This document shows, one piece after another, positions 1-64,000 of a DNA stretch of 64,000 nt (position 1 is the stretch's first letter; the number at the start of each line of letters is the position of its first letter). The position numbers and the translations under genes are program-made. Origin of the DNA: Hyphomicrobiales bacterium (lineage in GTDB: Bacteria > Pseudomonadota > Alphaproteobacteria > Rhizobiales > Xanthobacteraceae); NCBI GenBank assembly GCA_016185205.1, contig JACPOA010000017.1, forward strand, positions 1-64,000, in the 5' to 3' direction. A model generated the notes under the pieces. It had not been told where the DNA came from. It did no database searches and was given only the letters and a program-made list of their open reading frames with translations.

Positions 1-165
1 CTGTCGGCCGGCCGCGAGGACATGAGCGAGGAGACGCAGGCTTTGTGTTTCCTCGCCGGCGCCAATTCGATCTTCTACGGGCCGAAACTGCTCACCACGC
101 CCAACCCCGGGCGCGACCGCGACATGGCACTGCTCGACAAGTTGGGCTTAAGGCCGATGGAGTAA
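1..165 (+). CDS. bioB: Biotin synthase, C-terminal end (partial)
   Basis: The frame is open from the first base and ends at a TAA at 163-165, giving 54 residues. They read through the segments [22 protein letters not shown] and LLTTPNP, which are the conserved C-terminal signature of biotin synthase. This radical-SAM enzyme inserts sulfur into dethiobiotin in the last step of biotin synthesis. The catalytic CxxxCxxC cluster lies upstream, outside the window. The gene is convergent with crcB, with three bases between stop codons. The family assignment is secure; nothing can be said of the start or operon partners. Confidence 0.95.
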
Positions 166-168
166 ATT

Positions 169-543
169 TCACGCGAAGTTGCGGACGAGAGCCAGCCCCG
201 CGAACAATCCCACGATCGAGAGCACTACAGACGCGATCACATAGAGTGCAGCCATGCCGAATTCGCCGCGCTCATAGAGCAGCGCGACGTCGAGCGAGAA
301 GGCCGAGAAGGTGGTGTAACCGCCAAGAATGCCGGTAGTGAGGAACAGCCGCCAATGCTGCGAGGCGTCGCCTTTGAACGCGAAATAGGCGGCGACCAGC
401 CCCATGATGAATGAGCCGGTGATATTGATCAGCGAGGTGCCATAGGGAAATGCCGTGCCGAGCATACGCGCCACCGCGAGGTTGATGCCGTGGCGCATCG
501 CGGCGCCGAGGCCACCGCCGAGAAACACTACGAGATAGCCCAT
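169..543 (-). CDS. crcB: Fluoride exporter CrcB/FluC
   Basis: A 124-residue, four-helix membrane protein typical in length for Fluc channels, which work as antiparallel dimers and passively export fluoride across the inner membrane. The segments GGGLGAAMRH near residue 10, PYGTSLINITGSF near 35-46 and GGYTTFSAFS near 75-85 are the family signatures; the Asn of the second and the Phe/Thr/Ser run of the third line the pore in characterised members. A single gene is present, as expected for a homodimer inserted in both topologies. A fluoride riboswitch with a terminator lies directly upstream (572-671), which independently supports the assignment and predicts induction by fluoride. Confidence 0.97.
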   Translation of the reverse strand: MGYLVVFLGGGLGAAMRHGINLAVARMLGTAFPYGTSLINITGSFIMGLVAAYFAFKGDASQHWRLFLTTGILGGYTTFSAFSLDVALLYERGEFGMAALYVIASVVLSIVGLFAGLALVRNFA

Positions 544-571
544 CGCTCAAGTCCTTGTGTTTCAGGGCAAC

Positions 572-592
572 AAAAAACCGCCCTGCGGCGGA
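572..592 (-). terminator. Intrinsic terminator of the crcB riboswitch
   Basis: Read on the minus strand the sequence is CCGCCGCAGGGCGG followed by six T. This gives a short GC-only stem and a U-tract between the fluoride aptamer and the crcB start codon. The position and form fit the expression platform of a transcription-terminating fluoride riboswitch: terminator formed without fluoride, prevented with it. Confidence 0.8.
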
Positions 593-614
593 CAGAGTCC
601 TGCCGGTTGTTGAC

Positions 615-671
615 GCGGCAGGAGTCATCAGCCCCTTGCGGGCGGTTATCGGGGGACCCCATCCCCATCGC
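615..671 (-). promoter_or_regulatory. Fluoride riboswitch (crcB motif) aptamer
   Basis: On the minus strand the segment reads GGGGATGGGGTCCCCCGATA, then AACCGCCCGCAAGGGG, then CTGATGACTCCTGC. This is the layout of the crcB-motif aptamer: a GGxGATGG 5' strand, a small internal hairpin, and the highly conserved CTGATGACTCCTGC-type 3' strand that forms the pseudoknot. It sits 75-130 bases upstream of the crcB start with a terminator in between. Call made by motif recognition; a covariance-model search against the fluoride riboswitch family would settle the exact ends. Confidence 0.9.
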
Positions 672-807
672 GAGAAAAGCTAACTTTGCGCTCCCGGCTC
701 GTCAATTGCGAATGCCGGCTCGGCACAGCAAGGCAGGGCTGCGTGGCAGATCGCGGCTTGAACGGCGCGCGGCGACCGCGCAGGATGCCGTCCCGTAACG
801 CCAGCCC

Positions 808-1380
808 GTGACTTTTGCATTGTCATTAGACCCCATTTCCCGCCGCCCCCGCCGCGCATTCGACTGGTCGACGGCGATCATTGGCCTGTTGGCGGGGGCC
901 GCCGCCGCCGCGGTTTATTGGCGCGACGGCTCCGAGCATTTCCTCGCCATCCTGATCGGCGACGTCTCGCTGTTCGGCGATATGCTGCCGAAGGTCCTGG
1001 CCGGCTGCCTGATCGGCGCCTTCGTCACGCTGCTGTTGCCGCGCGAGCAGGTGGCGCGCTGGGTCGGCCATGAATCCGGTTTTGCCGGTCTGCTGATCGC
1101 GGCGCTGTTCGGCTGCATCCTGCCCGGCGGTCCGATCACGATTTATCCGGTCGCCGGTGCGTTTCTCGCCATGGGCGCCGATGCCGGCGCGGTGATCGCC
1201 TTCATCACCAGCTGGACGCTGATCGGCTATACGCGCGCGCTGGTCTGGGAACTGCCGTTTTTCGGCGCCGACTTCGTGATCTGGCGCATCGTGGCGGCGG
1301 TGCCGTTGCCGATCCTCGCCGGGCTGCTGGCGCGCATGGTGGTCAAAGCCGGCTTGGCGCGGGGAGCGGGTGAATCATGA
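808..1380 (+). CDS. Split permease, subunit/half 1 (DUF318/ArsP-like)
   Basis: A 190-residue polytopic membrane protein with about five hydrophobic segments. Near residues 87-110 it carries HESGFAGLLIAALFGC followed by ILPGGPITIYPVA, a glycine/proline-rich re-entrant motif like that of the predicted permease family COG0701 (DUF318/ArsP). The next gene overlaps it by four bases (ATGA) and carries a parallel motif, so the two probably form one transporter as separate halves; single-chain members are usually about 300-350 residues. The substrate cannot be read from sequence. The start is a GTG at 808 with no clear ribosome binding site, so the N-terminus is uncertain. Confidence 0.7.
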   Translation: MTFALSLDPISRRPRRAFDWSTAIIGLLAGAAAAAVYWRDGSEHFLAILIGDVSLFGDMLPKVLAGCLIGAFVTLLLPREQVARWVGHESGFAGLLIAALFGCILPGGPITIYPVAGAFLAMGADAGAVIAFITSWTLIGYTRALVWELPFFGADFVIWRIVAAVPLPILAGLLARMVVKAGLARGAGES

Positions 1381-1871
1381 CGCTCGCCATCGATATTCTG
1401 CTCTGGCTCGCGGTCGCCGCCCTGGCGTTCTTGGCCGCCACGCGCGGCCGCGTGCTGTTCAACGACGGCGCGCGCGACGGCGTCACCGAGTTCATCAAGC
1501 TGCTGCCGCGCATCGGCATCGGCGTGGTCGGCTCGGGCTTCGTCGCCGAGGTACTGCCAAAGGCCTTGATCGGGCCCTGGCTCGGCCCGGAATCGGGATT
1601 GCTCGGCGTCGCCATCGCGACGCTCGGCGGCGCGCTCACGCCGGGCGGGCCGGTGGTCGGCTTTTCGATCGGCGCCGCCGCGCTCAAGAGCGGCGCCGGC
1701 GCGCCGCAGGTGATCGCCTATTCCACCGCCTGGGCGCTTTACGCGGTCCACCGGCTGCTGATCTGGGAAGTTCCCATGATGCCGGTACGCATGGTCTGGC
1801 TGCGCGCGGTGGTGTCGCTGCCGCTGCCGTTCATCGCGGCGGCGGTCGCGATCGCGCTCGGCAGGCCGTGA
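1377..1871 (+). CDS. Split permease, subunit/half 2 (DUF318/ArsP-like)
   Basis: A 164-residue membrane protein translationally coupled to the preceding gene through ATGA at 1377-1380. Residues near 73-95 read ESGLLGVAIATLGGALTPGG, mirroring the ESG...PGGP motif of the upstream half and supporting a pseudo-symmetric two-subunit permease of the COG0701 type. Hydrophobic segments occupy most of the chain. Its stop codon is directly followed by the stop of the convergent lytic transglycosylase, so no terminator fits between them. Substrate unknown; arsenical or metal efflux would be a guess from the family only. Confidence 0.7.
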   Translation: MTLAIDILLWLAVAALAFLAATRGRVLFNDGARDGVTEFIKLLPRIGIGVVGSGFVAEVLPKALIGPWLGPESGLLGVAIATLGGALTPGGPVVGFSIGAAALKSGAGAPQVIAYSTAWALYAVHRLLIWEVPMMPVRMVWLRAVVSLPLPFIAAAVAIALGRP

Positions 1872-2957
1872 TTATTTATACGTGCCGCGCGTCGTGACCG
1901 CGAGGCGCAGCGTCTTGGCGCGGGCGGGTTTTTCGGCGCGCTTTGGCTTGTAATGAGCGCTTTTACGTGCCGCCAGCTGCATCGCGCCCTTGGCGGTTTT
2001 CGCCGGGGATGAAACCGCGGTCTTTTCGGTCTTCACGATGGTCGCGACGCGAGCGGTGTACTTTGCAGTGGCCTGTGCTGCGATCTTTTGGATCGGGCCG
2101 TGCGGTGCGGCCGTCACGACGCGTGTGAACGGCGACCGCATCGGCAACGGAATCTGCGACGGCCCATTCCAGGCATGCAAGCCGGCCGCTTCCTGACAGG
2201 GCGCGCGGCGTGGCAGCCTGATCTCGGGCGTGCCGGCCTCGGCCACTTTCCAGTTCTCCGCGGGCCGTCCGGTGATGATCTTGACGTAGCCTTGCGTCTC
2301 TTGTGGCAACTTGCCCTTCTTGGTGAGCCACGCCTCGATCCGTTTCGGCCCGGCATTATAGGCGGCGGCGGCGAGGCCGAGATTGCCGAACTGCCGGAAC
2401 AGGCTGCGCAGCAGTCGCGCCGAGGCAGGGATTGCCTCGATCGGATCGAACGGATTGCGCAAACCGACGCTGGCCGCGGTCTCGGGCATGAACTGGGCGA
2501 CGCCTTGCGCGCCGGCGCGGCTCACCACGTCGGGCTTGAAACCGCTTTCCTGGAATAGCAGGCGGATGAAGAACGGGATCGGCAGGTTGTTCGACTCGGC
2601 CGCCTTGGTCAGCGCCTCGCAGACCTCCTGCCGCGAGCGATGGACGACGGGCTTCGGCGCAGACTGCGGCTCCAACACCGGCTCGATGGCGGTCTGCGTC
2701 GGGATTTCGATCGGGCGGTCGGATGGCACGGCGACGACGACAAAGGCGTCTTCCGTCATCGTGGCTTTGTTTTCGATGGGGGCGGCGGACGTTTGTTGTG
2801 GCGGCGAGCTTGTTTCGGCGCGCGGCGCGGAGATGTCCGCGTGATTTTCGACGGCCGGGAGGCCGGAGAATTCATCGCGTGAAAATTTTGGTTCGGCGCC
2901 GGTCGAGCCGGAAAACGTCATAAGGCATAGGCAAGCGGGAACGAACAGCGTCCGCAT
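1872..2957 (-). CDS. Lytic murein transglycosylase, SLT domain
   Basis: A 361-residue protein beginning with a signal-like segment (MRTLFVPACLCLMTFSGSTG). After a low-complexity linker, an SLT/goose-lysozyme-type domain spans roughly residues 110-235. Diagnostic elements are the catalytic glutamate in RLLFQESGFKP, GAQGVAQFMPETA, and AAAAYNAGPKRIEAW. The enzyme should cleave the MurNAc-GlcNAc bond in the periplasm with formation of 1,6-anhydro ends. The C-terminal ~110 residues are basic and Ala/Lys/Thr-rich without a recognised domain. Family membership is clear; the specific paralogue and physiological role are not. Confidence 0.9.
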   Translation of the reverse strand: MRTLFVPACLCLMTFSGSTGAEPKFSRDEFSGLPAVENHADISAPRAETSSPPQQTSAAPIENKATMTEDAFVVVAVPSDRPIEIPTQTAIEPVLEPQSAPKPVVHRSRQEVCEALTKAAESNNLPIPFFIRLLFQESGFKPDVVSRAGAQGVAQFMPETAASVGLRNPFDPIEAIPASARLLRSLFRQFGNLGLAAAAYNAGPKRIEAWLTKKGKLPQETQGYVKIITGRPAENWKVAEAGTPEIRLPRRAPCQEAAGLHAWNGPSQIPLPMRSPFTRVVTAAPHGPIQKIAAQATAKYTARVATIVKTEKTAVSSPAKTAKGAMQLAARKSAHYKPKRAEKPARAKTLRLAVTTRGTYK

Positions 2958-3140
2958 TCATAAGTTCCTTGACGGGCGGCGCTGAGGCGCGGCCGTGCTG
3001 TGACGATGAAAAGGAGGAGCCCCCTTTGCTGCCGCGGCTTATTTCGACAAAACGGGACAGATGTTGGGAGATGTTGCGGCGCGAGGACGGCAATATGACA
3101 AGCGTTCGCCGCGGCGCCGCCGCAGTTCCGCGCGCGGAAC

Positions 3141-3344
3141 CTACAGCTCGATCTTGCTGAATATCGTAATGTTCAGATCGAGCTTTTCGCTCGACAACGT
3201 CACCGCGGCGGTGAGGTTTTCGCCGCTGTGCAATTTACCGGTGGTGACGGCGGTGCGAACGACTTTTTCGATTTCGCTCTGCGCCTTGAAGCTGACATTC
3301 TTCAGGAACCGGCCGACCGCCACTTTCAATGCCTCGTCGTTCAT
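3141..3344 (-). CDS. DUF6494 family small protein
   Basis: A 67-residue protein starting MNDEALKVAVGRFLKN and ending in a predicted beta strand (LDLNITIFSKIEL). The pattern of an N-terminal helix with FLKxV, a central helix EIEKVVRTAV, a GKL turn and a final pair of strands fits the short DUF6494 family common in Alphaproteobacteria. No function is established for the family. It is a lone gene between the transglycosylase and the bactofilin. Confidence 0.75.
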   Translation of the reverse strand: MNDEALKVAVGRFLKNVSFKAQSEIEKVVRTAVTTGKLHSGENLTAAVTLSSEKLDLNITIFSKIEL

Positions 3345-3555
3345 GGGCCTATCTTAAAGCCGCAGATGGGCGCCGAGACAAGTCCCGCCGCGCCGGCGCT
3401 CTCGGATTTAGTTAACGCGGCCAACGCGCGTGACGGGAACCGGGCGGCGTTATCCGTATTTCCAACTTCCGCTGGCCCGCGCCCGATATTAACGGATACT
3501 GATATCCAGTCGAATGACGTCGGAACCGTCAGTGCCTTAAGCGAGGAGACTAAAG

Positions 3556-4062
3556 TTGAGCTATTTTTCCCAATCAAAAGGCGAGCGCGATATGAAGAAT
3601 GCCAAGCAACCCGCGGGCGAGCCCAGGCTCAATGAGCAAGCGACGCCCGGCAAGGACGTCGTCTCGGTCCTTGGCCAGGGCATGCTGATCACAGGCAACA
3701 TTGTCTGTGCCGGTTCCGTGCAGATTTTCGGACGCGTGACCGGCGACATTCATGCCTCGCAGCTCATGATCTGCGAAGGGGCCAAGGTCGAGGGCAAGAT
3801 CATCGCGCCGGAAACGACCATCCAGGGCACCTTCAGCGGCACCATCAATGCCAACAACGTCAAGCTGCAGAGCACGGCGGTGGTCGATGGCGAGATCTTC
3901 AACAAGTCGCTGACCATCGAGCAGGACGCGCTGTTCGAAGGCGTGGCGCGCCGGCTCGACAAGCCGGTGTCCCCGCCATCGAGCGCCCAGATCAAGGGCG
4001 AAGACATCGCGCCAGCCTTGTCGCCGCAAACGGCGCCGCTGTTGGCTGATACCGGACGCTAA
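3556..4062 (+). CDS. Bactofilin (polymer-forming cytoskeletal protein)
   Basis: A 168-residue protein with a bactofilin (DUF583) core at roughly residues 38-140. It shows the regular beta-helix repeat of hydrophobic and Gly/Asp turns, for example VSVLGQGMLITGNI, GSVQIFGRVTGDIHA and GAKVEGKIIAPE, flanked by disordered Pro-rich tails as usual. Bactofilins self-assemble into membrane-associated filaments that localise cell-wall or polysaccharide enzymes. The start is taken as TTG at 3556 because a GAGGAG box lies seven bases upstream; the ATG at 3592 is the alternative and loses only the non-core tail. The stop codon overlaps that of the convergent sugar kinase. Confidence 0.93.
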   Translation: MSYFSQSKGERDMKNAKQPAGEPRLNEQATPGKDVVSVLGQGMLITGNIVCAGSVQIFGRVTGDIHASQLMICEGAKVEGKIIAPETTIQGTFSGTINANNVKLQSTAVVDGEIFNKSLTIEQDALFEGVARRLDKPVSPPSSAQIKGEDIAPALSPQTAPLLADTGR

Positions 4063-4985
4063 TGCACCGCCGTGCCGGCGCGCGGCACGATCGCGCCGCG
4101 GTGGCGGATGACTTCGCCGGCCAGCTGATGCGCGGCGCCGGCGGCTTCCATCGGATTGCGGCCGGCGAGCCGCGCCGCGAGATAGCCGGCATTGAAGCCG
4201 TCGCCGGCCGCGGTCGGATCGATCGGCACCACGACATCGGGCACCGGCACCGCCTCGCGCGCGCCGGCGCTCGCGATCAGCGCGCTGTTCGGCCCGTTTT
4301 TCACCACGATTTCGCCGATGCCGAACGCCTGTAGCCGTTCGATGGTGGCCTCGGGCGAGGGATCGCCCCACAGCACCGCCTCATCGTCATAGGCCGGCAG
4401 CGCGATATCGACGCGCTTGAGCGCCTCCGCCACCACGGTGCGCGCGCGCGTGAGATCGCCGTTCCAGCCGCGCGGCCGAAAATTTCCGTCGAAGGCGATC
4501 TTGGCGCCATTGCCGCGCGCAAGCTCGATCGCGGCGAGGAAACGTCCGAGCCCGACATTGGAGTAGAGCGACAGCGTGATGCCGGAAAAATAGACCAGCC
4601 GCACCGCCGTAACAGCCTCGGCCACGCGGCCCCAATTCGGCAGCTCGAACAGATCGCGTGCCGGCGCCGCCTCGCGCCAGGTGTGAACGCGGCGCGTTCC
4701 CTGCGCGTCGGCGTCGACCAGCGCCAAGGCCGGCAGCCGGTCGGGCGCGCGCAGGATCAGGTCGGTGGCGATGCCTTCCGCTTTCGCCAGCGACACGATG
4801 GCGTCGGAAAAGGGATCGTCGCCGAGCGCGCTCGCGAATGCTACAGGCACACGCGCGCGCGCCAGATAAATCGCGGTGTTGAAGGTATCGCCGGAGCTCG
4901 CGAGCGCAAAGCGGCCATCGCCGCCGCGGCTAAGTTCCACCGTCGCCTCGCCGATGCAGATGGCACGTTTTGTGGGCTCGTTCAT
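4059..4985 (-). CDS. kdgK: PfkB-family sugar kinase, probably 2-dehydro-3-deoxygluconokinase
   Basis: A 308-residue ribokinase-like enzyme. The start MNEPTKRAICIGEATVEL at 4985 matches the family N-terminus; longer open frame upstream is ignored. The PfkB signature is present as DPTAAGDGFNAGYLA near residues 245-260, with the catalytic Asp in AAGDG, and an IAFDGNFRPRGW motif near 170 is typical of KDG kinases. It should phosphorylate a ketoacid sugar such as 2-keto-3-deoxygluconate with ATP. KdgK is the best match in pattern; fructokinase-like members cannot be excluded without a search. Confidence 0.75.
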   Translation of the reverse strand: MNEPTKRAICIGEATVELSRGGDGRFALASSGDTFNTAIYLARARVPVAFASALGDDPFSDAIVSLAKAEGIATDLILRAPDRLPALALVDADAQGTRRVHTWREAAPARDLFELPNWGRVAEAVTAVRLVYFSGITLSLYSNVGLGRFLAAIELARGNGAKIAFDGNFRPRGWNGDLTRARTVVAEALKRVDIALPAYDDEAVLWGDPSPEATIERLQAFGIGEIVVKNGPNSALIASAGAREAVPVPDVVVPIDPTAAGDGFNAGYLAARLAGRNPMEAAGAAHQLAGEVIRHRGAIVPRAGTAVH

Positions 4986-5205
4986 GCCGGCCTGCCTATC
5001 ACGGACCGCCGTTGCGCGCATCGGGTCGAACCGGCAGCGGCGTCCATTGGGCCGCCGCACGTTTTGCGGAACCGGCAAACGTGTTACCTTGCCGTGGGGC
5101 GAGGATACGTTTATCGGCATGGCCGTGAACAGACCCGGAATGAATTCCGGCCGCTTATGATTTTGCCCGCTGGTTGGGTGCCGGCCGGCGGCGCATGGGG
5201 GGGCG

Positions 5206-7410
5206 ATGGCTGAGGATATCAAGGCGGATTCGGAGATTTCGGCCGAGGCCCTGCGCAAGGCGGAGGAATACGTCCAGCAGGAAGAGGGCGCCGCCAACCG
5301 GCTGTCCGGCTGGGCCGGCATCAGCGTGACGGCGATCGCCGTCGCCATGACCCTGTTCCATCTCTACGCCGCCTACGACATCGTGCCGACGATCCCGCTG
5401 CGTTACACCCACGTCGCCTTCGTCCTGCTGCTCAGCTTCCTGCTGTTCCCGCTGGCCAACCGTTTCCGCAACCGCATCATGTGGTTCGACGTGATCCCGC
5501 CGCTGCTCGGGATCGCGACCATCGTCTACGCGCTGATGCAGGGCGACGATTTCACCGACCGCGCCGCGGTGCCGGAAAAGTGGGATGTCATCCTCGGCGT
5601 CATCTTCATCATGCTGGTGCTGGAGGCGGCGCGGCGGACCACCGGCTGGATCATGCCGTTCGTGGCGGTGTGCTTCATTCTCTACGCCTATTTCGGCCCG
5701 AGCCTGCCGCCACCATGGACGCACCGCGGCTACGATCTGGCGCGGCTAGTCGGGCATCTGTTCATCACGCTGGAGGGCATCTTCGGCGTCCCGGTCGACG
5801 TGTCGGCGACGCTGATCATCATGTTCACGATCTACGGCGCCATCCTGTTTCACTCGGGCGCCGGCAAATTCTTCATCGACTTCTCGCTTGGCGTCATGGG
5901 CAACAAACCGTCAAGCGCCGGCCGCGCGGTGGTGGCATCCTCGTTCCTGCTCGGCGGTCCGTCGGGCTCGGGCGTCGCCACCACGGTGATGATCGGCACG
6001 GTGGCCTGGCCGATGCTCAGGAAAGCCGGCTTCGAGCCCAATGCCGCCGGCGGCTTGCTGGCGGCCGGCGGACTTGGCGCCATCATTTCGCCGCCGGTGC
6101 TGGGCGCCGCCGCCTTCCTGATCGCCGAGTTTCTCAAGATCAGCTATCTCGACGTGATCTGGATGGCGGCCATCCCGACGCTGCTCTACTATCTCTCGCT
6201 TCTGTTCATGGTCGAACTCGACGCGATGCGCTTCGGCGCGCACGAGGTGATGTTCAAGCCGGAGATGACAGTCGGGCAGATGACCAGGCGTTACGGCTTC
6301 CACTTCGTCTCGCTGGTCGCCGTCATCGTCTTCATGGTGATCGGCTATTCGCCGATGCTGTCGGTGTTTTATTCGACCGTGCTCGCCTTCGGGATGAGCG
6401 CGCTCGCGCCCGAGACCGCGCTCGGTCCGCGCAAGCTGCTGCTTCCGCTGTTGGTGATTGGCTTCGCCGCCGCCGGGTTGTTCATGATACCTCCGATCAG
6501 GGCTTCGGCCTTCGCCGCGGCATTTGAGTCATGGTTCCCGCTGGTGATCCTGATCGTGATTGGCGGGCTGGCGATCATCGGTCTCAGTCCTGCCGGCCAG
6601 CGCGCCATACCGTCATCGAAGAAGCTCACCGCCGCGATGGCCGACGGCTCGATCGGCGTGCTCAGCGCGGCGACCACCTGCGCCGCGGCCGGCATCATCG
6701 TCGGCATCGTCACGCTCACCGGCCTCGGCCTGAAGTTTTCCGCCATCGTCATCGACTTCGCCGGCGGCAGCCTGCTGATGACTGCGATCTATACCGCGCT
6801 GGTGGTCTGGATCATCGGCCTCGCGGTGCCGGTGACTGCGTCCTACATCATCTGCGCGGTGATCGCCGCTCCAGCCTTGACCAAGCTCGGCGTGCCGGAC
6901 TTCGCCGCGCACATGTTCATTTTCTATTACGCGGTGCTGTCGGAAGTCTCGCCGCCTACCGCGCTGTCGCCGTTCGCGGCTGCCGCCATCACAGGCGGCG
7001 ACCCTTACATCACCACCATGCAGGCCTGGAAATACACGCTGCCGGCCTTCCTGGTGCCGTTCGTATTTGTGCTCGACCCGCAGGGCGTCGGGCTGCTGCT
7101 GAAAATTCCGAAGGATGGCTCGATCTATGACATCGTCTGGATCACGCTGAAGACCGGCATCGGGCTGGGCGCGCTCGCCGCGGCGGCGCAGAACTGGGCG
7201 CTGCGGCGCAATACCACCGCCGAGCGGGCCTTGTGGCTGTTGGCCGGGCTGTTGCTGGTGTTCCCGAGCCTGATCGAGGGACTGGCGGAAACCATCTCCG
7301 GCTTCGACATCCCGTATCCAGCGCCATTCGGTCTGGCCTTGGGGGCGGCAATTTTGTTAAAGCAGAAACTCGTTCCACTCAAACCGGCAACTGAAACAAG
7401 CCGGCATTAA
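5206..7410 (+). CDS. TRAP transporter fused permease (TAXI type, 4TM+12TM)
   Basis: A 734-residue, highly hydrophobic protein combining the small (DctQ-like) and large (DctM-like) TRAP membrane subunits in one chain, the usual form in TAXI-TRAP systems. Recognisable stretches include FFIDFSLGVMGNKPSSAGRA near 223, GPSGSGVATTVMIGTVAWP near 250, AGGLGAIISPPVLGAAAF near 287 and YYAVLSEVSPPTALSPFAAA near 575. It would import an organic acid using a sodium or proton gradient. The solute-binding protein follows 20 bases downstream. Substrate not predictable; known TAXI systems often handle dicarboxylates such as 2-oxoglutarate or glutamate-like compounds. Confidence 0.95.
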   Translation: MAEDIKADSEISAEALRKAEEYVQQEEGAANRLSGWAGISVTAIAVAMTLFHLYAAYDIVPTIPLRYTHVAFVLLLSFLLFPLANRFRNRIMWFDVIPPLLGIATIVYALMQGDDFTDRAAVPEKWDVILGVIFIMLVLEAARRTTGWIMPFVAVCFILYAYFGPSLPPPWTHRGYDLARLVGHLFITLEGIFGVPVDVSATLIIMFTIYGAILFHSGAGKFFIDFSLGVMGNKPSSAGRAVVASSFLLGGPSGSGVATTVMIGTVAWPMLRKAGFEPNAAGGLLAAGGLGAIISPPVLGAAAFLIAEFLKISYLDVIWMAAIPTLLYYLSLLFMVELDAMRFGAHEVMFKPEMTVGQMTRRYGFHFVSLVAVIVFMVIGYSPMLSVFYSTVLAFGMSALAPETALGPRKLLLPLLVIGFAAAGLFMIPPIRASAFAAAFESWFPLVILIVIGGLAIIGLSPAGQRAIPSSKKLTAAMADGSIGVLSAATTCAAAGIIVGIVTLTGLGLKFSAIVIDFAGGSLLMTAIYTALVVWIIGLAVPVTASYIICAVIAAPALTKLGVPDFAAHMFIFYYAVLSEVSPPTALSPFAAAAITGGDPYITTMQAWKYTLPAFLVPFVFVLDPQGVGLLLKIPKDGSIYDIVWITLKTGIGLGALAAAAQNWALRRNTTAERALWLLAGLLLVFPSLIEGLAETISGFDIPYPAPFGLALGAAILLKQKLVPLKPATETSRH

Positions 7411-7430
7411 ACAGACATAAGGAGGAAGCG

Positions 7431-8405
7431 ATGTTGAGCAGACGATCCAAGAGACTAGCGACATTGGTACTGGTACTCGGCGGCGTGCTGGTCGCCGGCG
7501 GCGTGGTCGCGCAGCAGCGCGCGATTTCAATCGCGACTGGCGGCACCGGTGGCGTCTACTATCCGCTCGGCGGCGGCCTCGCCAATGTGCTGTCGAAGGT
7601 GATCCCCGGCTTGCAGGCGACGGCGGAAGTCACCGGCGGCTCGGTCGACAATCTCAAGCTGATCAATGCCGGCCGCAGCGAACTCGCTTTCGTCATGGTC
7701 GACGCCGCGCTCGACGCCTACAAGGGGCAGGACAAGTTCAAGGGCACCGAGGTGCCGGTCCGCACCTTGATGGTGCTCTATCCGAACCAGATGCACGTGG
7801 TGACCATCGAGGGCACCGGCATCGAGAAAATGGCCGACCTCAAGGGCAAGCGCGTCTCCACCGGTTCCGGCGGCAGCGCCACCGAGGTGATGGCGTTCCG
7901 CGTCATCGAAGCGGCCGGCCTCGACAAGGACAAGGACATGAAGCGCGAGCGGCTCGGCGTCGCCGAGTCCACCAACGCCCTCAAGGACCGCAAGATCGAT
8001 GCCTATTTCTGGGTCGGCGGCCTGCCGACCGCGGCGGTGACCGATCTCGCCGCCAGCCCCGGCGTCAAAATCAAGCTGGTCGACCATGGCGATCTGGCCA
8101 CCAAGATGAACGCCAAATACGGCAACCTGTACGCCTCGAGCACGATCAAGGCCGGCACCTATCCCGGTCAGGACAAGGACAACATCAACACCGTGGTGTG
8201 GAACATCCTGGTTTCCAACGCCAAGATGTCCGAGCAGGATGCCTACACCATCGTCAAGACAATCTTCGACAAGAAGGCGGATCTGGTCGCCGTGCACGGC
8301 GAAGCCAAGAACTTCGACCTGAAGAACCAGGTCAAGGACTATTCGCCGATCCCATGGCATCCGGGCGCGGTGAAATATTTCACCGAGCACGGCGTGAAGA
8401 TGTGA
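7431..8405 (+). CDS. TAXI-family TRAP transporter solute-binding protein
   Basis: A 324-residue periplasmic binding protein with a signal peptide (basic start MLSRRSKRLATLVLVLG, hydrophobic core, likely cut after VVAQ). The mature start has ISIATGGTGGVYYPLGG, the signature of the TAXI (TRAP-associated extracytoplasmic immunogenic) family; ELAFVMVDAALDAYKG and KGKRVSTGSGGSATEV are further family stretches. An excellent AAGGAGG box sits just upstream, predicting more translation than the permease, as expected for a binding protein. It pairs with the fused permease directly upstream. Confidence 0.95.
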   Translation: MLSRRSKRLATLVLVLGGVLVAGGVVAQQRAISIATGGTGGVYYPLGGGLANVLSKVIPGLQATAEVTGGSVDNLKLINAGRSELAFVMVDAALDAYKGQDKFKGTEVPVRTLMVLYPNQMHVVTIEGTGIEKMADLKGKRVSTGSGGSATEVMAFRVIEAAGLDKDKDMKRERLGVAESTNALKDRKIDAYFWVGGLPTAAVTDLAASPGVKIKLVDHGDLATKMNAKYGNLYASSTIKAGTYPGQDKDNINTVVWNILVSNAKMSEQDAYTIVKTIFDKKADLVAVHGEAKNFDLKNQVKDYSPIPWHPGAVKYFTEHGVKM

Positions 8406-8422
8406 GGCTTCGTGCTCCGGAT

Positions 8423-8449
8423 GCGGCGCAGCACAAAGTGGTGCGCCGC
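8423..8449. terminator. GC-rich hairpin after the TAXI gene
   Basis: A 12-bp inverted repeat with one mismatch (GCGGCGCAGCAC, AAA loop, GTGGTGCGCCGC) lies 18 bases after the TAXI stop codon and between convergent genes. There is no T-tract, so it may act as an mRNA-end stabiliser or a weak bidirectional terminator. Confidence 0.5.
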
Positions 8450-8485
8450 TGATCCCGGGCCGTTCCAAACTCTGAATGCGTAAAG

Positions 8486-8532
8486 GTCCCGGGTCTGCAG
8501 CGTACCACTACGCGGTGCGCTGCGCCCGGGAC
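8486..8532. repeat. Dispersed-type palindromic element overlapping znuB 3' end
   Basis: The element opens with GTCCCGGG (8486-8493) and closes with CCCGGGAC (8525-8532), with inner complementary arms (CAGCG/CGCTG and ACC/GGT). Palindromes with this GTCCCGGGTCTGC...GCGCCCGGGAC layout are common interspersed elements in Bradyrhizobium and its relatives. It overlaps the znuB stop codon and encodes that protein's last residues. Confidence 0.55.
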
Positions 8533-9320
8533 ACGTGTCTTGTGGACGCGGCCAGCGCAGCGAAATATCCCAGCGCGCTGAGCATGGCTATGCAGAAGCT
8601 CACCGGCCAGTCGGTGTGATAGGCGATGACGATGCCGAGCCAGGCCTCGGACAGCGCGAGCGCCGCCGATAGCCCGAGCCCGCTCCATAGTCCGGTGGTG
8701 ACGCGCTGCGCGGCGGCCGGCGGCCCGACCATCAGCGTGAACACCAGCAGCACGCCGACGATCTGCGCGCATTCCGACACCGCCAGCGCCACGATCGCCA
8801 GGAACGCGGTCGACACGAAGCGCAGCGGCACGCCCTTGGCCTCGGCCAGTTCCGGCTGCAGGCTGGCGAAAATCAGCGGCCGCATGATCAGCGACAGCGC
8901 GAGCAGTGTGACGATACTGAGCGCGGCCAGCGTTGCGATCATGGTGCGGTCGACCGCCAGCACATTGCCGAACAGCAGCGCGGTCGCCTGCGTGGCGAAT
9001 GACGTATAATAGTGCAGGAACAAAAGGCCGAAGCCGAGCGCCAGCGACAACACGACGCCGATGGCGATGTCGCGGTTGCTGATGCGGTCGCTGAGCGCGC
9101 CCATCACGATGCCGGCGGCGAGCGTGAAGCCGAGCAGGCCCCACAGCGGCGCCAACCCGATCAAGCCTGCGCCGGTGGCGCCGGCAAAGCCGATATGCGA
9201 GAGCGCATGGCCGGCGAAGGTCTGCCCGCGCATCACCAGGAAGTAGCCGACAATGCCCGACACCACCGCCACGATGCCGGCGGCGGCGAAAGCATTGTTC
9301 ATGAATTCATAGGCGAACAT
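8508..9320 (-). CDS. znuB: Zinc/manganese ABC transporter permease (ZnuB-like)
   Basis: A 270-residue ABC-3 family permease with about eight membrane segments; family stretches include GQTFAGHALSHIGFAGATG near residue 32 and EAKGVPLRFVSTAFLA near 165. The start ATG at 9320 is chosen because it follows the znuC stop codon by one base; a start at 9356 would run far into znuC. It forms the membrane channel of the importer with ZnuC and ZnuA. The C-terminal residues THVSRAQRTA are encoded by a palindromic repeat, suggesting the original end was replaced. Zn is favoured over Mn only because of the Zur-like box upstream of the operon. Confidence 0.88.
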   Translation of the reverse strand: MFAYEFMNNAFAAAGIVAVVSGIVGYFLVMRGQTFAGHALSHIGFAGATGAGLIGLAPLWGLLGFTLAAGIVMGALSDRISNRDIAIGVVLSLALGFGLLFLHYYTSFATQATALLFGNVLAVDRTMIATLAALSIVTLLALSLIMRPLIFASLQPELAEAKGVPLRFVSTAFLAIVALAVSECAQIVGVLLVFTLMVGPPAAAQRVTTGLWSGLGLSAALALSEAWLGIVIAYHTDWPVSFCIAMLSALGYFAALAASTRHVSRAQRTA

Positions 9321-9321
9321 G

Positions 9322-10155
9322 TCAGTGATGATGGTGGTCGTGGCCACCGTCTCCATGATCGTGATCGTGCATGTGAGCGTCGCGCTCGACGTCGTGGCCG
9401 CGCGACATCACGAAAATATGGCCGTCGGCGCGCAGCACCTGGATGTCGGTGCCGTACAGCGCCGAGAGCACCGGCGCGGTCACCACCTGCTCGACGGTGC
9501 CGAGCGCGGCCTGGCCGTTGCCGAGATAGAGCACGCGGTCGAGCGTGCCGAGCAGTTGGTTGAGCTCGTGCGCGCTGAATAAAACGGTAATGCCGCGCTC
9601 GCGGCAGGCCTTGCGCACGACCCCGATGGCGACTTCCTGGTGGCGTGCGTCGAGGCTGATCAGCGGTTCGTCGAGCAGCAGCAGTTTCGGGTTCCCGATC
9701 AGCGCCTGTGCCAGCAGCAGCCGCTGGCGCTCGCCGCCGGACATCTCCGACAGCGGGCGCTGGCTCAGTTCGTGGGCGCCGACGGCCTCGAGCGTCGCCT
9801 CGATCATGGCGCGGTCGGCATGGCTGAGCTTCGGCAGGCCCCAGCGCTCGCCATGTATCGAGCTGCCGATGAAATCGAGGCCGCGCACCCGCAAGTCGGG
9901 TAGCACGGTACGCACCTGCGGCAGATAGCCGATGGTGCGGTCGCCGCGCTGCGGCGCGCGCCCGAACACGCGCAACGTTCCCGCGCTCGACGGCAGCAGC
10001 CCGAGAATGGCGCGCATCAGCGTGGTCTTGCCGGCGCCGTTGGGTCCGAGCACGCCGATGAATTCGCCGGCATTAATCGCGAAACTGGCGTCCGCCAGCA
10101 CGTTGCGGCCGCCGATCCGGATGGTGGCGTGGTCGAGTTCGATGATCGCGGTCAC
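9322..10155 (-). CDS. znuC: Zinc/manganese ABC transporter ATPase with His-rich tail
   Basis: A 277-residue ATP-binding subunit. Walker A is GPNGAGKTTL near residue 36, the signature is LSEMSGGERQRLLLAQAL near 137, and Walker B is LLLLDEPLISLD near 158 with the H-loop His in FSAHELNQLL near 192. The start is GTG at 10155, overlapping the znuA stop (GTGA). The last ~20 residues are unusually rich in His and Asp (HMHDHDHGDGGHDHHHH), which looks like a metal-binding tail. Such tails are more usual on ZnuA or on metallochaperones; ZnuA here lacks a His-rich loop, so the tail may serve as metal sensor or store on the cytoplasmic side. Confidence 0.9.
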   Translation of the reverse strand: MTAIIELDHATIRIGGRNVLADASFAINAGEFIGVLGPNGAGKTTLMRAILGLLPSSAGTLRVFGRAPQRGDRTIGYLPQVRTVLPDLRVRGLDFIGSSIHGERWGLPKLSHADRAMIEATLEAVGAHELSQRPLSEMSGGERQRLLLAQALIGNPKLLLLDEPLISLDARHQEVAIGVVRKACRERGITVLFSAHELNQLLGTLDRVLYLGNGQAALGTVEQVVTAPVLSALYGTDIQVLRADGHIFVMSRGHDVERDAHMHDHDHGDGGHDHHHH

Positions 10156-11033
10156 GAAGACGGTCCCGCCAGTGCCTTGTCGGTGTCGTTGAGCTGCCCC
10201 AGCATCCAGTCCTGGAATGACAGCCCGGGCGGGGCGGTCTCGGTCACGCCGACGACCGGCACCTTGGCGGCGCGCGCCAGCTCGACCAGATGCAGGACGA
10301 TTTTGTTGGAAGCCTGCTTGTTGTAGAACATGACGCGGACCTTGCGCGCCTTCAGGTCCTGCTCGAAAGCGGCGACGTCGCGCGCGCTCGGCTCGGTATC
10401 GTTCATGATGGCAAGCTGAAAGCGCTCGTTGCGCATGGTCAGCTTCAGCGCGCCCGCCATGTAACCGAACACCGGTTCGCTCGCCGTCACCGGCGCGCCG
10501 GCATAGCGGGTGCGGATCGCGGCGATCTTGTCGTCGATCGGCTTGAGCGAGGCGAGGAAGGTTGCGAGCCTGGCCGCGTAGCCGTCCTTGCCGGCGGGAT
10601 CGGCGGCGCTGAGCGCGGCGGCGAACGCCTGGGCCACCGCCGGCATGGTCGCCGGCTCATACCAGAGATGCGGATTGTCGCCGGCTTTTCTGTGCACGAG
10701 CTCGGCGGCGACGATCACGCTGCGCCCCGGCCGCGGCGCCGCCTTGAGCAGCTTATCCATCCACGGGTCGTAGTCGGCGCCGTTGAAGATCACGATGCGG
10801 GCGTCGGCGATCTGGCGCACGATGCTGGGCGTGGTCTCGAACAGATGCGGGTCCTGGTCGGGATTGTTCATGATGCTGGCGACCATGACCCGGTCGCCGC
10901 CGATCTGGCGGGCGACGTCGCCATAGAAATTCTCCGCCGCCACCACGGCGATCTTGCCGTCGGCGGCGCGCGCGGCCGGGCTCGCGGCGAGGGCGAGGAC
11001 AACGGCGAGACCAAGTCCGGTGACGATCCTCAT
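10152..11033 (-). CDS. znuA: Zinc/manganese ABC transporter substrate-binding protein
   Basis: A 293-residue cluster A-I binding protein. The start at 11033 gives MRIVTGLGLAVVLALAASPA, a clean signal peptide; an upstream alternative at 11084 lies inside the probable Zur box and is rejected. Metal ligands of the family are visible: His in DQDPHLFETTP, His in GDNPHLWYEP, and Glu/Asp in later segments. No His-rich loop is present. It delivers Zn(II) or Mn(II) to ZnuCB; gene order znuA-znuC-znuB with overlapping ends indicates one transcript. Confidence 0.9.
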   Translation of the reverse strand: MRIVTGLGLAVVLALAASPAARAADGKIAVVAAENFYGDVARQIGGDRVMVASIMNNPDQDPHLFETTPSIVRQIADARIVIFNGADYDPWMDKLLKAAPRPGRSVIVAAELVHRKAGDNPHLWYEPATMPAVAQAFAAALSAADPAGKDGYAARLATFLASLKPIDDKIAAIRTRYAGAPVTASEPVFGYMAGALKLTMRNERFQLAIMNDTEPSARDVAAFEQDLKARKVRVMFYNKQASNKIVLHLVELARAAKVPVVGVTETAPPGLSFQDWMLGQLNDTDKALAGPSS

Positions 11034-11071
11034 GGCCGAAAATCCGTTGCTGGCGCGGGTTAAGGTGACGC

Positions 11072-11095
11072 GATAATGTAACAATATAACATATC
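11072..11095. promoter_or_regulatory. Zur-like operator upstream of znuACB
   Basis: The 17-bp core ATGTAACAATATAACAT (11076-11092) is a near-perfect AT-rich inverted repeat resembling the TGTTATAwTATAACA-type boxes bound by alphaproteobacterial Zur. It sits about 40-60 bases upstream of the znuA start. A related Fur-family regulator such as Mur could use a similar box. Confidence 0.7.
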
Positions 11096-11200
11096 AATTG
11101 GCAAGGCAGGCGCGGGCCGGGCGGTCGCGAACTTGCGGACTATTGGGGAAACGGCCGCCCGGTGGATGCCATCAGTGCAGCATCCGAGCCGGCCACGGCG

Positions 11201-14011
11201 TCAACGCGTGGCGCGCTTGCGTGCCGGCCGGGATGTGTTCACGACATGCGGCGGCGCACGCGCAACGCGGTCGTCGCTCTGGACGCTGCGGGCAGGGCTG
11301 TGCTGCGTCGGCGCCGAGTGCACCAGCGCGTCATAGATTTCGATCGGTTGCGGCTTGCCGATCAGATAGCCCTGGATTTGATCGCAGCCCTCCTGGCTCA
11401 GGATCAGGCGCTGCTGTTCGGTCTCGACGCCCTCGGCGAGCACCGGCAAGTTAAGGCTCTTGGCGAGCGTGATCACGGCGCGAACAATCGCGGCATTGTG
11501 GCTGTTGCTTTCCAGGTCCGTCACGAACGAGCGGTCGATCTTGATCTTGTCGAACGGGAACGATTGCAGATAGGACAGCGACGAATAGCCGGTTCCGAAA
11601 TCGTCCATGGTAATCTTGACGCCGAGGCTCTTCAGCCGCCGCAGAATCGCCTGGGCGCGGCCGAAATCATCGATCAGCACGCTTTCGGTGATTTCGAGTT
11701 CAAGCCGGGATGGCGACAGGCCGGTCTCGAGCAGGACGGAGTGCACGAGCCCGGGCAGGTCGCCGTGGCGGAACTGCGCCGGCGACAAATTGACCGCCAG
11801 CAGCGCCTGCGACGTCCATGACGCCGCTGCGTGGCAGGCGGTGCGCAGGATCCATTCGCCGAGCGGGATGATCAATCCGCTGTCTTCGGCCAGCGGGATG
11901 AACGTCGACGGCAGAATCAAGCCGCGGGTCGGATGGCGCCAGCGCACCAGCGCCTCGAAGCCGATGATGGTGCCGTCGATGCGCGCTTCCGGCTGATAGA
12001 CCAGCCGGAATTCGCTCTTTTCGAGCGCCGATTTGAGGTCGTGCTGGATCTCGCGGTTTTCGCGCAACTGGCGATCCATTTCGGGCTCGAAAAAGCGATA
12101 GGAGCCGGGGCCTTCCGATTTGGCGCGATAGAGCGCCGCGTCGGCATTGCAAATCAGCTTCTCGCCGTCGGTGGCGTCGCTCGGAAAAATCGCCACGCCG
12201 ACGCTGGCATTGGCGGTGAGCTTGCGGCCTTCCACTTCAATGCTGTCGCCGAGCGCGGTCGTAATCCGCTCCACCAAACGGGCGGTGGCCGCGGCGATGT
12301 TGCCGTCGGCCACGATCAGCGAGAACTCGTCGCCGCCGATGCGCGCCAGGAACACATTGCCGCTGGCGGATTGCAAACGCTTCGCCACTTCGCACAGCAA
12401 CGCATCGCCAACCGCGTGACCGAACAGATCGTTGACGTATTTGAATCGATCGAGGTCCATGCACACGAGTGCAAACTGCTCTCCCGATTGCTTCGCGCGA
12501 TCGAGCGTCGCCGCGAAACGTTCGTTGAACGCCGCGCGATTGGGCAGGCCGGTGAGTGCGTCGTGATGCGCAAGATGGGCGATCTTTGCCTCGGCGCGCT
12601 TACGTTCGGTAATTTCCTCGTGCGTCGCGACCCAGCCGCCGCCGGCCATCGGCTGATTGACCACCTCGATGACGCGACCATCCTGCAACTCGACGGTGAC
12701 GTTCGACTTCTCGCCGTTGCGCGCCGCTGTCCTGATCATGATGTCGTATTCCGCGGGATCGTTCGCGAACGTGCCGCGTTGGCGGCGATGTTCGAGCATT
12801 TCAAGCAGCGTGCAACCCGGCTTGATGACGTCGGCGGACAGGTCGTACATACGAATGTAGCGCTGGTTGCAGACCACCAGCCGGCCGTCGCCGTCGAACA
12901 TACACAGGCCTTGCGACATGTTGTTGAGCGCGGCGTCGATATGGACATGCGCGCGCTGAAGTTCGCGCGTCTTTTCGGCAAGGCTCACCTCGCGCTCGGC
13001 CAGCGCGGATTCCGATTCGAGGACCCGTTGAAACTGTTTGCTCAATTGCTTGAACAAGAAAGCCGAGCAGATTAAAGCCAGCAGCGTGCCGATGCCCATC
13101 AACGTCGCCCAGCGATACCACTTCGCCAGCGCGGCGCCTTCCGATACCGCGACGTTGATGACCAGGGGATATTCGCGCAGCGGCTGCACCGAGACAAAAC
13201 GGGCGTGTCCATCGAAATATCCCGGCGAGCGATAGTGTCCGCCGCCATTCGCGACCAAATTATACCACGGTGAACCCTCCGGCATTTTCCGGTCGCTGCG
13301 ATCGATCTGATCGGGATGGCGTGCCAGGATGGTGCCGTCGCGGCGCAGCATGAGGAAGGACTGGTCGCGCAGCCGCGTGATCGCGTTGTAGACGCTCTCG
13401 AAATACGTGAGCCGTATTCCGGTCACCACCACGCCGAGGAATTCGTTGTCGCGTCCGCTGAGCCGCTTGCTGAAAAACATCATGCGCGTGCCGGACACGC
13501 GATTGACCTGGAGGCTGCTGATGTAGATGCCCGTATCGTTTTTATTCTTGAAATGCTTGAAATAGTCGCGGTCGGAAAAATCGTTCTTGGGCGTCGGCCA
13601 AAGCCGCGTTGTCGTTGCGAGCTGGCCATTGCGATCGACGAGCGCGATGAAATCGGCCTGCGTCAGACGGGCCAGGCGCTCGCTCAAGAAGGAATGGATG
13701 TCCGGGTTGCGAATGTGCCGGTCGAAGTTATTTTGCGTTGGCTCTATTTTCGGTTCCAGCTGTTCGCGAATTTCGGTCAGCGTGATATCGACCGATTGGA
13801 TCGAGCGTGCGAGCTGCTCGCTCAGCACCACGGCGATGTTGCCGGTGTCAGTCTCGGCATCGCGGGTCGCATCCGATCGCAGCCCCCAAATCGTCAGGCC
13901 GATCGCCATGACGGAGAGCGCGACGAGCGCAAACGCAACGCAGATGAGCGTGCGAAACGTGATGCGGCGTGACCGTTGGCGCATGCGAACTTTTTGCGTT
14001 GGTTGCTTCAA
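11201..14011 (-). CDS. Membrane sensor: dCache, PAS, GGDEF, EAL
   Basis: A 936-residue protein. A membrane helix at about residues 20-42, an extracytoplasmic dCache/PDC region (~45-285), a second helix (~290-312) and a coiled coil lead into a PAS domain (~355-465), then GGDEF (~470-635) and EAL (~645-895). The diguanylate cyclase site is intact (ARIGGDEFSL) without an RxxD inhibitory site in the usual place. The phosphodiesterase residues are also intact (GFEALVRWRHP, ITESVL, KITMDDFGTG, LAEGVETEQQ). It should make and/or degrade c-di-GMP in response to a periplasmic ligand. It is transcribed alone, ahead of znuA but with its own gap; it could influence the c-di-GMP-linked polysaccharide island at 43-56 kb. 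Confidence 0.93.
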   Translation of the reverse strand: MKQPTQKVRMRQRSRRITFRTLICVAFALVALSVMAIGLTIWGLRSDATRDAETDTGNIAVVLSEQLARSIQSVDITLTEIREQLEPKIEPTQNNFDRHIRNPDIHSFLSERLARLTQADFIALVDRNGQLATTTRLWPTPKNDFSDRDYFKHFKNKNDTGIYISSLQVNRVSGTRMMFFSKRLSGRDNEFLGVVVTGIRLTYFESVYNAITRLRDQSFLMLRRDGTILARHPDQIDRSDRKMPEGSPWYNLVANGGGHYRSPGYFDGHARFVSVQPLREYPLVINVAVSEGAALAKWYRWATLMGIGTLLALICSAFLFKQLSKQFQRVLESESALAEREVSLAEKTRELQRAHVHIDAALNNMSQGLCMFDGDGRLVVCNQRYIRMYDLSADVIKPGCTLLEMLEHRRQRGTFANDPAEYDIMIRTAARNGEKSNVTVELQDGRVIEVVNQPMAGGGWVATHEEITERKRAEAKIAHLAHHDALTGLPNRAAFNERFAATLDRAKQSGEQFALVCMDLDRFKYVNDLFGHAVGDALLCEVAKRLQSASGNVFLARIGGDEFSLIVADGNIAAATARLVERITTALGDSIEVEGRKLTANASVGVAIFPSDATDGEKLICNADAALYRAKSEGPGSYRFFEPEMDRQLRENREIQHDLKSALEKSEFRLVYQPEARIDGTIIGFEALVRWRHPTRGLILPSTFIPLAEDSGLIIPLGEWILRTACHAAASWTSQALLAVNLSPAQFRHGDLPGLVHSVLLETGLSPSRLELEITESVLIDDFGRAQAILRRLKSLGVKITMDDFGTGYSSLSYLQSFPFDKIKIDRSFVTDLESNSHNAAIVRAVITLAKSLNLPVLAEGVETEQQRLILSQEGCDQIQGYLIGKPQPIEIYDALVHSAPTQHSPARSVQSDDRVARAPPHVVNTSRPARKRATR

Positions 14012-14281
14012 TTTGCAGCTTAGCGTTGTTGAATTAGGCGTCGCTTAAAGTGACGGGCATTCGCCCGGTTGGATGAATCAATGCTTAAGCCGCCCCGTCC
14101 ATTGGTTATGAGGCGCTTGCTCGCGCTGCCGCTCCGCCCGCGCGGCGGGCGATGGTTTACGGGAGGTAACCGGAACAGTTCGAATTCAAGGCTTGTCGGG
14201 CGCGGTACAAGCGTCGAGATTTCGATTATTGTGTGCCCGGCCGGCGGATTGCGCGAGCGGTCGGAAAGGACAGGAGCAGCG

Positions 14282-14533
14282 ATGTCATACAAAGCGATCT
14301 GCGCGATTGCCGTCATCGTTGGATTCGTTCTGTTGCGCGCCGAAACGATGCAGGCCGCGCCGATGGCGTGCAACGGCGAGCAGAAAGCGTGCATTGCCAA
14401 TTGCACAAAAAGTACCGCCGGTTCCGCGACCGGGGCCTGCATCGCCAATTGCAACGCACGTCAATCGATGTGCAAGCAGACCGGCTGCTGGGATAACGGG
14501 GTCAACAGGTACTGCGGGCTCTCGCGGCAGTAG
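14282..14533 (+). CDS. Small secreted cysteine-rich protein
   Basis: An 83-residue protein not recognised from any named family. MSYKAICAIAVIVGFVLLRA is a signal peptide with probable cleavage near MQAAP. The mature ~57 residues hold eight cysteines, including two copies of ACIANC (around residues 36-41 and 53-58), then SMCKQTGCW and YCG. This suggests a disulfide-bonded periplasmic or secreted miniprotein. The start at 14282 is supported by an AGGAG box in the preceding bases; longer frame upstream is not used. It stands alone. Confidence 0.7.
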   Translation: MSYKAICAIAVIVGFVLLRAETMQAAPMACNGEQKACIANCTKSTAGSATGACIANCNARQSMCKQTGCWDNGVNRYCGLSRQ

Positions 14534-14646
14534 CGTCGGCAAGGCTCGTGCAAAAATCGCCCCATCCGGAACGAGGCGCGCGCGCGTGCATCAACGAAGC
14601 CGGCGAGGCCATCGGCGTCGCCGCGCCCCGTGGACAGCAACTCGGC

Positions 14647-14787
14647 CTAGCCGTTGGCGTAGCGCAGCGAAACAAGAATTGCGAACAACAGCATCGCGGC
14701 GAACAGAATGATGGGCAGCGCGATTCCGGCGGCCCGGGTGAACCCGGCACTGTCGAATCGACGCCTAGCGGTGGTGCGATTGGGCAT
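14647..14787 (-). CDS. 46-residue single-span membrane protein
   Basis: The start at 14787 is fixed by a strong AGGAGGG box about six bases upstream. The protein begins with a basic stretch (MPNRTTARRRFDSAG) followed by one hydrophobic helix (IALPIILFAAMLLFAILVSL) and a short tail. No family is recognised. A TTGATCCAGCGCAA element 56-69 bases upstream resembles an FNR/FixK box, hinting at expression under low oxygen. Confidence 0.6.
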   Translation of the reverse strand: MPNRTTARRRFDSAGFTRAAGIALPIILFAAMLLFAILVSLRYANG

Positions 14788-14842
14788 CGAACCCTCCTGC
14801 TGATTGATTGTGCGATTGCGGGGCCGCGTCAGCGCGCTGGCA

Positions 14843-14856
14843 TTGCGCTGGATCAA
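14843..14856 (-). promoter_or_regulatory. FNR/FixK-like box
   Basis: On the minus strand the sequence is TTGATCCAGCGCAA, fitting the TTG(A/C)-N8-(T/G)CAA pattern of FNR/FixK proteins. It lies at a suitable distance upstream of the 46-residue membrane protein starting at 14787. One short match in 64 kb could be chance; the position in a promoter region raises the odds. Confidence 0.45.
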
Positions 14857-14918
14857 GGCGGTGGTGCGGCATTAGCGCGCAGTACGGTCGTGCTTCCGCT
14901 GCTGCTGGCCGGATCGGC

Positions 14919-15227
14919 TCAGATCTGATCGCCGTATCGCTCCTTGACCGCGGCCGCGACGAACATCTTGCGGCCTTGCCGGCCCGGGCTGGTGCCGTGT
15001 GCGGCGCACCATTGCGCGAACGTGCTCGGATCGATGCGCACGCGCATTACCGGGTGGCCGTAGGCCTTGAGGCCCTTCTCCATCTCCTCGGCGATCTTGC
15101 GCCACTCGCTCCAGCTGCGCGGCAAGGTGTTGCCGTCGTCGAAGATCTTCAGCGCGGCGGGATAGTCGGCCTCCTCGATCCAATAGGCGCCAACGGCGGG
15201 GAGGGGTTTGTCGTGGGAATGGGGCAT
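14919..15227 (-). CDS. Conserved hypothetical protein, 102 residues
   Basis: A soluble protein starting MPHSHDKPLPAVGAYWIEEA, with recognisable compact motifs KIFDDGNTLPRSWSEW, MEKGLKAYGHPVMRVRI and ending AAVKERYGDQI. Similar short proteins are familiar from Bradyrhizobium-type genomes as unnamed open frames, but I know no function. Charged helices without membrane segments suggest a cytosolic protein. It is a monocistronic gene between small membrane-protein genes. Confidence 0.65.
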   Translation of the reverse strand: MPHSHDKPLPAVGAYWIEEADYPAALKIFDDGNTLPRSWSEWRKIAEEMEKGLKAYGHPVMRVRIDPSTFAQWCAAHGTSPGRQGRKMFVAAAVKERYGDQI

Positions 15228-15295
15228 GGCATTAAGTCTAGCACAGTGCTCAGGACCGCTTATGCAGCCGCCGGCGCGATCGATTCAAATTTATT

Positions 15296-15469
15296 TCAAA
15301 ATCGCCGGCTGATCTGAACCTCGCGGCGAACACGATGAACATCGTTGTCCAGGCGTTTTAATTCGCGGGTGAGTTCGGCGATCGCCTTCAGGAGACTATC
15401 GTTGATGTCTCTTTGCGCGACCTGCTCCGCCGCGTTACGAAGAAAATTTTCGGCGCTTGATATCGACAT
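15296..15469 (-). CDS. Possible 57-residue coiled-coil protein
   Basis: The frame begins MSISSAENFLRNAAEQVAQR and continues with a heptad-like helix (LLKAIAELTRELKRLDNDVH) to a TGA at 15296-15298. The composition is that of a real short amphipathic/coiled-coil protein, and codon use is ordinary for the window. There is no clear ribosome binding site, so the call is tentative. Confidence 0.45.
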   Translation of the reverse strand: MSISSAENFLRNAAEQVAQRDINDSLLKAIAELTRELKRLDNDVHRVRREVQISRRF

Positions 15470-15665
15470 GTGCGAACTCGTGAGATTTCCCGGCCGGCCA
15501 CGCGCAGCGGCTCATAGCCAGCCGGGAAGATCGCCACGTGGGGGCGAGCCATAAGCATGGGCCGCATTCGTGAATTATTTCGCAAAATTCGCGATAAAAC
15601 TCTCACCACCTTATGACTTCGTGCCCATGCATATGGGGGCGCCACGCTCGCGCAGCCGAATCGGC

Positions 15666-16280
15666 TCAGCCGAGCAGCATTTTTATAAACGCGCCCAGCC
15701 AAGTCAGCACCGGAAACGGCGTAAAGACCTGCAGCAGACCGGCGGCGGCCAGGATCACGGCCACATAGCCGATCGCCCCGCGCAGCATGCGGTGCGCGAG
15801 CGGAGGGTAGGGCGGTTTGTTGTCGGCGGGCCAGGCAAATTTCTCTTCCCATATTGGTTGCGGGATGCCGGCCGGCCTGATTCTCTCGAACGGCACCCAG
15901 GCACGGTAAGCCGCGATGCCGCGCTCGCGCGCAATGGCGTTTCGCAGCCAAAACGCGTTATACAGCCCGACCAAATCGACGATCTTCCTGATAATGAAGC
16001 GCGCCAAAAAAAAGATCAGCAAACAGACGACGTAGACATAGCCAATCCAAAAGAACGATGTGAGCCATGATTTGGTGAACGACCTCACACTGAACACGGC
16101 GGCAAACAATTGCACGGTCGCGTCGACGAGTCTGTCGAGGCCGCTGAAGATTCGGCCGAATGCCGATGTCTCATTGGCGGCCTGCAGAAACAGAATCACG
16201 GCGACCACCACCGCGAGCTGAAACAGCGGAAATCGCACGATGCTCCGGATCGGAGCCGTCAGATGCCTGATCATGCTCAT
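15666..16280 (-). CDS. Membrane protein of unknown function, 204 residues
   Basis: A protein with three or four hydrophobic segments (around residues 18-34, 75-100 and 165-195) and a soluble middle part rich in aromatic and basic residues (RAWVPFERIRPAGIPQPIW). It starts MSMIRHLTAPIRSIVRF, i.e. a basic N-terminus before the first span. No family recognised. Neighbouring genes are also small uncharacterised ones, giving no functional hint. Confidence 0.65.
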   Translation of the reverse strand: MSMIRHLTAPIRSIVRFPLFQLAVVVAVILFLQAANETSAFGRIFSGLDRLVDATVQLFAAVFSVRSFTKSWLTSFFWIGYVYVVCLLIFFLARFIIRKIVDLVGLYNAFWLRNAIARERGIAAYRAWVPFERIRPAGIPQPIWEEKFAWPADNKPPYPPLAHRMLRGAIGYVAVILAAAGLLQVFTPFPVLTWLGAFIKMLLG

Positions 16281-16596
16281 GGGCGCTCCTGATAAGGTCG
16301 ACTATATCCCCAGAATGACTCTATTGGCCTATTTCTGCACGAACCTCCGTCGCCTATCGATGTCCCGTCATGGCGGGGCTTGACAGTTCGCCCGGCCCGG
16401 TCCGACACTGGCGATTGCAAGCGAGACACGGAGGTTTGCATGGCACCACCGGGTCAGAGAGCCGCGACGATTGCTGTCGCAAACGTTCGGGCGATCGCAT
16501 AGCGGCGAATTGGCGAACGGCACGCCGGGAGCGGCCGTCGCGGGTCGCATCAGTTGGGCAAGACCCCAATTCGGCCGTTCCCGACGCGCAGCTTGC
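16281..16596. other. Intergenic region without a supported gene
   Basis: About 316 bases. Open frames exist on both strands but lack protein-like character or binding sites. The stretch CCCGTCATGGCGGGGCTTGAC near 16363-16383 resembles half of a GC-rich interspersed repeat common in Bradyrhizobium relatives, without its second arm. Confidence 0.4.
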
Positions 16597-16887
16597 CTAT
16601 TTTGCGAAGTCGCAACATCCGATGAGCGGGCGCCGCTTGCGCGGCTGTTCTATTCGCGACGCGGCATTGGTCCGCAGTGAAACAAAATAGGTCTTGTTCT
16701 CGAGCGCAACGGCGAATTCCAGATTAACCAGTTCGGCGACTTCGCTGGAGGGCAACTTGAGCAGATCGATTCGAATTTTGGCGCGGTCGGTCGCTGTGAA
16801 ACCGACGAATTTGCGCAACACTTCTAGCGCATCGGCCACCGTGCGCCGCGCAAGTCGACTTTCTTCAGCGAGTCTTTCATAATGCAT
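16597..16887 (-). CDS. Hypothetical protein, 96 residues
   Basis: The frame starts MHYERLAEESRLARRTVADA and has a plausible helical N-terminal half and a mixed alpha/beta second half (SSEVAELVNLEFAVALENKT). It ends in a basic, Arg-rich tail. Composition and third-position GC are protein-like, but there is no strong ribosome binding site and no recognised family. It could be a regulator-like small protein or a spurious frame. Confidence 0.45.
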   Translation of the reverse strand: MHYERLAEESRLARRTVADALEVLRKFVGFTATDRAKIRIDLLKLPSSEVAELVNLEFAVALENKTYFVSLRTNAASRIEQPRKRRPLIGCCDFAK

Positions 16888-17230
16888 TGGTAAGCTCGTG
16901 GATTTTGTGAAAATGCAAATCGCACGTCGCTAAAACTGTGGCTGTGTTGGAGCAATTATTTTTCGGAAGAATGGCCGGGTAAGAAAAACCCCAATGTTGG
17001 AAAGAAAAACCTTGTTTTAAGTGGGTTTGCCGGATTCGCCGAATGACAGGTTATGGAATGCGAGCGCCGGGTTGCCGAATGATAAGGCTGCCGGCGGACC
17101 AAGTTTCACCCGGCGGCGCAATTGAACGCATAGAATAAATTGGCGACCGGCAAGTTTCGCGTAAATCCTTGTGCTGATTGGACCAGCGAAGTCCTCGCGG
17201 GATCGCAACCAAGTTGCTTGCGGACATTTT
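16888..17230. other. Intergenic region without a supported gene
   Basis: About 343 bases of noticeably lower GC than the surroundings, between the small gene at 16597 and the end of leuD. A 63-codon frame on the minus strand looks random. No repeat, operator or terminator with a T-tract is seen. Confidence 0.4.
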
Positions 17231-17854
17231 TTAAGCTGCCGTTGTGGTCGGCGCCGCCCACGGTCTGCTCTGCTGGTCGCGGGCTTTGAATGCCGCGATG
17301 TGCGCCCGGTAGCTTTCCGTCAGGTCAACATCATCCCAGCCGTTCAGCAGTTGATCGCGGCTTACGGGGTCGATCGCGAACGCGCAGCATAGGTCACGGC
17401 AGCTGATGGTCTGCTGCTCCAGGTCGACGGTGACCGTCTGCTCCGGATCGCCGGCCAGCACGGCGGCAATCTTGGCAATCTCCTCCTCGGGCATGATCGC
17501 AGTCAGCAAACCATTCTTGACCGCGTTCTGTGCAAAGATATCGCCAAACGAGGGTGCGATGACACAACGGATGCCGTGGTCGTAGATCGCGTAGACCGCC
17601 GCCTCGCGCGATGAGCCACCGCCGAAATTGCGGCCAACGAGCAGGATCTTGGCGCCGCGACAGATCGGCTGGTTGAACGAAAAATCGGCGCGCTCCTTGC
17701 CATCGGCATCGAAGCGCAGGTCCTGGAACAGTACCGTGCCGAGCCCCTTCGAGCGCGGCCACTTGAGATAGCGCGCCGGCAGAATCTGGTCGGTGTTCAG
17801 ACTCGGCAGCAGCAGAGGGCAGGCTTTGGCCGTGAGGCGGACGAATTTTTCCAT
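17231..17854 (-). CDS. leuD: LeuD-type (aconitase family) hydratase small subunit
   Basis: A 207-residue small subunit of the isopropylmalate isomerase/aconitase superfamily. Family elements are LLLPSLNTDQILPARYL near residues 13-30, ILLVGRNFGGGSSREAAVYA near 70-90 (the substrate-determining loop) and APSFGDIFAQNAVKNGLL near 100. It pairs with the LeuC-type subunit at 18122-19534. Location beside a GntR regulator, a Liv-type importer and a PEP-mutase-family lyase suggests a catabolic hydratase rather than the leucine-biosynthesis enzyme, but the sequence alone does not settle the substrate. Confidence 0.88.
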   Translation of the reverse strand: MEKFVRLTAKACPLLLPSLNTDQILPARYLKWPRSKGLGTVLFQDLRFDADGKERADFSFNQPICRGAKILLVGRNFGGGSSREAAVYAIYDHGIRCVIAPSFGDIFAQNAVKNGLLTAIMPEEEIAKIAAVLAGDPEQTVTVDLEQQTISCRDLCCAFAIDPVSRDQLLNGWDDVDLTESYRAHIAAFKARDQQSRPWAAPTTTAA

Positions 17855-17867
17855 GACGTTTCTTGCC

Positions 17868-18110
17868 CTAGTTCGGCGTCGCCCCTGACGCCTTCACGAT
17901 CGGTGCCCAGCGTTCAATGTCCTGGCGCACGAAGGCGGTGAATTCTGCCGGCGTATCTCCCACTGGCGTGGCGCCTTCGCTCTTCAATCGCTTTTGCATC
18001 TCCGCGTCGGCGAGCCCGGCACGAAGCGCTTGCGGAAACAAGAGCATGGTGCAAGCGAGGGCCAGGCTGAGAGCAATGCTCCGAGAGCGAACCGCAGGTC
18101 CTGAAACCAT
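17868..18110 (-). pseudogene. TctC-type binding protein remnant (in-frame internal deletion)
   Basis: The 80-residue frame joins a signal peptide (RSIALSLALACTMLLFPQAL) directly to the last ~50 residues typical of TctC/Bug proteins: LADAEMQKRLKSEGATPVG, then TPAEFTAFVRQDIERWAPIV and KASGATPN. Intact family members have about 320 residues, so roughly 240 in the middle are missing while frame, start and stop are kept. It lies between leuC and leuD, 11 and 13 bases from each. The original gene probably encoded the uptake protein for the substrate of this operon. A secreted mini-protein function is possible but less likely. Confidence 0.7.
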
Positions 18111-18121
18111 GCTCTGCCTCA

Positions 18122-19534
18122 CTATGCCTTGCGGCCGGCCAGCAGCGGCCGCACGTCGGCAAGATGGCCGGCGACCGCCGCGGCGGCGACCATCGCCGGC
18201 GACATGAGATGCGTGCGGGCGCCTGGGCCTTGCCGGCCGCGGAAATTGCGATTGGTGGTGGAGGCGCAGCGCTCGCCGGACGGCACCAGGTCGCCGTTGA
18301 TGCCGACGCACATCGAGCAGCCGGACTCGGCCCATTCCAGTCCTGCGTCGCGGAACACCTTGTCGAGGCCTTCCTCTTCCGCCTGACGCTTCACCAGCGT
18401 TGAGCCGGGCGACACGAGTCCCGGCACCTTGGAGACGCGGCCGGCCAGCACGGCGGCGGCGGCCCGCAGGTCCTCGATGCGGGAATTGGTGCAGGAGCCG
18501 ATGAAGACGCGGTCGACGGCGATCTCGGTCAGCTTCTTGCCCGGCGCTATGCCCATGTAGTCGAGCGCGTCGCGCAGATATTGCGCGCGCACCGGATCGC
18601 TCTCGCGCGCCGGGTCGGGGACGGTGGCATCGATCGGCAGCGCGTCGTCGGGCGTGGTGCCCCAGGTGACGATCGGCGCGATGCCGCCGGCATCGAGTGT
18701 GACATCGCGGTCGAAGGCCGCACGGGGATCGGAGGTGAGCTTCGTCCAGGCCTCGACCGCCTGCTCGAAGGCCGCGCCTTTCGGCGCGTAGGGCCGCCCC
18801 TTCAGATAGGCGAAGGTAGTCGCGTCAGGCGCGACCATGCCGCAGCGGGCGCCCGCTTCGATCGACAGATTGCACAAGGTCAGGCGGCCTTCCATCGACA
18901 GCGCCCGGATCGCGCTGCCGGCAAATTCGATGGCGTGGCCCTGCGCGCCGTCGGCATGGACACGCGCGATGATGGCGAGCGCGATGTCCTTGGCGGCGAT
19001 GCCGGGAGCCGCTACGCCGTCAACCGTGACGCGCATTGTTTTCGGTTTTTTTTGCCAGATGGTCTGTGTCATCAGCACATGCGCGACTTCTGAAGCGCCG
19101 ATGCCGAAGGCATAGGCGCCGAAAGCCCCGTGCGTGGAGGTGTGGCTGTCACCGCAGACGATCAGCAGGCCGGGAAGCGTGAGACCTTGTTCGGGGCCGA
19201 CCACATGCACGATGCCCTGGCGCGGATCGTGCAAGCCGAACAGGCTGATGTGATTGTCCGCGGCGTTTTTCTCGAGGTTGCAGACCATGGCCGCGATCTC
19301 GGGATTGGGAATCTTGCGGTCGCGTCCGCGCGTCGGCACGTAGTGGTCGGCGACACCAAAGGTGAGGCTTGGCTCGGCCACCGTGCGGCCGCGCGCCTGC
19401 ATCTGGCTAAAGCCGTGGAACGAACCTTCGTGCACGTAATGCCGGTCGACCCAAAGCAACGCGGCGCCGTCCTCGCGGCGCGTGATTTCGTGCGCCGACC
19501 ATAGCTTGTCGATCAAGGTTTGCGGCTCGCTCAT
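18122..19534 (-). CDS. leuC: LeuC-type (aconitase family) hydratase large subunit
   Basis: A 470-residue large subunit with the start MSEPQTLIDKLWSAHEITRR at 19534. The three [4Fe-4S] cysteines are visible: one in DRVFIGSCTNSRIEDL near residue 345 and two in WAESGCSMCVGINGD near 405-410. The substrate-side motif CGDSHTSTHGAFGAYAFGIG lies near 130-150. It forms a heterodimer with the LeuD-type subunit two frames downstream. It is divergent from a GntR regulator that heads a transporter and lyase operon, suggesting coordinated catabolic control; 3-isopropylmalate, citraconate or 2,3-dimethylmaleate-type substrates are all possible. Confidence 0.9.
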   Translation of the reverse strand: MSEPQTLIDKLWSAHEITRREDGAALLWVDRHYVHEGSFHGFSQMQARGRTVAEPSLTFGVADHYVPTRGRDRKIPNPEIAAMVCNLEKNAADNHISLFGLHDPRQGIVHVVGPEQGLTLPGLLIVCGDSHTSTHGAFGAYAFGIGASEVAHVLMTQTIWQKKPKTMRVTVDGVAAPGIAAKDIALAIIARVHADGAQGHAIEFAGSAIRALSMEGRLTLCNLSIEAGARCGMVAPDATTFAYLKGRPYAPKGAAFEQAVEAWTKLTSDPRAAFDRDVTLDAGGIAPIVTWGTTPDDALPIDATVPDPARESDPVRAQYLRDALDYMGIAPGKKLTEIAVDRVFIGSCTNSRIEDLRAAAAVLAGRVSKVPGLVSPGSTLVKRQAEEEGLDKVFRDAGLEWAESGCSMCVGINGDLVPSGERCASTTNRNFRGRQGPGARTHLMSPAMVAAAAVAGHLADVRPLLAGRKA

Positions 19535-19584
19535 GGGCAATCGATTTGCCTCCGAGGGACGGGCTTGTCGAGGGTGCGCAATAA

Positions 19585-19603
19585 TGTATGCTAAAAGATA
19601 CCA
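19585..19603. promoter_or_regulatory. Possible GntR operator
   Basis: TGTAT-N8-ATACCA forms an imperfect inverted repeat in the 111-base divergent gap between leuC and the GntR gene. HutC/GntR proteins bind short GTxTAxAC-type dyads, so this is a candidate; the similarity is weak. Confidence 0.3.
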
Positions 19604-19645
19604 AGTAAAGCGCCGCCCCCGGGTGGCCCTTGGAGGGGGCGCCAC

Positions 19646-20524
19646 GTGCGCGACTGGCTCGGCGAGGCGAAGGCAAAGCAAGTCTATCTCGTCCTGCGCG
19701 ACCGCATTCTCAGCGGCGCGTCGGGTTTCGACGCCAAGCTCCCCACCGAAAACGAACTGGCGGAATTGCACGACGTATCGCGGGTGACGGTGCGGCGCGC
19801 GCTGGGCGAGCTCGCCCGCGAGCGGCTGATCGAGCGGCGGCGCAGCAGTGGCACGCGGGTGATCTACCGGCCGTCACCGGCGCCTGTGACTGCCGACATT
19901 TCCGGCGTGCTTGCCAATCTCGCCGTCATGGGGCGGCGGACCGCGGTCAAACTGTTGTCGTTCGATTATGTGCCGGCCGAGGGGTCGGTGGCACAGGCGC
20001 TCGGCGCCGCGCCCGACCAACTCTTGCAGCGCTCGGTGCGCGTGCGCTCGATCGACGGCATGCCGTTCTCCTACCTTACCACGCACGTGCCCGAGAGCAT
20101 CTCGGTGACCTTCACCAAACAGGAGCTCGGCTCGCGGCCACTGCTGGAATTGCTTGAGCGCGCCGGCGTGAAAGTGGAATCCGCTCGCCAGCGGATCAGC
20201 GCGGGACTTGCTTCGCCCGACGTTGCCGAGTCACTCGACGTGCGCACCGGCTCGCCGGTGCTCGAATTGATCCGCGTGTCCTTCGATCAGCTTGGCCGCG
20301 GCGTCGAGCATCTGCATGCTCTCTACCGGCCCGACCGCTACGCCTTTGAAATCGATCTGGTGCGCTCGGGCACCGCCGACACCAAGGCCTGGTCGCCGGT
20401 CGTGCGCAGGAAGAGCAAAGCGAAGATAAAGCTGCCGAATACCGGTGAGTTGAACAGGACGGACAAACGGTTGCATTTGACGCCATCACGCCAGAGGGAG
20501 ACGAAAAACCATGCCAGATCGTAA
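19646..20524 (+). CDS. GntR-family (HutC/UTRA-type) transcriptional regulator
   Basis: A 292-residue protein. The winged-helix domain spans residues ~8-75: VYLVLRDRILSG, LPTENELAELHDVSRVTVRR with the recognition helix, then LIERRRSSGTRV. A UTRA-like ligand-binding domain follows (~95-245), including SPVLELIRVSFDQLGRGVEH and HALYRPDRYAFEID, typical of HutC-type members. The start is GTG at 19646 with a GGAGGGGG box just upstream. The stop overlaps the start of the binding-protein gene by 14 bases, so the regulator is co-transcribed with the importer. It is divergent from leuC and probably senses the imported compound. Confidence 0.9.
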   Translation: MRDWLGEAKAKQVYLVLRDRILSGASGFDAKLPTENELAELHDVSRVTVRRALGELARERLIERRRSSGTRVIYRPSPAPVTADISGVLANLAVMGRRTAVKLLSFDYVPAEGSVAQALGAAPDQLLQRSVRVRSIDGMPFSYLTTHVPESISVTFTKQELGSRPLLELLERAGVKVESARQRISAGLASPDVAESLDVRTGSPVLELIRVSFDQLGRGVEHLHALYRPDRYAFEIDLVRSGTADTKAWSPVVRRKSKAKIKLPNTGELNRTDKRLHLTPSRQRETKNHARS

Positions 20525-21728
20525 ATCACCATTCACGCGCCGCGAATTTATCGCCAGCTCGGCCCTAGTCGGTGCGGCGAGTCTCGCCATGCCGTCGATC
20601 CTGCGAGCGCAGGGGGCCGGGGTGAAGCTCGGCATCTTGCATCCGGTCAGCGGCGCGCTCTCTTATTCCGGCACACAAGGAAGGCTCGGCGCCACGCTGG
20701 CGATCGAGGAGATCAATGCGGCCGGCGGCATCAAAGGATTGGGCAAGATCGACCCGCTGCTGGGCGACGCGCTGTCGACGCCGGAAGGCGGCACCGCCGA
20801 AGTCGAGAAGATGAATTCGGCTGGTGTCGCCGCAATCGTCGGCGGCTATGCCAGCGCGGTCTGTCTCGCAGTCAGCCAGGCGGCGTCGCGCTACGATCTG
20901 CCCTACGTCGTCGATGTCGGCGTGGCGGACTCGATCGTTACCCGCGGCCTCAAGAATACCTTCCGTTTCGGCCCGGGCTTCGGCGTGATCGCGAAAACGG
21001 CGCTCGAAAACCTCGCCGCCATCAACGACGCGGCCGGCAAGCCGGCCAAGACCGTGATGATCGTGCATGAGGATTCGCTATTCGGCTCCGGCCTTGCCAA
21101 GCTTTTGAACGCGCAACTGCCGGCGCACGGCTTCCAGATTCTGGAGACGATCCCGCATCCGACGCCGACGCGCGACTTCAACAACGTCGTTCTCAAGATC
21201 AAGGCACAAAACCCGGATCTCGTGATCCCGGCCGACTATTACAACGAATATGTCCTGCTCGCGCGCACCATGCAGCAGCAGAAGGTGAAGCCGAAGGGCA
21301 TCTATTCGGTGCTCGGCGGCGCGGCCTCGTCCTACAAGTTCGTCAAGGAATTCCCGGAAGCCGCCAAATACATCATGGACTGCAATCACTGGTTCGACCC
21401 ACGCAATCCGAAGGCGCTGGCGTTGAAGAAGAAGGTCGAGGACAAGGGGCAGTTCTACACCTACGAGGTGTACATGAACTACAGCTGCGTCATGCTCGTT
21501 GCCGACGCACTCGCGCGCGCCGGTTCGGCCGACCGCGCCAAGCTGACCGCAGCGTTGGAAAGCTCGACCTTCTCCGGCCACGTCATGCCCTACGGGCCGA
21601 CCAAGTTCGTCAACGGCCAGAACCAGGGAGCCGCGCCCGTTAATACCCAGGTGCTCGATAACGACATCAAGGTCGTGCTGCCGGCTAACTTCGCGCAGGC
21701 CAAGCCCGTGTTCCCGATGCCGGCCTGA
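20511..21728 (+). CDS. Liv-type ABC transporter substrate-binding protein (Tat signal)
   Basis: A 405-residue type-I periplasmic binding protein. The N-terminus has a twin-arginine motif (FTRREFIASSALVGA) and cleavage near LRAQG, so export by Tat is likely. The mature start VKLGILHPVSGALSYSG and later ATLAIEEINAAGG are the Peripla_BP_6 (LivJ/LivK) family hallmarks. It serves the livHMGF genes downstream. A strong hairpin after its stop probably keeps its transcript more abundant than that of the permease genes. The ligand is unknown; family members bind amino acids, amides, urea and aromatic or short carboxylic acids. Confidence 0.93.
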   Translation: MPDRKSPFTRREFIASSALVGAASLAMPSILRAQGAGVKLGILHPVSGALSYSGTQGRLGATLAIEEINAAGGIKGLGKIDPLLGDALSTPEGGTAEVEKMNSAGVAAIVGGYASAVCLAVSQAASRYDLPYVVDVGVADSIVTRGLKNTFRFGPGFGVIAKTALENLAAINDAAGKPAKTVMIVHEDSLFGSGLAKLLNAQLPAHGFQILETIPHPTPTRDFNNVVLKIKAQNPDLVIPADYYNEYVLLARTMQQQKVKPKGIYSVLGGAASSYKFVKEFPEAAKYIMDCNHWFDPRNPKALALKKKVEDKGQFYTYEVYMNYSCVMLVADALARAGSADRAKLTAALESSTFSGHVMPYGPTKFVNGQNQGAAPVNTQVLDNDIKVVLPANFAQAKPVFPMPA

Positions 21729-21744
21729 ACGATCCAAATCTCAT

Positions 21745-21786
21745 GCGGTTGCGAGCGACGCTCAGGCGCCGCTCGCAACCGCTTTT
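21745..21786 (+). terminator. Intercistronic terminator/attenuator after the SBP gene
   Basis: A perfect 13-bp stem (GCGGTTGCGAGCG / CGCTCGCAACCGC) with a 12-base loop is followed by TTTT. Its position between binding-protein and permease genes fits partial termination giving excess binding protein. Confidence 0.8.
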
Positions 21787-21807
21787 GCCGAGCAGGCGTG
21801 TAGCCCT

Positions 21808-22680
21808 TTGTTTTCGCCGGTCATCCTGATCACCGCGATCCTCAACGGTCTCTTAACCGGCGCGGTCTATGCGCTGGTCGCGCTGGGCTTAACGCTGATC
21901 TACGGCGTACTGCACATCATTAATTTCGCCCATGGCGCGCTGCTGAGCGCGGCGCTGTTTGCGGCTTTCTTTGCCTTCCATCTTCTGGGGCTCGATCCCT
22001 ATCTCGCCGCGCTGCTAATCGCGCCGATATTCTTTGGGTTCGGCTATGCGCTACAGCGCCTGATCATCGGCCCCGTCTCGCATGGCGATGACCGCAACAT
22101 GCTGCTGGTGACGCTCGGCCTGTCGGTGGTGATCGAGAACGTGCTGCTTTACGCGTTTCGCGCCGACACCCGCACCATCGATTTGCCCTATGCGTTCCAA
22201 ACCATCGACTTGGGCTTCACCTTCCTGCCGATCCCACGGCTGATCGGCTTCTGCCTGGTGTTCGCAGTCGCGCTTGTTTTGTGGGCGATCATGCGTAGGA
22301 CCGACGTCGGCAAGGCGATCCGCGCGGTGGCCAAGGAGAAGCTCGGCGCCCAGCTCGCCGGCATCGACGTCGCGCATATTTATGCGATCACCTTCGGACT
22401 CGGCACGGCCTGCGTTGCCATTGCGGCCTGCCTGCTGATCCCGACCTATTACGTCAACCCGACCGTGGGCGATGCCTTCGTGCTGATTGCCTTCACCATC
22501 GTGGTGCTCGGTGGCATGGGCTCGGTGCCCGGCGCGCTGGTCGGCGGCCTGCTGATCGGCGTGGTGGAGAGCCTGTCCGGCCTGTTCCTCGGCGAGTCGC
22601 TCGGCCAGATCGGCATCTTCCTGATCTTCATCGCCGTCCTGCTGGTGCGGCCGACCGGCCTGTTCGGAGCCAGGGCATGA
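21808..22680 (+). CDS. livH: Liv-type ABC transporter permease (LivH)
   Basis: A 290-residue inner-membrane permease with about eight spans. The stretches NGLLTGAVYALVALGLTLIYG and GVLHIINFAHGALL (residues ~10-50), and FTIVVLGGMGSVPGALVGGL (~230) are the LivH family landmarks. The start is taken as TTG at 21808 because it gives the expected N-terminus; there is no strong ribosome binding site. It pairs with LivM, whose ATG overlaps its stop (ATGA). Confidence 0.92.
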   Translation: MFSPVILITAILNGLLTGAVYALVALGLTLIYGVLHIINFAHGALLSAALFAAFFAFHLLGLDPYLAALLIAPIFFGFGYALQRLIIGPVSHGDDRNMLLVTLGLSVVIENVLLYAFRADTRTIDLPYAFQTIDLGFTFLPIPRLIGFCLVFAVALVLWAIMRRTDVGKAIRAVAKEKLGAQLAGIDVAHIYAITFGLGTACVAIAACLLIPTYYVNPTVGDAFVLIAFTIVVLGGMGSVPGALVGGLLIGVVESLSGLFLGESLGQIGIFLIFIAVLLVRPTGLFGARA

Positions 22681-23646
22681 GAGGCCTGCTGCAGATCGCC
22701 GTGGTCGTGGCCGTGTTGGCGGCGGTGCCGCTGGTCGTGCAGTCCAACACCACGCTCAATTTCCTGGTGGTGACGCTGCTGATCGCGCTGGCTGGGCAGG
22801 GCTGGAATATCCTCGGCGGCTATGGCGGCCAGTATTCCTTCGGCCACGCTGCGTTTTTCGGCACCGGCGCCTATGTCACCGCCATCCTGCAGGTGCGCTA
22901 CGGGGTGAACGCCTGGCTGGCCTTCGGCGCCGGCATCGTCCTGGGCGCCGCCGTCGGCGGCGTCATCGGGGCTTTGACCTTTCGCGCCGGCCTACGGGGA
23001 TCGTACTTTGCGCTGGTCTCGCTGGCCTTCGCGGAGGTGTTGCGCATCGTCGCCAGCGTCGCGCCGATCACCGGCGCCGGCGTCGGAACGCTGGTCAAGC
23101 TCGATTTGCGAGTCGAGGCGCTGCAGTTCCAAAGCCGCGCTGTCTTTTATTGGGTCATCCTGGCGCTGGTCGCCGTCTCGCTCCTGGTCGCGCAGAGGCT
23201 TGAGCGCACGCGCTTCGGCACCTGGCTGATCGCGGTGCGCGAAAACGAGGATGCCGCCAAGGCGCTCGGCGTCAATGCCACCCAGGTCAAACTCGGCGCC
23301 ATGGTGATCTCCGCCGCGATTACCGCGGCAGCGGGCTGCTTCTACACGCAGTATTTCCTGTTCGTCGATTCCGGCATCGCCTTTGGTACGCGCATGTCGA
23401 TCGAGGCGCTGCTGACGCCGATCATCGGCGGCGCCGGCACCGTCTTCGGGCCGCTGCTTGGTGCGTTGGTGGTGCAAGCGCTGGGCGAGGGCGCCAAGCT
23501 GGTCGCCGGCGACGCGCCCGGCCTCAGTCTCATCGTCTACGGCTGCGTGCTCGTGCTCGTCATCGCCTTCGCGCCGCGCGGCCTGATCGGTCTGGTCGAG
23601 ACGATCTATCGCCGTGTCGCGCGACCTACCAAGCGCGAGGCCGCGC

Positions 23647-23654
<8 letters not shown>
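22677..23654 (+). CDS. livM: Liv-type ABC transporter permease (LivM)
   Basis: A 325-residue permease. LNFLVVTLLIALAGQGWNIL, GGYGGQYSFGHAAFFGTGAY and TFRAGLRGSYFALVSLAFAE are classical LivM landmarks, and GGAGTVFGPLLGALVV near 258 is the coupling region. It overlaps both livH (ATGA) and livG (8 bases), so all permease and ATPase genes are translationally coupled. Confidence 0.93.
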
Positions 23655-25105
<1,451 letters not shown>

Positions 25106-25108
25106 AGC

Positions 25109-26008
25109 ATGACTGAAAACACCTTGCGCTCTCGTCTCGCGCGCCCGCCGATCCTGATCGCGCCGGGCGTTTATGATCCGCTTACGGCTTTGCTCGCCGA
25201 GCAGGCCGGCTTCGACACGCTCTACGTCTCGGGCGCGGCCATCTCCTATACGCGGCTGGGGCGGCCCGACATAGGCCTGGTTAGCATGAGCGAAGTGGTA
25301 GAGACCGTGGCGCTAATACGCGACCGTGTGCGCGCTTATCTTGTCGTCGATGCCGACACCGGCTACGGCAATGCGCTTAATGTCGAGCGCACTGTGCGCC
25401 TACTCGAGCGCGTCGGCGCTACAGCCATCCAGCTCGAGGATCAGGATTTTCCTAAGCGCTGCGGCCATCTCGACGACAAGGCGTTGATCCCAGCGCCGGA
25501 GATGGTCGGCAAGATCAAGGCGGCGCTCGATGCACGACACTCACGCGAAACCCTGGTGATCGCTCGAACCGACGCAATAGCCGTGGAGGGCTTCGAGCGC
25601 GCCATCGCACGTGCCGTAAGCTACCGCGAGGCGGGTGCCGATATATTATTTGTTGAGGCGCCGAAAACGCGCGCCGAACTTCAACGTATTCCACCCGCGC
25701 TCAATGGCGTGCCGCTGGTGGCAAACATGGTCGAGGGAGGCAAGACGCCCCAGCTTGCGGCGGTGGATCTGGAAGCGATTGGCTTCTCGCTTGTAATCTT
25801 TCCTGGCGGCATCGTCCGCGCATTGGCGCGCACTGCGAGCGAGTTCTACGCCTCACTTGCCGCCCACGGTACCTCCGAACCGTTTCTTGACCGGATGTAT
25901 GACTTCGCTGCTCTCAATGACGTAATCGGCACACCGGCGTTGATCGCGCGCGGCAAACAATATGAAGCGGCGGCTGCGCCGAATAGCAAGAAAGGTGACG
26001 GTACGTGA
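25109..26008 (+). CDS. Isocitrate lyase/PEP mutase superfamily lyase
   Basis: A 299-residue TIM-barrel enzyme. Metal-binding and active-site motifs are YLVVDADTGYGNALNVERT near residue 80-98, AIQLEDQDFPKRCGHLDDK near 110-128 (KRCGH replaces the KKCGH of lyases, with the active-site Cys present) and IARTDAIAVEG near 155. These place it in the 2-methylisocitrate, dimethylmalate and oxaloacetate lyase branch. With the divergent LeuC/LeuD hydratase it would give a hydrate-then-cleave route for a branched dicarboxylate to pyruvate plus a short acid. The gene follows livF by three bases and is likely in the same transcript. Confidence 0.87.
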   Translation: MTENTLRSRLARPPILIAPGVYDPLTALLAEQAGFDTLYVSGAAISYTRLGRPDIGLVSMSEVVETVALIRDRVRAYLVVDADTGYGNALNVERTVRLLERVGATAIQLEDQDFPKRCGHLDDKALIPAPEMVGKIKAALDARHSRETLVIARTDAIAVEGFERAIARAVSYREAGADILFVEAPKTRAELQRIPPALNGVPLVANMVEGGKTPQLAAVDLEAIGFSLVIFPGGIVRALARTASEFYASLAAHGTSEPFLDRMYDFAALNDVIGTPALIARGKQYEAAAAPNSKKGDGT

Positions 26009-26065
26009 TGCGGCCCCAACAGACGCAATACGAAGAGACCGCCAGTAAGCAAAGGAATGTCTCGC

Positions 26066-27526
26066 ATGGATAAACATTTCGATACCATCATCAAGAATGC
26101 CCGAGTGGTTCGTCCGAATAAGACATCGGTCGATTGTCTTGATATTGCGATCAAGAACGGAAAGGTCGCTCAGGTCAGGCCGGAAATTCAGGCCGATCTC
26201 GCTAGCCAAGTCTTTGATGCCGAGAATCGTCTTGCGTTCCCGGGTTGCGTCGATGCGCATATGCATATCGGCATATATGCGCCGCTCGCCCAGGATGCAG
26301 TTTCGGAGAGCAAGGCCGCAGCAATGGGAGGCGTTACCTCAAGCCTGAATTACCTACGCACGGGACAGTACTACCTCAATAGGGGTGGCCCTTACCGCGA
26401 GTTTATGCCCGAAGTGTTCAAACAGTCAGAGGGACGATTTTGGGTCGATTACGGCTTTCATATTGCGCCGATTGAGGCGGGCCACATCGATGAAATGGAG
26501 CATCTCGTCACCGAACATGGGGTGACTTCGTTTAAGATCTTCATGTTCTACGGAGGCTATGGGCTGCACGGACGCTCGTCGCGGCAAAACGATTTTTTGA
26601 TGATCGGCCCCGACGAGCGTTATGACATCGCGCATTTCGAGTTCATTATGCGGTCCGCACAGCGCTTGATGAACAAATTCCCCGATCGCGCATCCCACAT
26701 CAGCGTCAGTCTGCATTGCGAACTCGCAGAGATTCTCACTGCATATACCAAAATCGTGGAACGAGAGGGCAAGTTGACCGGCCTGCATGCCTACAGCGCC
26801 GCGCGCCCGCCGCATTCCGAGGGTCTTGCCATCTGGATTGCGTCCTATCTCGCCAATGAAACCAATTGCCTGAACATCAATCTGTTGCACTTGAGTTCAC
26901 GCAAAGCAGTGGATGCCGCGTGGACCATGCAGCAGGTTTTTCCGCACATCGCTTTCCGCCGCGAAGTGACAGTTGGCCATCTTCTGCTTGATACCGATTG
27001 CGAGTGCGCCGTGCACGCCAAAGTCAATCCGCCAATCCGCCCACGCGAGGACGTCGAAGCACTGTGGCAGGCTGTGCTTGACCGTAAAATCGACTGGATC
27101 GTCAGCGATCATGCTTGCTGTTCAGCCGAGCAGAAGTGGTCAAAAGACGACCCAGCCAATATTTGGCTGGCCAAAGCGGGATTTGGCGGCACCGAATATC
27201 TCCTTTCAGCCGTTGTGAGTGAGGGCAGCAAGCGTGGCATGTCATACAATCACATGGCCGAGCTTTTAAGCTGGAAGCCAGCACAACGTTTCGGGTTACC
27301 AAGCAAGGGGGATATCGCTCCGGGCTATGACGCGGATATCGCGATCGTCGATCCGCACGAGAGTTTCGTGGTACGCGCCGCCGAATCTCTGTCCGAGCAA
27401 GGCTACTCGCCGTTCGAAGGTGTCGAACTCAGCGGCAAGGTGAAGAGTACTTTTTTGCGAGGCGCTGTTGTTTATGACGGCGGGAACATCGTCGGGCCAG
27501 CTCGCGGCAAATATCTGCGAAGGTGA
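26066..27526 (+). CDS. Dihydropyrimidinase/hydantoinase-like amidohydrolase
   Basis: A 486-residue binuclear-metal amidohydrolase. The metal ligands are visible: FPGCVDAHMHIG near residue 57-68, the carbamylated-lysine region FKIFMFYGGYG near 155, the His of LHLSS near 270 and the Asp of IVSDHACC near 345; GDIAPGYDADIAIVDP closes the barrel. Members hydrolyse cyclic amides such as dihydropyrimidines, hydantoins, allantoin or cyclic enamides. The ATG at 26066 has an AAAGGA box nine bases upstream; 26057 is an alternative three codons earlier. Codon use is less GC-biased than in the liv genes, which suggests a separate origin. Confidence 0.85.
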   Translation: MDKHFDTIIKNARVVRPNKTSVDCLDIAIKNGKVAQVRPEIQADLASQVFDAENRLAFPGCVDAHMHIGIYAPLAQDAVSESKAAAMGGVTSSLNYLRTGQYYLNRGGPYREFMPEVFKQSEGRFWVDYGFHIAPIEAGHIDEMEHLVTEHGVTSFKIFMFYGGYGLHGRSSRQNDFLMIGPDERYDIAHFEFIMRSAQRLMNKFPDRASHISVSLHCELAEILTAYTKIVEREGKLTGLHAYSAARPPHSEGLAIWIASYLANETNCLNINLLHLSSRKAVDAAWTMQQVFPHIAFRREVTVGHLLLDTDCECAVHAKVNPPIRPREDVEALWQAVLDRKIDWIVSDHACCSAEQKWSKDDPANIWLAKAGFGGTEYLLSAVVSEGSKRGMSYNHMAELLSWKPAQRFGLPSKGDIAPGYDADIAIVDPHESFVVRAAESLSEQGYSPFEGVELSGKVKSTFLRGAVVYDGGNIVGPARGKYLRR

Positions 27527-27587
27527 GAAGTCACGCGCACGCAATGAATTATTTTCAATGTCCGCTGACGCGCCACATCGAGGCATG

Positions 27588-29006
27588 ATGAGTACGGTCG
27601 TCGCTGCAGCGGACGAAAAATTCAACACGCACGTGCCGGTGCTGATCGTCGGCGCTGGCGCCGCGGGACTGTGCGCCGCGCTGGCGGCAAAGGAGGCCGG
27701 CGTCGACGCGGTGGTTGTCGAACGCGATGCTGTGCCCATGGGTTCGACGGCGTTGTCGGCCGGGCTCATTCCTGCCGCGGGTACGCGGTTCCAGCGGGCC
27801 AAGGGCATCGCCGACAGCCCGCTGTTGCTCGCCGCCGACATCCAGCGCAAAGCGAAAGGCGAAGCCGATCCCGCTGTCGTTGAGGCCGTCGCCCAGGGCG
27901 CGGCTCCGCTGGTCGAGTGGCTGGCGCAACGTCACGGTTTACCGTTTGAGGTGGTCGACAACTTCAATTATCCCGGCCATTCGGCCATGCGCATGCACGG
28001 TCTGCCGAGCCGTACCGGCCTGGAGTTGATTGACCGGCTGCGCAATGCTGCCGAAGCGAACGACATTGTCATTCTCACGCGAAGCATCGTCGAGCGGCTT
28101 CTGGTGGATCCGGATGGTCGTATCCGTGGCGCGGACGTCGTTCACCGTGACGGTACGCGCGAATGCATCGGCTGCGATGCGCTGATCCTGGCTTGCAACG
28201 GTTTCGGTGGAAATCCCGAGCTCGTCGGTCGATTTATTCCGGAAATGGCGGATGCGCTTTATTTCGGTCATGCTGGCAATCGCGGCGACGCTATCACTTG
28301 GGGCGACGCGCTGGGCGCGCAACTTTCGCACCTTGGCGCCTATCAAGGTCACGGCTCGGTAGCGACGCCGCATAACATCTTGATCAGTTGGGCGGTAATT
28401 ATGCAGGGCGGCATCCAGATCAACGGCGAAGGCCGTCGATTCTGCGACGAGACGCGCGGCTACTCGGAGCAGGCCGCCGAAGTACTGCGACAGCCGGATA
28501 GATTTGTATGGAATGTTTTTGACGCACGGATCTCTGCGGTAGCGCGACAGTTCGAGGATTTTCGCAAGGCTGAAAGCGCCGGTGCGATCCTCACTGCGCA
28601 AAGTATTGCAGACCTCGCAAAGGCGATGAATGTTACCACAGCGACTTTTTCTGCCGAATGGAATGAGGTCGAAAACCTCAAGGCAGCCGGCGGCCGCGAT
28701 CGCTACGGCCGCGAATTTCTCGCGGAACAATCGTGCGAACCGCCGTATCATGCGGTCAGGGTGACCGGCGCGTTGTTTCATACACAAGGCGGACTTGCGG
28801 TCGATTCAGACGCCCGCGTTAGGCGCAAGGACGGAACAGGATTTCCTAACCTGTTCGCGGCCGGAGGTGCGGCAGCTGGTGTGTCGGGTTCGATTGCGGC
28901 GGGATATCTGTCTGGCAATGGTCTGTTGACCGCGACCGTTCTGGGCCAATTGGCGGGAAAGGCTGCGGCGAAGCAAATATCGCAGATCGGGCGGCTACGT
29001 TCTTAA
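27588..29006 (+). CDS. FAD-dependent oxidoreductase, fumarate reductase/KstD type
   Basis: A 472-residue flavoprotein. The dinucleotide fold is VPVLIVGAGAAGLCAALAAK near residues 15-34; ALILACNGFGGNPELVGRF near 200 and the C-terminal FAD contact FAAGGAAAGVSGSIAAGYLSG near 425-445 match the FAD_binding_2 family. No haem-binding or signal region is present, so a cytosolic enzyme reducing or desaturating an enoyl-type acid is likely. Starts at 27585 and 27588 are both possible behind a CGAGG box; upstream frame is not used. It is 61 bases from the amidohydrolase and probably acts in the same pathway. Confidence 0.85.
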   Translation: MSTVVAAADEKFNTHVPVLIVGAGAAGLCAALAAKEAGVDAVVVERDAVPMGSTALSAGLIPAAGTRFQRAKGIADSPLLLAADIQRKAKGEADPAVVEAVAQGAAPLVEWLAQRHGLPFEVVDNFNYPGHSAMRMHGLPSRTGLELIDRLRNAAEANDIVILTRSIVERLLVDPDGRIRGADVVHRDGTRECIGCDALILACNGFGGNPELVGRFIPEMADALYFGHAGNRGDAITWGDALGAQLSHLGAYQGHGSVATPHNILISWAVIMQGGIQINGEGRRFCDETRGYSEQAAEVLRQPDRFVWNVFDARISAVARQFEDFRKAESAGAILTAQSIADLAKAMNVTTATFSAEWNEVENLKAAGGRDRYGREFLAEQSCEPPYHAVRVTGALFHTQGGLAVDSDARVRRKDGTGFPNLFAAGGAAAGVSGSIAAGYLSGNGLLTATVLGQLAGKAAAKQISQIGRLRS

Positions 29007-29130
29007 GATGATCCGTCCGGCTTCCGTGCCCGGGGCTGCCTGGTCCGGGCCGCGGCGTATAGTTGGAAGGCCTTCCGGCGTGCACCGATGCGCGCGGGTA
29101 CGGACGGGGGCTCCGCGATCTCCTCAAAGC

Positions 29131-29531
29131 TTGTCCTTTCCGAAAATATGATCCGGAGTGGATTCGCGTTGTGAGCCAGAATCATCGCATCATTTTGATC
29201 GATGTTTGCGATCCTGCATGCGCTCGGAATATTCGTCGCCGGCCTGTTCTATAGCGCGACAATCAGGATGAGAACGGCGCGCCAACCTATCTGGTACGCG
29301 ACAATAACCATGCTTATGGGCATGTCTTTACGTCCCGGGTGAGGGCCATGGGTATCCGCGACCGACCAATCTCGCCTGGGTCGCCGTGGCAAAATGGCTA
29401 TGCAGAACGTCTGATCGGCACATTGCGTCGCGAGTGTCTGGACCTCCAACGATACGGAACCATCGCCACTACGCCCGTTCTGTCGGGACTGCATCATCGC
29501 TACGCGCGGATATGATTTTCGGAAAGGACAA
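29131..29531. mobile_element. Internally deleted insertion sequence with terminal inverted repeats
   Basis: The left end TTGTCCTTTCCGAAAAT (29131-29147) is repeated exactly in reverse complement at 29515-29531. The similarity continues imperfectly inward (ATGATCC versus CATATCC), giving ends of about 24 bp. Between them lies a truncated integrase-type transposase with an in-frame internal deletion. The whole unit is only 401 bp, so it is a non-autonomous, MITE-sized derivative. No convincing target-site duplication is seen next to the ends. Confidence 0.75.
29285..29515 (+). pseudogene. Integrase-type (DDE) transposase remnant
   Basis: In one frame the sequence reads TYLVRDNNHAYGHVF, RVRAMGIRDRPISPGSPWQN, GYAERLIGTLRRECLD and then jumps to PVLSGLHHRYARI before a TGA. 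The first part is the rve core after the second catalytic Asp, including the catalytic Glu region (NGYAERLIG); the last part is the usual C-terminus of these transposases. About 60 residues between the two parts and the whole N-terminal half are missing. The stop codon overlaps the right terminal repeat. Confidence 0.8.
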
Positions 29532-29722
29532 TGGGCGCGCCGGCGCGCGGGACCCGTCAGCGACCCTGAACGAAAGCCGGCAAGCACGACGAAAGTGTAG
29601 CCGCAGGTATTGATGGATTTTACCAATTTGCCGTCAGGACTGATATGTTGGCACTCTGGCGTCTTCATGAAATTTCGATAGTCTTGCCCTGGTCTTTGCC
29701 GAATTTACGTCGGAGATCTAAA

Positions 29723-30679
29723 TTGCATAAGTCACGCGAAATTCCGCGCATTGATGCCGGTCCGGACACCGTCCATTGGGGTTTCTTCGACGCCAAGTTG
29801 TTGCCGATTCTCACCATCGACAGCGGCGATCGTGTGACGATCTCGTCGGTATCGGGTACGCCCGAGCTGTTACCCCCGCCGCCTTTCAAAATCCCGCCGG
29901 CCTTGCCCGCCATTCATGCCGCCAATGGCCCGCAACGTTTCTTCGGTCATATGTGCACCGGGCCGGTCGCGGTGCGGGGAGCAAAAGCCGGGCAGACTTT
30001 GCAGGTCGATATCGAGGCGATCGATCTGCATTACGACTGGGGCTATAACGTCATTCGTCCGCTCGCCGGCGCATTGCCGGACGATTTTCCGGACTACCGG
30101 GCGATCCACATCGCGCTCGATAATGCCAGCATGACGGGACGGCTGCCCTGGGGTCAGGAAATTCCTTTACGGCCTTTTTTCGGGGTTATGGCAGTGGCGC
30201 CGCCAGAAAGTTGGGGCCGGATACCGACCCCGCCGCCACGCCGCAATGGCGGCAATCTTGACAACAAGGAGCTGGTCGCTGGAACGACGCTGTATCTTCC
30301 CATCTTTACCGATGGTGCGCTTTTCTCCGTGGGCGATGGACATGGCGCGCAGGGCGATGGCGAAGTCTGTGTCACTGCGATCGAAACGGGGCTTGTCGGC
30401 ATCTTTCGTCTGACCGTTCGCGACGACATGCAACTCGAATGGCCGCTTGCCGAGACACCCACGCACATGATCACCATGGCGTTCGACCCCGATCTCGACG
30501 ATTGCGTGGTGATCGCGCTGCGGCAGATGATCGATCTGGTTTGCGCGCGCGCAGGCCTCGACCGCTACCAAGCCTATGCCTTGCTGAGCCTTACTGCCGA
30601 TCTCCGCGTTACGCAGGTGGTGAACGGCAACAAGGGCATTCACGTCATGCTGGACAAGCGTTATTTAACGCATGCCTGA
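29723..30679 (+). CDS. Acetamidase/formamidase family protein
   Basis: A 318-residue FmdA/AmdA-family amidase. The family signature FSVGDGHGAQGDGEVCVTAI lies near residue 195-214, and KIPPALPAIHAANGPQRFFG and RTHMITMAFDPDLDDCVV-like segments are in their usual places. It hydrolyses formamide or acetamide-type compounds to ammonia and the acid. The start is set at TTG 29723 because GGAG lies seven bases upstream and the resulting length suits the family. A longer frame from 29645 adds unrelated residues. It follows the IS remnant and may supply the deamination step of the neighbouring pathway. Confidence 0.85.
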   Translation: MHKSREIPRIDAGPDTVHWGFFDAKLLPILTIDSGDRVTISSVSGTPELLPPPPFKIPPALPAIHAANGPQRFFGHMCTGPVAVRGAKAGQTLQVDIEAIDLHYDWGYNVIRPLAGALPDDFPDYRAIHIALDNASMTGRLPWGQEIPLRPFFGVMAVAPPESWGRIPTPPPRRNGGNLDNKELVAGTTLYLPIFTDGALFSVGDGHGAQGDGEVCVTAIETGLVGIFRLTVRDDMQLEWPLAETPTHMITMAFDPDLDDCVVIALRQMIDLVCARAGLDRYQAYALLSLTADLRVTQVVNGNKGIHVMLDKRYLTHA

Positions 30680-30696
30680 TCAGACCAAACGATGAC

Positions 30697-32505
30697 TCAC
30701 TTTCGCCGCTTCGGTTTGACCGCGCGCTTCGCCGATTTGCCAGTGCGAACCTTTGCCGCCTTGGCGGGAATGATCGGCAGCAACACGAAGTTTTCCTGCC
30801 CACCGCCGAGATGAATCGTGGTCTTGCCGCTATAGATCGCCACTGGCCGATCGCGCGGATCATCGTGCAGGAACGGGCCGTTGCCGGTAAACTCGTTCTT
30901 CATATTGGAGAGCTTGCCACCCGAACCGCCGGGATAGACATAATCGCGCCCGCGCACGCTCAAAGCCACGCGATGGCCTTTCGGTACCACGATGCAGGTC
31001 GGGATGATTTCGATATCGAGTTCATAGACTTGGCCGGGCTTGAGCGGCTGCTTTTCGTCGTGGGCGTGATAAGGACGGAACGGCAAGGTCAGTTTCTTGT
31101 CGAGCTTGCGATGCGAGGCGCGCAGCCAGCCTTGCCCGATCGCCGTGTGTGGGTCGAGCGCGCCCTGGAACACGACTTCTTTCATGTCAGGCGCGAATAC
31201 CCGCAGCACAAGGAAGATATCGGCGTCTTCGGTCGACGATGAGATGCGCAGCTTGGCGGCCACCGGGCCTGTGATCTCGGTCGCCTCCTTCATCGGCTCG
31301 GTGAGGAAGGTGACACCGTCGCCGGCCGCCTCGAAGGTCACCGCCGCCGAACCCTTAGGTGCGTCGGTTACTAGCTTCTGGCTGTCAGTTGCCAAATGGA
31401 ACTTGGTCCATTGGGTACTCGGAAGCGGCCAATTGTCCTCGTGTCGAATGACGAATTTCTCGCCTGGATGACGAATGTTCAGTTGCACCCGCGGCTGCTT
31501 GTCCCAGCCGTTCTTCTCGCCCTTGAGGAAATAGCCGAAGAACCTCTTCTGCAGGTTGACGCCGTAGTCGGTGTAGTAATGTGTCCAGTGCTCGATGCCG
31601 TGCACTTCGAGCCATTTCTGTTTCGATGCCGATCGGAAGAAGCCCTCGAAATTGCCGCGTGGGTGCAACGGCTGGCCGCCCCAGTTCGCGGCCGAGAGCA
31701 GCGGTACCTTGACCTTCGACCAGTCCGGACGCATCGCCTTGTAGAAATCGTCGTCCAGTGGATGCGCGAAGTAGGTCTTGCCGAGATCGTAGCGATTGGC
31801 CCCCATCTCTTCCGCGGTGAGCGTCTCAGGGCCTGACACCCAGTCGCCATTCATGCGGCTGCGGTGGCCATTGATACCCAGGCCGTACTGGACGGTCTTG
31901 ACCTGCATGTCGTACCAGTTTTGCGCGAACGTGTTGTAGATGCCGCCGTTGTGGCTGAGCTCGCGATAGAAGTCGGCAAAGCCCTCCCAGACACAGATGG
32001 CGGCAAGATGCTTCGGCTGCAGGCTCGCGACCTGCCATTGGTTGATGGCGTAGTAGGAGATGCCGCTCAGACCAACCTTGCCGTTAGACCACGGCTGCAC
32101 GCCCGCCCACTCGATGCAATTGTAAAAGTCTTTGGTCTCGCGCGGCGACCAGTGCTCCACGTAGCCGGGCGAACGGCCGCAGCCGCGCGAATCGACGCGC
32201 ACACACACATAGCCGTCCGGCACCCACTTTTCCGGGTCACAGATTTCCCAGCTCTGATACTTGTTGCTCGAACCGGCCATCACGTCCGGCTGCTTCTCCT
32301 CTATGCGCTTCCAGGCGGTCTTGTAGCCGTCTTCGAAATGCAGCCACTTGCCGTAAGGGCCGTGGCTGAGGAGCACCGGATAGCGGCCTTTCTTGATCGG
32401 CCGGAACACGTCGCATCGCAACACCAACCCGTCGTCCATCGTGATCGGCATGTCCCAATCGATCCGCATGCCGTCGCGGATTTCGCTGACCTCACGATAG
32501 CTCAT
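30697..32505 (-). CDS. CocE/NonD-family alpha/beta hydrolase, copy 1
   Basis: A 602-residue X-Pro dipeptidyl-peptidase (S15)-like hydrolase. The start MSYREVSEIRDGMRIDWDMP at 32505 follows a GGAG box. The catalytic domain includes DSRGCGRSPGYVEHWSPRE near 105-122 and the nucleophile Ser near 150 in GISYYAINQW. A jelly-roll C-terminal domain (PepX_C) spans roughly 370-575. A basic tail (KTGKSAKRAVKPKRRK-like) ends the chain. The family covers cocaine esterase, glutaryl acylases and peptidases, so ester or amide hydrolysis is expected. It is the last gene of an operon that encodes an ABC importer and a very similar second hydrolase. Confidence 0.87.
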   Translation of the reverse strand: MSYREVSEIRDGMRIDWDMPITMDDGLVLRCDVFRPIKKGRYPVLLSHGPYGKWLHFEDGYKTAWKRIEEKQPDVMAGSSNKYQSWEICDPEKWVPDGYVCVRVDSRGCGRSPGYVEHWSPRETKDFYNCIEWAGVQPWSNGKVGLSGISYYAINQWQVASLQPKHLAAICVWEGFADFYRELSHNGGIYNTFAQNWYDMQVKTVQYGLGINGHRSRMNGDWVSGPETLTAEEMGANRYDLGKTYFAHPLDDDFYKAMRPDWSKVKVPLLSAANWGGQPLHPRGNFEGFFRSASKQKWLEVHGIEHWTHYYTDYGVNLQKRFFGYFLKGEKNGWDKQPRVQLNIRHPGEKFVIRHEDNWPLPSTQWTKFHLATDSQKLVTDAPKGSAAVTFEAAGDGVTFLTEPMKEATEITGPVAAKLRISSSTEDADIFLVLRVFAPDMKEVVFQGALDPHTAIGQGWLRASHRKLDKKLTLPFRPYHAHDEKQPLKPGQVYELDIEIIPTCIVVPKGHRVALSVRGRDYVYPGGSGGKLSNMKNEFTGNGPFLHDDPRDRPVAIYSGKTTIHLGGGQENFVLLPIIPAKAAKVRTGKSAKRAVKPKRRK

Positions 32506-32539
32506 GATTTTCTCACTCCTGGAAATTGCCTTCGGACAT

Positions 32540-34294
32540 TCAATTTTTGGGAATAACCGGCAGCAGGACATAGGCCTGCCGATTGGGCCCGGCGTGCAGC
32601 GTCACATCCCCGCCGAACACCGCCGGCGGTCGGTCGCGTGGGTCGTCATGCGTGAAGACTGCGCAGCCGGTCCACACTTTGCCCAGTGTTTCCAGCCCGG
32701 CGCCGGGCTCGCCCGGAAAGACGTAGTCGGTGCCACGCACGGACAGCGCAAGCCGATAGCCCTTCGGGAGCACGATGCAGGTCGGCCATACTTCGATATC
32801 GACCTCGTAGACTTGGCCGGGCTTGAGCTTCTGCTCCTCGTCATGCGTGTGATACGGCCGGTACGGCAGTGTGAGCTTCGGGTCGAGCTTGCGGTGCGAG
32901 CAGCGCAGCCAGCCTTGCGCGATTGGTGTATGGGCATCGAGCGCGCCCTGGAAGGTGACCTCCTTGAGGTCCGGCGCGAATGCGCGCACCACCAGAAACA
33001 GATCGGCGTCTTCGGTCGCCGACGACACCCACAGCTTTGCCGCGATAGGCCCGGTCAACTCGGTGTCGTGTTCGAGCGGCTCGGTCAGGAACGTGACGCC
33101 TTCGCCTAAACCGGCGTAAGTGACGGCACTTTGTGAGTTCTGCGTTGCAGTCGACGTCGTCATATCGCCTGGATGGATGTAGAACTTGGTCCATTGTGTG
33201 CGGGCGAGCGGCCATTCGTTCTCACTCCGCTCGACGAATTTCTCGCCGGGATGGCGCACTTGCAGTTGCACCTTCGGCTGCTTGACCCAGCCAGAGTCAT
33301 CGCCTTTGAGGAAGCGTCCGAAGAACCGCTTCTGCAGATCGAGACCGTAGTTCGTGTAGAAATGTGTCCAATGCTCGATGCCATGTACTTCGAGCCACTT
33401 GTTATCCGACGCAGAGCGCACGAAGCCTTCGAAATTGCCACGCGGATGCAGGCCTTGCCCGCCCCAATTGGCCGAGGAGAGCAGCGGGACCTTCACCTTG
33501 CTCCAGTCGGGCATGCGGGACTGCCAGTACTCGTCGGTATCGAGCTTGCGGGAGATGCAGTCTTCGTAAAAATCGCGACGATTTTCGCCGAGTTGCTCTT
33601 CCGATAAGGTCTCCGGCCCCGAAACCCAGTCGCCGGTCATGCGGCTCTTGAACCCGCGCTTGCCGCGCCCGTTCTGCACGGTATAGACCTGCGCCTTCGA
33701 CCAGTCTTGCGCGAAGCCGCGGCAGAAAATGCCGCCATGATGCGCCATGTCGCGGTAGAAATCGGCAGCGCCCTCCCAGATGCAAATCGCAGCGAGATGC
33801 TTGGGCTGTAGCGCAGCCGTCTGCCATTGATTCTCGGCATAATAGGAGATGCCGTTGAGGCCGACCTTGCCGTTCGACCAGGTTTGTATGCCGGCCCAGT
33901 CGACGCATTGCGCCAGATCCTTTGCCTCGCGCAGCGACCAGATGTCGATAACGCCAGGCGAGCGCCCCGCCCCGCGGCTGTCGACACGGATACAAACGTA
34001 GCCGTCCGGCACCCATTTTTCCGGATCGACCACCTCCCAGCACTGGTACTTGTTGGTCGAGCCGGTCGGCACGTCCGGCTGGTCGGCGCACATGCGTCGC
34101 CACTGGTCAGTGTAGAGATCCTCGAAGTGGAGCCATTTGCCGTATGGCCCATAAGTCATGATCACCGGATACTTGCCGTCGGCGATCGGCCGATAGATGT
34201 CGCATCGCAACACCAGGCCGTCCTCCATCGCGATCGGCATATCCCAATCGATCCGCATCCCATCGCGGATTTCGGTTTTCTCGCGGTAATCCAT
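32540..34294 (-). CDS. CocE/NonD-family alpha/beta hydrolase, copy 2
   Basis: A 584-residue paralogue of the downstream hydrolase. Both start with nearly the same EIRDGMRIDWDMPI block and share KYPV-YGPYGKWLHFED-type stretches, the DSRGAGRSPG loop near 105 and the nucleophile in GISYYAENQW near 150. The C-terminal PepX_C-like domain is also conserved (PGQVYEVDIEVWPTCIVLPK). The tandem pair suggests a gene duplication with divergence in substrate range. Thirty-four bases separate it from copy 1, and it lies 32 bases after the ABC ATPase gene. Confidence 0.87.
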   Translation of the reverse strand: MDYREKTEIRDGMRIDWDMPIAMEDGLVLRCDIYRPIADGKYPVIMTYGPYGKWLHFEDLYTDQWRRMCADQPDVPTGSTNKYQCWEVVDPEKWVPDGYVCIRVDSRGAGRSPGVIDIWSLREAKDLAQCVDWAGIQTWSNGKVGLNGISYYAENQWQTAALQPKHLAAICIWEGAADFYRDMAHHGGIFCRGFAQDWSKAQVYTVQNGRGKRGFKSRMTGDWVSGPETLSEEQLGENRRDFYEDCISRKLDTDEYWQSRMPDWSKVKVPLLSSANWGGQGLHPRGNFEGFVRSASDNKWLEVHGIEHWTHFYTNYGLDLQKRFFGRFLKGDDSGWVKQPKVQLQVRHPGEKFVERSENEWPLARTQWTKFYIHPGDMTTSTATQNSQSAVTYAGLGEGVTFLTEPLEHDTELTGPIAAKLWVSSATEDADLFLVVRAFAPDLKEVTFQGALDAHTPIAQGWLRCSHRKLDPKLTLPYRPYHTHDEEQKLKPGQVYEVDIEVWPTCIVLPKGYRLALSVRGTDYVFPGEPGAGLETLGKVWTGCAVFTHDDPRDRPPAVFGGDVTLHAGPNRQAYVLLPVIPKN

Positions 34295-34326
34295 GGGTTC
34301 CTCGAGGTTTCGTTTGAATTCGTTGG

Positions 34327-35415
34327 TTATTTGGCGTTTCCGATCCGCTGTCCTTTGTCGTCGAACAGATAGATGCGGCGCTGGTCCAAGGAAAGCGCGA
34401 TGCGTTCACCGACCTTGATGTCGGCCATGTCGAGGCCCTCGGTGACGGCGACGAATGCTCGCTCGGTACCCGAGTCGAAATAGAGTAGCGTATCCTTGCC
34501 GAGCGGTTCGACCAGTCGCACCGGAAGCTCGACGTCGCCTTTGCCGTCGCGCGTGACGGCCACGTGCTCGGGCCGGATGCCAAGCGTGGTCGCGCCGGGT
34601 TTTGCTGTCCTAAAGTGTTTGGGCAGCGCTACCTCGAAGCGGGCCGAGCGAAAACGACTGGCCGAGCTCTCTTGCAAGACCTCGCCGGCGACCAGGTTCA
34701 TTGACGGCGAGCCGAAGAAATCGGCGACGAAATAATTGACCGGATTTGAATAGATCTCCATCGGCGACCCCGTCTGTACGATTTCACCCGCGCGCATGAC
34801 GACGATGCGGTCGGCGAGCGTCATCGCTTCCTCTTGATCGTGCGTGACGTAAATAAAGGTGCGCTTGAGCGCCTCGTGCAGCCGGTCGCATTCTGCGCGC
34901 AGCTCGCGCCTGAGTTTTGCATCAAGGCTCGACAGCGGCTCGTCGAGCAGGAACGTGGATGGGTTGGTCACCAAAGTGCGGGCCAGCGCGACGCGTTGCG
35001 TTTCGCCGCCCGAGCATTGCGCAGGCATTTTGTCGAGGAGGTGTGAGATGTGCACCATCTCGGCCACTTCGCGCACGCGCTGAGCACGTTCTGCGGGCGG
35101 CACCTTCTTCATACGCAGACCAAACTCGATGTTCTGCCTGATTGTCTTGTGCGGAAATAGGGCATGGGTCTGGAACACCATGCCGAGACCGCGGTCGCGC
35201 GGTTCGAGATCGTTGACGACGCGGTCGCCAATGCGGATTTCCCCGGATGTGGGGTCCTCGAAGCCCGCGATCATTCGCAGTGTCGTTGTCTTTCCGCAGC
35301 CGGACGGCCCGACAAAGACGACGAATTCGCCATCCTCAATGGTGATGTTCAGGGTTTTTACCGCTACGACGGCGCCGAACGACTTGGTCAGATTGCATAG
35401 TTCGATGCGGGCCAC
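34327..35415 (-). CDS. Sugar-type (CUT1/UgpC-MalK) ABC transporter ATPase
   Basis: A 362-residue ATPase starting at GTG 35415 behind a GGAG box; longer frame upstream is read-through of the permease region. Walker A GPSGCGKTTTL, Q-loop MVFQTHALFPHKT, signature QCSGGETQRVALARTL (a C replaces the first L of LSGGQ) and Walker B STFLLDEPLSSLDAKLR are present. A TOBE-type regulatory domain follows from ~245, with LGIRPEHVAV and RRIYLFD. It energises import by the two permeases encoded just upstream. Confidence 0.92.
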   Translation of the reverse strand: MARIELCNLTKSFGAVVAVKTLNITIEDGEFVVFVGPSGCGKTTTLRMIAGFEDPTSGEIRIGDRVVNDLEPRDRGLGMVFQTHALFPHKTIRQNIEFGLRMKKVPPAERAQRVREVAEMVHISHLLDKMPAQCSGGETQRVALARTLVTNPSTFLLDEPLSSLDAKLRRELRAECDRLHEALKRTFIYVTHDQEEAMTLADRIVVMRAGEIVQTGSPMEIYSNPVNYFVADFFGSPSMNLVAGEVLQESSASRFRSARFEVALPKHFRTAKPGATTLGIRPEHVAVTRDGKGDVELPVRLVEPLGKDTLLYFDSGTERAFVAVTEGLDMADIKVGERIALSLDQRRIYLFDDKGQRIGNAK

Positions 35416-35417
35416 GT

Positions 35418-36293
35418 CTATCTCCGTACCATTCCGAAGCTGAAGCCGCGCGCCAGATGTTTGCGGATGATGAGACCGGCGATCATCAGCGGAATGGTAA
35501 TGCCGACTGCGAGCGCCGCCTGACGGCCATAGACCCGGCCTTCCGTGCTGCCCTGGTATTTCGACAGTTCGATCGGCAGCGTTGAGACCTGTGTCTTGGT
35601 GATGATGAGCGCCAGGAGATACTCGCTCCAGGTCAGGATCAGGATGAACAGGAAGGTCGCGACCAGGCCGGAGCGGACCAGCGGCAGCACGATCTCGAAC
35701 ACCGTGCGCCAGCGCGAGGCGCCGAGAATTTCCGCCGCCTGCTCGATCTCGCGCGGCACCTCGTCGATGAAACTCTTCATCATCCACACCGCATAGGGCA
35801 GGCTGGTGATGAAATAGATCATGATCAGCCCGGTCATCGTGTCGAGCAGGCCGATCGCCGAGTAGTACAGCGACAGCGGCGCCACCACCACGATCGGCGG
35901 GATCATGCGCAGCATCAGCAGTTGGAACATGCGCACTTCCGACAGGATGCGGTAGCGCGAGACGCCGTAGGCGATGACCGAACCGAACAGCACGGCAAGA
36001 AAAGTCGAGATCGACGCGATGACGGTCGAGTTGCCTAGCGATATAAACGGTTTCTGCGACGATATGGAGTATTGGGTCGTGGTATATTCCTCCGCGCCAA
36101 ACCAGACATTGAGATAGTTCGAAAGAGTTGGCGGGTCCGGGAAATAGACCGGCGGCCAGGAAAACCACTGGGTGTCCGGCTTGAACGAGGTCGAGACCAT
36201 CCAATAGATCGGGAAGAACGCAACCAGCGTCCACAGGCTCAGCACGACGTAGCGCAGCACCGCACTCAACCGCCGTCGTTGCGACTTCCTCAT
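35418..36293 (-). CDS. ABC transporter permease, CUT1 type (MalG-like)
   Basis: A 291-residue permease with six spans. The EAA loop is EIEQAAEILGASRWRTVFEI near residues 185-205, followed by LPLVRSGLVATFLFILILTW. The start ATG overlaps the stop of the preceding permease by one base (TGATG), and its stop lies two bases before the ATPase start. MalG-like position and size fit the second membrane subunit of a carbohydrate-type importer. Confidence 0.9.
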   Translation of the reverse strand: MRKSQRRRLSAVLRYVVLSLWTLVAFFPIYWMVSTSFKPDTQWFSWPPVYFPDPPTLSNYLNVWFGAEEYTTTQYSISSQKPFISLGNSTVIASISTFLAVLFGSVIAYGVSRYRILSEVRMFQLLMLRMIPPIVVVAPLSLYYSAIGLLDTMTGLIMIYFITSLPYAVWMMKSFIDEVPREIEQAAEILGASRWRTVFEIVLPLVRSGLVATFLFILILTWSEYLLALIITKTQVSTLPIELSKYQGSTEGRVYGRQAALAVGITIPLMIAGLIIRKHLARGFSFGMVRR

Positions 36294-37285
36294 CACGCGA
36301 GCTCCTGCGGTCTGGCCGCGGCTTTCGCATACATCGTGTCGAGCGACCGTTTCTCCCGCCGCAGCAGGCGGATCGCAAACAGTACAATAACGACCATCAA
36401 GAGCATCACGATGTAGGACATCGCCGCGCCCTTGGAGATCTGGAAATACTGCCAGGTGGTAAGAAAGATGTAGACCGGCAGCGTCTCGGTCGCGGTTCCG
36501 GGGCCGCCTTGCAGCAAGGCCCAGGTCTTGGGGAACTCGGCCATCGCTTCCAGGAAGCGAAGCACCAGCGCCAGGAAGATCACCGGCCGCAGCAGCGGGA
36601 GTTGCACCTCCCAGAATATGCGCCATTTCGAAGCGCCGAGGATTTCCGCCGCCTCGATCGGCTCCTTTGGAATGGCCGTTAAGCCCGCCAGCATGATGAT
36701 GAAGGAGAATGGCGCCCAATTCCAAATCTCCAGCAGCATCACGGTCGGCAGCGCGATGTGGGGATTGGTGAGCCACGCGGGCTTGAACTCGATGCCGATG
36801 ATGCGGGTGATGAGGTCGTTGAGCGGCCCGCTCTGGTACAGCATCATCTCCGCCGTGTAGGCGACGACCACCGGCACGGTCAGCATCGGCAGGATGAAGA
36901 TGATGTAATAGAACGCCTGGCCGCGAAACGGCTTGTACATGAGATAGGCGAGTGCGAATCCAATCAGAAAGCAGCCGATGGTCGAGCCGGTGGCGAACGA
37001 GAGCGAGCGCACCACGGCCCAGCCGAAGCGCGGATCGGTCAGCACTTCCTGGAAAAGCTCCAGGCCGACATATTCGGCGTCCCACCAAGTGCCGAGATAG
37101 ACCGTCCATTGGTGGAGCGAGAAGTAGAGCTGCAGGAACAGCACCGGCATCAGCACAAAAACGAGCAGCGCGATCAACGGGCCGAGGATCGACCAGCGGA
37201 AGCGCGTGATCGCGCGCCGCCGCGAGAGCTCGCGCGTCGAGGGCAGGGCTTGGACTTGCGCGGCCGGAACGGCGGCGACGCTCAT
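36293..37285 (-). CDS. ABC transporter permease, CUT1 type (MalF-like)
   Basis: A 330-residue permease with a long cytosolic N-terminus and six spans. The EAA loop is EPIEAAEILGASKWRIFWEV near residues 208-227. It forms the heterodimeric channel with the MalG-like subunit. The gene follows the binding-protein gene after an intercistronic hairpin. Confidence 0.9.
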   Translation of the reverse strand: MSVAAVPAAQVQALPSTRELSRRRAITRFRWSILGPLIALLVFVLMPVLFLQLYFSLHQWTVYLGTWWDAEYVGLELFQEVLTDPRFGWAVVRSLSFATGSTIGCFLIGFALAYLMYKPFRGQAFYYIIFILPMLTVPVVVAYTAEMMLYQSGPLNDLITRIIGIEFKPAWLTNPHIALPTVMLLEIWNWAPFSFIIMLAGLTAIPKEPIEAAEILGASKWRIFWEVQLPLLRPVIFLALVLRFLEAMAEFPKTWALLQGGPGTATETLPVYIFLTTWQYFQISKGAAMSYIVMLLMVVIVLFAIRLLRREKRSLDTMYAKAAARPQELA

Positions 37286-37307
37286 GAGTCGGCTCCGGCG
37301 GGCAGAC

Positions 37308-37330
37308 CGGACGGGCTCATGGCCCGTCCG
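37308..37330 (-). terminator. Intercistronic hairpin between SBP and permease genes
   Basis: A perfect 9-bp stem (CGGACGGGC / GCCCGTCCG) with a five-base loop follows the SBP stop on the minus strand. No T-tract follows, so it more likely stabilises the SBP mRNA or pauses polymerase than terminates fully. Confidence 0.55.
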
Positions 37331-37372
37331 TATTGGATGTCGGCTGGTGCATGCTTTCTTCGCGCCGCGCCG

Positions 37373-38815
37373 TCATGCCGGGACGTTGCGCTTGGGCATC
37401 AACGCCTTGTAGCTCGCCAGTTCTTCCTTGAGCTTGGTGCGGCCGATGCGACGGACGATGGCGTTCCATTCTTCGTCGGTCTTCTTCAGCACGTCCTTGG
37501 CCGGAAGCTGCCCGACATAGGCCTCGGACAGGTTCTTGCCGAGCGTGTCCTGGAACTCCAGGTAGCCGGTCAAATAGGTTGGCGGCGAGACGACCTGGAA
37601 GTTCGCCTCGATCGCCTTGATGCCCGCGGGGCTGTATGCCTTCTGGACCAATTCCGACGTCATGTGTTCCTTTGCCCAGGCGTCGTTGAACGTGTTCACG
37701 GGATCGCTCACGATTGGAATGCTGTTCTTACCCGAACCGAGCCAGAGCGCGAGATAGGCCGCCTGCGCCTTGCGCGGGCTGTACTTGTTAACCAGCAGCG
37801 CGGCGAGCGGCGATGAGATCGAGCGATGGATGCGCTTGCCGGAAAAATCCGAGCCCGGCACTAGCCCGTACAGCCACTTGCCCGTGGTCTTCGACTTGGC
37901 AGGGTTCTCGTTCAGCCTGGCGGTGCCGTCCCAGTACTGGGCGGTCACCACGTGGCCCTGCGCGATGCGCGGGATCATCTGTGGCGTGCCCCACCCAGCC
38001 GACTCGGGATGTGCGACCTTCTTTTCCTGCAGGTAGATGTCGACGGCGTATTGACCGGCCGGCGTGTTGAGCGTCGCGTTCATGTCGTCGTCGAAGGTGA
38101 AGCCGCCGGCGCTGTAGAACATCATGTACCACCAGGTCGGCCCATTGGCGCGATTGCGCAGGCTGCCGGACCCGTAGAGATCCTTCGCCGGATCCATCAG
38201 GGTCTGCTGGATGCGAAACTCGTCCTCCCACGTCTCGGGAAACTTCAGCTCTTTGCCGTGTTTGTCGGCATAACGTTTCTTGTTGTCGGGATCCTCGATC
38301 AGATCCTTTCGAACATATTGAATGTGCACATTGCCGTCGGTCGGAATGCCGTAGGTCTGCCCCTTGTAGGTCATGAACTTGGCATAGTCGCCGACCGCAT
38401 CGATCTTGAAGTCCGCCTTCTTCATGTACTCGTCGAGCGGCTCGAGGTAGCCGGCCGAGGCGAGCGACGGTATCATGTTGGAATCGATGTGAATGAAATC
38501 GAACTGCGGCGAGCGCGACAGCGCCTCCGCCATGGCGCGCTGCGGCGTGTCGAAGATCGAGATGTCCTGGACCGCGCCAACGCCGATTCCGGTCGCCTTC
38601 TTGAAATCCGCGATCACCGGCTGCATCGGCACCAGATACGGCGACCAGATCATGCCGCTTACGTCGGCAGCGCCAACCGTCTTCGCTGCGGCGATCGTGC
38701 GCTCCTCCATGGTTGCCGCAAATGCGAGTGGGGTTGTACCGGGCAGCAAGTTTGCAACGGTAAAACCGACGCCGCCTTCCATGAATGTTCGCCGCGAAAC
38801 ATTAAACTTGGTCAT
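37373..38815 (-). CDS. ABC transporter extracellular solute-binding protein, family 1
   Basis: A 480-residue binding protein. The start MTKFNVSRRTFMEGGVGFTV at 38815 follows a GGGAGG box and contains a twin-arginine motif (SRRTFME), so Tat export is likely. The mature part has IWSPYLVPMQPVIADFKKAT, typical of SBP_bac_1 proteins. It supplies the MalFGK-like importer. In combination with two secreted-peptidase-like hydrolases, the ligand may be an ester, peptide or amide-linked compound rather than a sugar. That is inference from context only. Confidence 0.88.
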   Translation of the reverse strand: MTKFNVSRRTFMEGGVGFTVANLLPGTTPLAFAATMEERTIAAAKTVGAADVSGMIWSPYLVPMQPVIADFKKATGIGVGAVQDISIFDTPQRAMAEALSRSPQFDFIHIDSNMIPSLASAGYLEPLDEYMKKADFKIDAVGDYAKFMTYKGQTYGIPTDGNVHIQYVRKDLIEDPDNKKRYADKHGKELKFPETWEDEFRIQQTLMDPAKDLYGSGSLRNRANGPTWWYMMFYSAGGFTFDDDMNATLNTPAGQYAVDIYLQEKKVAHPESAGWGTPQMIPRIAQGHVVTAQYWDGTARLNENPAKSKTTGKWLYGLVPGSDFSGKRIHRSISSPLAALLVNKYSPRKAQAAYLALWLGSGKNSIPIVSDPVNTFNDAWAKEHMTSELVQKAYSPAGIKAIEANFQVVSPPTYLTGYLEFQDTLGKNLSEAYVGQLPAKDVLKKTDEEWNAIVRRIGRTKLKEELASYKALMPKRNVPA

Positions 38816-39272
38816 GACTGCCTCCCGCTGGGATTTTTTGCTGGTGCTCAAGGATGCGCATTCCGACGAACATCGCGCCGCCGCTGATTATGGCGGAGCG
38901 CGATATTGTTTGGCCGGTGACGTTGAATGCGGGCAAATAGCTGCCCGTCGCTGTCTGCAGCGCATGGGCGCAGACAGATTTCATAACTTTTTTCGCGAGA
39001 GGCGTAATCCACCGACCCTCCCCGAGGCCCTTTAGACTCGCGCATGCCAATGACGGGCATTGCGCGTCAGGCCAAGTACAACTCTGACGTTTACGTCCCT
39101 AAACCTTCCGCGTTATAGGCCGCGGTTGAATGCATCGTAGGTTGGTATATTTCGTTCCGCAATAAGGTTCTCTGTCCGGCCGACAAATAGCGATCCTGCG
39201 AACGGCCCGCGACAAAGCGTAGCAACAAAGGAATGGCAGTCATTTAGAGATATTCGGCCGACGAATGTTCGG
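38816..39272. other. Intergenic region without a supported gene
   Basis: About 457 bases between the SBP start and the end of the aldo/keto reductase. Frames on both strands lack binding sites and protein-like pattern. The region must contain the promoter of the ABC-hydrolase operon, but no clear operator or sigma-54 element was recognised. Confidence 0.4.
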
Positions 39273-40124
39273 CTACGCGACCGTCTCCACGTCCCACTTG
39301 GGCGCGCGTTCGGGCGGATCGGCGATGCGGATATTACGGCTGCGCAGCGTGGAAATCCGCCGCATCTCTTCGTCGTTGAGCGAGAAATCGAACACGTCGA
39401 GGTTTTCCGCGATGTGCGCCTCTTCGAGCGCGCGTGGCACCGCCGCAACCATTGGCTGTTGGATCAGCCAGCGCAGGCAGATCTGGGCGTGCGTCTTGCC
39501 GTGCGCCTTGGCGATTTCGCCAACGATTGCGTCGTCGAGCAGTTTGCCGCGTGCGACCGGGCAATAGGCGGTCAGGATCATGCCGTGGCGGCGCAGTGCC
39601 GCGATCATACGGTCCTGTGGCAAGTAGGCGTGGTACTCGATCTGGTTGGTGACAAGCGGTTCGGGGCAGACGTGCACCGCCTCCTCGAGCATGGCGAGCG
39701 TGAAATTCGACACGCCGATATGGCGCGTGAGCCCGCTGCGCTTGGCCTTGGCGAGTGCTCCAAGTGTCTCGGCGAATGGCACCTTAGGTTGCGGCCAGTG
39801 CACCAGCAGCAGATCGACATGGTCGAGGCCGAGCGCTTTCAGGCTTGTCTCCGCCGAGCGCAAAAAATCGGCCTCGCGCGCATCCAGCTCGGTGACCTTG
39901 GTGGTGACCCACAACTCGTCGCGCGCGATGCCGCTGGCGCGGATGCCTTCTCCGACGCGTTCCTCAGTGCCGTATTTGCGCGCCGTGTCGACGAGGCGAT
40001 AGCCGCACTTGATGGCATAGGCCACCAGCTCGGCCGGGCGGTGCGGCAGTTCCATGGTGCCGAAACCGATCGCCGGCATTTTTGCGCCATGCGCGGCGAG
40101 GGTGAAGGCCTTTGGGGACTGCAT
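39273..40124 (-). CDS. Aldo/keto reductase
   Basis: A 283-residue (alpha/beta)8 NADPH oxidoreductase. The catalytic tetrad is visible: Asp and Tyr in YRLVDTARKYGTEERVG near 43-60, Lys in WVTTKVTELD near 75 and His in VDLLLVHWPQPK near 108. The cofactor-binding segment GLTRHIGVSNF and the later AVPRALEEAHIAENLD are typical. The Gln/Ala usually in DTAxxYGNE is altered to DTARKYGTE. It is probably monocistronic; substrate unknown. Confidence 0.9.
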   Translation of the reverse strand: MQSPKAFTLAAHGAKMPAIGFGTMELPHRPAELVAYAIKCGYRLVDTARKYGTEERVGEGIRASGIARDELWVTTKVTELDAREADFLRSAETSLKALGLDHVDLLLVHWPQPKVPFAETLGALAKAKRSGLTRHIGVSNFTLAMLEEAVHVCPEPLVTNQIEYHAYLPQDRMIAALRRHGMILTAYCPVARGKLLDDAIVGEIAKAHGKTHAQICLRWLIQQPMVAAVPRALEEAHIAENLDVFDFSLNDEEMRRISTLRSRNIRIADPPERAPKWDVETVA

Positions 40125-40234
40125 CAGGGACTCCGAAGCGGGGAGGGCGGAAACGAAATAAAATACTAGTGTGGCGGCCGGGCAAAAGTAAACAGGCCGC
40201 CGCCATTGGCGTCAAAGTGGCAGCCGGTCCAACT

Positions 40235-41089
40235 TTAGCGGGCGCCTTCGAGGAAGTGCTTCAGCTCCTCGACGAAGATATTGGTTTCGGTCGCGGTCGG
40301 AAAGTGTCCGCTGTTGGGGCACACCACGACCTTGGGTTTCAATGCGAATGCCTCAAGGAAAGGCTGCTCGGCAGCGAGCGGAAAGCGTTTGCTCATGCCG
40401 CCGCGAAACACCAACACCGGACAGCACATTGCCTTCGCCTTGGCGAGCAGGTTGTAGTCGCTCGCGGGGGAGGCGGTGAAGGCCCGCAGGCGGCGCAGCC
40501 TCACGAGAGCGTAGGGAAAGCGCCACGGCCCGCTTTCATTGTCGCGCATCATGATGTCCCGGACGAAGCGCCGTAGTGCTTCGTCGGTCCACTTGCCTTC
40601 CTCCGTGTCCCGGAAATGGTGCTCGGCTTCTTCGATCGTTGCGAAGGTCTTCGGGAGCGGAATGGAGGGCGTTGCCGGAGCGGCGGACGGCTTTCCAACA
40701 GGCACCACCGGGTCCACAAGCACGACCGCTGCGACATGCTCGGCAGCCATTCGCGCGGCCTCGAGTGTGATCGAACACGCAAACGAGTGGCCCATGACCA
40801 CGTAGCGCTCAGGCAGCAGGTTCTGCGCGAGCGCGAGCGCGTCCGAGGCGAACTCGCCGCACGAGTCGCCGCCCGGGTCGTTGCTTAGGCCGAAGCCGCG
40901 CTGGTCCGGGCACAGCATGCGGATCGAGCCTGCCGCCTCCGCGGGCGCGATCCACATGCCACTCTGTGTCAGTGAGCCGTGAAGCGCGAGCACCGGTAGA
41001 CAGAGCTCGTCGCGCGGCTGCCAGTCGCGGTAGAACTGCTTGAAGCCGTTGCTCGTGTGGAAGTCGGTGCGCCAGAGATCGATTTTCAT
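40235..41089 (-). CDS. Alpha/beta-fold hydrolase
   Basis: A 284-residue hydrolase. The oxyanion region is LALHGSLTQSGMW near residues 34-46, the nucleophile Ser is in VVMGHSFACS near 100, and the catalytic His in CPNSGHFPTAT near 263. The acid is probably in VLFRGGMSKRF-adjacent sequence near 235, although no clear Asp is visible there. Start MKIDLWRTDFHTSNGFKQFY. It ends about 110 bases before the aldo/keto reductase start and could be co-transcribed with it. Substrate unknown. Confidence 0.85.
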   Translation of the reverse strand: MKIDLWRTDFHTSNGFKQFYRDWQPRDELCLPVLALHGSLTQSGMWIAPAEAAGSIRMLCPDQRGFGLSNDPGGDSCGEFASDALALAQNLLPERYVVMGHSFACSITLEAARMAAEHVAAVVLVDPVVPVGKPSAAPATPSIPLPKTFATIEEAEHHFRDTEEGKWTDEALRRFVRDIMMRDNESGPWRFPYALVRLRRLRAFTASPASDYNLLAKAKAMCCPVLVFRGGMSKRFPLAAEQPFLEAFALKPKVVVCPNSGHFPTATETNIFVEELKHFLEGAR

Positions 41090-41128
41090 TTCGGATTTCG
41101 TTCGAAGCTGCCGTGCAAGCCGATCTTA

Positions 41129-41724
41129 GAGTCTGTCCGGAAACATCAAGCAGGATTACAAAGCTTTCGGAGCATGAGGCGGATTGAAGCGAGGCGCAAG
41201 AACGCGAGCGCCTTGCGATTGAGGTTCTCCCAATCTTTGGCGAGCCTTCGGCAAAGGTTGAGCCACGCAATGGTGCGCTCGACGATCCAGTGCTTGGGCA
41301 GCACCACAAATCCTTTGGCGTGATCGGAGCGCTTGACGATGTCGGCCTGAAGGTGGGACAGGATTTTTGCCAGCGCGTTGTGGAATTGCGGCCCCTGATA
41401 GCCAGCGTCGGCGAACAGCTTCTGCAAGAAAGGATACATTCCGAACAAGGTTGCAAGCAGCAGGATGCCGCCGTCGCGATCCTGGATGTCGGCGGAATGA
41501 ACGATGGCGTGCAGCAGCAGGCCCAGCGTGTCTACGAGAATATGGCGCTTCTTGCCCTTGATCTTCTTGCCCGCATCATAGCCATGCGGATCGATGCGGC
41601 CCCCCCTTTTCGGCGCTTTTCACGCTCTGGCTATCGATGATGGCGGCGGTGGGGCTGGCTTCTCTTTCGGCTTGCGCGCGGCACTCCACATAGAGCGTGT
41701 GATGGATGCGATCAGGCTACAAAT
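41129..41724 (-). mobile_element. IS5-family insertion sequence fragment with frameshifted transposase
   Basis: On the minus strand the sequence encodes [35 protein letters not shown], then in another frame IDPHGYDAGKKIKGKKRHIL, and finally the C-terminus ending LRKLCNPA at 41146. These are the DDE core and C-terminal part of an IS5-group transposase (first catalytic Asp in AIIDSQS). The frame change is at a run of seven G (41600-41606 on the minus strand). The N-terminal domain is missing; the fragment meets a serine recombinase fragment near 41724. GAGTCTGTCCGGAAAC at 41129 looks like the right end, preceded by TTAG, which fits the YTAR target of this family. Confidence 0.8.
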
Positions 41725-41901
41725 ATAGGCTTCGCCAGCATCGCGCTGGGCGTCGAGAGAGTTGAAGTCTTGCTCAAGCCCCTGATCTGTCGAGACGCGG
41801 GTATAGATCGCGCAGCGAACTAGCTTTAAATAGGGGTGCCCCGCCACTATGCGGGGGAGATGGGTGCATAGAGCGGGGCTGTGGATCAAGGTACGGCGCA
41901 T
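41725..41901 (-). pseudogene. Serine recombinase N-terminal fragment
   Basis: The fragment reads [20 protein letters not shown] and [14 protein letters not shown], the start of a resolvase catalytic domain; the catalytic Ser is in TRVST. It is cut at YICS by the IS5 fragment. An upstream ATG at 41901 continues in frame with ~25 unrelated residues. Only about 35 conserved residues remain, so it cannot be active. Confidence 0.75.
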
Positions 41902-41990
41902 TTTCGATACCGCACCTCTCCGAGTCTGTTCAAAATTGAACGTTTTCAAACTAAGCCACTTCTAAACTATGCCTTGAGTGAACAACGCGT

Positions 41991-42023
41991 AAAAAAGAAG
42001 CCTCAGCTTTTCGGCTGGGGCCT
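41991..42023 (-). terminator. Rho-independent terminator
   Basis: On the minus strand: GCCCCAGC, loop CGAAAA, GCTGAGGC, then TTCTTTTTT. This is a good stem with one mismatch followed by a T-tract. It lies after the recombinase fragment at 42174 and before the fragment at 41901, so it probably belonged to a lost gene. Confidence 0.75.
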
Positions 42024-42173
42024 CCCTGTATCGCCCGGGGCTCAGACATAATCCCGGACGACGTTATCGTAGGTGGCGATTATTAGCTGAAATTAAAAGG
42101 GGCAAGCTCTTGGACCGTCGGGTTCGCTACGGTTCGCATCGCCTGCGTGAGCGTCGGCATCAATCGGCAACTC

Positions 42174-42331
42174 TCAAAGGCAAAGGCCGTATGATTCCAA
42201 GTCCCTCAGCTCGTCCCAAAGGGCCGACCGGTCAACCTTATAGACCACGCTGAAGTCGATCTTGCCGGATCGAACGTCGGCGAGGAGCTTCTGCAGCGCA
42301 GAGCTGTCGAGCACGGCACTACTGCCATCAG
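42174..42331 (-). pseudogene. Second serine recombinase fragment
   Basis: The frame reads SSALQKLLADVRSGKID, then FSVVYKVDRSALWDELRD to a TGA. LQxLLADxRxGKIDxxVVYKVDR is the block of large serine recombinases that follows the YSG region, roughly residues 75-105. It lies upstream (in transcription) of the N-terminal fragment at 41725, the reverse of protein order. The two pieces therefore come from separate events or rearrangement. Confidence 0.65.
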
Positions 42332-42617
42332 ACTACGCAATTATACTTGTGCGATTTTGAACAGCACAACGCTGGCTGATGTGGCAAACGTTCACAAGAT
42401 CGATTTGCAAGTGAGTCTTGGCACTTCGTACTTCGCAGGGATGAAGTGCGCAAAGCTCCGCAGTTCTGGATGGCCAACAGTTGAGGTAGCCATTGATGAG
42501 GACCAGCAGAGCAGGGGGTTATTCGCGTTAGCAGTGCATGCGGCGTGCGCCGGAACGGCAGCGGTTGCTAAGCCAATCGTTAGCTTGAGGCGAATTCCCT
42601 TATCAGAGGAGCCGACT

Positions 42618-42938
42618 ATGCCATCGATGATCATCAAACGGTCTGTCGTAATCGCCGGGCATAAGACCAGCGTCAGTCTGGAGGATGCATTCTGGAGCGC
42701 CCTGAAGGAAATCGGAAAAGGTAATAAGATGACCCTCTCCGATATCGTTGGCGACATCGATACACGGCGGCAGGATGGGAACCTCTCCTCAGCCATCCGG
42801 CTTTTCGTGCTCGGTCATTTTCGCGCACAGATTTCGGACGCTTCTACGGATCGTGTCGGAGCCGGCGTGGGTATGCCGCAAATCCCGCAAGACGGACGCC
42901 AATCCAGACAGACGAACGGACAATCCCCCGAGCGATAA
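42618..42938 (+). CDS. Ribbon-helix-helix domain protein
   Basis: A 106-residue protein. Residues 1-75 match the RHH_4 family: MIIKRSVVIAGHKTSVSLED, FWSALKEIGKGNKMTLSDIV and DGNLSSAIRLFVLGHFR, i.e. a DNA-contacting strand followed by two helices. The start at 42618 is supported by AGAGGA seven bases upstream; in-frame sequence before it is not conserved-looking. The C-terminal ~30 residues are a polar tail of doubtful origin. Such proteins are small, dimeric DNA-binding regulators. It sits among mobile-element debris and beside the polysaccharide island, so it may control either. Confidence 0.75.
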   Translation: MPSMIIKRSVVIAGHKTSVSLEDAFWSALKEIGKGNKMTLSDIVGDIDTRRQDGNLSSAIRLFVLGHFRAQISDASTDRVGAGVGMPQIPQDGRQSRQTNGQSPER

Positions 42939-43125
42939 AATATTCATCGTAGATGATGATTGCGGAAGTATGCGATGAGCCCCAAAGGCTCACGCAACGC
43001 GTTGTCGCTGACGAGGAAACCGCCTCAGATAGCGTGATCGTCAACGCCAGCAGGGCCGGACGTCTTTGCACCCCCCATCAAGGCGCGTTCAAAGCCTCGG
43101 AATATCTCGCCTGCCTGCAAGTATA
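42934..43125 (+). pseudogene. Decayed response-regulator receiver fragment
   Basis: A frame overlapping the RHH stop reads DKIFIVDDDCGSMR and a TGA. The same frame continues afterwards with SRAGRLCTPHQGAFKASEYL and ACLQV before TAA. The first piece is the acidic pocket of a FixJ-type receiver (VFIVDDD), the second resembles its helix-2/strand-2 region. Phosphorylation-site and later parts are absent. The resemblance is short, so chance is possible. Confidence 0.35.
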
Positions 43126-43147
43126 AACGTCAGTAAACCTACACCAA

Positions 43148-43183
43148 TTACTACGTATGAATATAGATATTACTACGTAAGTA
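43148..43183. promoter_or_regulatory. Paired TTACTACGTA motif, left end of the polysaccharide island
   Basis: TTACTACGTA occurs at 43148-43157 and again at 43170-43179, 22 bases apart, i.e. two helical turns on one face. The second copy extends to TACTACGTAAGTA, which is nearly palindromic. A weaker CAGTACGTAT follows at 43241. The region is strikingly AT-rich against a GC-rich background and precedes the HPt-bcsB-like operon. Related copies occur upstream of the convergent operon at 56245-56380. Confidence 0.55.
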
Positions 43184-43287
43184 CAGTATCATATCTATCT
43201 ATATTAACTATGAAATAAATCAACACTTCAAATTCCAAAGCAGTACGTATCGAATACTTGAACGATTCAGTGGCCGTTAATGCAACG

Positions 43288-43301
43288 GTGCAATTTTGAA
43301 C
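43288..43301 (+). promoter_or_regulatory. GTGCAATTTTGAAC motif upstream of the plus operon
   Basis: This 14-mer lies 22-35 bases upstream of the HPt start. The exact reverse complement is found at 56295-56308, upstream of the opposite operon. Close variants are GTGCGATTTTGAAC at 42349-42362 and GTTCAAAATTGAAC at 41928-41941. Recurrence in four promoter-like places suggests an operator or promoter element; the binding factor is unknown. Confidence 0.5.
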
Positions 43302-43322
43302 GGATCGAGCAGGGGGGAAGCC

Positions 43323-43694
43323 GTGGACGAGTCAAAGTTTGCCGAACGCATTGCGAGGATCCGCGCGCGCTTCGCCGCAAAACTCGCCGACAAAATCCAA
43401 CAAACCGACGCAGCCTTGCCGCACATGGCCGGTGATGGAAGCGACGCGGTCGAAGCGGTGGCTACGGCCTATCGCCAGTTTCACGATGTGTGCGGCATCG
43501 GCGCGACAGTCGGCTTCGAAGCAACCGGTCGGTTAGCGCGCAACCTCGATGCCATTCTGGTCGGACCATTCCGGGATCATCGCGGATTGGCGGCGGACGA
43601 GTTGGTCAAGTTGAAGGAGGCGCTCGAGTCCCTTCGGATCGGCGCGCGAACCGAAATGCAATCAAAAGATTCAAATCGGGAGTTGGCAAATTGA
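43323..43694 (+). CDS. Histidine phosphotransfer (HPt) domain protein
   Basis: A 123-residue, all-helical protein. The phospho-accepting His is probably His54 in YRQFHDVCGIGATVGFEATG, matching the HxLxGxxxxxGF pattern of HPt domains. The start is GTG at 43323 behind an AGGGGGG box; the longer frame from 43296 is not preferred. It heads the polysaccharide operon, and its stop overlaps the TTG start of the bcsB-like gene (TTGA). It probably relays phosphate from the hybrid kinase encoded on the facing operon to one of the receivers here. Confidence 0.8.
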   Translation: MDESKFAERIARIRARFAAKLADKIQQTDAALPHMAGDGSDAVEAVATAYRQFHDVCGIGATVGFEATGRLARNLDAILVGPFRDHRGLAADELVKLKEALESLRIGARTEMQSKDSNRELAN

Positions 43695-45817
43695 TACCTT
43701 TAACTCTACGCGTCTTGTTTGCCGCATCTCTGGCGGCGGTGCTGACATCGTCGACGCACGCCCAGCAGCGGTTTGTACCATATCCGCCCATTCGCATCGA
43801 GCCCGTACGGACCGCTCCGGCGGCACAGACATCCTCAAGAGCGGCGGCGATCACGCCAGATGTTCAAAGTGTCGCGCCCGATGCACCGCTGAAATCACTT
43901 TTGGTTGATGTCCTGCTCGCGGACGTTGGATATTCCAATGGATTCCGGTTTTCCAATTTGGGCGGCCGGCGTGAGATTTACATACCGGTGCCTCAGGGCA
44001 TCGAACTGAACCTTGCTGAGCTCGCGCTCGTGTTCGACGACGTGAGTGCTCACGAGGCGCGCCGCAGCCTGGAAATTCTCGCCAATGATCGTTCGGTCTC
44101 TGCGATCGTCCTTGATGGTAAGAGTACCGGTCGTAAAGTCCGTATAGCGCTCGCAAACGCGGCCGCGCGGGACGGCTTCCTGAAACTCACCTTCCTCTAT
44201 TCTGGTGCGGCGACGCAGGATCGCTGCATCGATGTGCGCTACGTCGGCGACAGCCTGACGATGCGTCCCGAATCCGCACTCGAATTCGAGATCGGCGTAG
44301 CTGGCGCGCCGAACATCACTGCCACCGCGGCTCTCTTGCCGCAGAACGTCGCTATTCTTCTGTCTAATCCCCAGCTTCCGCCAATGGACATTGCCACCGC
44401 GCTTACGCTTGCCCGTTCACTCACGGCAACCGGGAGGCATGTGACGTTCTATCACGGCGTTGAAACGCTGCCGGAACTCGTTCAGCGGGACGACCGGCGC
44501 AGATGGACGCGCGGCTTGATCGTCGTAGGCGCCTTCGATCGGATCGCTGGTCGCCTCGATGCACCGGTCGCGACCTTAGCGAGCGCAGCAGGAGTAACCC
44601 CAATAGACAATACGCTTGCGGCAGCCCGGATCGGCGGGGTCCCGGTTCTGCTTGTCACCGATGTAGCATCGGCGCGCGCGGGGCGTCTACTCGGAAATCC
44701 ATCGCTCGCGGCGCTGCGCGATACGCCGGCCGCTTCAGTCGGGCAGGTTACGCCGCCGAAAGGTCCAACCGATCGGGTGAGCTTCGACGAGCTCGGCGTG
44801 GTACCTGCGCAGGCGGACGTGTTCGGCCGCGCCGATCTTTCGGTTGCAATCGCCAGCCGCACGTTGGCCAGCGGGACGCGGCCGTCGCGCCTCGTGCTCG
44901 ACGTCATGGTTGCCCCCGACGCCGCCGGTGAGAAGGCCGTTGTGAGCGCATTCGTGAACGAACGGCTGCTCGCGAGCACGGTGGCAGCGATTGGCGAACC
45001 GACGCGGCTCGATTTTCCGCTTCCCGACGGGCTCGTCGGCACCGTCGCGAACATTCGAGTTGTGGTTCAGCGCCGTAGCGCCCAAGGCGATTGTCGGTTT
45101 GAGCCGCAAGGCTATCCGGCGGAGATTCTCGGCTCAAGTTCGGTTATTCTCTCAACCGCGGGTTCAGTGGCGGAAGATTTTTCCGATCTCGCGACATTGT
45201 GGGCCAACGGCGTCGAAGTGTTGGTTCCGAAGTCGACCGCCGCGCGACCATTGATGGTGGTCGGCCTGCTGGCCGATGTCTTGAATGCGCTGTCAAAAGA
45301 ATCCGCTCCGATCGTCGTGAAGTATGTCGATGCCGACGTGGCCCCGACTCCAAACGCGCCCTTCATCGCGGTTAGCAACGTGCCGCCCGCTGGCGCGGCG
45401 CAACGCGTGCGCTTCGATCGCGGGCGGGTCGTGGTTGCCGACCGTGCCGGCCGCACGCGCCTCGATATCGGCGGTCTTACCACTGGAGCCGTGGCGCAGA
45501 TCGTGACCTCGGGTACGTATTCCGGATTATGGATCAAGCCGCTGACCAGCGATGGATCGCTGGCTGTTTCACCTGCCGTCCATCTCAATCGCGGCGATGT
45601 CGCGTTCCTGGACAAGACCGGGGTGGCGCTTGCGCTCTCGACCGAGCGCGACACGTTGCTCCGGATTTCCTATCCGGACCAGGGATCGTGGCTGACCTTC
45701 GCCGAGCGGTTCCGCTCCTGGATCGTCGGCGGACTGTGGGCACTCGTCACGATCGTCCTTCTGTTCGTGCTGCAAAGGCTTTACCGCCGCCGCCGCGTTA
45801 CTGTAACGCGCGAATAG
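43691..45817 (+). CDS. Divergent BcsB-like periplasmic polysaccharide synthase subunit
   Basis: A 708-residue protein with signal peptide (LRVLFAASLAAVLTSSTHAQ). The large periplasmic part has BcsB-like features, e.g. GYSNGFRFSNLGGRREIYIP near 70, KLTFLYSGAATQDRCIDVRY near 165 and the later LVLDVMVAPDAAGEKAVVSA. A single membrane helix (WIVGGLWALVTIVLLFVLQR) near the C-terminus is followed by a basic tail, as in BcsB. BcsB guides nascent cellulose through the periplasm and anchors to BcsA. Start is TTG at 43691 with GGGAG eight bases before. Sequence is far from canonical BcsB, so another beta-glycan may be handled. Next gene starts seven bases after its stop. Confidence 0.8.
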   Translation: MIPLTLRVLFAASLAAVLTSSTHAQQRFVPYPPIRIEPVRTAPAAQTSSRAAAITPDVQSVAPDAPLKSLLVDVLLADVGYSNGFRFSNLGGRREIYIPVPQGIELNLAELALVFDDVSAHEARRSLEILANDRSVSAIVLDGKSTGRKVRIALANAAARDGFLKLTFLYSGAATQDRCIDVRYVGDSLTMRPESALEFEIGVAGAPNITATAALLPQNVAILLSNPQLPPMDIATALTLARSLTATGRHVTFYHGVETLPELVQRDDRRRWTRGLIVVGAFDRIAGRLDAPVATLASAAGVTPIDNTLAAARIGGVPVLLVTDVASARAGRLLGNPSLAALRDTPAASVGQVTPPKGPTDRVSFDELGVVPAQADVFGRADLSVAIASRTLASGTRPSRLVLDVMVAPDAAGEKAVVSAFVNERLLASTVAAIGEPTRLDFPLPDGLVGTVANIRVVVQRRSAQGDCRFEPQGYPAEILGSSSVILSTAGSVAEDFSDLATLWANGVEVLVPKSTAARPLMVVGLLADVLNALSKESAPIVVKYVDADVAPTPNAPFIAVSNVPPAGAAQRVRFDRGRVVVADRAGRTRLDIGGLTTGAVAQIVTSGTYSGLWIKPLTSDGSLAVSPAVHLNRGDVAFLDKTGVALALSTERDTLLRISYPDQGSWLTFAERFRSWIVGGLWALVTIVLLFVLQRLYRRRRVTVTRE

Positions 45818-45823
45818 GGCCCC

Positions 45824-47704
45824 ATGCAGCCGCTTTCGCCTTCTGATCGCGCGCTGGGCGACCTTCTGGTCGCCCGCCGCGTCCTCAGTCTCCCACAACT
45901 CGACGAGGTGGTCGGGCTCGCTGAGACTTGGCACGTTCGTCTCGGCGATGCGATCCTCTCACGCAATTGGGCCGACCCGACGGTATATTATCAGGCGGTC
46001 GCGTATCACTACGAACTGCCGTTCGTAGATCTGATTCGCTTCGCGCCCGATCCCACGCTGCTCGCCGCCGCGGAAGTAGAAACCTATACCCGCAAGCTGA
46101 CGATTCCTTGGCGCCGGCGCGACGGGCAGATCGTGATCGCGACAGCCAACCCCGGCCCGGAAGCGGTTCTGTTCGCCAGAAAACGCTGGGGACCGTCGAT
46201 CGCGTTTGTGGTGACTTCGAAGTTCGACATTGTGTGGGCGGTGCAAACCGCCTTTGCCGATGCGCTGTCGCACCGCGCCGTCTACGAGCTCGCCGAGCGA
46301 ACTCCGGAATTGTCGGCGAAAGAGGTCTTTACGCCGGCGCAGGTCATCTTCGGATACGCCCTCCTGACCCTGCTGATGATCGGTCTGGCTCTCGCTCCGA
46401 TCGCAACCCTCGTCACCCTCAATGTGGTGATGAGCTTGTTCTATCTCGGAAACTTCGTGTTCAAGGGAATTCTCGTCTCCGTGGGAGGGGCCCGCTCCGC
46501 CGACAGAGACGAAACCATCGCGATCGCGGCGCGCCTTCTCAGCGACGACGAGTTGCCGGTCTTCACCGTCCTGGTGCCAATGTTCCGCGAGCCCCAGATG
46601 CTGCCGGTGCTCGCTCGCTCGCTGCGACAGCTCGACTATCCATTAGGCAAGCTCGATATCAAGCTCGTGCTCGAGGCTGATGACCACGAGACCATCGAAG
46701 TCGCGAGCAAACTCGGTCTCGAGGGCGTATTCGAGATCATCCGGGTGCCGCCATCGCACCCGCAGACCAAGCCGAAGGCCTGCAACTTCGCGCTGCAGTT
46801 CGCCCGAGGCGAGTTCCTGGTTGTCTATGACGCCGAGGACCGGCCTGAGCCGGACCAGCTTCGTAAAGTGGTAGCGGCGTTCCGACAGTCGTCGCCCAAC
46901 ACGGCCTGCCTGCAGTGCCGCCTCAGCTATTTCAACGCCAGCGAAAATTGGCTGACGCGTATGTTCACGCTCGACTATGCGCTCTGGTTCGACCAGATGC
47001 TGCCGGGCCTGGAGCGGCTCAACGTCCCAATTCCGCTCGGAGGCACGTCGAATCACTTCAAGATCGACGTTTTACGCGAGTTGCATGCATGGGACCCCTT
47101 CAACGTTACCGAGGACGCGGACCTGGGCGTGCGTCTGACTCAGAAGGGTTATCGCGTCGGCGTCGTCGACTCGACTACTTTCGAGGAAGCGAGTTGCCGC
47201 GCCGGAAACTGGATCCGTCAGCGTTCGCGTTGGATGAAGGGCTACATGCAGACCTTCCTGGTCCACACCAGGCGGCCGCTGCACCTGCTGGGCACGATCG
47301 GACCGATCGGATTCCTCGGGTTCGTGTTCTTCATCGGCGGGACCGTAGTTTCCGGCCTCTTCAACCCGGTGTTCTGGCTGCTCTATCTAGTGTGGCTGAT
47401 TGCGGCGACGAGCGGCTTTGATCCGGTATTTCCGCAATCCCTTCTGTTCCTCAGCCTCTTCAATCTTCTTGCTGGCAATGGTGCCTTCATCTTTCTCCAC
47501 ATGCTGGCGCCGATCCGGCGCGGATGGCTCAGCCTCATTCCCTATAGCCTGACCGCGTTCGGCTACTGGGTGATGATCTCGATCGCAGCCTACAAGGGCC
47601 TTTGGCAGCTTCTGAGAAATCCATTCTACTGGGAGAAGACGCAACACGGCGTCTCCAAGCACCTGGTCCACGAGCTGGCGCCGGTTCACGAGACTTCGCC
47701 GTGA
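45824..47704 (+). CDS. GT2 polysaccharide synthase with N-terminal MshEN-like domain
   Basis: A 626-residue enzyme. Residues ~5-70 form an MshEN-like (GspE N-terminal) region: RALGDLLVARRVLSLPQLDE and VRLGDAILSRNWADPTVYYQ, then ELPFVDL. Two spans follow near 165-215. The GT2 domain (~240-480) has YDAEDRPEPDQL (DxD), the acceptor-site TEDADLG and the processivity motif QRSRWMKGY. More spans follow near 485-600. No PilZ domain is present, so c-di-GMP control, if any, would run through the MshEN-like part. E. coli NfrB is a known GT2 enzyme carrying an MshEN domain, at its other end. Likely synthesises and extrudes a beta-glycan with the BcsB-like partner. Confidence 0.87.
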   Translation: MQPLSPSDRALGDLLVARRVLSLPQLDEVVGLAETWHVRLGDAILSRNWADPTVYYQAVAYHYELPFVDLIRFAPDPTLLAAAEVETYTRKLTIPWRRRDGQIVIATANPGPEAVLFARKRWGPSIAFVVTSKFDIVWAVQTAFADALSHRAVYELAERTPELSAKEVFTPAQVIFGYALLTLLMIGLALAPIATLVTLNVVMSLFYLGNFVFKGILVSVGGARSADRDETIAIAARLLSDDELPVFTVLVPMFREPQMLPVLARSLRQLDYPLGKLDIKLVLEADDHETIEVASKLGLEGVFEIIRVPPSHPQTKPKACNFALQFARGEFLVVYDAEDRPEPDQLRKVVAAFRQSSPNTACLQCRLSYFNASENWLTRMFTLDYALWFDQMLPGLERLNVPIPLGGTSNHFKIDVLRELHAWDPFNVTEDADLGVRLTQKGYRVGVVDSTTFEEASCRAGNWIRQRSRWMKGYMQTFLVHTRRPLHLLGTIGPIGFLGFVFFIGGTVVSGLFNPVFWLLYLVWLIAATSGFDPVFPQSLLFLSLFNLLAGNGAFIFLHMLAPIRRGWLSLIPYSLTAFGYWVMISIAAYKGLWQLLRNPFYWEKTQHGVSKHLVHELAPVHETSP

Positions 47705-49167
47705 GCCGCATCATTCCTGTGGCGTTCGTCATATTGGTCACATTCGTCGCAGTCCTCGTGCTCTCGAGGACCGCAACGACGGCGGGCCTCGTTTCCGATG
47801 ATGCGGTGACGCTGTGGGCTAACGCGATTACAGCCGGCGACGGCCAAATGCCGCTGGGGCGCATCGTCGCCGCCTATCCGACAATACCCTTCCTGGCCAC
47901 CACGCTGCTGGAATTCATTACGCCGCTCGGCACCCCGACGCCCGTTCTTCTGACTGCCGGTACACTCGCCGTTCTCGCCGGCGTGTGGTTCATTTCATTT
48001 CAACGCGCGGGCCTGCCGCTGATCGCCGCAGCGATGGCGGCTCTTCTTCTCGGCCTGCATCCGGCGATACTGCGCGCGGCGATCGCCGGGCCCGCGGAGA
48101 TGATTCTTGCCGCCTTCCTGTTTCTACTGGGCTGCGCGTTCTTTGATCTGCGCGCGCGCAGCGCCGCGCCCGAGGTGATGGCGGTTGCTCTCGCGCTGCT
48201 CGGTCTTGCTTTCTCGCATCCGATAGGCGCAGCGCTTACCTGCGCGGCAATTCCGCTTCTGATATTCGCCGTGCGCCCCGAAATGCTTGCGAGTTCGGTT
48301 GTCAACTTGGTGATGGCGCTCATCTTCCCCACCGCCTTCTGCGTGGGTGCATTTGCCTACATGTCGTGGGTATTTCCGGGAAGCGGCTGGAGCTTTCTCG
48401 TCGCACCGGCCGAAGGTCTCGCCGCCTGGGGCGTCGGCTTTGCGCAACTATTCGGTCGCGGACTGACTGGCTCACCCGCAATCGACGCCGGAATCGCGGT
48501 CGTCATCGCGCTCTTGCTAGCGGCCCCCGTCGTCCCGTTCGCAATCACCTGGGTCTATCGGCGCCGGCCCCTGGTCGCGCCCCCTTTGGTGATCGTCGCG
48601 ATGACGGTTGCGGCAGCCTGGATCGCGGTCACCACCGGCCTGTTCGGCAATCCCGCGGCGCTCGCGGTCATGCCCCCGATCCTCGCCGCCATCATCATCA
48701 TCCGCATACCGGTCGTGCGCGAGCGGCTGGCGCTCGTTCTCCCGCTGCTCGTTCTCGGATGGCTCGGCGGTGTAGTCGGGCTCGCGATCGTCGACCCGCG
48801 CGGTGCCACGAACGTAGCCGTTGCGCTTGAGGGCCACGGCGTCGACCAGGAACGGCTCGCCGCGATCGACCTCGGGAACGCGACGGTCGGGCGGGACGGC
48901 ATCTTGGTCGATACTTTCAACGCCCCGGCGATCGTACTTGGCCGCGGGCGCGCACGCGGGCTGCTCTCGCCATCCGACGAGGCGTTCACGCTCGGCGTGC
49001 TGTTCTCCCGTATCGACACGCCATACGTGGCCGTCCCGGATCCGCAAATCGGCATCGGCGCGCAGGATCGGCTGAACAAGGCATTCCCGCTGCTCTACCG
49101 GCGCGGGGCCCCGGGCTACCGCCTCATCTACGAGAAGTCGAATTGGAAATTGTTCGCACGTAACTGA
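47701..49167 (+). CDS. Polytopic membrane protein of the polysaccharide operon
   Basis: A 488-residue protein with about ten membrane spans, then a soluble C-terminal part from ~370. The start GTG at 47701 overlaps the synthase stop (GTGA). The architecture (TDDAVTLW-like acidic loop after the first helix, then many spans, then a periplasmic tail such as AIDLGNATVGRDGILVDTFN) recalls GT-C type membrane glycosyltransferases, in which an acidic motif follows the first span; here VSDDAVTLW near 33. That resemblance is tentative. It may modify the polymer or complete the translocon. Confidence 0.7.
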   Translation: MSRIIPVAFVILVTFVAVLVLSRTATTAGLVSDDAVTLWANAITAGDGQMPLGRIVAAYPTIPFLATTLLEFITPLGTPTPVLLTAGTLAVLAGVWFISFQRAGLPLIAAAMAALLLGLHPAILRAAIAGPAEMILAAFLFLLGCAFFDLRARSAAPEVMAVALALLGLAFSHPIGAALTCAAIPLLIFAVRPEMLASSVVNLVMALIFPTAFCVGAFAYMSWVFPGSGWSFLVAPAEGLAAWGVGFAQLFGRGLTGSPAIDAGIAVVIALLLAAPVVPFAITWVYRRRPLVAPPLVIVAMTVAAAWIAVTTGLFGNPAALAVMPPILAAIIIIRIPVVRERLALVLPLLVLGWLGGVVGLAIVDPRGATNVAVALEGHGVDQERLAAIDLGNATVGRDGILVDTFNAPAIVLGRGRARGLLSPSDEAFTLGVLFSRIDTPYVAVPDPQIGIGAQDRLNKAFPLLYRRGAPGYRLIYEKSNWKLFARN

Positions 49168-49228
49168 CGTGCGGCGTGTGGGAAACCGGCGCCGGCGTTC
49201 GCACCATTGAGGATCACGGAGTTTCTAC

Positions 49229-50197
49229 ATGCGTATTCTGATCGTAGACGATTCCGAGGACGGACGTGACGTCGCCGAAGCGATGCTTCTCGCCGCCGGC
49301 TATGAGAATGTCAGCACCGCTGGTTCGGCCGCGGAGGCATACCGTTTCCTGGGGATTGGGGTGGCGGCCGCGCAAGAGCCCTCGGCGGTCGATCTCGTGC
49401 TGCTCGATATCGTAATGCCTGAGATCGACGGCATCGAAGCTTGCGCGCGCATTCGCAATGACCCGCGTCATTCCGATGTCCCCATCATCATGGTGACGTC
49501 GCTTGGCGACATGGACAGCTTGGCCAATGCGTTCGTGGCGGGAGCTACGGACTACATCACGAAACCGCTGAACCGTGTAGAACTCCTGGCGCGCGTTCGC
49601 TCCGCGCTTAAGCTCAAATCCGAGCTCGACCGGCGCCAAGCGCGCGAACGTGAGCTAACGCACTTCATGTCGACCTGGGGCGAACGTCGCGCCTCGCACT
49701 GGATCGACCAAGCCACGGGCCTGTTCCTCGGCGAAGTGGCGGAGGCTTATCTGACCGCGGCCGCCAATTTACCCTTCGACGGCGACACCTCGGTTATCGC
49801 GCTCGCGATTGACCGTCTCGATTCCTATCGATCCACGCAAGGCGATGCGATGGCGGCAAGCATTGTGGCGAAGGTCGCGCGCGCGGTGCGGGCGACCGCG
49901 GCTACCGTCGGCGTCGTTGCGGCCGCCTACCGCGACGGGATGATTGTCCTGGTCGTTCCGGAGCTGCAGTCCAAGCCGGCCCTGGCTCTGGGGGAAGCAC
50001 TGCGCGCCGCAGTCTCCAGGCTAGCCATCTCCAATCCGGAGTCGATCGGCGCCAACCACGTCACCGCAAGCGTCGTCGTGGTGACTGGGCGGGTCAAACG
50101 CTGGATCGATCGCGTCCATCTTCTGACCCGGGCGATGTCGACTGTCCCGCGAATCGCGGCAGCCGGCGGCAACCGTGTCGTGCCTGAATATGACTAG
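49229..50197 (+). CDS. Response regulator: REC plus degenerate GGDEF-like domain
   Basis: A 322-residue protein. The receiver (1-125) is complete: DD at 7-8, phospho-acceptor Asp60 in DLVLLDIVMPEIDG, VTSLGD and the Lys in DYITKPLNRVELL. The second half (~150-320) follows the GGDEF fold pattern (WIDQATGLFLGEVAEAYL for DxxTGLxNR; VIALAIDRLDSYRSTQGDAM for the metal/substrate helix). However AAYRDGMIVLVVP stands where RYGGDEFxxxLP is expected, so diguanylate cyclase activity is excluded. It may bind nucleotide or act as a phosphorylation-controlled partner of the synthase. Confidence 0.82.
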   Translation: MRILIVDDSEDGRDVAEAMLLAAGYENVSTAGSAAEAYRFLGIGVAAAQEPSAVDLVLLDIVMPEIDGIEACARIRNDPRHSDVPIIMVTSLGDMDSLANAFVAGATDYITKPLNRVELLARVRSALKLKSELDRRQARERELTHFMSTWGERRASHWIDQATGLFLGEVAEAYLTAAANLPFDGDTSVIALAIDRLDSYRSTQGDAMAASIVAKVARAVRATAATVGVVAAAYRDGMIVLVVPELQSKPALALGEALRAAVSRLAISNPESIGANHVTASVVVVTGRVKRWIDRVHLLTRAMSTVPRIAAAGGNRVVPEYD

Positions 50198-50247
50198 CGT
50201 ACTTTTCGATGCTTCGCGTAACCGCGTTGTGAGTGGAGTCGTGCGTT

Positions 50248-51048
50248 ATGAGCAAGTGTATGCGCCTTGGGCGCGTTCTTGTAGTTGGTCTGATGGTGTC
50301 CCCGACCGCGGCGTTCGCCGGTGCATGGACCCTCGACGCCGGACAGGGCGTCGCGGTGGTGAGCGGATCGGCGAGCCAATCCGACAAGGCATTCGATGGA
50401 AACGGCAAACTGCGATCGATCCCGCGCTACAGCAAGGACGAGCTGCGGGCCCTGATTGAATACGGTGCTACCGATTGGTTCACCGTCATGCTGGCGCCGT
50501 CACTTCAGCACGTCGCCATCGGCAGGCCGTTCGATGCGCAACGCACCGGCTTGGGCTACACCGACATCGGCGCAAGGATGCGGGTATGGAAGAACGATTC
50601 ATGGGTTCTGTCGGCGCAGACGACCTTGCGCGTGCCCGGCACTTTCGAGAAGTCCAACGTCGCTGCGATCGGCTACACAGGTATCGAGATCGATGTCCGC
50701 GGACTGTTAGGCTACAGCTTCGCAGTCGGCGCATGGCCGGCTTTCGTCGACGTTCAAGTTGCGCAGCGGTTACGCTTCGGGGGACCGCCGGACGAATTCC
50801 GTACCGACGTTACGTTCGGACTTCGGCCGCACGATCGGTGGCTCTTTCTCATGCAGTCGTTCAACGTGATCTCGGAAGGCGCGGGGAGTTGGGGTTATCC
50901 GAGCTATGCCTACTACAAGCTCCAGCTCAGTGCGGTCTATGCATTGACCCCCGCCTTGTCATTGCAGGTCGGCGGCTACACGACCTACTGGGGACGCAAT
51001 GCCCTCCAGGAAAACGGCATGGTCCTTGGCGCCTGGTACAAATTCTGA
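50248..51048 (+). CDS. Outer-membrane beta-barrel protein
   Basis: A 266-residue protein with a signal peptide ending at AAFAGAWTLD. The mature chain alternates hydrophobic and polar residues in strands with aromatic girdles, has no helices, and ends in WYKF, with a C-terminal aromatic residue as required for BAM-mediated insertion. It probably forms the outer-membrane pore for the polymer in place of BcsC, or a surface anchor. The start ATG at 50248 has GGAG nine bases upstream. Its stop touches that of the convergent glycosidase. Confidence 0.75.
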   Translation: MSKCMRLGRVLVVGLMVSPTAAFAGAWTLDAGQGVAVVSGSASQSDKAFDGNGKLRSIPRYSKDELRALIEYGATDWFTVMLAPSLQHVAIGRPFDAQRTGLGYTDIGARMRVWKNDSWVLSAQTTLRVPGTFEKSNVAAIGYTGIEIDVRGLLGYSFAVGAWPAFVDVQVAQRLRFGGPPDEFRTDVTFGLRPHDRWLFLMQSFNVISEGAGSWGYPSYAYYKLQLSAVYALTPALSLQVGGYTTYWGRNALQENGMVLGAWYKF

Positions 51049-52089
51049 TCACGGCCGGCGGCAGCCCGGCGTCCAGGCGCACAACAGAACCGCTTCCGCC
51101 GGCTTCCCCTGCACGGTGAAGTCGGTGTCTTTGAGACCGCCCGCCGCGGGCTCCGTGAACCAGCGCCAGATTAGGACTCCGTGGATTGCCGGCCGGTCGA
51201 GAACGGCAAGCCAGTCGGCAAGCACTTCGGCTTGTAGCTGAGGATCGGCGGATGTCGTGCGCTCTTCGGCGCTTTCCCACGGCTTCGCGGCCGCACCCTT
51301 CGCGGAACGCAGCCCGATTTCTCCCACCATGACCGGCTTGCCAGTACGTTTCGACAGCGCGTCGAGGCGATCGGCAACGGCCCGCATCATGGCGAGTCGT
51401 CCGATACGGTCGTGGTCGGCCCCGAGCGGGGGATAAAGCGACACGCCGATCACGTCGAGCTGGGGCCAGAACGGAACGGCTTCGGCCTCGTCAACATTGT
51501 GCGCAACGTAGAGCAGGGTGCGCGGAAACGCCGACCGCGCCGCGGCGATCAGTTCGCTCCATTCCGGTCGTTGGGTCGTCTTGGCGAGTTCGGTGCCGAT
51601 CACGAGGCCATCGGCGCCTTCTTCGGCGGCGATTTGGGCGATACGTTCAAGCTCGCGGCGATATCGGGAGAACCAGATATGCCAGGATTGTTCGGAGTCT
51701 GGCTCGACCGCGCCGGCCCAACTTTCCGGCACCCAGACGTGAGGCTTTACGAAGACGACGAATCCCACTTTTCGCGCCTGCCGGATCGCCTGGCGTAGCG
51801 CATCATCGGGCATGTCATTGCCGCCACGAAGGTCGGGACTTGAAGGGCTCGCTTGCCAGAGGAAGGGAATAATGGCGACCGCGGTCGCGCCGAGGCGCTT
51901 GGCGGCAACCAACGCGCGCTCGGCCGATACGCTGCCGAAAGGATGATCCGGGGTGGCAATGACGTTGAAGCCATCGAGGCGCTGGCCGCGCGCGAGGCCA
52001 TTTACGGCAATCAACACGTTCAACGCCAGTAGCGCTATAGACGATATGTGCCAGGACCGAAAACGCGATCCATCCGTATCCTTACGCAT
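51049..52089 (-). CDS. GH113-like TIM-barrel glycosidase
   Basis: A 346-residue protein with an N-terminal signal or anchor (SSIALLALNVLIAVNGLARG). The barrel has FVVFVKPHVWVPESWAG near 120, the likely acid/base Glu in GADGLVIGTELAKTTQRPEW near 178, and the likely nucleophile in KPVMVGEIGLRSAKG near 265, matching the glycoside hydrolase 113-like layout. Characterised GH113 enzymes are beta-mannanases. In this operon it probably trims or releases the polymer, the role BcsZ plays for cellulose. The start at 52089 overlaps the stop of the upstream REC-HPt gene; a start at 52128 is the alternative. Confidence 0.78.
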   Translation of the reverse strand: MRKDTDGSRFRSWHISSIALLALNVLIAVNGLARGQRLDGFNVIATPDHPFGSVSAERALVAAKRLGATAVAIIPFLWQASPSSPDLRGGNDMPDDALRQAIRQARKVGFVVFVKPHVWVPESWAGAVEPDSEQSWHIWFSRYRRELERIAQIAAEEGADGLVIGTELAKTTQRPEWSELIAAARSAFPRTLLYVAHNVDEAEAVPFWPQLDVIGVSLYPPLGADHDRIGRLAMMRAVADRLDALSKRTGKPVMVGEIGLRSAKGAAAKPWESAEERTTSADPQLQAEVLADWLAVLDRPAIHGVLIWRWFTEPAAGGLKDTDFTVQGKPAEAVLLCAWTPGCRRP

Positions 52090-52783
52090 CGATGACGGAA
52101 TGCATTCGGTGGCTACGGCTCGTCTCAACGCAGATCAGCAGGTGGTCAAGAGCGTGCGCAATATCTTCGAGGGAGCCCGAACCATTAAGCTTGATCGCCT
52201 CCTCGAGTGAGGCCGCGGCGTCGCTGATTTCAGAAAAGCCGAAAATGCCACCGGCACCGGCCAGACCATGGGCGATATCTCCGATTCTCGCCAGAGCGAC
52301 CGCTGCAGCCTTGCTGTCTTTGAGCGCGGATCGATGCTCCATCAAAGCGGCAGCATCGTCGTCGACGCGCTTAAGAAAAACGCTTTGCAACGCGCCAAAC
52401 CGACCGTCCGCCGGCTGTATGTAAGCGCGCACCGAGGCCGCGAGAGTCATCGGGTCGAACGGTTTTGGTATCACGCCGACGGCACCGAGCGAGCGAAAAA
52501 GATCGAGCTCGCGGGTCTGGGCACGGGCCGTCATAAAGACGACGGGAATGCTGGCCGTCTTTGCATTTTCCCGCAGGCGCGCGAGCGTGGCCGGTCCGTC
52601 CATCCCGGGCATCATGACGTCCAGGAGGATGATGTCCGGCGGCCAATCCATGGCAACCGCGATGGCCTCGTGGCCCGAGTCGCAGCCTCGCGTCTCGAAC
52701 TGTGGATCTAGACCGAGCGAGATATCCACGACTTCGCGGATGTCAGGCTCGTCGTCGACATGAAGGACGCGAAGTGCAGTCAT
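52082..52783 (-). CDS. Response regulator with C-terminal HPt domain
   Basis: A 233-residue two-domain protein. The receiver (1-120) has DDE at 10-12, Asp55 in IILLDVMMPGMDG and the Lys in VIPKPFDP. The C-terminal HPt domain (~135-225) has the phospho-His in RIGDIAHGLAGAGGIFGFSE. It can therefore take phosphate on Asp and hold or pass it on His, a relay module. Its start overlaps the kinase stop (ATGA), and its stop overlaps the glycosidase start. The likely partner is the hybrid kinase just upstream. Confidence 0.9.
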   Translation of the reverse strand: MTALRVLHVDDEPDIREVVDISLGLDPQFETRGCDSGHEAIAVAMDWPPDIILLDVMMPGMDGPATLARLRENAKTASIPVVFMTARAQTRELDLFRSLGAVGVIPKPFDPMTLAASVRAYIQPADGRFGALQSVFLKRVDDDAAALMEHRSALKDSKAAAVALARIGDIAHGLAGAGGIFGFSEISDAAASLEEAIKLNGSGSLEDIAHALDHLLICVETSRSHRMHSVIDA

Positions 52784-55071
52784 GCGACCTCCTTGGATCT
52801 GTGCGCGCGCGCATCCGCCACTCGGGCGCGGATCGTTGCCGCGAGACCCTCGAGCGACGCCTGCGACTTGCTCAACGCGACTTGAACCTGCTCGTCACAT
52901 GCCGAACCCGCGCCCCGAACGGAGAAGATGATGACCGGGATCACGTTGCCCAGGCTGTCCCGGAGTTCCGGCAGCAGATCCAGACCGGACCCCGTGCCAA
53001 GCGCAATATCGAGCACCGCGAGGTCGATGTGATCGGTCGCAAGCACGCGGCGTGCCCCCTCGATGGAATCCACCGAAACCACGTCGGCCGTAGCGCGGAG
53101 CGCTTCGGCCACGATGGCGAGCACGTCGTGATCGTCGTCGACATGCAGAATACACGGACGTTTATTTGTTTTTAGAGCGATCGAATCCTTGAGGACCCGG
53201 ACTAGGCGCTCGAAGTCGACCGGCTTGCTGAGCCAACCCAATACATTGAGCCTGGATGATCTCACATCGTCGCGCCCCCGGCTGGGTTCGCCGGAAACCA
53301 CGATAATCGGCGTGCCGTGATATTGCGTCTGCGCCCGCAGGCGGAGAATGAGGTCAATACCATTGCCGTCCGGAAGCTGCAGGTCGACCAGGAAAGCCGC
53401 GTAGCCAGCCGCGTCGGCGCGCGTGAGCGCGGCGGTCATCGTAAAAGCGATGTCCGCGGCAAATCCCGCATGCCGCAGCCAGTCCCGCATGGCGACCGCG
53501 GTGTCGTGATCGTCCTCACAAAGCAGGATGCGTGGGGCGCTCACCTCGGATTTCAGATCAATTTCCCAGCCGGCCGCATCGTTCCTGGCAGGCAACTCGA
53601 CCTGAAAGATCGTGCCGCCGCCAGGCGCGTCAACGAAGCTTACCTCGCCGCCCAATCGTTCGATGATTTGCTTGACGATGCTGAGCCCGAGGCCGGTTCC
53701 TCCCTTCTGCCGGGAGTTTGTGGCGTCGGCCTGCGCGAATTTCTCGAAAATGTGCGGCTTGAAGTCGGCCGGAATACCGGGACCGTGGTCACGCACCGAT
53801 ATGCGGACAACTTCGCCATTGTTCTCCACCGCGACCACCACTTCTCCGTCCGCCGGAGAGAACTTGATTGCATTCGAAAGCAGGTTGGTGATGACCTGGG
53901 CAAGCCGGTCGGGGTCGGCGTTTACTTTACCGTCTGACGATGCGTCGTCGAGCCGAACACGCACGCCGTAACCCTCGGCGTATCCACGATTGTCCTCGAT
54001 CGCCTGCTCGACCAGCGGACGAACGTCGACCCAACTCATATTGAACGCGACGCGGCCGGACTCGAGCTTCTCGGTGTCGAGAATATCGTTGATGAGGCGG
54101 ACCAGCCGCTGGCTGTTCTTGTGCGCGATCGCCAGCAGACGCGCGGCCGATTCGGGCAGTTTGCCGGCCCACTGTCCCGCCAACAGGCCGAGCGAGCCGG
54201 CAATCGACGTCAGTGGCGTGCGCAGCTCGTGGCTCACAGTCGAAACGAACTCGTCTTTCAAACGCTCCATGCGTTTGCGCACGCTGATCTCGCGGATCGC
54301 TGCCGTCACCAGAAATCCTTCATGGCTTTCCAGCGGGCTCAACATGATCTCGATCGGAAACTCGCTGCCATCCTTCCGCCGACCAATGAGCTCAATCCCG
54401 CTGCCGATCTGCTGTGCCAGCGCATCAGCCGCGGATCGAAGACCGTCAGCAACCAAACGTTCCGTGAAGCCCTGCGGAATGATGTTCTTGACCATCTGCC
54501 CGACGAGTTCATCGCGGCGGTATCCGAACTGCTTTTCCGCCTGAGCATTCAGCAGAACGATCTCTCCACCCTGGTTCACCACTACCATCGCGTCCGGTGC
54601 CGCCTCCAGCAGTGCGCGGTACCGCCCTTCCATCAGCGCCAGCTGCTTTTCCGCAGCTTTGCGTACGCTGACATCGACGATAACGCTCAGGACTAGGAGA
54701 CCATCGCCGGTGCGCATCGGAGTAAGGCCTACTTCGATGGCAAATTCGCTTCCGTCCTTGCGCAATCCAAAAAGATTGGGGCTGGCTTCGACGCGGCGAC
54801 TCTCCGGCCGACGATTGAACGCTTCGCGGTGATGGGTATGCTGACTGCGCAGGCGCTCGGGCACGAGTATCTCAGGCGTCTGGCCGATCAGTTCCTCACG
54901 GAGATAGCCGAATTGTCGCTCAATCTCGGCATTGACCATCACCATCTTGCCGGAGCCATCGATCATCACCATGCCAATCGGACAAGCTTCGACTACTAAG
55001 CGAAACTTCTCCTCCGCAAGGCTTCGATCGTCAGCACCAGCCAAGTCGGGGCGAGTGAGATCGGCCGTCAA
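52780..55071 (-). CDS. Hybrid sensor kinase: PAS, PAS, HisKA, HATPase, REC, REC
   Basis: A 763-residue cytosolic kinase without membrane spans. Two PAS domains (~20-140, ~145-265) show DGSGKMVMVNAEIERQFGY and NQGGEIVLLNAQAEKQFGYR. HisKA has VSHELRTPLTSIAG near 280; HATPase has NLLSNAIKFSP, DHGPGIP and GGTGLGLSIVK. Two receivers follow: the first with EDD, VDLQLPDGNGIDL and SKPVDF, the second with VDDD, VLDIALGTGSGLDLL and LSKSQ. A final helix completes the chain. The TTG start at 55071 overlaps the stop of the LuxR gene (TTGA). Ligands of the PAS domains are unknown; no haem-binding His/Arg pattern was recognised. Confidence 0.93.
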   Translation of the reverse strand: MTADLTRPDLAGADDRSLAEEKFRLVVEACPIGMVMIDGSGKMVMVNAEIERQFGYLREELIGQTPEILVPERLRSQHTHHREAFNRRPESRRVEASPNLFGLRKDGSEFAIEVGLTPMRTGDGLLVLSVIVDVSVRKAAEKQLALMEGRYRALLEAAPDAMVVVNQGGEIVLLNAQAEKQFGYRRDELVGQMVKNIIPQGFTERLVADGLRSAADALAQQIGSGIELIGRRKDGSEFPIEIMLSPLESHEGFLVTAAIREISVRKRMERLKDEFVSTVSHELRTPLTSIAGSLGLLAGQWAGKLPESAARLLAIAHKNSQRLVRLINDILDTEKLESGRVAFNMSWVDVRPLVEQAIEDNRGYAEGYGVRVRLDDASSDGKVNADPDRLAQVITNLLSNAIKFSPADGEVVVAVENNGEVVRISVRDHGPGIPADFKPHIFEKFAQADATNSRQKGGTGLGLSIVKQIIERLGGEVSFVDAPGGGTIFQVELPARNDAAGWEIDLKSEVSAPRILLCEDDHDTAVAMRDWLRHAGFAADIAFTMTAALTRADAAGYAAFLVDLQLPDGNGIDLILRLRAQTQYHGTPIIVVSGEPSRGRDDVRSSRLNVLGWLSKPVDFERLVRVLKDSIALKTNKRPCILHVDDDHDVLAIVAEALRATADVVSVDSIEGARRVLATDHIDLAVLDIALGTGSGLDLLPELRDSLGNVIPVIIFSVRGAGSACDEQVQVALSKSQASLEGLAATIRARVADARAHRSKEVA

Positions 55072-55697
55072 CGGATTTCACTCAGTGCCATGCGAACCAG
55101 ATCGGCTGCGTTCTTGGCCCCCAGCTTTCCCATGATATGGGCGCGATGGACCTCGAACGTCCGCGTGCTGATCCTCATCTGGCGACCGCCTTCCTTGTTG
55201 GAGGCGCCGCCGGTGATCAGGGCAAGCGCCTCACGCTCGCGCGGTGTTAAGTGGTGTCGAACGGTATGAGACGGAACCAGCGATGGGCAGCCGTTGCCAT
55301 TCGTGTTGCTGCCCTGTGTCCAAGACTCGATCGCCTCGCGGCCGCGCGCGACCGCGGTTTCGGGGTCCGTCGGCGCTTCGAAGGTGTGGCCCAACCGCTT
55401 CATGATGTCGCAAACCCGCTCCGTTTCGCGCAGCGCCATTTCCACTATGTCTTGCATCGAATTTGGCATCGTTTCCGCGCCGGTAAAATGCTCGCCCCGC
55501 TCCTTGATTTCGTGCAGATAGAGCAGCAACGCGGTCAACGGCTCGTTGAGTTGATGCGCCATCGCGGCGCCTACTTCGTCGACCGCCCAAATTCGCGCCC
55601 GAGACACGAGATCGGTCTGGAGCCGATTGAAGTTTTGCGCGGCAAGATTATGCGCAGTGCGAGGCGCGATGTTGGAACGGGAATTGGTCTGCGTCAT
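55068..55697 (-). CDS. LuxR-type regulator with histidine-kinase-like dimerisation helix
   Basis: A 209-residue protein. Residues ~30-110 resemble the DHp helices of a FixL-type kinase, with AMAHQLNEPLTALLLYLHEI and a His at position 48 in the H-box place. No ATPase domain follows. Residues ~145-209 form a LuxR/FixJ helix-turn-helix (LTPREREALALITGGASNKE, RTFEVHRAHIMGKLGAKN). It could be a transcription factor whose DHp-like helices dimerise with, or accept phosphate from, the hybrid kinase next door. Overlaps both neighbours by four bases (ATGA, TTGA). Confidence 0.85.
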   Translation of the reverse strand: MTQTNSRSNIAPRTAHNLAAQNFNRLQTDLVSRARIWAVDEVGAAMAHQLNEPLTALLLYLHEIKERGEHFTGAETMPNSMQDIVEMALRETERVCDIMKRLGHTFEAPTDPETAVARGREAIESWTQGSNTNGNGCPSLVPSHTVRHHLTPREREALALITGGASNKEGGRQMRISTRTFEVHRAHIMGKLGAKNAADLVRMALSEIR

Positions 55698-56131
55698 CGT
55701 GTCGCTCCTTGATCGGCTTTTCCGGTTCCCGCAGGGCGATCAATGGAAAGTGCTGGGTCGAGACACGAGTTGATGGCCGCCATCAATTGCTGGGGCGCGA
55801 ACGGCTTGCGCAGACAAAAGGTTGCGCCGAGCTTGGCCGCCATCCCGAGGAAATCCGGAGCCGAGGCCATAGAATTGCGAAACTTGAAGCCGGACATGGC
55901 GACGATAGGCACCGTCGGCGCTCGTTCGCGAATGCCTTTGATGGTTTCGAGGCCATCCAGTCCTGGCATGAAGATATCGACTATCACCACGTCGAACTTG
56001 GATGATTCGAAAGCCTGAACGCCGGCCTGGGCATCTTGCGAAACCACCGAGTCGCAATCTTGGCGAGCCAGCATCATCTGAATTGCCGCGCCGACGGAAC
56101 GATCGTCGTCGATGACAAGAACGCGCGTCAT
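55694..56131 (-). CDS. Stand-alone response regulator (receiver only)
   Basis: A 145-residue protein starting MTRVLVIDDDRSVGAAIQMM at 56131; a longer frame from 56197 adds unrelated residues. The receiver is complete, with the acidic triad, Asp52 in VVIVDIFMPGLDG, the Ser of AMSGF and the Lys in CLRKPFAPQQL. No output domain is present, only a ~25-residue polar tail. It is the first gene of the regulatory operon, ending in ATGA with the LuxR gene. It probably acts as a phosphate sink or by protein contact. Confidence 0.88.
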   Translation of the reverse strand: MTRVLVIDDDRSVGAAIQMMLARQDCDSVVSQDAQAGVQAFESSKFDVVIVDIFMPGLDGLETIKGIRERAPTVPIVAMSGFKFRNSMASAPDFLGMAAKLGATFCLRKPFAPQQLMAAINSCLDPALSIDRPAGTGKADQGATR

Positions 56132-56462
56132 GGCAGGCTTATCCCGCCGTGGAAAATCGGTTCCACGGGGACAGCGCATGTCTTCGTCAAAATTCAATCT
56201 CTCAGGGGTCGGAATATCGGCACCTGTTCTCAGTGATTAAACCCATTACTACGTGAGATTGTATTCAGTATAATCTTCCACCGACAAATACTCTGTTCAA
56301 AATTGCACATTTTGAAAAAATTATGTGGAATCGTACGAAATACTTACGTATTGGCTGGTATTCGAATAGGTATTACGCAGTATTTACTGGAGGTATATTT
56401 GTAGATACTAATAGTGTTAGCCGCGCTGCGAGCGCTCATTTGCGCGAACGGGACGTCACGCG
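56132..56462. promoter_or_regulatory. AT-rich control region, right end of the polysaccharide island
   Basis: The region upstream of the minus operon holds ATTACTACGTGAG near 56246-56258, TACTTACGTA at 56341-56350 (the reverse complement of TACGTAAGTA seen at 43174-43183) and TATTACGCAGTA near 56371. It also has GTTCAAAATTGCAC at 56295-56308. The latter is part of a perfect inverted repeat, TTCAAAAT-TGCAC-ATTTTGAA (56296-56316), a likely dimer-binding operator. The base composition contrasts strongly with neighbouring genes, matching the left control region at 43.1-43.3 kb. Confidence 0.6.
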
Positions 56463-56726
56463 ATGCGATTATTGATCGCTGTCGAACTGACTGGTCGTTG
56501 CAGCAGCGAGCCGTTGGCGGCGACCCTGAACAATCGGCCTGACGCCCCTCTCCCGACAGTCACGCATCCGCCGGCAACGCTCGTTGCCCAGCTGCTGGAA
56601 TCTTATCTGCGGCTTCCGCAGACCCGCGCGCAAAGACACTGCACGCAAGGGGAGATGAGCGGCGGCTACGCCGCCACGGTATCCCTGTCGTTGCCAAAAA
56701 GGCCGACACTGGACCGATCAGTATGA
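56463..56726 (+). CDS. Small hypothetical protein, 87 residues
   Basis: The frame starts MRLLIAVELTGRCSSEPLAA and has a central segment LVAQLLESYLRLPQTRAQRH followed by GYAATVSLSLP. Short proteins with an LPQTRxxRR segment followed by a YxxT stretch occur widely as unnamed frames in Bradyrhizobium-type genomes. No function is known, and there is no strong ribosome binding site. Confidence 0.4.
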   Translation: MRLLIAVELTGRCSSEPLAATLNNRPDAPLPTVTHPPATLVAQLLESYLRLPQTRAQRHCTQGEMSGGYAATVSLSLPKRPTLDRSV

Positions 56727-57276
56727 CAAGCTGCGCGCGGGGAAGCTATCGCGTTCGACCAAGTTCTCGACAGAGCTGACTCGGTTTGTCTAAACCGATA
56801 TCCCCATTTGGAGATTCAATACCCTCCCGCAGTACCACCAGGATGTCGGCTCCTGATGATACGTCTCTGTCGCTTTTCGGACGGCAACATCGCAACACGA
56901 CAGGCGTGGAAGCAGACTTAACTCGAACCCTCCTTTGGGCCATTTATGACCCATATAAATACATGATAGTCGCAACACCAATTTCGGAATGGTTGTTACG
57001 GAGCAGGGGGCAACTGAGGCTGGCAACGTTTTTTTGATCTACATCAACAACTTTTTGTTGTATTATTTTTATTGTTATTTATTCGAGCGAGTCGCCCAAA
57101 AGCCGCTGATATGCAGCTTCGCAATTCAGACTGACGGGTGCAGCGCGATTCCAAAGTCCTGCACCGGTTCATGGCCGATAGCGGTTCCGGCTGCGAGTGA
57201 GCAATTTGGAATAGAATTGGTTCCGACGCCCGCTTTTGGTCTGAGCCCGCTAGTCACTGGGACGGGAGGGCCTGCT
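56727..57276. other. Non-coding region upstream of the Crp/Fnr gene
   Basis: About 550 bases of reduced GC. Frames crossing it lack binding sites and family resemblance; the frame that enters the Crp/Fnr gene from 56989 reads an implausible Tyr/Phe-rich stretch. The one recognised element is the FNR/FixK-type box at 57034-57047. Confidence 0.5.
57034..57047. promoter_or_regulatory. Perfect FNR/FixK-type box
   Basis: TTGATCTACATCAA is a perfect TTGAT-N4-ATCAA dyad, the consensus site for FNR, Anr and FixK proteins. It lies about 230 bases upstream of the Crp/Fnr-family gene, so that gene probably has a long leader and oxygen-linked control. The box could also serve a divergent transcript. Confidence 0.75.
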
Positions 57277-57951
57277 GTGGAACATAAAGAGAAAAAGCTG
57301 CCGTTCGACCCCAAAGCGTTTCTCTCGAAAGTGAACGGGGGACGAACCATATCCAATTACCAGAAAAATCAAGTTATTTATCGGCAGGACGAACCTGCGG
57401 ATTCGGTTTTTTATATTCAGACAGGCAAAGCCAAGGTCACCGTGCTCTCCGAGCAGGGCAAGGAAGCGGTGGTTGCCGTTTTGGGAGCCGGCGATTTCTT
57501 CGGCGAAGGATGCCTGAGCGGACAGGCTCTGCGATTGGCAACAGTGATAGCTCTGACGGAATGTTCGATCACGCGAATAACAAAGGCAGAGATTATCAGC
57601 GTAATTCACGAAGAGCCGGCGTTCGCAGAGTTGTTTATCTCGCACCTCTTGGCCCGCAACAGCCGTGTCGAGGAGGATATGGTCGATCAATTGTTCAACT
57701 CAAGCGAAAAACGCCTGGCACGGACTCTTCTGCTTCTTGCTAATTTTGGGAAGGAAGGCGACCCCGAACCGGTCCTGGCGAAAATCAGCCAAGAGACACT
57801 CGCGGAAATGATTGGTACGACGCGATCTCGCGTCAACTTTTTCATGAACAAATTTCGCGAATTGGGTCTTATTGATTACAACGGCCACATTGAGGTCCAT
57901 AGGTCCTTGTTGAACTTGGTTCTGCATGAGAGGCCGGAGATCAAAACTTGA
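57277..57951 (+). CDS. Crp/Fnr-family transcriptional regulator
   Basis: A 224-residue protein. The cyclic-nucleotide-type beta-roll spans ~20-135 (IYRQDEPADSVFYIQTGKAK, VVAVLGAGDFFGEGCLSG), the dimer helix ~135-165, and a winged helix ~170-224 (LAKISQETLAEMIGTTRSRV, FFMNKFRELGLIDYNGHIEV). There is no N-terminal cysteine cluster, so it is not an oxygen-sensing FNR. The recognition helix TTRSRVNFF differs from the E-xxS-R pattern of Crp/FixK, so its target site probably differs too. The start is GTG at 57277 with GGGAGGG upstream. A perfect FNR/FixK box upstream suggests placement below FixK in a cascade. Confidence 0.9.
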   Translation: MEHKEKKLPFDPKAFLSKVNGGRTISNYQKNQVIYRQDEPADSVFYIQTGKAKVTVLSEQGKEAVVAVLGAGDFFGEGCLSGQALRLATVIALTECSITRITKAEIISVIHEEPAFAELFISHLLARNSRVEEDMVDQLFNSSEKRLARTLLLLANFGKEGDPEPVLAKISQETLAEMIGTTRSRVNFFMNKFRELGLIDYNGHIEVHRSLLNLVLHERPEIKT

Positions 57952-58268
57952 GCGGAGCAGCTCCGATATCTGGCTTTGATCGCTATGCGGCGAGTGACCT
58001 GACTTAGTTCGCGTAATTTTTTAATATATTTGCCGCGCCGACTATCATGAACCGCCGACGAATGTCCGCTTTAGAGGTATTGCAGGCATCCATTTAACGA
58101 TTGGACCGACTGCATTTGGCGGATTGAATCTGGAACGTTAATTCCTTCGGAATAGTTTGCTGCCGTCCTTTGCAGCGGTCAGTCGGATTGGCCTTTGCCT
58201 ACAAAGTGCAGCGCGTTTGCAGCGTGCTCTGTCATCAGACAAATATTGGCCTGTCGCATGGAATCATC
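57952..58268. other. Intergenic region without a supported gene
   Basis: About 317 bases between the Crp/Fnr gene and the imuB remnant. The first part is AT-rich. No imuA remnant and no LexA-type GTTC-N7-GTTC element were recognised in front of imuB. Confidence 0.4.
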
Positions 58269-58826
58269 ATGAACGCGCCTTCTCGGCGTTATCTCTCGGT
58301 GTGGCTGAAGCGGCTTTCGACCGATCGGATCGAGCGCCGCTCGACCGCACCGGCTGATACGCCGCTCGTCATCGTCGAGCCGGTGAAGTCGGCGTTGCGC
58401 ATCTGCGCGTTTAACGATGCCGCGGCTGCGCTCGGTTTGAAAATGTGGATGCCGCTCGCCGATGCGCGGGCGATGCATCCTTCGGTGCAGGTGGAAAATG
58501 CGGACCCGCAAAGCGATCGTGCTTTGCTTGAGGCGGTAGCGGACTGGTGCGACCGCTATACGCCGCTTGTCGGCCTCGATCCGCCGGACGGATTGATTCT
58601 CGATGTCAGCGGCTGCGCGCACCTTTTTGGCGGAGAGCGAGCGCTCGGCGATGATATTCTCCGCCGACTTGCCCGGCAGGGCCTGCAAGCGGAAATCGGT
58701 CTTGCCGATACGGTCGGCCGCATCAAGCGCCTGTTCATCGAACGGCTCGTCACCGTCGCGGACGAATGTGATCCCGGCTTCGGTTATGACATGGTGCGGC
58801 TATCGGCGCTGGTGTGCGAACGGCTC
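58269..58826 (+). pseudogene. imuB: ImuB (Y-family polymerase-like) remnant, deleted internally and at the 3' end
   Basis: The frame starts MNAPSRRYLSVWLKRLSTDR and follows ImuB through LRICAFNDAAAALGLKMWMP, ADARAMHPSVQV, ADWCDRYTPLVGLDPPDGLI and LDVSGCAHLFGGERALGDDI to GLADTVG. It then jumps in frame to IKRLFIERLVTVADECDPGF and GYDMVRLSALVCERL, which in intact ImuB lies some 200 residues further on. After this the similarity ends at the junction with a dehydrogenase on the other strand. ImuB normally works with ImuA and DnaE2 in SOS mutagenesis. With the core missing, this copy cannot function. Confidence 0.85.
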
Positions 58827-59603
58827 GGCATCGAAGACGTCAAGGCCGGCGCCGGCAATTCGGCCGTTGGCGAGCGCTGCGCAGAGTGCGGGCTCATCGA
58901 CGATCGGGCCGCGTGCGGTGTTGATCAAGTAAGCCGTCGGTTTCATGAGTCCCAGGCGCCTGGCATCGATGAGCCCGCGCGACTCGGGGCTCAGCGTCGC
59001 GTGCACCGAAACGATGTCCGAAGAACTCAGAAGATCGTCGAGCTCGCGGCTCTCGGTGCCGGCCAACGCCGCCGCCTCCTGGGTCAATCGCGGTCCCCAG
59101 GCGAGCACATTCATCTCGAACGCCCTGGCAATCTTGGCGACATGCCGGCCGACGTGCCCCAAACCAACGATACCGAGCGTCTTGCCGCGCAGGACTTGGG
59201 TCATGGGCGTCGGCCATCCGCCGAGCTTGACCTCACGATCCAGCGCCGGGATCTGGCGCATCACGGCGATCATCAATCCGATCGCGAGCTCGGCCGCGCT
59301 CGTGCAGAAGCCGCCCGTCGCCTTGGCAACGATGATTTTCCGCTCCTCGGCCGCGGCCAGATCGATGTGGTACACATGGTTGCCCGTTTGCGCGATGATG
59401 CGCAGATCGGGCAGTTGCTCCAGCAGCGCGCGGGTAAACCGCGTTCTTTCGCGATTCGCCACCAGCGCGTCGAAGCCCCGCAGCACGGAAGGGTCGCCGA
59501 AGGGTTGCGTGAAAATTCTCACCTCGGCGCGGTCGCGCAATCGGCGAACACCGGCCGTCCCATCGTAGGCGCGGTGAGTATCGTCAAGAATTGCGACACG
59601 CAT
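58800..59603 (-). pseudogene. D-2-hydroxyacid dehydrogenase, 3'-truncated
   Basis: A 267-residue product starting MRVAILDDTHRAYDG at 59603. The NAD-binding motif GKTLGIVGLGHVGRHVAKIA, the catalytic Arg region NTARGPIVDEPAL and the Glu region AGLDVFDAEP are all present. The chain then ends in FAHQRR, read from imuB sequence. About 40-45 C-terminal residues are missing, including the catalytic His of the TPHxG motif. It is therefore likely inactive, though still transcribable. It is divergent from the monooxygenase gene. Confidence 0.82.
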
Positions 59604-59690
59604 ATGTGAAATGATCCCCTTGGCGCCGGCCATCACGTCGGTACGAAAATTTGTCAGGCTCGGCGAAGATTAGTCAAATGCTCGGGGCTT

Positions 59691-59717
59691 AAATAGTGCA
59701 TGGTTGTGAAATAGTGC
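59691..59717. promoter_or_regulatory. Direct repeat AAATAGTGC in the monooxygenase promoter region
   Basis: AAATAGTGC occurs at 59691-59699 and at 59709-59717, 18 bases apart start to start, 47-73 bases before the monooxygenase start. Tandem repeats at this spacing could be binding sites for a regulator or lie around the promoter. No regulator gene for this operon is in the window. Confidence 0.35.
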
Positions 59718-59763
59718 GACTTGCGACATTCTGCCTGCGCATTTTTGATGAAGGGAGCCGACG

Positions 59764-62055
59764 ATGCGCGCCGTATGCCTTGGGGGCGGTCCGGCCGGAC
59801 TCTATTTCGCGATTTCCCTGAAACGGCGCGATCCCGCACACGATGTGGTTGTGGTTGAGCGCAACCGACCGGACGATACCTTCGGCTGGGGCGTCGTGCT
59901 GTCCGACGAGACGCTCGGCAACCTCAACGCCAATGACCCGGAGAGCGCGGAGCTTATTCGCAAAGATTTCGTCTATTGGGACGACATCGCGGTGCATTAC
60001 CGGAATACGGTCGTCACCTCGACCGGCCACGGCTTTTGCGGCATCGGACGCAAACGGCTGCTGAATATCCTGCAGGATCGCGCCCGCGCACTCGGCGTCG
60101 ATCTGCAATTCGAAACCGAAGCGAACGACCTCGAGGCCTATCGGGACTTCGATCTGATCGTCGGCGCCGACGGCGTGAATTCGCGCGTACGCGCGCGACA
60201 TGCCGATCATTTCAAGCCAGACATCGATGTGCGCGCTTGCAAATATGTCTGGCTTGGCACGCATCAGAAGTTCGACGACGCGTTCACCTTTATTTTCGAG
60301 GAAACCGAGCATGGCTGGATCTGGGTGCATGCCTACCAGTTCGATGCCGACACCGCGACCTTCATCGTCGAATGTTCGGAGGCGACCTGGCGCCGCGCCG
60401 GCTTCGACCGCATGGGCATCGATGAGACCATCGCCGCTTGCGAAAGGATATTCGCGCGCAATCTGGGCGGACACAAATTGATGTCCAATGCGCGTCACTT
60501 GCGCGGCTCGGCGTGGCTCAATTTCAATCGCGTGCTGTGCGAGCGCTGGAGCTACCGCAACATCGTGCTGTTGGGCGACGCCGCCGCCACCGCGCATTTC
60601 TCGGTGGGCTCCGGATCGAAGCTGGCGATGGAGAGCGCCATCGCGCTCGCGGAATATCTGCACACCGAATCGTCCATGGAAGCCGCATTCAGGCGCTATG
60701 AGGACGAGCGCAGGCTGGAAGTATTGCGGCTGCAGAACGCGGCGCGCAATTCGACCGAATGGTTCGAGGACGTGGAGCGCTATCTCCACCTCGATCCGGT
60801 CCAGCTTAATTATTCGCTGCTCACCCGCTCGCAGCGCATAAGCCATGAAAATCTGCGGCAACGCGACAGCGCCTGGCTTGCCGATGCCGAGTTGTGGTTC
60901 GAGAAAAACGCCACGGGGCGGGCGCCGCAAGCCAATCACGCGCCGATGTTCGTGCCGTTCCGCGTGCGCGGCGTCGAGCTGAAAAATCGTGTCGTGGTTT
61001 CGCCGATGGCGCAATACCGCGCGGTCGACGGCAATCCGACCGACTGGCATTTTGTGCATTATGCGGAACGTGCAAAAGGTGGCGCCGGGCTGGTTTTCAC
61101 CGAGATGACCTGCGTGTCGCCGGAGGGGCGCATCACGCCCGGCTGTACCGGCCTCTATCGCGACGAGCATGAGACGGTGTGGAAGCGTATCGTGGATTTT
61201 GTCCATGCCGAGACCGACGCAAAAATCGCCATCCAGCTTGGCCATTCCGGCGCCAAAGGTTCGACCCAATTGGGCTGGGAGACGATGGATGCGCCGCTCG
61301 CCGCCGGCAATTGGGACATCATGGCCCCGTCAGCCGTGCCTTGGAGCCCCGCTAATCAACTGCCGCGCGCCATGACCCGCGCCGATATGGACAAGGTTCG
61401 TGATGAATACGTACGTGCCGTTCAAATGGCCGTGCGCGCCGGCTTCGATTGGCTGGAGCTGCATTACGCCCACGGCTATTTGATGTCGTCCTTCATGACG
61501 CCGCTGACGAACAGACGCACCGACAGTTACGGCGGCAGTCTTGAGAACCGCATGCGGTTCCCGCTCGAAGTGTTTCATGCGGTGCGCGCGGCCTGGCCGA
61601 TGGACAAACCGATATCGGTGCGTATTTCCGCGCACGACTGGGTTGGGCCGGACGGGATTACGCCGCAAGACGCTGTGGCCATTTCGCGCATGCTGAGTGA
61701 GGCCGGCGTCGATCTCATCGATGTTTCGGCCGGGCAAACCTCGACGCGCGCCAAACCGGTTTATGGCCGCATGTTTCAGACCCCATTTTCGGATCGCATC
61801 CGCAACGAGGCGCGGGTCGCCACCATGGCGGTCGGAAACATCTACGAGCCCGACCACGTCAACTCCATTCTGATGGCGGGGCGGGCGGATCTCGTATGTT
61901 TGGCGCGCCCGCATCTGGCGAATCCCTATTGGACGCTGCATGCCGCCGCCGATCTCGGCCACGTGGGGGTGACCTGGCCGAAGCCCTATCTCGCCGGCCG
62001 CGACCAATTGTACCGGCTCAAGGCGCACACCGAAGTCATGACGGGGAAAGTGTGA
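59764..62055 (+). CDS. Fused aryl-CoA monooxygenase/reductase (anthraniloyl-CoA or salicylyl-CoA type)
   Basis: A 763-residue bifunctional flavoenzyme. The N-terminal FAD monooxygenase (~1-370) has [36 protein letters not shown] (DG motif) and [20 protein letters not shown] (GD motif). The C-terminal old-yellow-enzyme domain (~395-755) has [30 protein letters not shown] and [20 protein letters not shown]. This fusion is known for 2-aminobenzoyl-CoA monooxygenase/reductase and for salicylyl-CoA 5-hydroxylase. The first domain hydroxylates the ring of the CoA thioester, the second reduces the product. A matching aryl-CoA ligase follows 45 bases downstream. Start preceded by AAGGGAG. Confidence 0.92.
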
Positions 62056-62100
62056 TGCGCGCGCTCTCCGGCCGGCATGGCGCTGCAGTCAGGTGCTGAC

Positions 62101-63753
62101 ATGAATACAGTGACCAAGAAAATTCCACAGCTCGGCGCGTCCGCGCATGTCGATACGTTCACGCGCGACAATCTTCCGCCGTTCGATCAGTGGCCCGACC
62201 TCGTTCTCGACCGGCCCGAATTCCAGTATCCGGAACGCCTCAACATCGCGGTCGAGTTGACGGATCGCAACGTGGAGAAAGGCTTCGGCGATCGCGTGGC
62301 GCTGATCGGCAATGGACGGCGGCGCACTTATAAGGAATTGACCGATTGGTCGAACCGGCTGGCGCATGCGCTGGTCGAAAACTACGGAGTCAAGCCGGGA
62401 AACCGGGTGTTGATCCGCTCCGGCAACAACCCGGCGCTGGTCGCGGCCTGGCTGGCCGCCACCAAGGCCGGCGCGGTGGTGGTCAATACCATGCCGATGC
62501 TGCGCGCCGGTGAACTCGGCAAGATCATCGACAAAGCCGAGGTCTCGCTCGCGCTCACCGACAGCCGCATCGCCGATGAGCTGGTCGCCGCCGCGAAAAA
62601 CAGCCGCTTTCTCAAGAAGGTCGTAGGCTTCGACGGCACGTCCAATCACGACGCCGAACTCGATCGCATCGCGCTCGACAAGCCGGTGAAATTCGACGCG
62701 GTGAAGACCGGCCGCGATGACGTGGCGTTGCTCGGCTTCACCTCCGGCACGACCGGCGAGCCGAAGGCCACGATGCATTTCCATCGCGATCTGCTCATCA
62801 TCGCGGATGGCTACGCCCGGGAAGTGCTGAAGGTGACGCCCGACGACGTGTTTGTCGGCTCGCCTCCGCTGGCATTCACGTTCGGCCTTGGCGGGCTTGC
62901 GATTTTTCCATTGCGCTTTGGCGCCACCGCGACGCTGCTGGAAAATGCATCGCCGGCCAATATGATCGAGATTATTGAAACCTATAAGGCCACGATCTGC
63001 TTCACCGCGCCGACCGCCTATCGCGTCATGATGGCGGCCATGGACAAGGGAGCGGATCTTTCGTCGCTGCGCATTGCGGTGTCCGCCGGGGAGACGCTGC
63101 CGCCGCCGGTGTTCGCTGAATGGACGAGCAAGACCGGCAAGCCGATCCTCGATGGCATCGGCACCACCGAACTGCTGCACATCTTCATTACCAACCGGAT
63201 CGGCGATGCCACCGCCGGCGCGACCGGGAGACCCGTGAGCGGCTACCAAGCCAGGATTGTCGATGAGGACATGAAGGAGGTCGCGCCGGGCACGGTCGGG
63301 CGGCTTGCGGTGCGCGGGCCGACCGGCTGCCGCTATCTCGCCGACGCACGGCAGACATCCTATGTGCGCGACGGCTGGAACCTCACGGGCGACGCATTCC
63401 TGTGCGATACGCAAGGCCGTTTTTATTTTGCCGCCCGCGCCGACGATATGATCGTGTCGGCCGGCTACAACATCGCGGGCCCGGAGGTCGAGGCGGCGCT
63501 GCTCCAGCATGCCGATGTGGCCGAATGCGCGGTGGTCGGTGCCCCCGACACCGAACGCGGGCAGATTGTGGCAGCTTATGTCGTGCTCAAATCCGGCGTC
63601 AGCGGCGACGCGCTTTGCGTCAAGCGACTGCAAGATCACGTGAAGGCCGCGATCGCGCCGTATAAATATCCGCGCGCGGTCAGCTTTGTCGACGCATTGC
63701 CGAAGACCCAGACCGGTAAAATCCAGCGATTCAAACTGCGACAGCAATCGTGA
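62101..63753 (+). CDS. Aryl-CoA ligase (benzoate/2-aminobenzoate-CoA ligase family)
   Basis: A 550-residue acyl-adenylate enzyme. The P-loop is LGFTSGTTGEPKATMHFHRD near 216-235, the A5/A8-type motifs are LDGIGTTELLHIFI and YVRDGWNLTGDAF, and the catalytic Lys is in PKTQTGKIQRFKL at the C-terminus. It should activate anthranilate, salicylate or benzoate with ATP and CoA to feed the monooxygenase/reductase upstream. The start MNTVTKKIPQLGASA at 62101 has AGGTG upstream; a start at 62077 is less likely. Confidence 0.9.
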   Translation: MNTVTKKIPQLGASAHVDTFTRDNLPPFDQWPDLVLDRPEFQYPERLNIAVELTDRNVEKGFGDRVALIGNGRRRTYKELTDWSNRLAHALVENYGVKPGNRVLIRSGNNPALVAAWLAATKAGAVVVNTMPMLRAGELGKIIDKAEVSLALTDSRIADELVAAAKNSRFLKKVVGFDGTSNHDAELDRIALDKPVKFDAVKTGRDDVALLGFTSGTTGEPKATMHFHRDLLIIADGYAREVLKVTPDDVFVGSPPLAFTFGLGGLAIFPLRFGATATLLENASPANMIEIIETYKATICFTAPTAYRVMMAAMDKGADLSSLRIAVSAGETLPPPVFAEWTSKTGKPILDGIGTTELLHIFITNRIGDATAGATGRPVSGYQARIVDEDMKEVAPGTVGRLAVRGPTGCRYLADARQTSYVRDGWNLTGDAFLCDTQGRFYFAARADDMIVSAGYNIAGPEVEAALLQHADVAECAVVGAPDTERGQIVAAYVVLKSGVSGDALCVKRLQDHVKAAIAPYKYPRAVSFVDALPKTQTGKIQRFKLRQQS

Positions 63754-63755
63754 AA

Positions 63756-63775
63756 TCGTGCTGCCATCAGCACGA
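63756..63775 (+). terminator. Intercistronic hairpin after the CoA ligase gene
   Basis: TCGTGCTG, loop CCAT, CAGCACGA form a perfect 8-bp stem three bases after the ligase stop. No T-tract follows, so it is more likely an mRNA-processing or pausing element between ligase and binding-protein genes. Confidence 0.5.
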
Positions 63776-63816
63776 GTAGCGCAACTTCATAAGCGGCAAG
63801 CGTAAAGGACAAATAA

Positions 63817-64000
63817 ATGTATCGAAAAATTTATTTTCTGGCCCTGATTATTTTGCTCGTAGCGCCGAGCGCGCAGGCGCAGCAATATCCCGATCACCCG
63901 GTTCGCGTGATCGTCGGCTTCGCGGCCGGCAGCGGGCCGGATATTCAGGCGCGTACGGTCGCGGCGCAACTCGGCACCAGCCTCGGCCAGACGTTTATTG
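63817..64000 (+). CDS. TctC/Bug-family solute-binding protein, N-terminal part (partial)
   Basis: The gene runs off the window. The 61 visible residues contain a signal peptide (MYRKIYFLALIILLVAPSAQ, cut after AQA) and the family start YPDHPVRVIVGFAAGSGPDI of tripartite tricarboxylate transporter binding proteins. AAAGGA lies seven bases before the ATG. It is the third gene in the anthranilate/salicylate-type operon and may bind the aromatic acid or serve another substrate; many orphan Bug proteins exist in these bacteria. Confidence 0.9.
   Translation, partial: MYRKIYFLALIILLVAPSAQAQQYPDHPVRVIVGFAAGSGPDIQARTVAAQLGTSLGQTFI

Follow-up and report, generated by a model that had tools for sequence, protein, structure and literature searches.

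An Xag/Sfz-type exopolysaccharide locus with its own putative phosphorelay and eroded c-di-GMP parts in a Hyphomicrobiales bacterium

Two convergent operons in a Hyphomicrobiales genome raise the question of what kind of polysaccharide machinery they encode and which signal controls it. The original prediction, made from a 64,000-nucleotide stretch of DNA (the window), described eleven genes, almost all overlapping, in two operons that meet stop to stop at 51048/51049 and together form one phosphorelay-controlled exopolysaccharide system. All eleven open reading frames, spanning 43296-56197, are intact; operon 1 lies on the forward and operon 2 on the reverse strand, and the junction is where it had been placed (Table 1). 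Overlaps occur at six of the nine same-strand junctions (43691, 47602, 52082, 52780, 55068, and 55694) and gaps of 6, 61, and 35 nt separate the genes at the other three, so that "almost all" is slightly too strong. The overlap at 47602 hinges on a doubtful start codon, and the true start of the membrane protein is probably later; the HPt start at 43296 is also doubtful, with an internal GTG at 43322 as a possible alternative. Pfam and NCBIfam searches place the domains much as the earlier reader did, and Pfam confirms the two HPt domains and five receivers counted at the locus. Because the same gene order recurs in many genomes, a chance arrangement is excluded.

Table 1 Features of the locus and its borders.
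Feature	Coordinates	Strand	Basis or remark
DDE transposase fragment	41149-41448		left border
Serine-recombinase fragment	41623-41949		left border; E 0.004, below cut-off
26-bp direct repeat, left copy outside operons	41925..41950		88% identical to right copy
Four TA[AC]GTA-type sites, candidate regulator-binding region, upstream of operon 1	43152..43249		sole cluster in 64-kb window
HPt protein	43296..43694	+	PF01627 21.4 bits, cut-off 24.6 (below)
BcsB-like periplasmic protein, Sfz1/CDS9 counterpart	43691..45817	+	family PF03170 matches; Ferriphaselus counterpart E 1e-51
MshEN-GT2 polysaccharide synthase, XagB/Sfz2 counterpart	45824..47704	+	PF05157, PF13632
Polytopic membrane protein, predicted GT-C fold, XagC/Sfz3 counterpart	47602..49167	+	AlphaFold model, PDB matches
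Receiver + degenerate GGDEF protein	49229..50197	+	PF00072, PF00990
Outer-membrane beta-barrel, predicted XagA-like channel	50233..51048	+	model, PDB match 4rl8
GH113-family glycosidase, XagD/Sfz4 counterpart	51049..52128	-	PF22612 E 6e-36
Receiver-HPt protein	52082..52783	-	PF00072, PF01627
Hybrid kinase PAS-PAS-HisKA-HATPase-REC-REC	52780..55071	-	Pfam
DHp-like domain + FixJ/LuxR-type HTH	55068..55697	-	PF00512 25.2 bits (cut-off 26.9, just below), PF00196 (GerE)
Stand-alone receiver	55694..56197	-	PF00072 E 1.2e-21
26-bp direct repeat, right copy	56292..56317		core also inverted at 43288-43304, 94% complementary

The synthase is a BcsA-like GT2 enzyme that carries the T2SSE_N/MshEN domain characteristic of XagB. 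It is 51% identical to the protein of Ferriphaselus R-1 and matches two copies from the Pseudoxanthomonas family with E-values of 8e-232 and 4e-222. The catalytic residues D287 and E338-D339 and the TED and QxxRW motifs are kept in all 84 aligned rows; the window is counted in this and the other conservation figures (over 84, 57, 31, and 15 rows), and two organisms appear twice, as L014/L092 and as L019/L036. A GT2 tree, built without BcsA and with a very distant paralogue from contig C43 of the same genome as outgroup, places a xag clade (support 0.94) as sister to an alphaproteobacterial clade (0.90), the two joined at 0.997. For the neighboring BcsB-like protein, PF03170 matches 38 of the 42 aligned family members at E ≤ 0.1 (best 1.5e-19) and does not match the window protein itself. 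A PF03170 search of the window's own genome returned nothing, with a model that also misses the window's own BcsB-like gene, and a PDB sequence search with the BcsB profile gave no match. The BcsB family and the BcsA-like GT2 support the earlier view that the machinery parallels cellulose secretion.

The AlphaFold model of the polytopic membrane protein has a pLDDT of 95. The titles of 18 of the 19 best PDB matches name GT-C enzymes or oligosaccharyltransferase complexes (DPY19, PglB, AftA, AftB, OST, ArnT, and AglB), and the remaining match is a translocon entry; TM-scores range from 0.35 to 0.47 with probabilities of at least 0.96, and just two E-values fall below 0.001. On these matches, XagC/Sfz3 models as a GT-C glycosyltransferase fold. 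An active GT-C enzyme is expected to hold an acidic residue in its first periplasmic loop. This residue varies across the family alignment, which makes XagC only a possible active GT-C enzyme; D410 and D462 are kept in 54/55 and 53/55 members. Sequence matches of XagC are weak: 4e-11 to Ferriphaselus and, for the two Pseudoxanthomonas-family loci, 7e-10 at one and no match at the other. The barrel model (pLDDT 93) best matches 4rl8, a COG4313 channel, with TM-scores of 0.73-0.77, followed by other barrels such as EstA and FapF, and would thus be a short channel of the COG4313 type. In two Pseudoxanthomonas-family genomes it also matches the gene that opens a xag-like four-gene run (E 1.9e-16 and 4.6e-11); PF13557 is found in 7 of 40 barrel relatives at E ≤ 0.1, and a Pfam search of the barrel gave no TPR match.

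The glycosidase matches its Ferriphaselus counterpart at E 7e-80 and the two Pseudoxanthomonas-family copies at 4e-76 and 8.5e-75. Two glutamates, which we take to be the catalytic residues, are kept in 31 of 31 sequences. The GH113 family is named after beta-mannanases. Mannan as the product is only a lead: the mannanase ManA of Xcc is implicated in dispersing a biofilm that depends on xag and xanthan to form (PMC3528676), and a literature search on glucomannan found nothing direct.

Relatives were drawn from one scan of named genomes with a four-sequence GT2 alignment, of which the best 80 of at least 571 were kept. These 80 loci hold BcsB in 66 cases, the membrane protein in 65, REC-GGDEF in 52, the barrel in 41, GH113 in 30, the kinase in 27, and REC-HPt in 24. 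These figures are lower bounds, as contig ends are uncorrected and searches with one sequence overlook distant forms. Two sets are the most frequent, at 18 loci each: BcsB, membrane protein, and REC-GGDEF with barrel and glycosidase, and the first three by themselves. Nine loci of beta- or gammaproteobacterial type (L068, L072-L074, L079-L082, and L084) combine BcsB, GT2, membrane protein, and glycosidase, and three of them (L068, L074, and L084) have a barrel match. Eight near relatives have enough flanking sequence for a view of the whole arrangement (L022, L023, L024, L026, L027, L029, L030, and L154; L025 and L028 end too early). The GH113 gene adjoins the barrel gene and is convergent with it in seven of the eight (exception L030), and seven also hold the kinase and REC-HPt within the locus (exception L027), on the opposite side in L023; DHp-LuxR was found in four (L022, L023, L024, and L027). 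Linkage of the two operons, which the original prediction had proposed checking in related genomes, thus holds in most near relatives and supports its reading as one exopolysaccharide system.

Two of the relay proteins keep their presumed phosphorylation sites. The histidine taken as phospho-acceptor in the first-operon HPt (43296..43694) is present in 15 of 15 aligned sequences, and the receiver aspartate of the REC-GGDEF protein in 57 of 57. The hybrid kinase is apparently soluble. Among the matches listed, full-length counterparts of DHp-LuxR occur in 8 genomes out of the 296 others in the order, and these 8 all belong to one genus in the same family. In further genomes the two halves align with different frames, in many cases ~1 kb from each other on a single contig (e.g., G180, G282, and G021). 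Relatedness ignored, a kinase or REC-HPt lies near 27 of the 52 loci with REC-GGDEF, compared to 2 of the 28 without; neither was seen at the thresholds used in the other 25 REC-GGDEF loci, partly owing to contig ends.

Two parts of the locus belong to c-di-GMP families. The GG[DE]EF signature of an active diguanylate cyclase is absent from all 57 REC-GGDEF proteins, the window included, which extends the earlier description of a degenerate GGDEF domain to all aligned relatives. The second part is MshEN, for which a 24-residue c-di-GMP motif has been published, with Arg and Gln positions involved in binding in MshE (PMC5013675). A relaxed version of this motif occurs at both sites in 8 of the 84 rows, at one site in another 8, and at neither in 68. 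Among the 56 rows with REC-GGDEF, five have the double motif (L045, L050, L051, L058, and L059) and L075 has a single one. These six form a single clade that branches early; five bear the names Niveispirillum or Azospirillum, and the sixth is a Hyphomicrobiales plasmid. The other 50 comprise 48 rows that lack the relaxed motif and two, one organism twice, with a single motif; L030, L070, and L076 within these 50 are cut at the N-terminus and not fully judgeable. Since 20 of the 28 rows without REC-GGDEF lack the motif as well (many of them Acetobacteraceae or Rhodospirillales with a divergent N-terminus), its loss is not confined to REC-GGDEF carriers.

These results bear on whether the locus simply encodes an ordinary exopolysaccharide synthase that, like NfrB or BcsA, is activated by c-di-GMP; in that case MshEN would still bind its ligand and the relay would control transcription only. 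Such a system would share the machinery of our preferred explanation and differ in control. The window MshEN domain is well recognized by PF05157 (40.7 bits, cut-off 23.1) and retains Leu-Gly in motif I and Arg-Leu-Gly in motif II. However, it lacks the two 24-residue motifs of a c-di-GMP receptor, with the relaxed form at neither site, and in motif I the Arg and Gln positions implicated in binding (PMC5013675) are both Ala and both turn glycines are replaced. That the relaxed motif is harsh can be seen from Ferriphaselus L081, which has it at neither site but reaches 62.1 bits on NF053729, a curated model of the c-di-GMP motifs with a cut-off of 38 bits. Among ten hand-picked proteins scored with this model, seven relatives pass at 48.7-62.1 bits, three early-branching alphaproteobacterial (L045, L058, and L059) and four of the xag clade (L068, L074, L081, and L084), whereas the window (21.5), L022 (27.6), and L039 (34.2) fall below the cut-off. 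Taken together, direct activation by c-di-GMP is a serious contender whose chances we place somewhat short of even.

Far less room is left for the two remaining alternatives. A variant cellulose (bcs) system would account for the BcsB family members, the BcsA-like GT2, the barrel, and the glycosidase. Against it, the GT2 scores 41.2 bits on TIGR03030 where 699.1 are required of CelA, PilZ and barrel TPR matches are missing, the modeled barrel is a short channel of COG4313 type, the glycosidase is GH113, and the tree described above (BcsA not included) joins the window's GT2 to xag. A bcs variant is thus highly improbable, and we reject a cellulose system on the BcsA score, the missing PilZ, and the glycosidase family. 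That two unrelated operons merely face each other by coincidence might be suggested by distant relatives, in which kinase genes lie upstream, lie downstream, or are not seen. Yet the GH113 gene of operon 2 corresponds to xagD, a core part, its frame overlaps the relay genes in the window, and linkage persists in most near relatives; coincidence is very unlikely.

We therefore favor the locus being an Xag/Sfz-type exopolysaccharide synthase-exporter, with a probability of roughly 80% that covers the machinery. XagB would polymerize and extrude a presumably beta-linked glycan with the BcsB-like protein as its periplasmic partner, and the GT-C-fold XagC may assist it in the membrane or act as a second glycosyltransferase. 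The XagA-like barrel would provide the outer-membrane exit, and the GH113 protein would trim or release the chain. The alphaproteobacterial block appears to bring its own phosphorelay, in which phosphate would pass from the PAS-PAS hybrid kinase via its own receivers to REC-HPt and HPt, and from these to the stand-alone receiver and the REC-pseudoGGDEF protein. The latter probably works by binding a target, rather than by c-di-GMP synthesis, and DHp-LuxR would set transcription. Whether the wiring runs as drawn is an even bet. The assessment of the machinery draws on homology, gene order, conserved active-site residues, folds, and GGDEF loss, all computed. Perhaps the local phosphorelay has replaced c-di-GMP control. 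More tentatively still, an ancestral Xag synthase gated by c-di-GMP could have gained the receiver-pseudoGGDEF protein in Alphaproteobacteria, after which its MshEN site decayed and the phosphorylated receiver came to dock on MshEN and gate synthesis, a scenario we hold to be doubtful.

The DNA around the operons points to a candidate regulator-binding region and to the origin of the block. Clusters of TA[AC]GTA-type sites (three or more in 300 bp) also precede operon 1 in L022, L026, L027, and L029. Upstream of operon 1, the window and six relatives hold 17 sites versus 1.9 expected (0/500 shuffles; zero sites in L024), a count for which the pattern and regions were picked after viewing the sequences and from which L023 and L028 were excluded. 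L023 has two sites across the whole locus and L028 none; L154 has two directly before operon 1. The window has two sites upstream of operon 2, versus 0.4 expected (24/500 shuffles). The 26-bp border repeat is a different matter: exact matches to TGYGCRATTTTGAACA number two in the 4.4-Mb genome, at 42348 and in the right repeat copy (56292-56317), and matches with two mismatches number twelve, two at this locus and ten elsewhere. L022-L030 and L154 hold no copy with 0 or 1 mismatch, leaving the repeat unsupported as a part of the system; four two-mismatch matches (in L024, L027, L029, and L030) lie away from the operon starts. The repeat may still be the end of a mobile element. Where the window has the 43287 copy, L022 shows a partly similar stretch, so this copy may be native.

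Of the 197 other genomes in the family, nine have a GT2 orthologue (E ≤ 1e-180), which is partial in one case and interrupted by a single stop in two; none of the 10 other genomes of the genus has it. DNA similarity to the best relative, L022, sets in at 43329, the start of operon 1, and breaks off within the kinase gene at 55017, and the DNA beyond the block shows no similarity; DHp-LuxR is matched in L022 at the protein level only. Absence from congeners and the limits of L022 similarity support the suggestion of an acquired block and, along with the transposase and recombinase fragments and the 26-bp repeat, make horizontal acquisition likely, the alternative being loss in sister species.

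These findings link the xag and Fe-stalk clusters to a widespread, little-studied locus of Alphaproteobacteria, propose modeled folds for XagC/Sfz3 and the XagA-like protein, and provide a testable example of a polysaccharide synthase whose control may have shifted from c-di-GMP to a phosphorelay. Such tests are feasible in cultured carriers, among them Amorphus coralli (L092), Niveispirillum irakense (L075), and Bradyrhizobium sp. SSBR45G (L023), which are not known to be harmful.

How, then, does the locus compare with known systems? The claim that no named system has this composition does not stand for the secretion part, which corresponds to xagABCD together with bcsB and has its core in common with sfz1-4/sfb1-4. 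That the GT2 and BcsB-like proteins belong to another named system, which the original prediction had given as grounds for refuting it, is accordingly true of the machinery, while no named counterpart of the relay part was found in the open-access literature searched. A Xanthomonas rpfG mutant, in which biofilm is raised, formed less of it once xagA or xagB was deleted (PMC3609779). Of 39 other genomes in the family of Pseudoxanthomonas, two encode a close XagB (74% and 77% identical), in both cases within a four-gene run of barrel, GT2, membrane protein, and glycosidase genes that fits xagABCD because order and number agree; no BcsB match lies in 12 kb at either locus. The A-D names rest on gene order, rather than on a named Xanthomonas record, and by this order in the two genomes we infer that XagA is the barrel. 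Homologues of XagA, XagC, and XagD lie together in one locus in the window (XagC matching one copy only). In common with xagABCD, the window has the barrel, MshEN-GT2, membrane protein, and glycosidase; it adds BcsB, HPt, REC-pseudoGGDEF, and the kinase operon, its gene order differs, and its glycosidase gene is on the other strand.

The Ferriphaselus sp. R-1 cluster (L081), in which a CxxCH frame that we take for the published cyc2 is followed by BcsB, GT2, membrane protein, and glycosidase genes, was called bcsB-xagBCD by Kato 2015 (PMC4643136) and sfb1-4, related to sfz1-6, by Koeksoy 2021 (PMC8250860). The sfz1-sfz6/sfb1-sfb4 genes are candidate twisted-stalk genes of Fe(II)-oxidisers (PMC8250860; PMC4643136); sfz5 and sfz6 are reported missing in Betaproteobacteria, and the XagC/Sfz3 fold is called unknown (PMC8250860). 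Shared with the window are the BcsB-like protein, T2SSE_N-GT2, the sfz3 protein, and the glycosyl hydrolase (PMC8250860; PMC4643136). Our comparison covers Ferriphaselus R-1 and finds homologues of all four of its sfz1-sfz4-type genes in the window locus, which adds the barrel and the relay; a search of the Ferriphaselus locus gave no match to the barrel. In sfz/sfb, sfz4 directly follows sfz3 on the same strand, whereas two genes intervene in the window and the glycosidase gene is on the opposite strand. Cyc2 had no match in the window's genome (one query, no positive control), and an iron-stalk function is not claimed. The window appears from homology to hold counterparts of the four Xag-type proteins plus the BcsB-like Sfz1, and the full set is not constant across loci, the Ferriphaselus locus having no barrel match and the two 12-kb Pseudoxanthomonas-family loci no BcsB match.

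NfrBA-YbcH of E. coli also couples a GT2-MshEN synthase to an outer-membrane pore (PMC8669469), but MshEN is C-terminal and binds c-di-GMP in NfrB, whereas it is N-terminal with eroded contact residues in the window; the synthase scores 31.4 bits on NF008411 versus 1170 required, and NfrA has TPR repeats that are unmatched in the window barrel. BcsABCZ shares the BcsB partner, processive GT2, exit barrel, and glycosidase and differs in BcsA score, PilZ, and glycosidase family. Set beside these systems, the kind of machinery is known; new is the putative relay wiring with decayed c-di-GMP parts, and control may have passed from c-di-GMP to the relay.

Copies of a motif around GTGCAATTTTGAAC flank the exopolysaccharide block on its two sides in both orientations, and may represent the ends of a mobile element. 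Both exact matches to TGYGCRATTTTGAACA in the genome fall around the locus; of the 12 genomic matches with two mismatches, 2 also lie there and 10 lie elsewhere. The left border of the block additionally carries fragments of a transposase and a serine recombinase.

Features in the window and on a second contig (G000:C43) of the same genome
Feature	Position	Strand or orientation	Remark
Fluoride riboswitch	612-675	(-)	58 bits, 34 required
Transposase fragment	within 41149-41949		PF01609
Serine-recombinase fragment	within 41149-41949		PF00239, below cut-off
Motif around GTGCAATTTTGAAC	41925-41950, 42348-42363, 43287-43302, 56292-56317	both
DHp-LuxR	55068-55697
Second GT2	G000:C43:34077-35465 (= L021:10084-11466)

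DHp-LuxR looks like a kinase dimerization domain fused to the helix-turn-helix of a response regulator, with neither an ATPase nor a receiver domain. Its two halves match separate reading frames in other genomes.

The second GT2 shares 43% identity with the synthase over residues 145-613, and MshEN was not found in the aligned part. A relative of the core cluster, including GH113, is present in the manganese oxidizer Aurantimonas manganoxydans SI85-9A1 (locus L032), where the GT2 is 66% identical.
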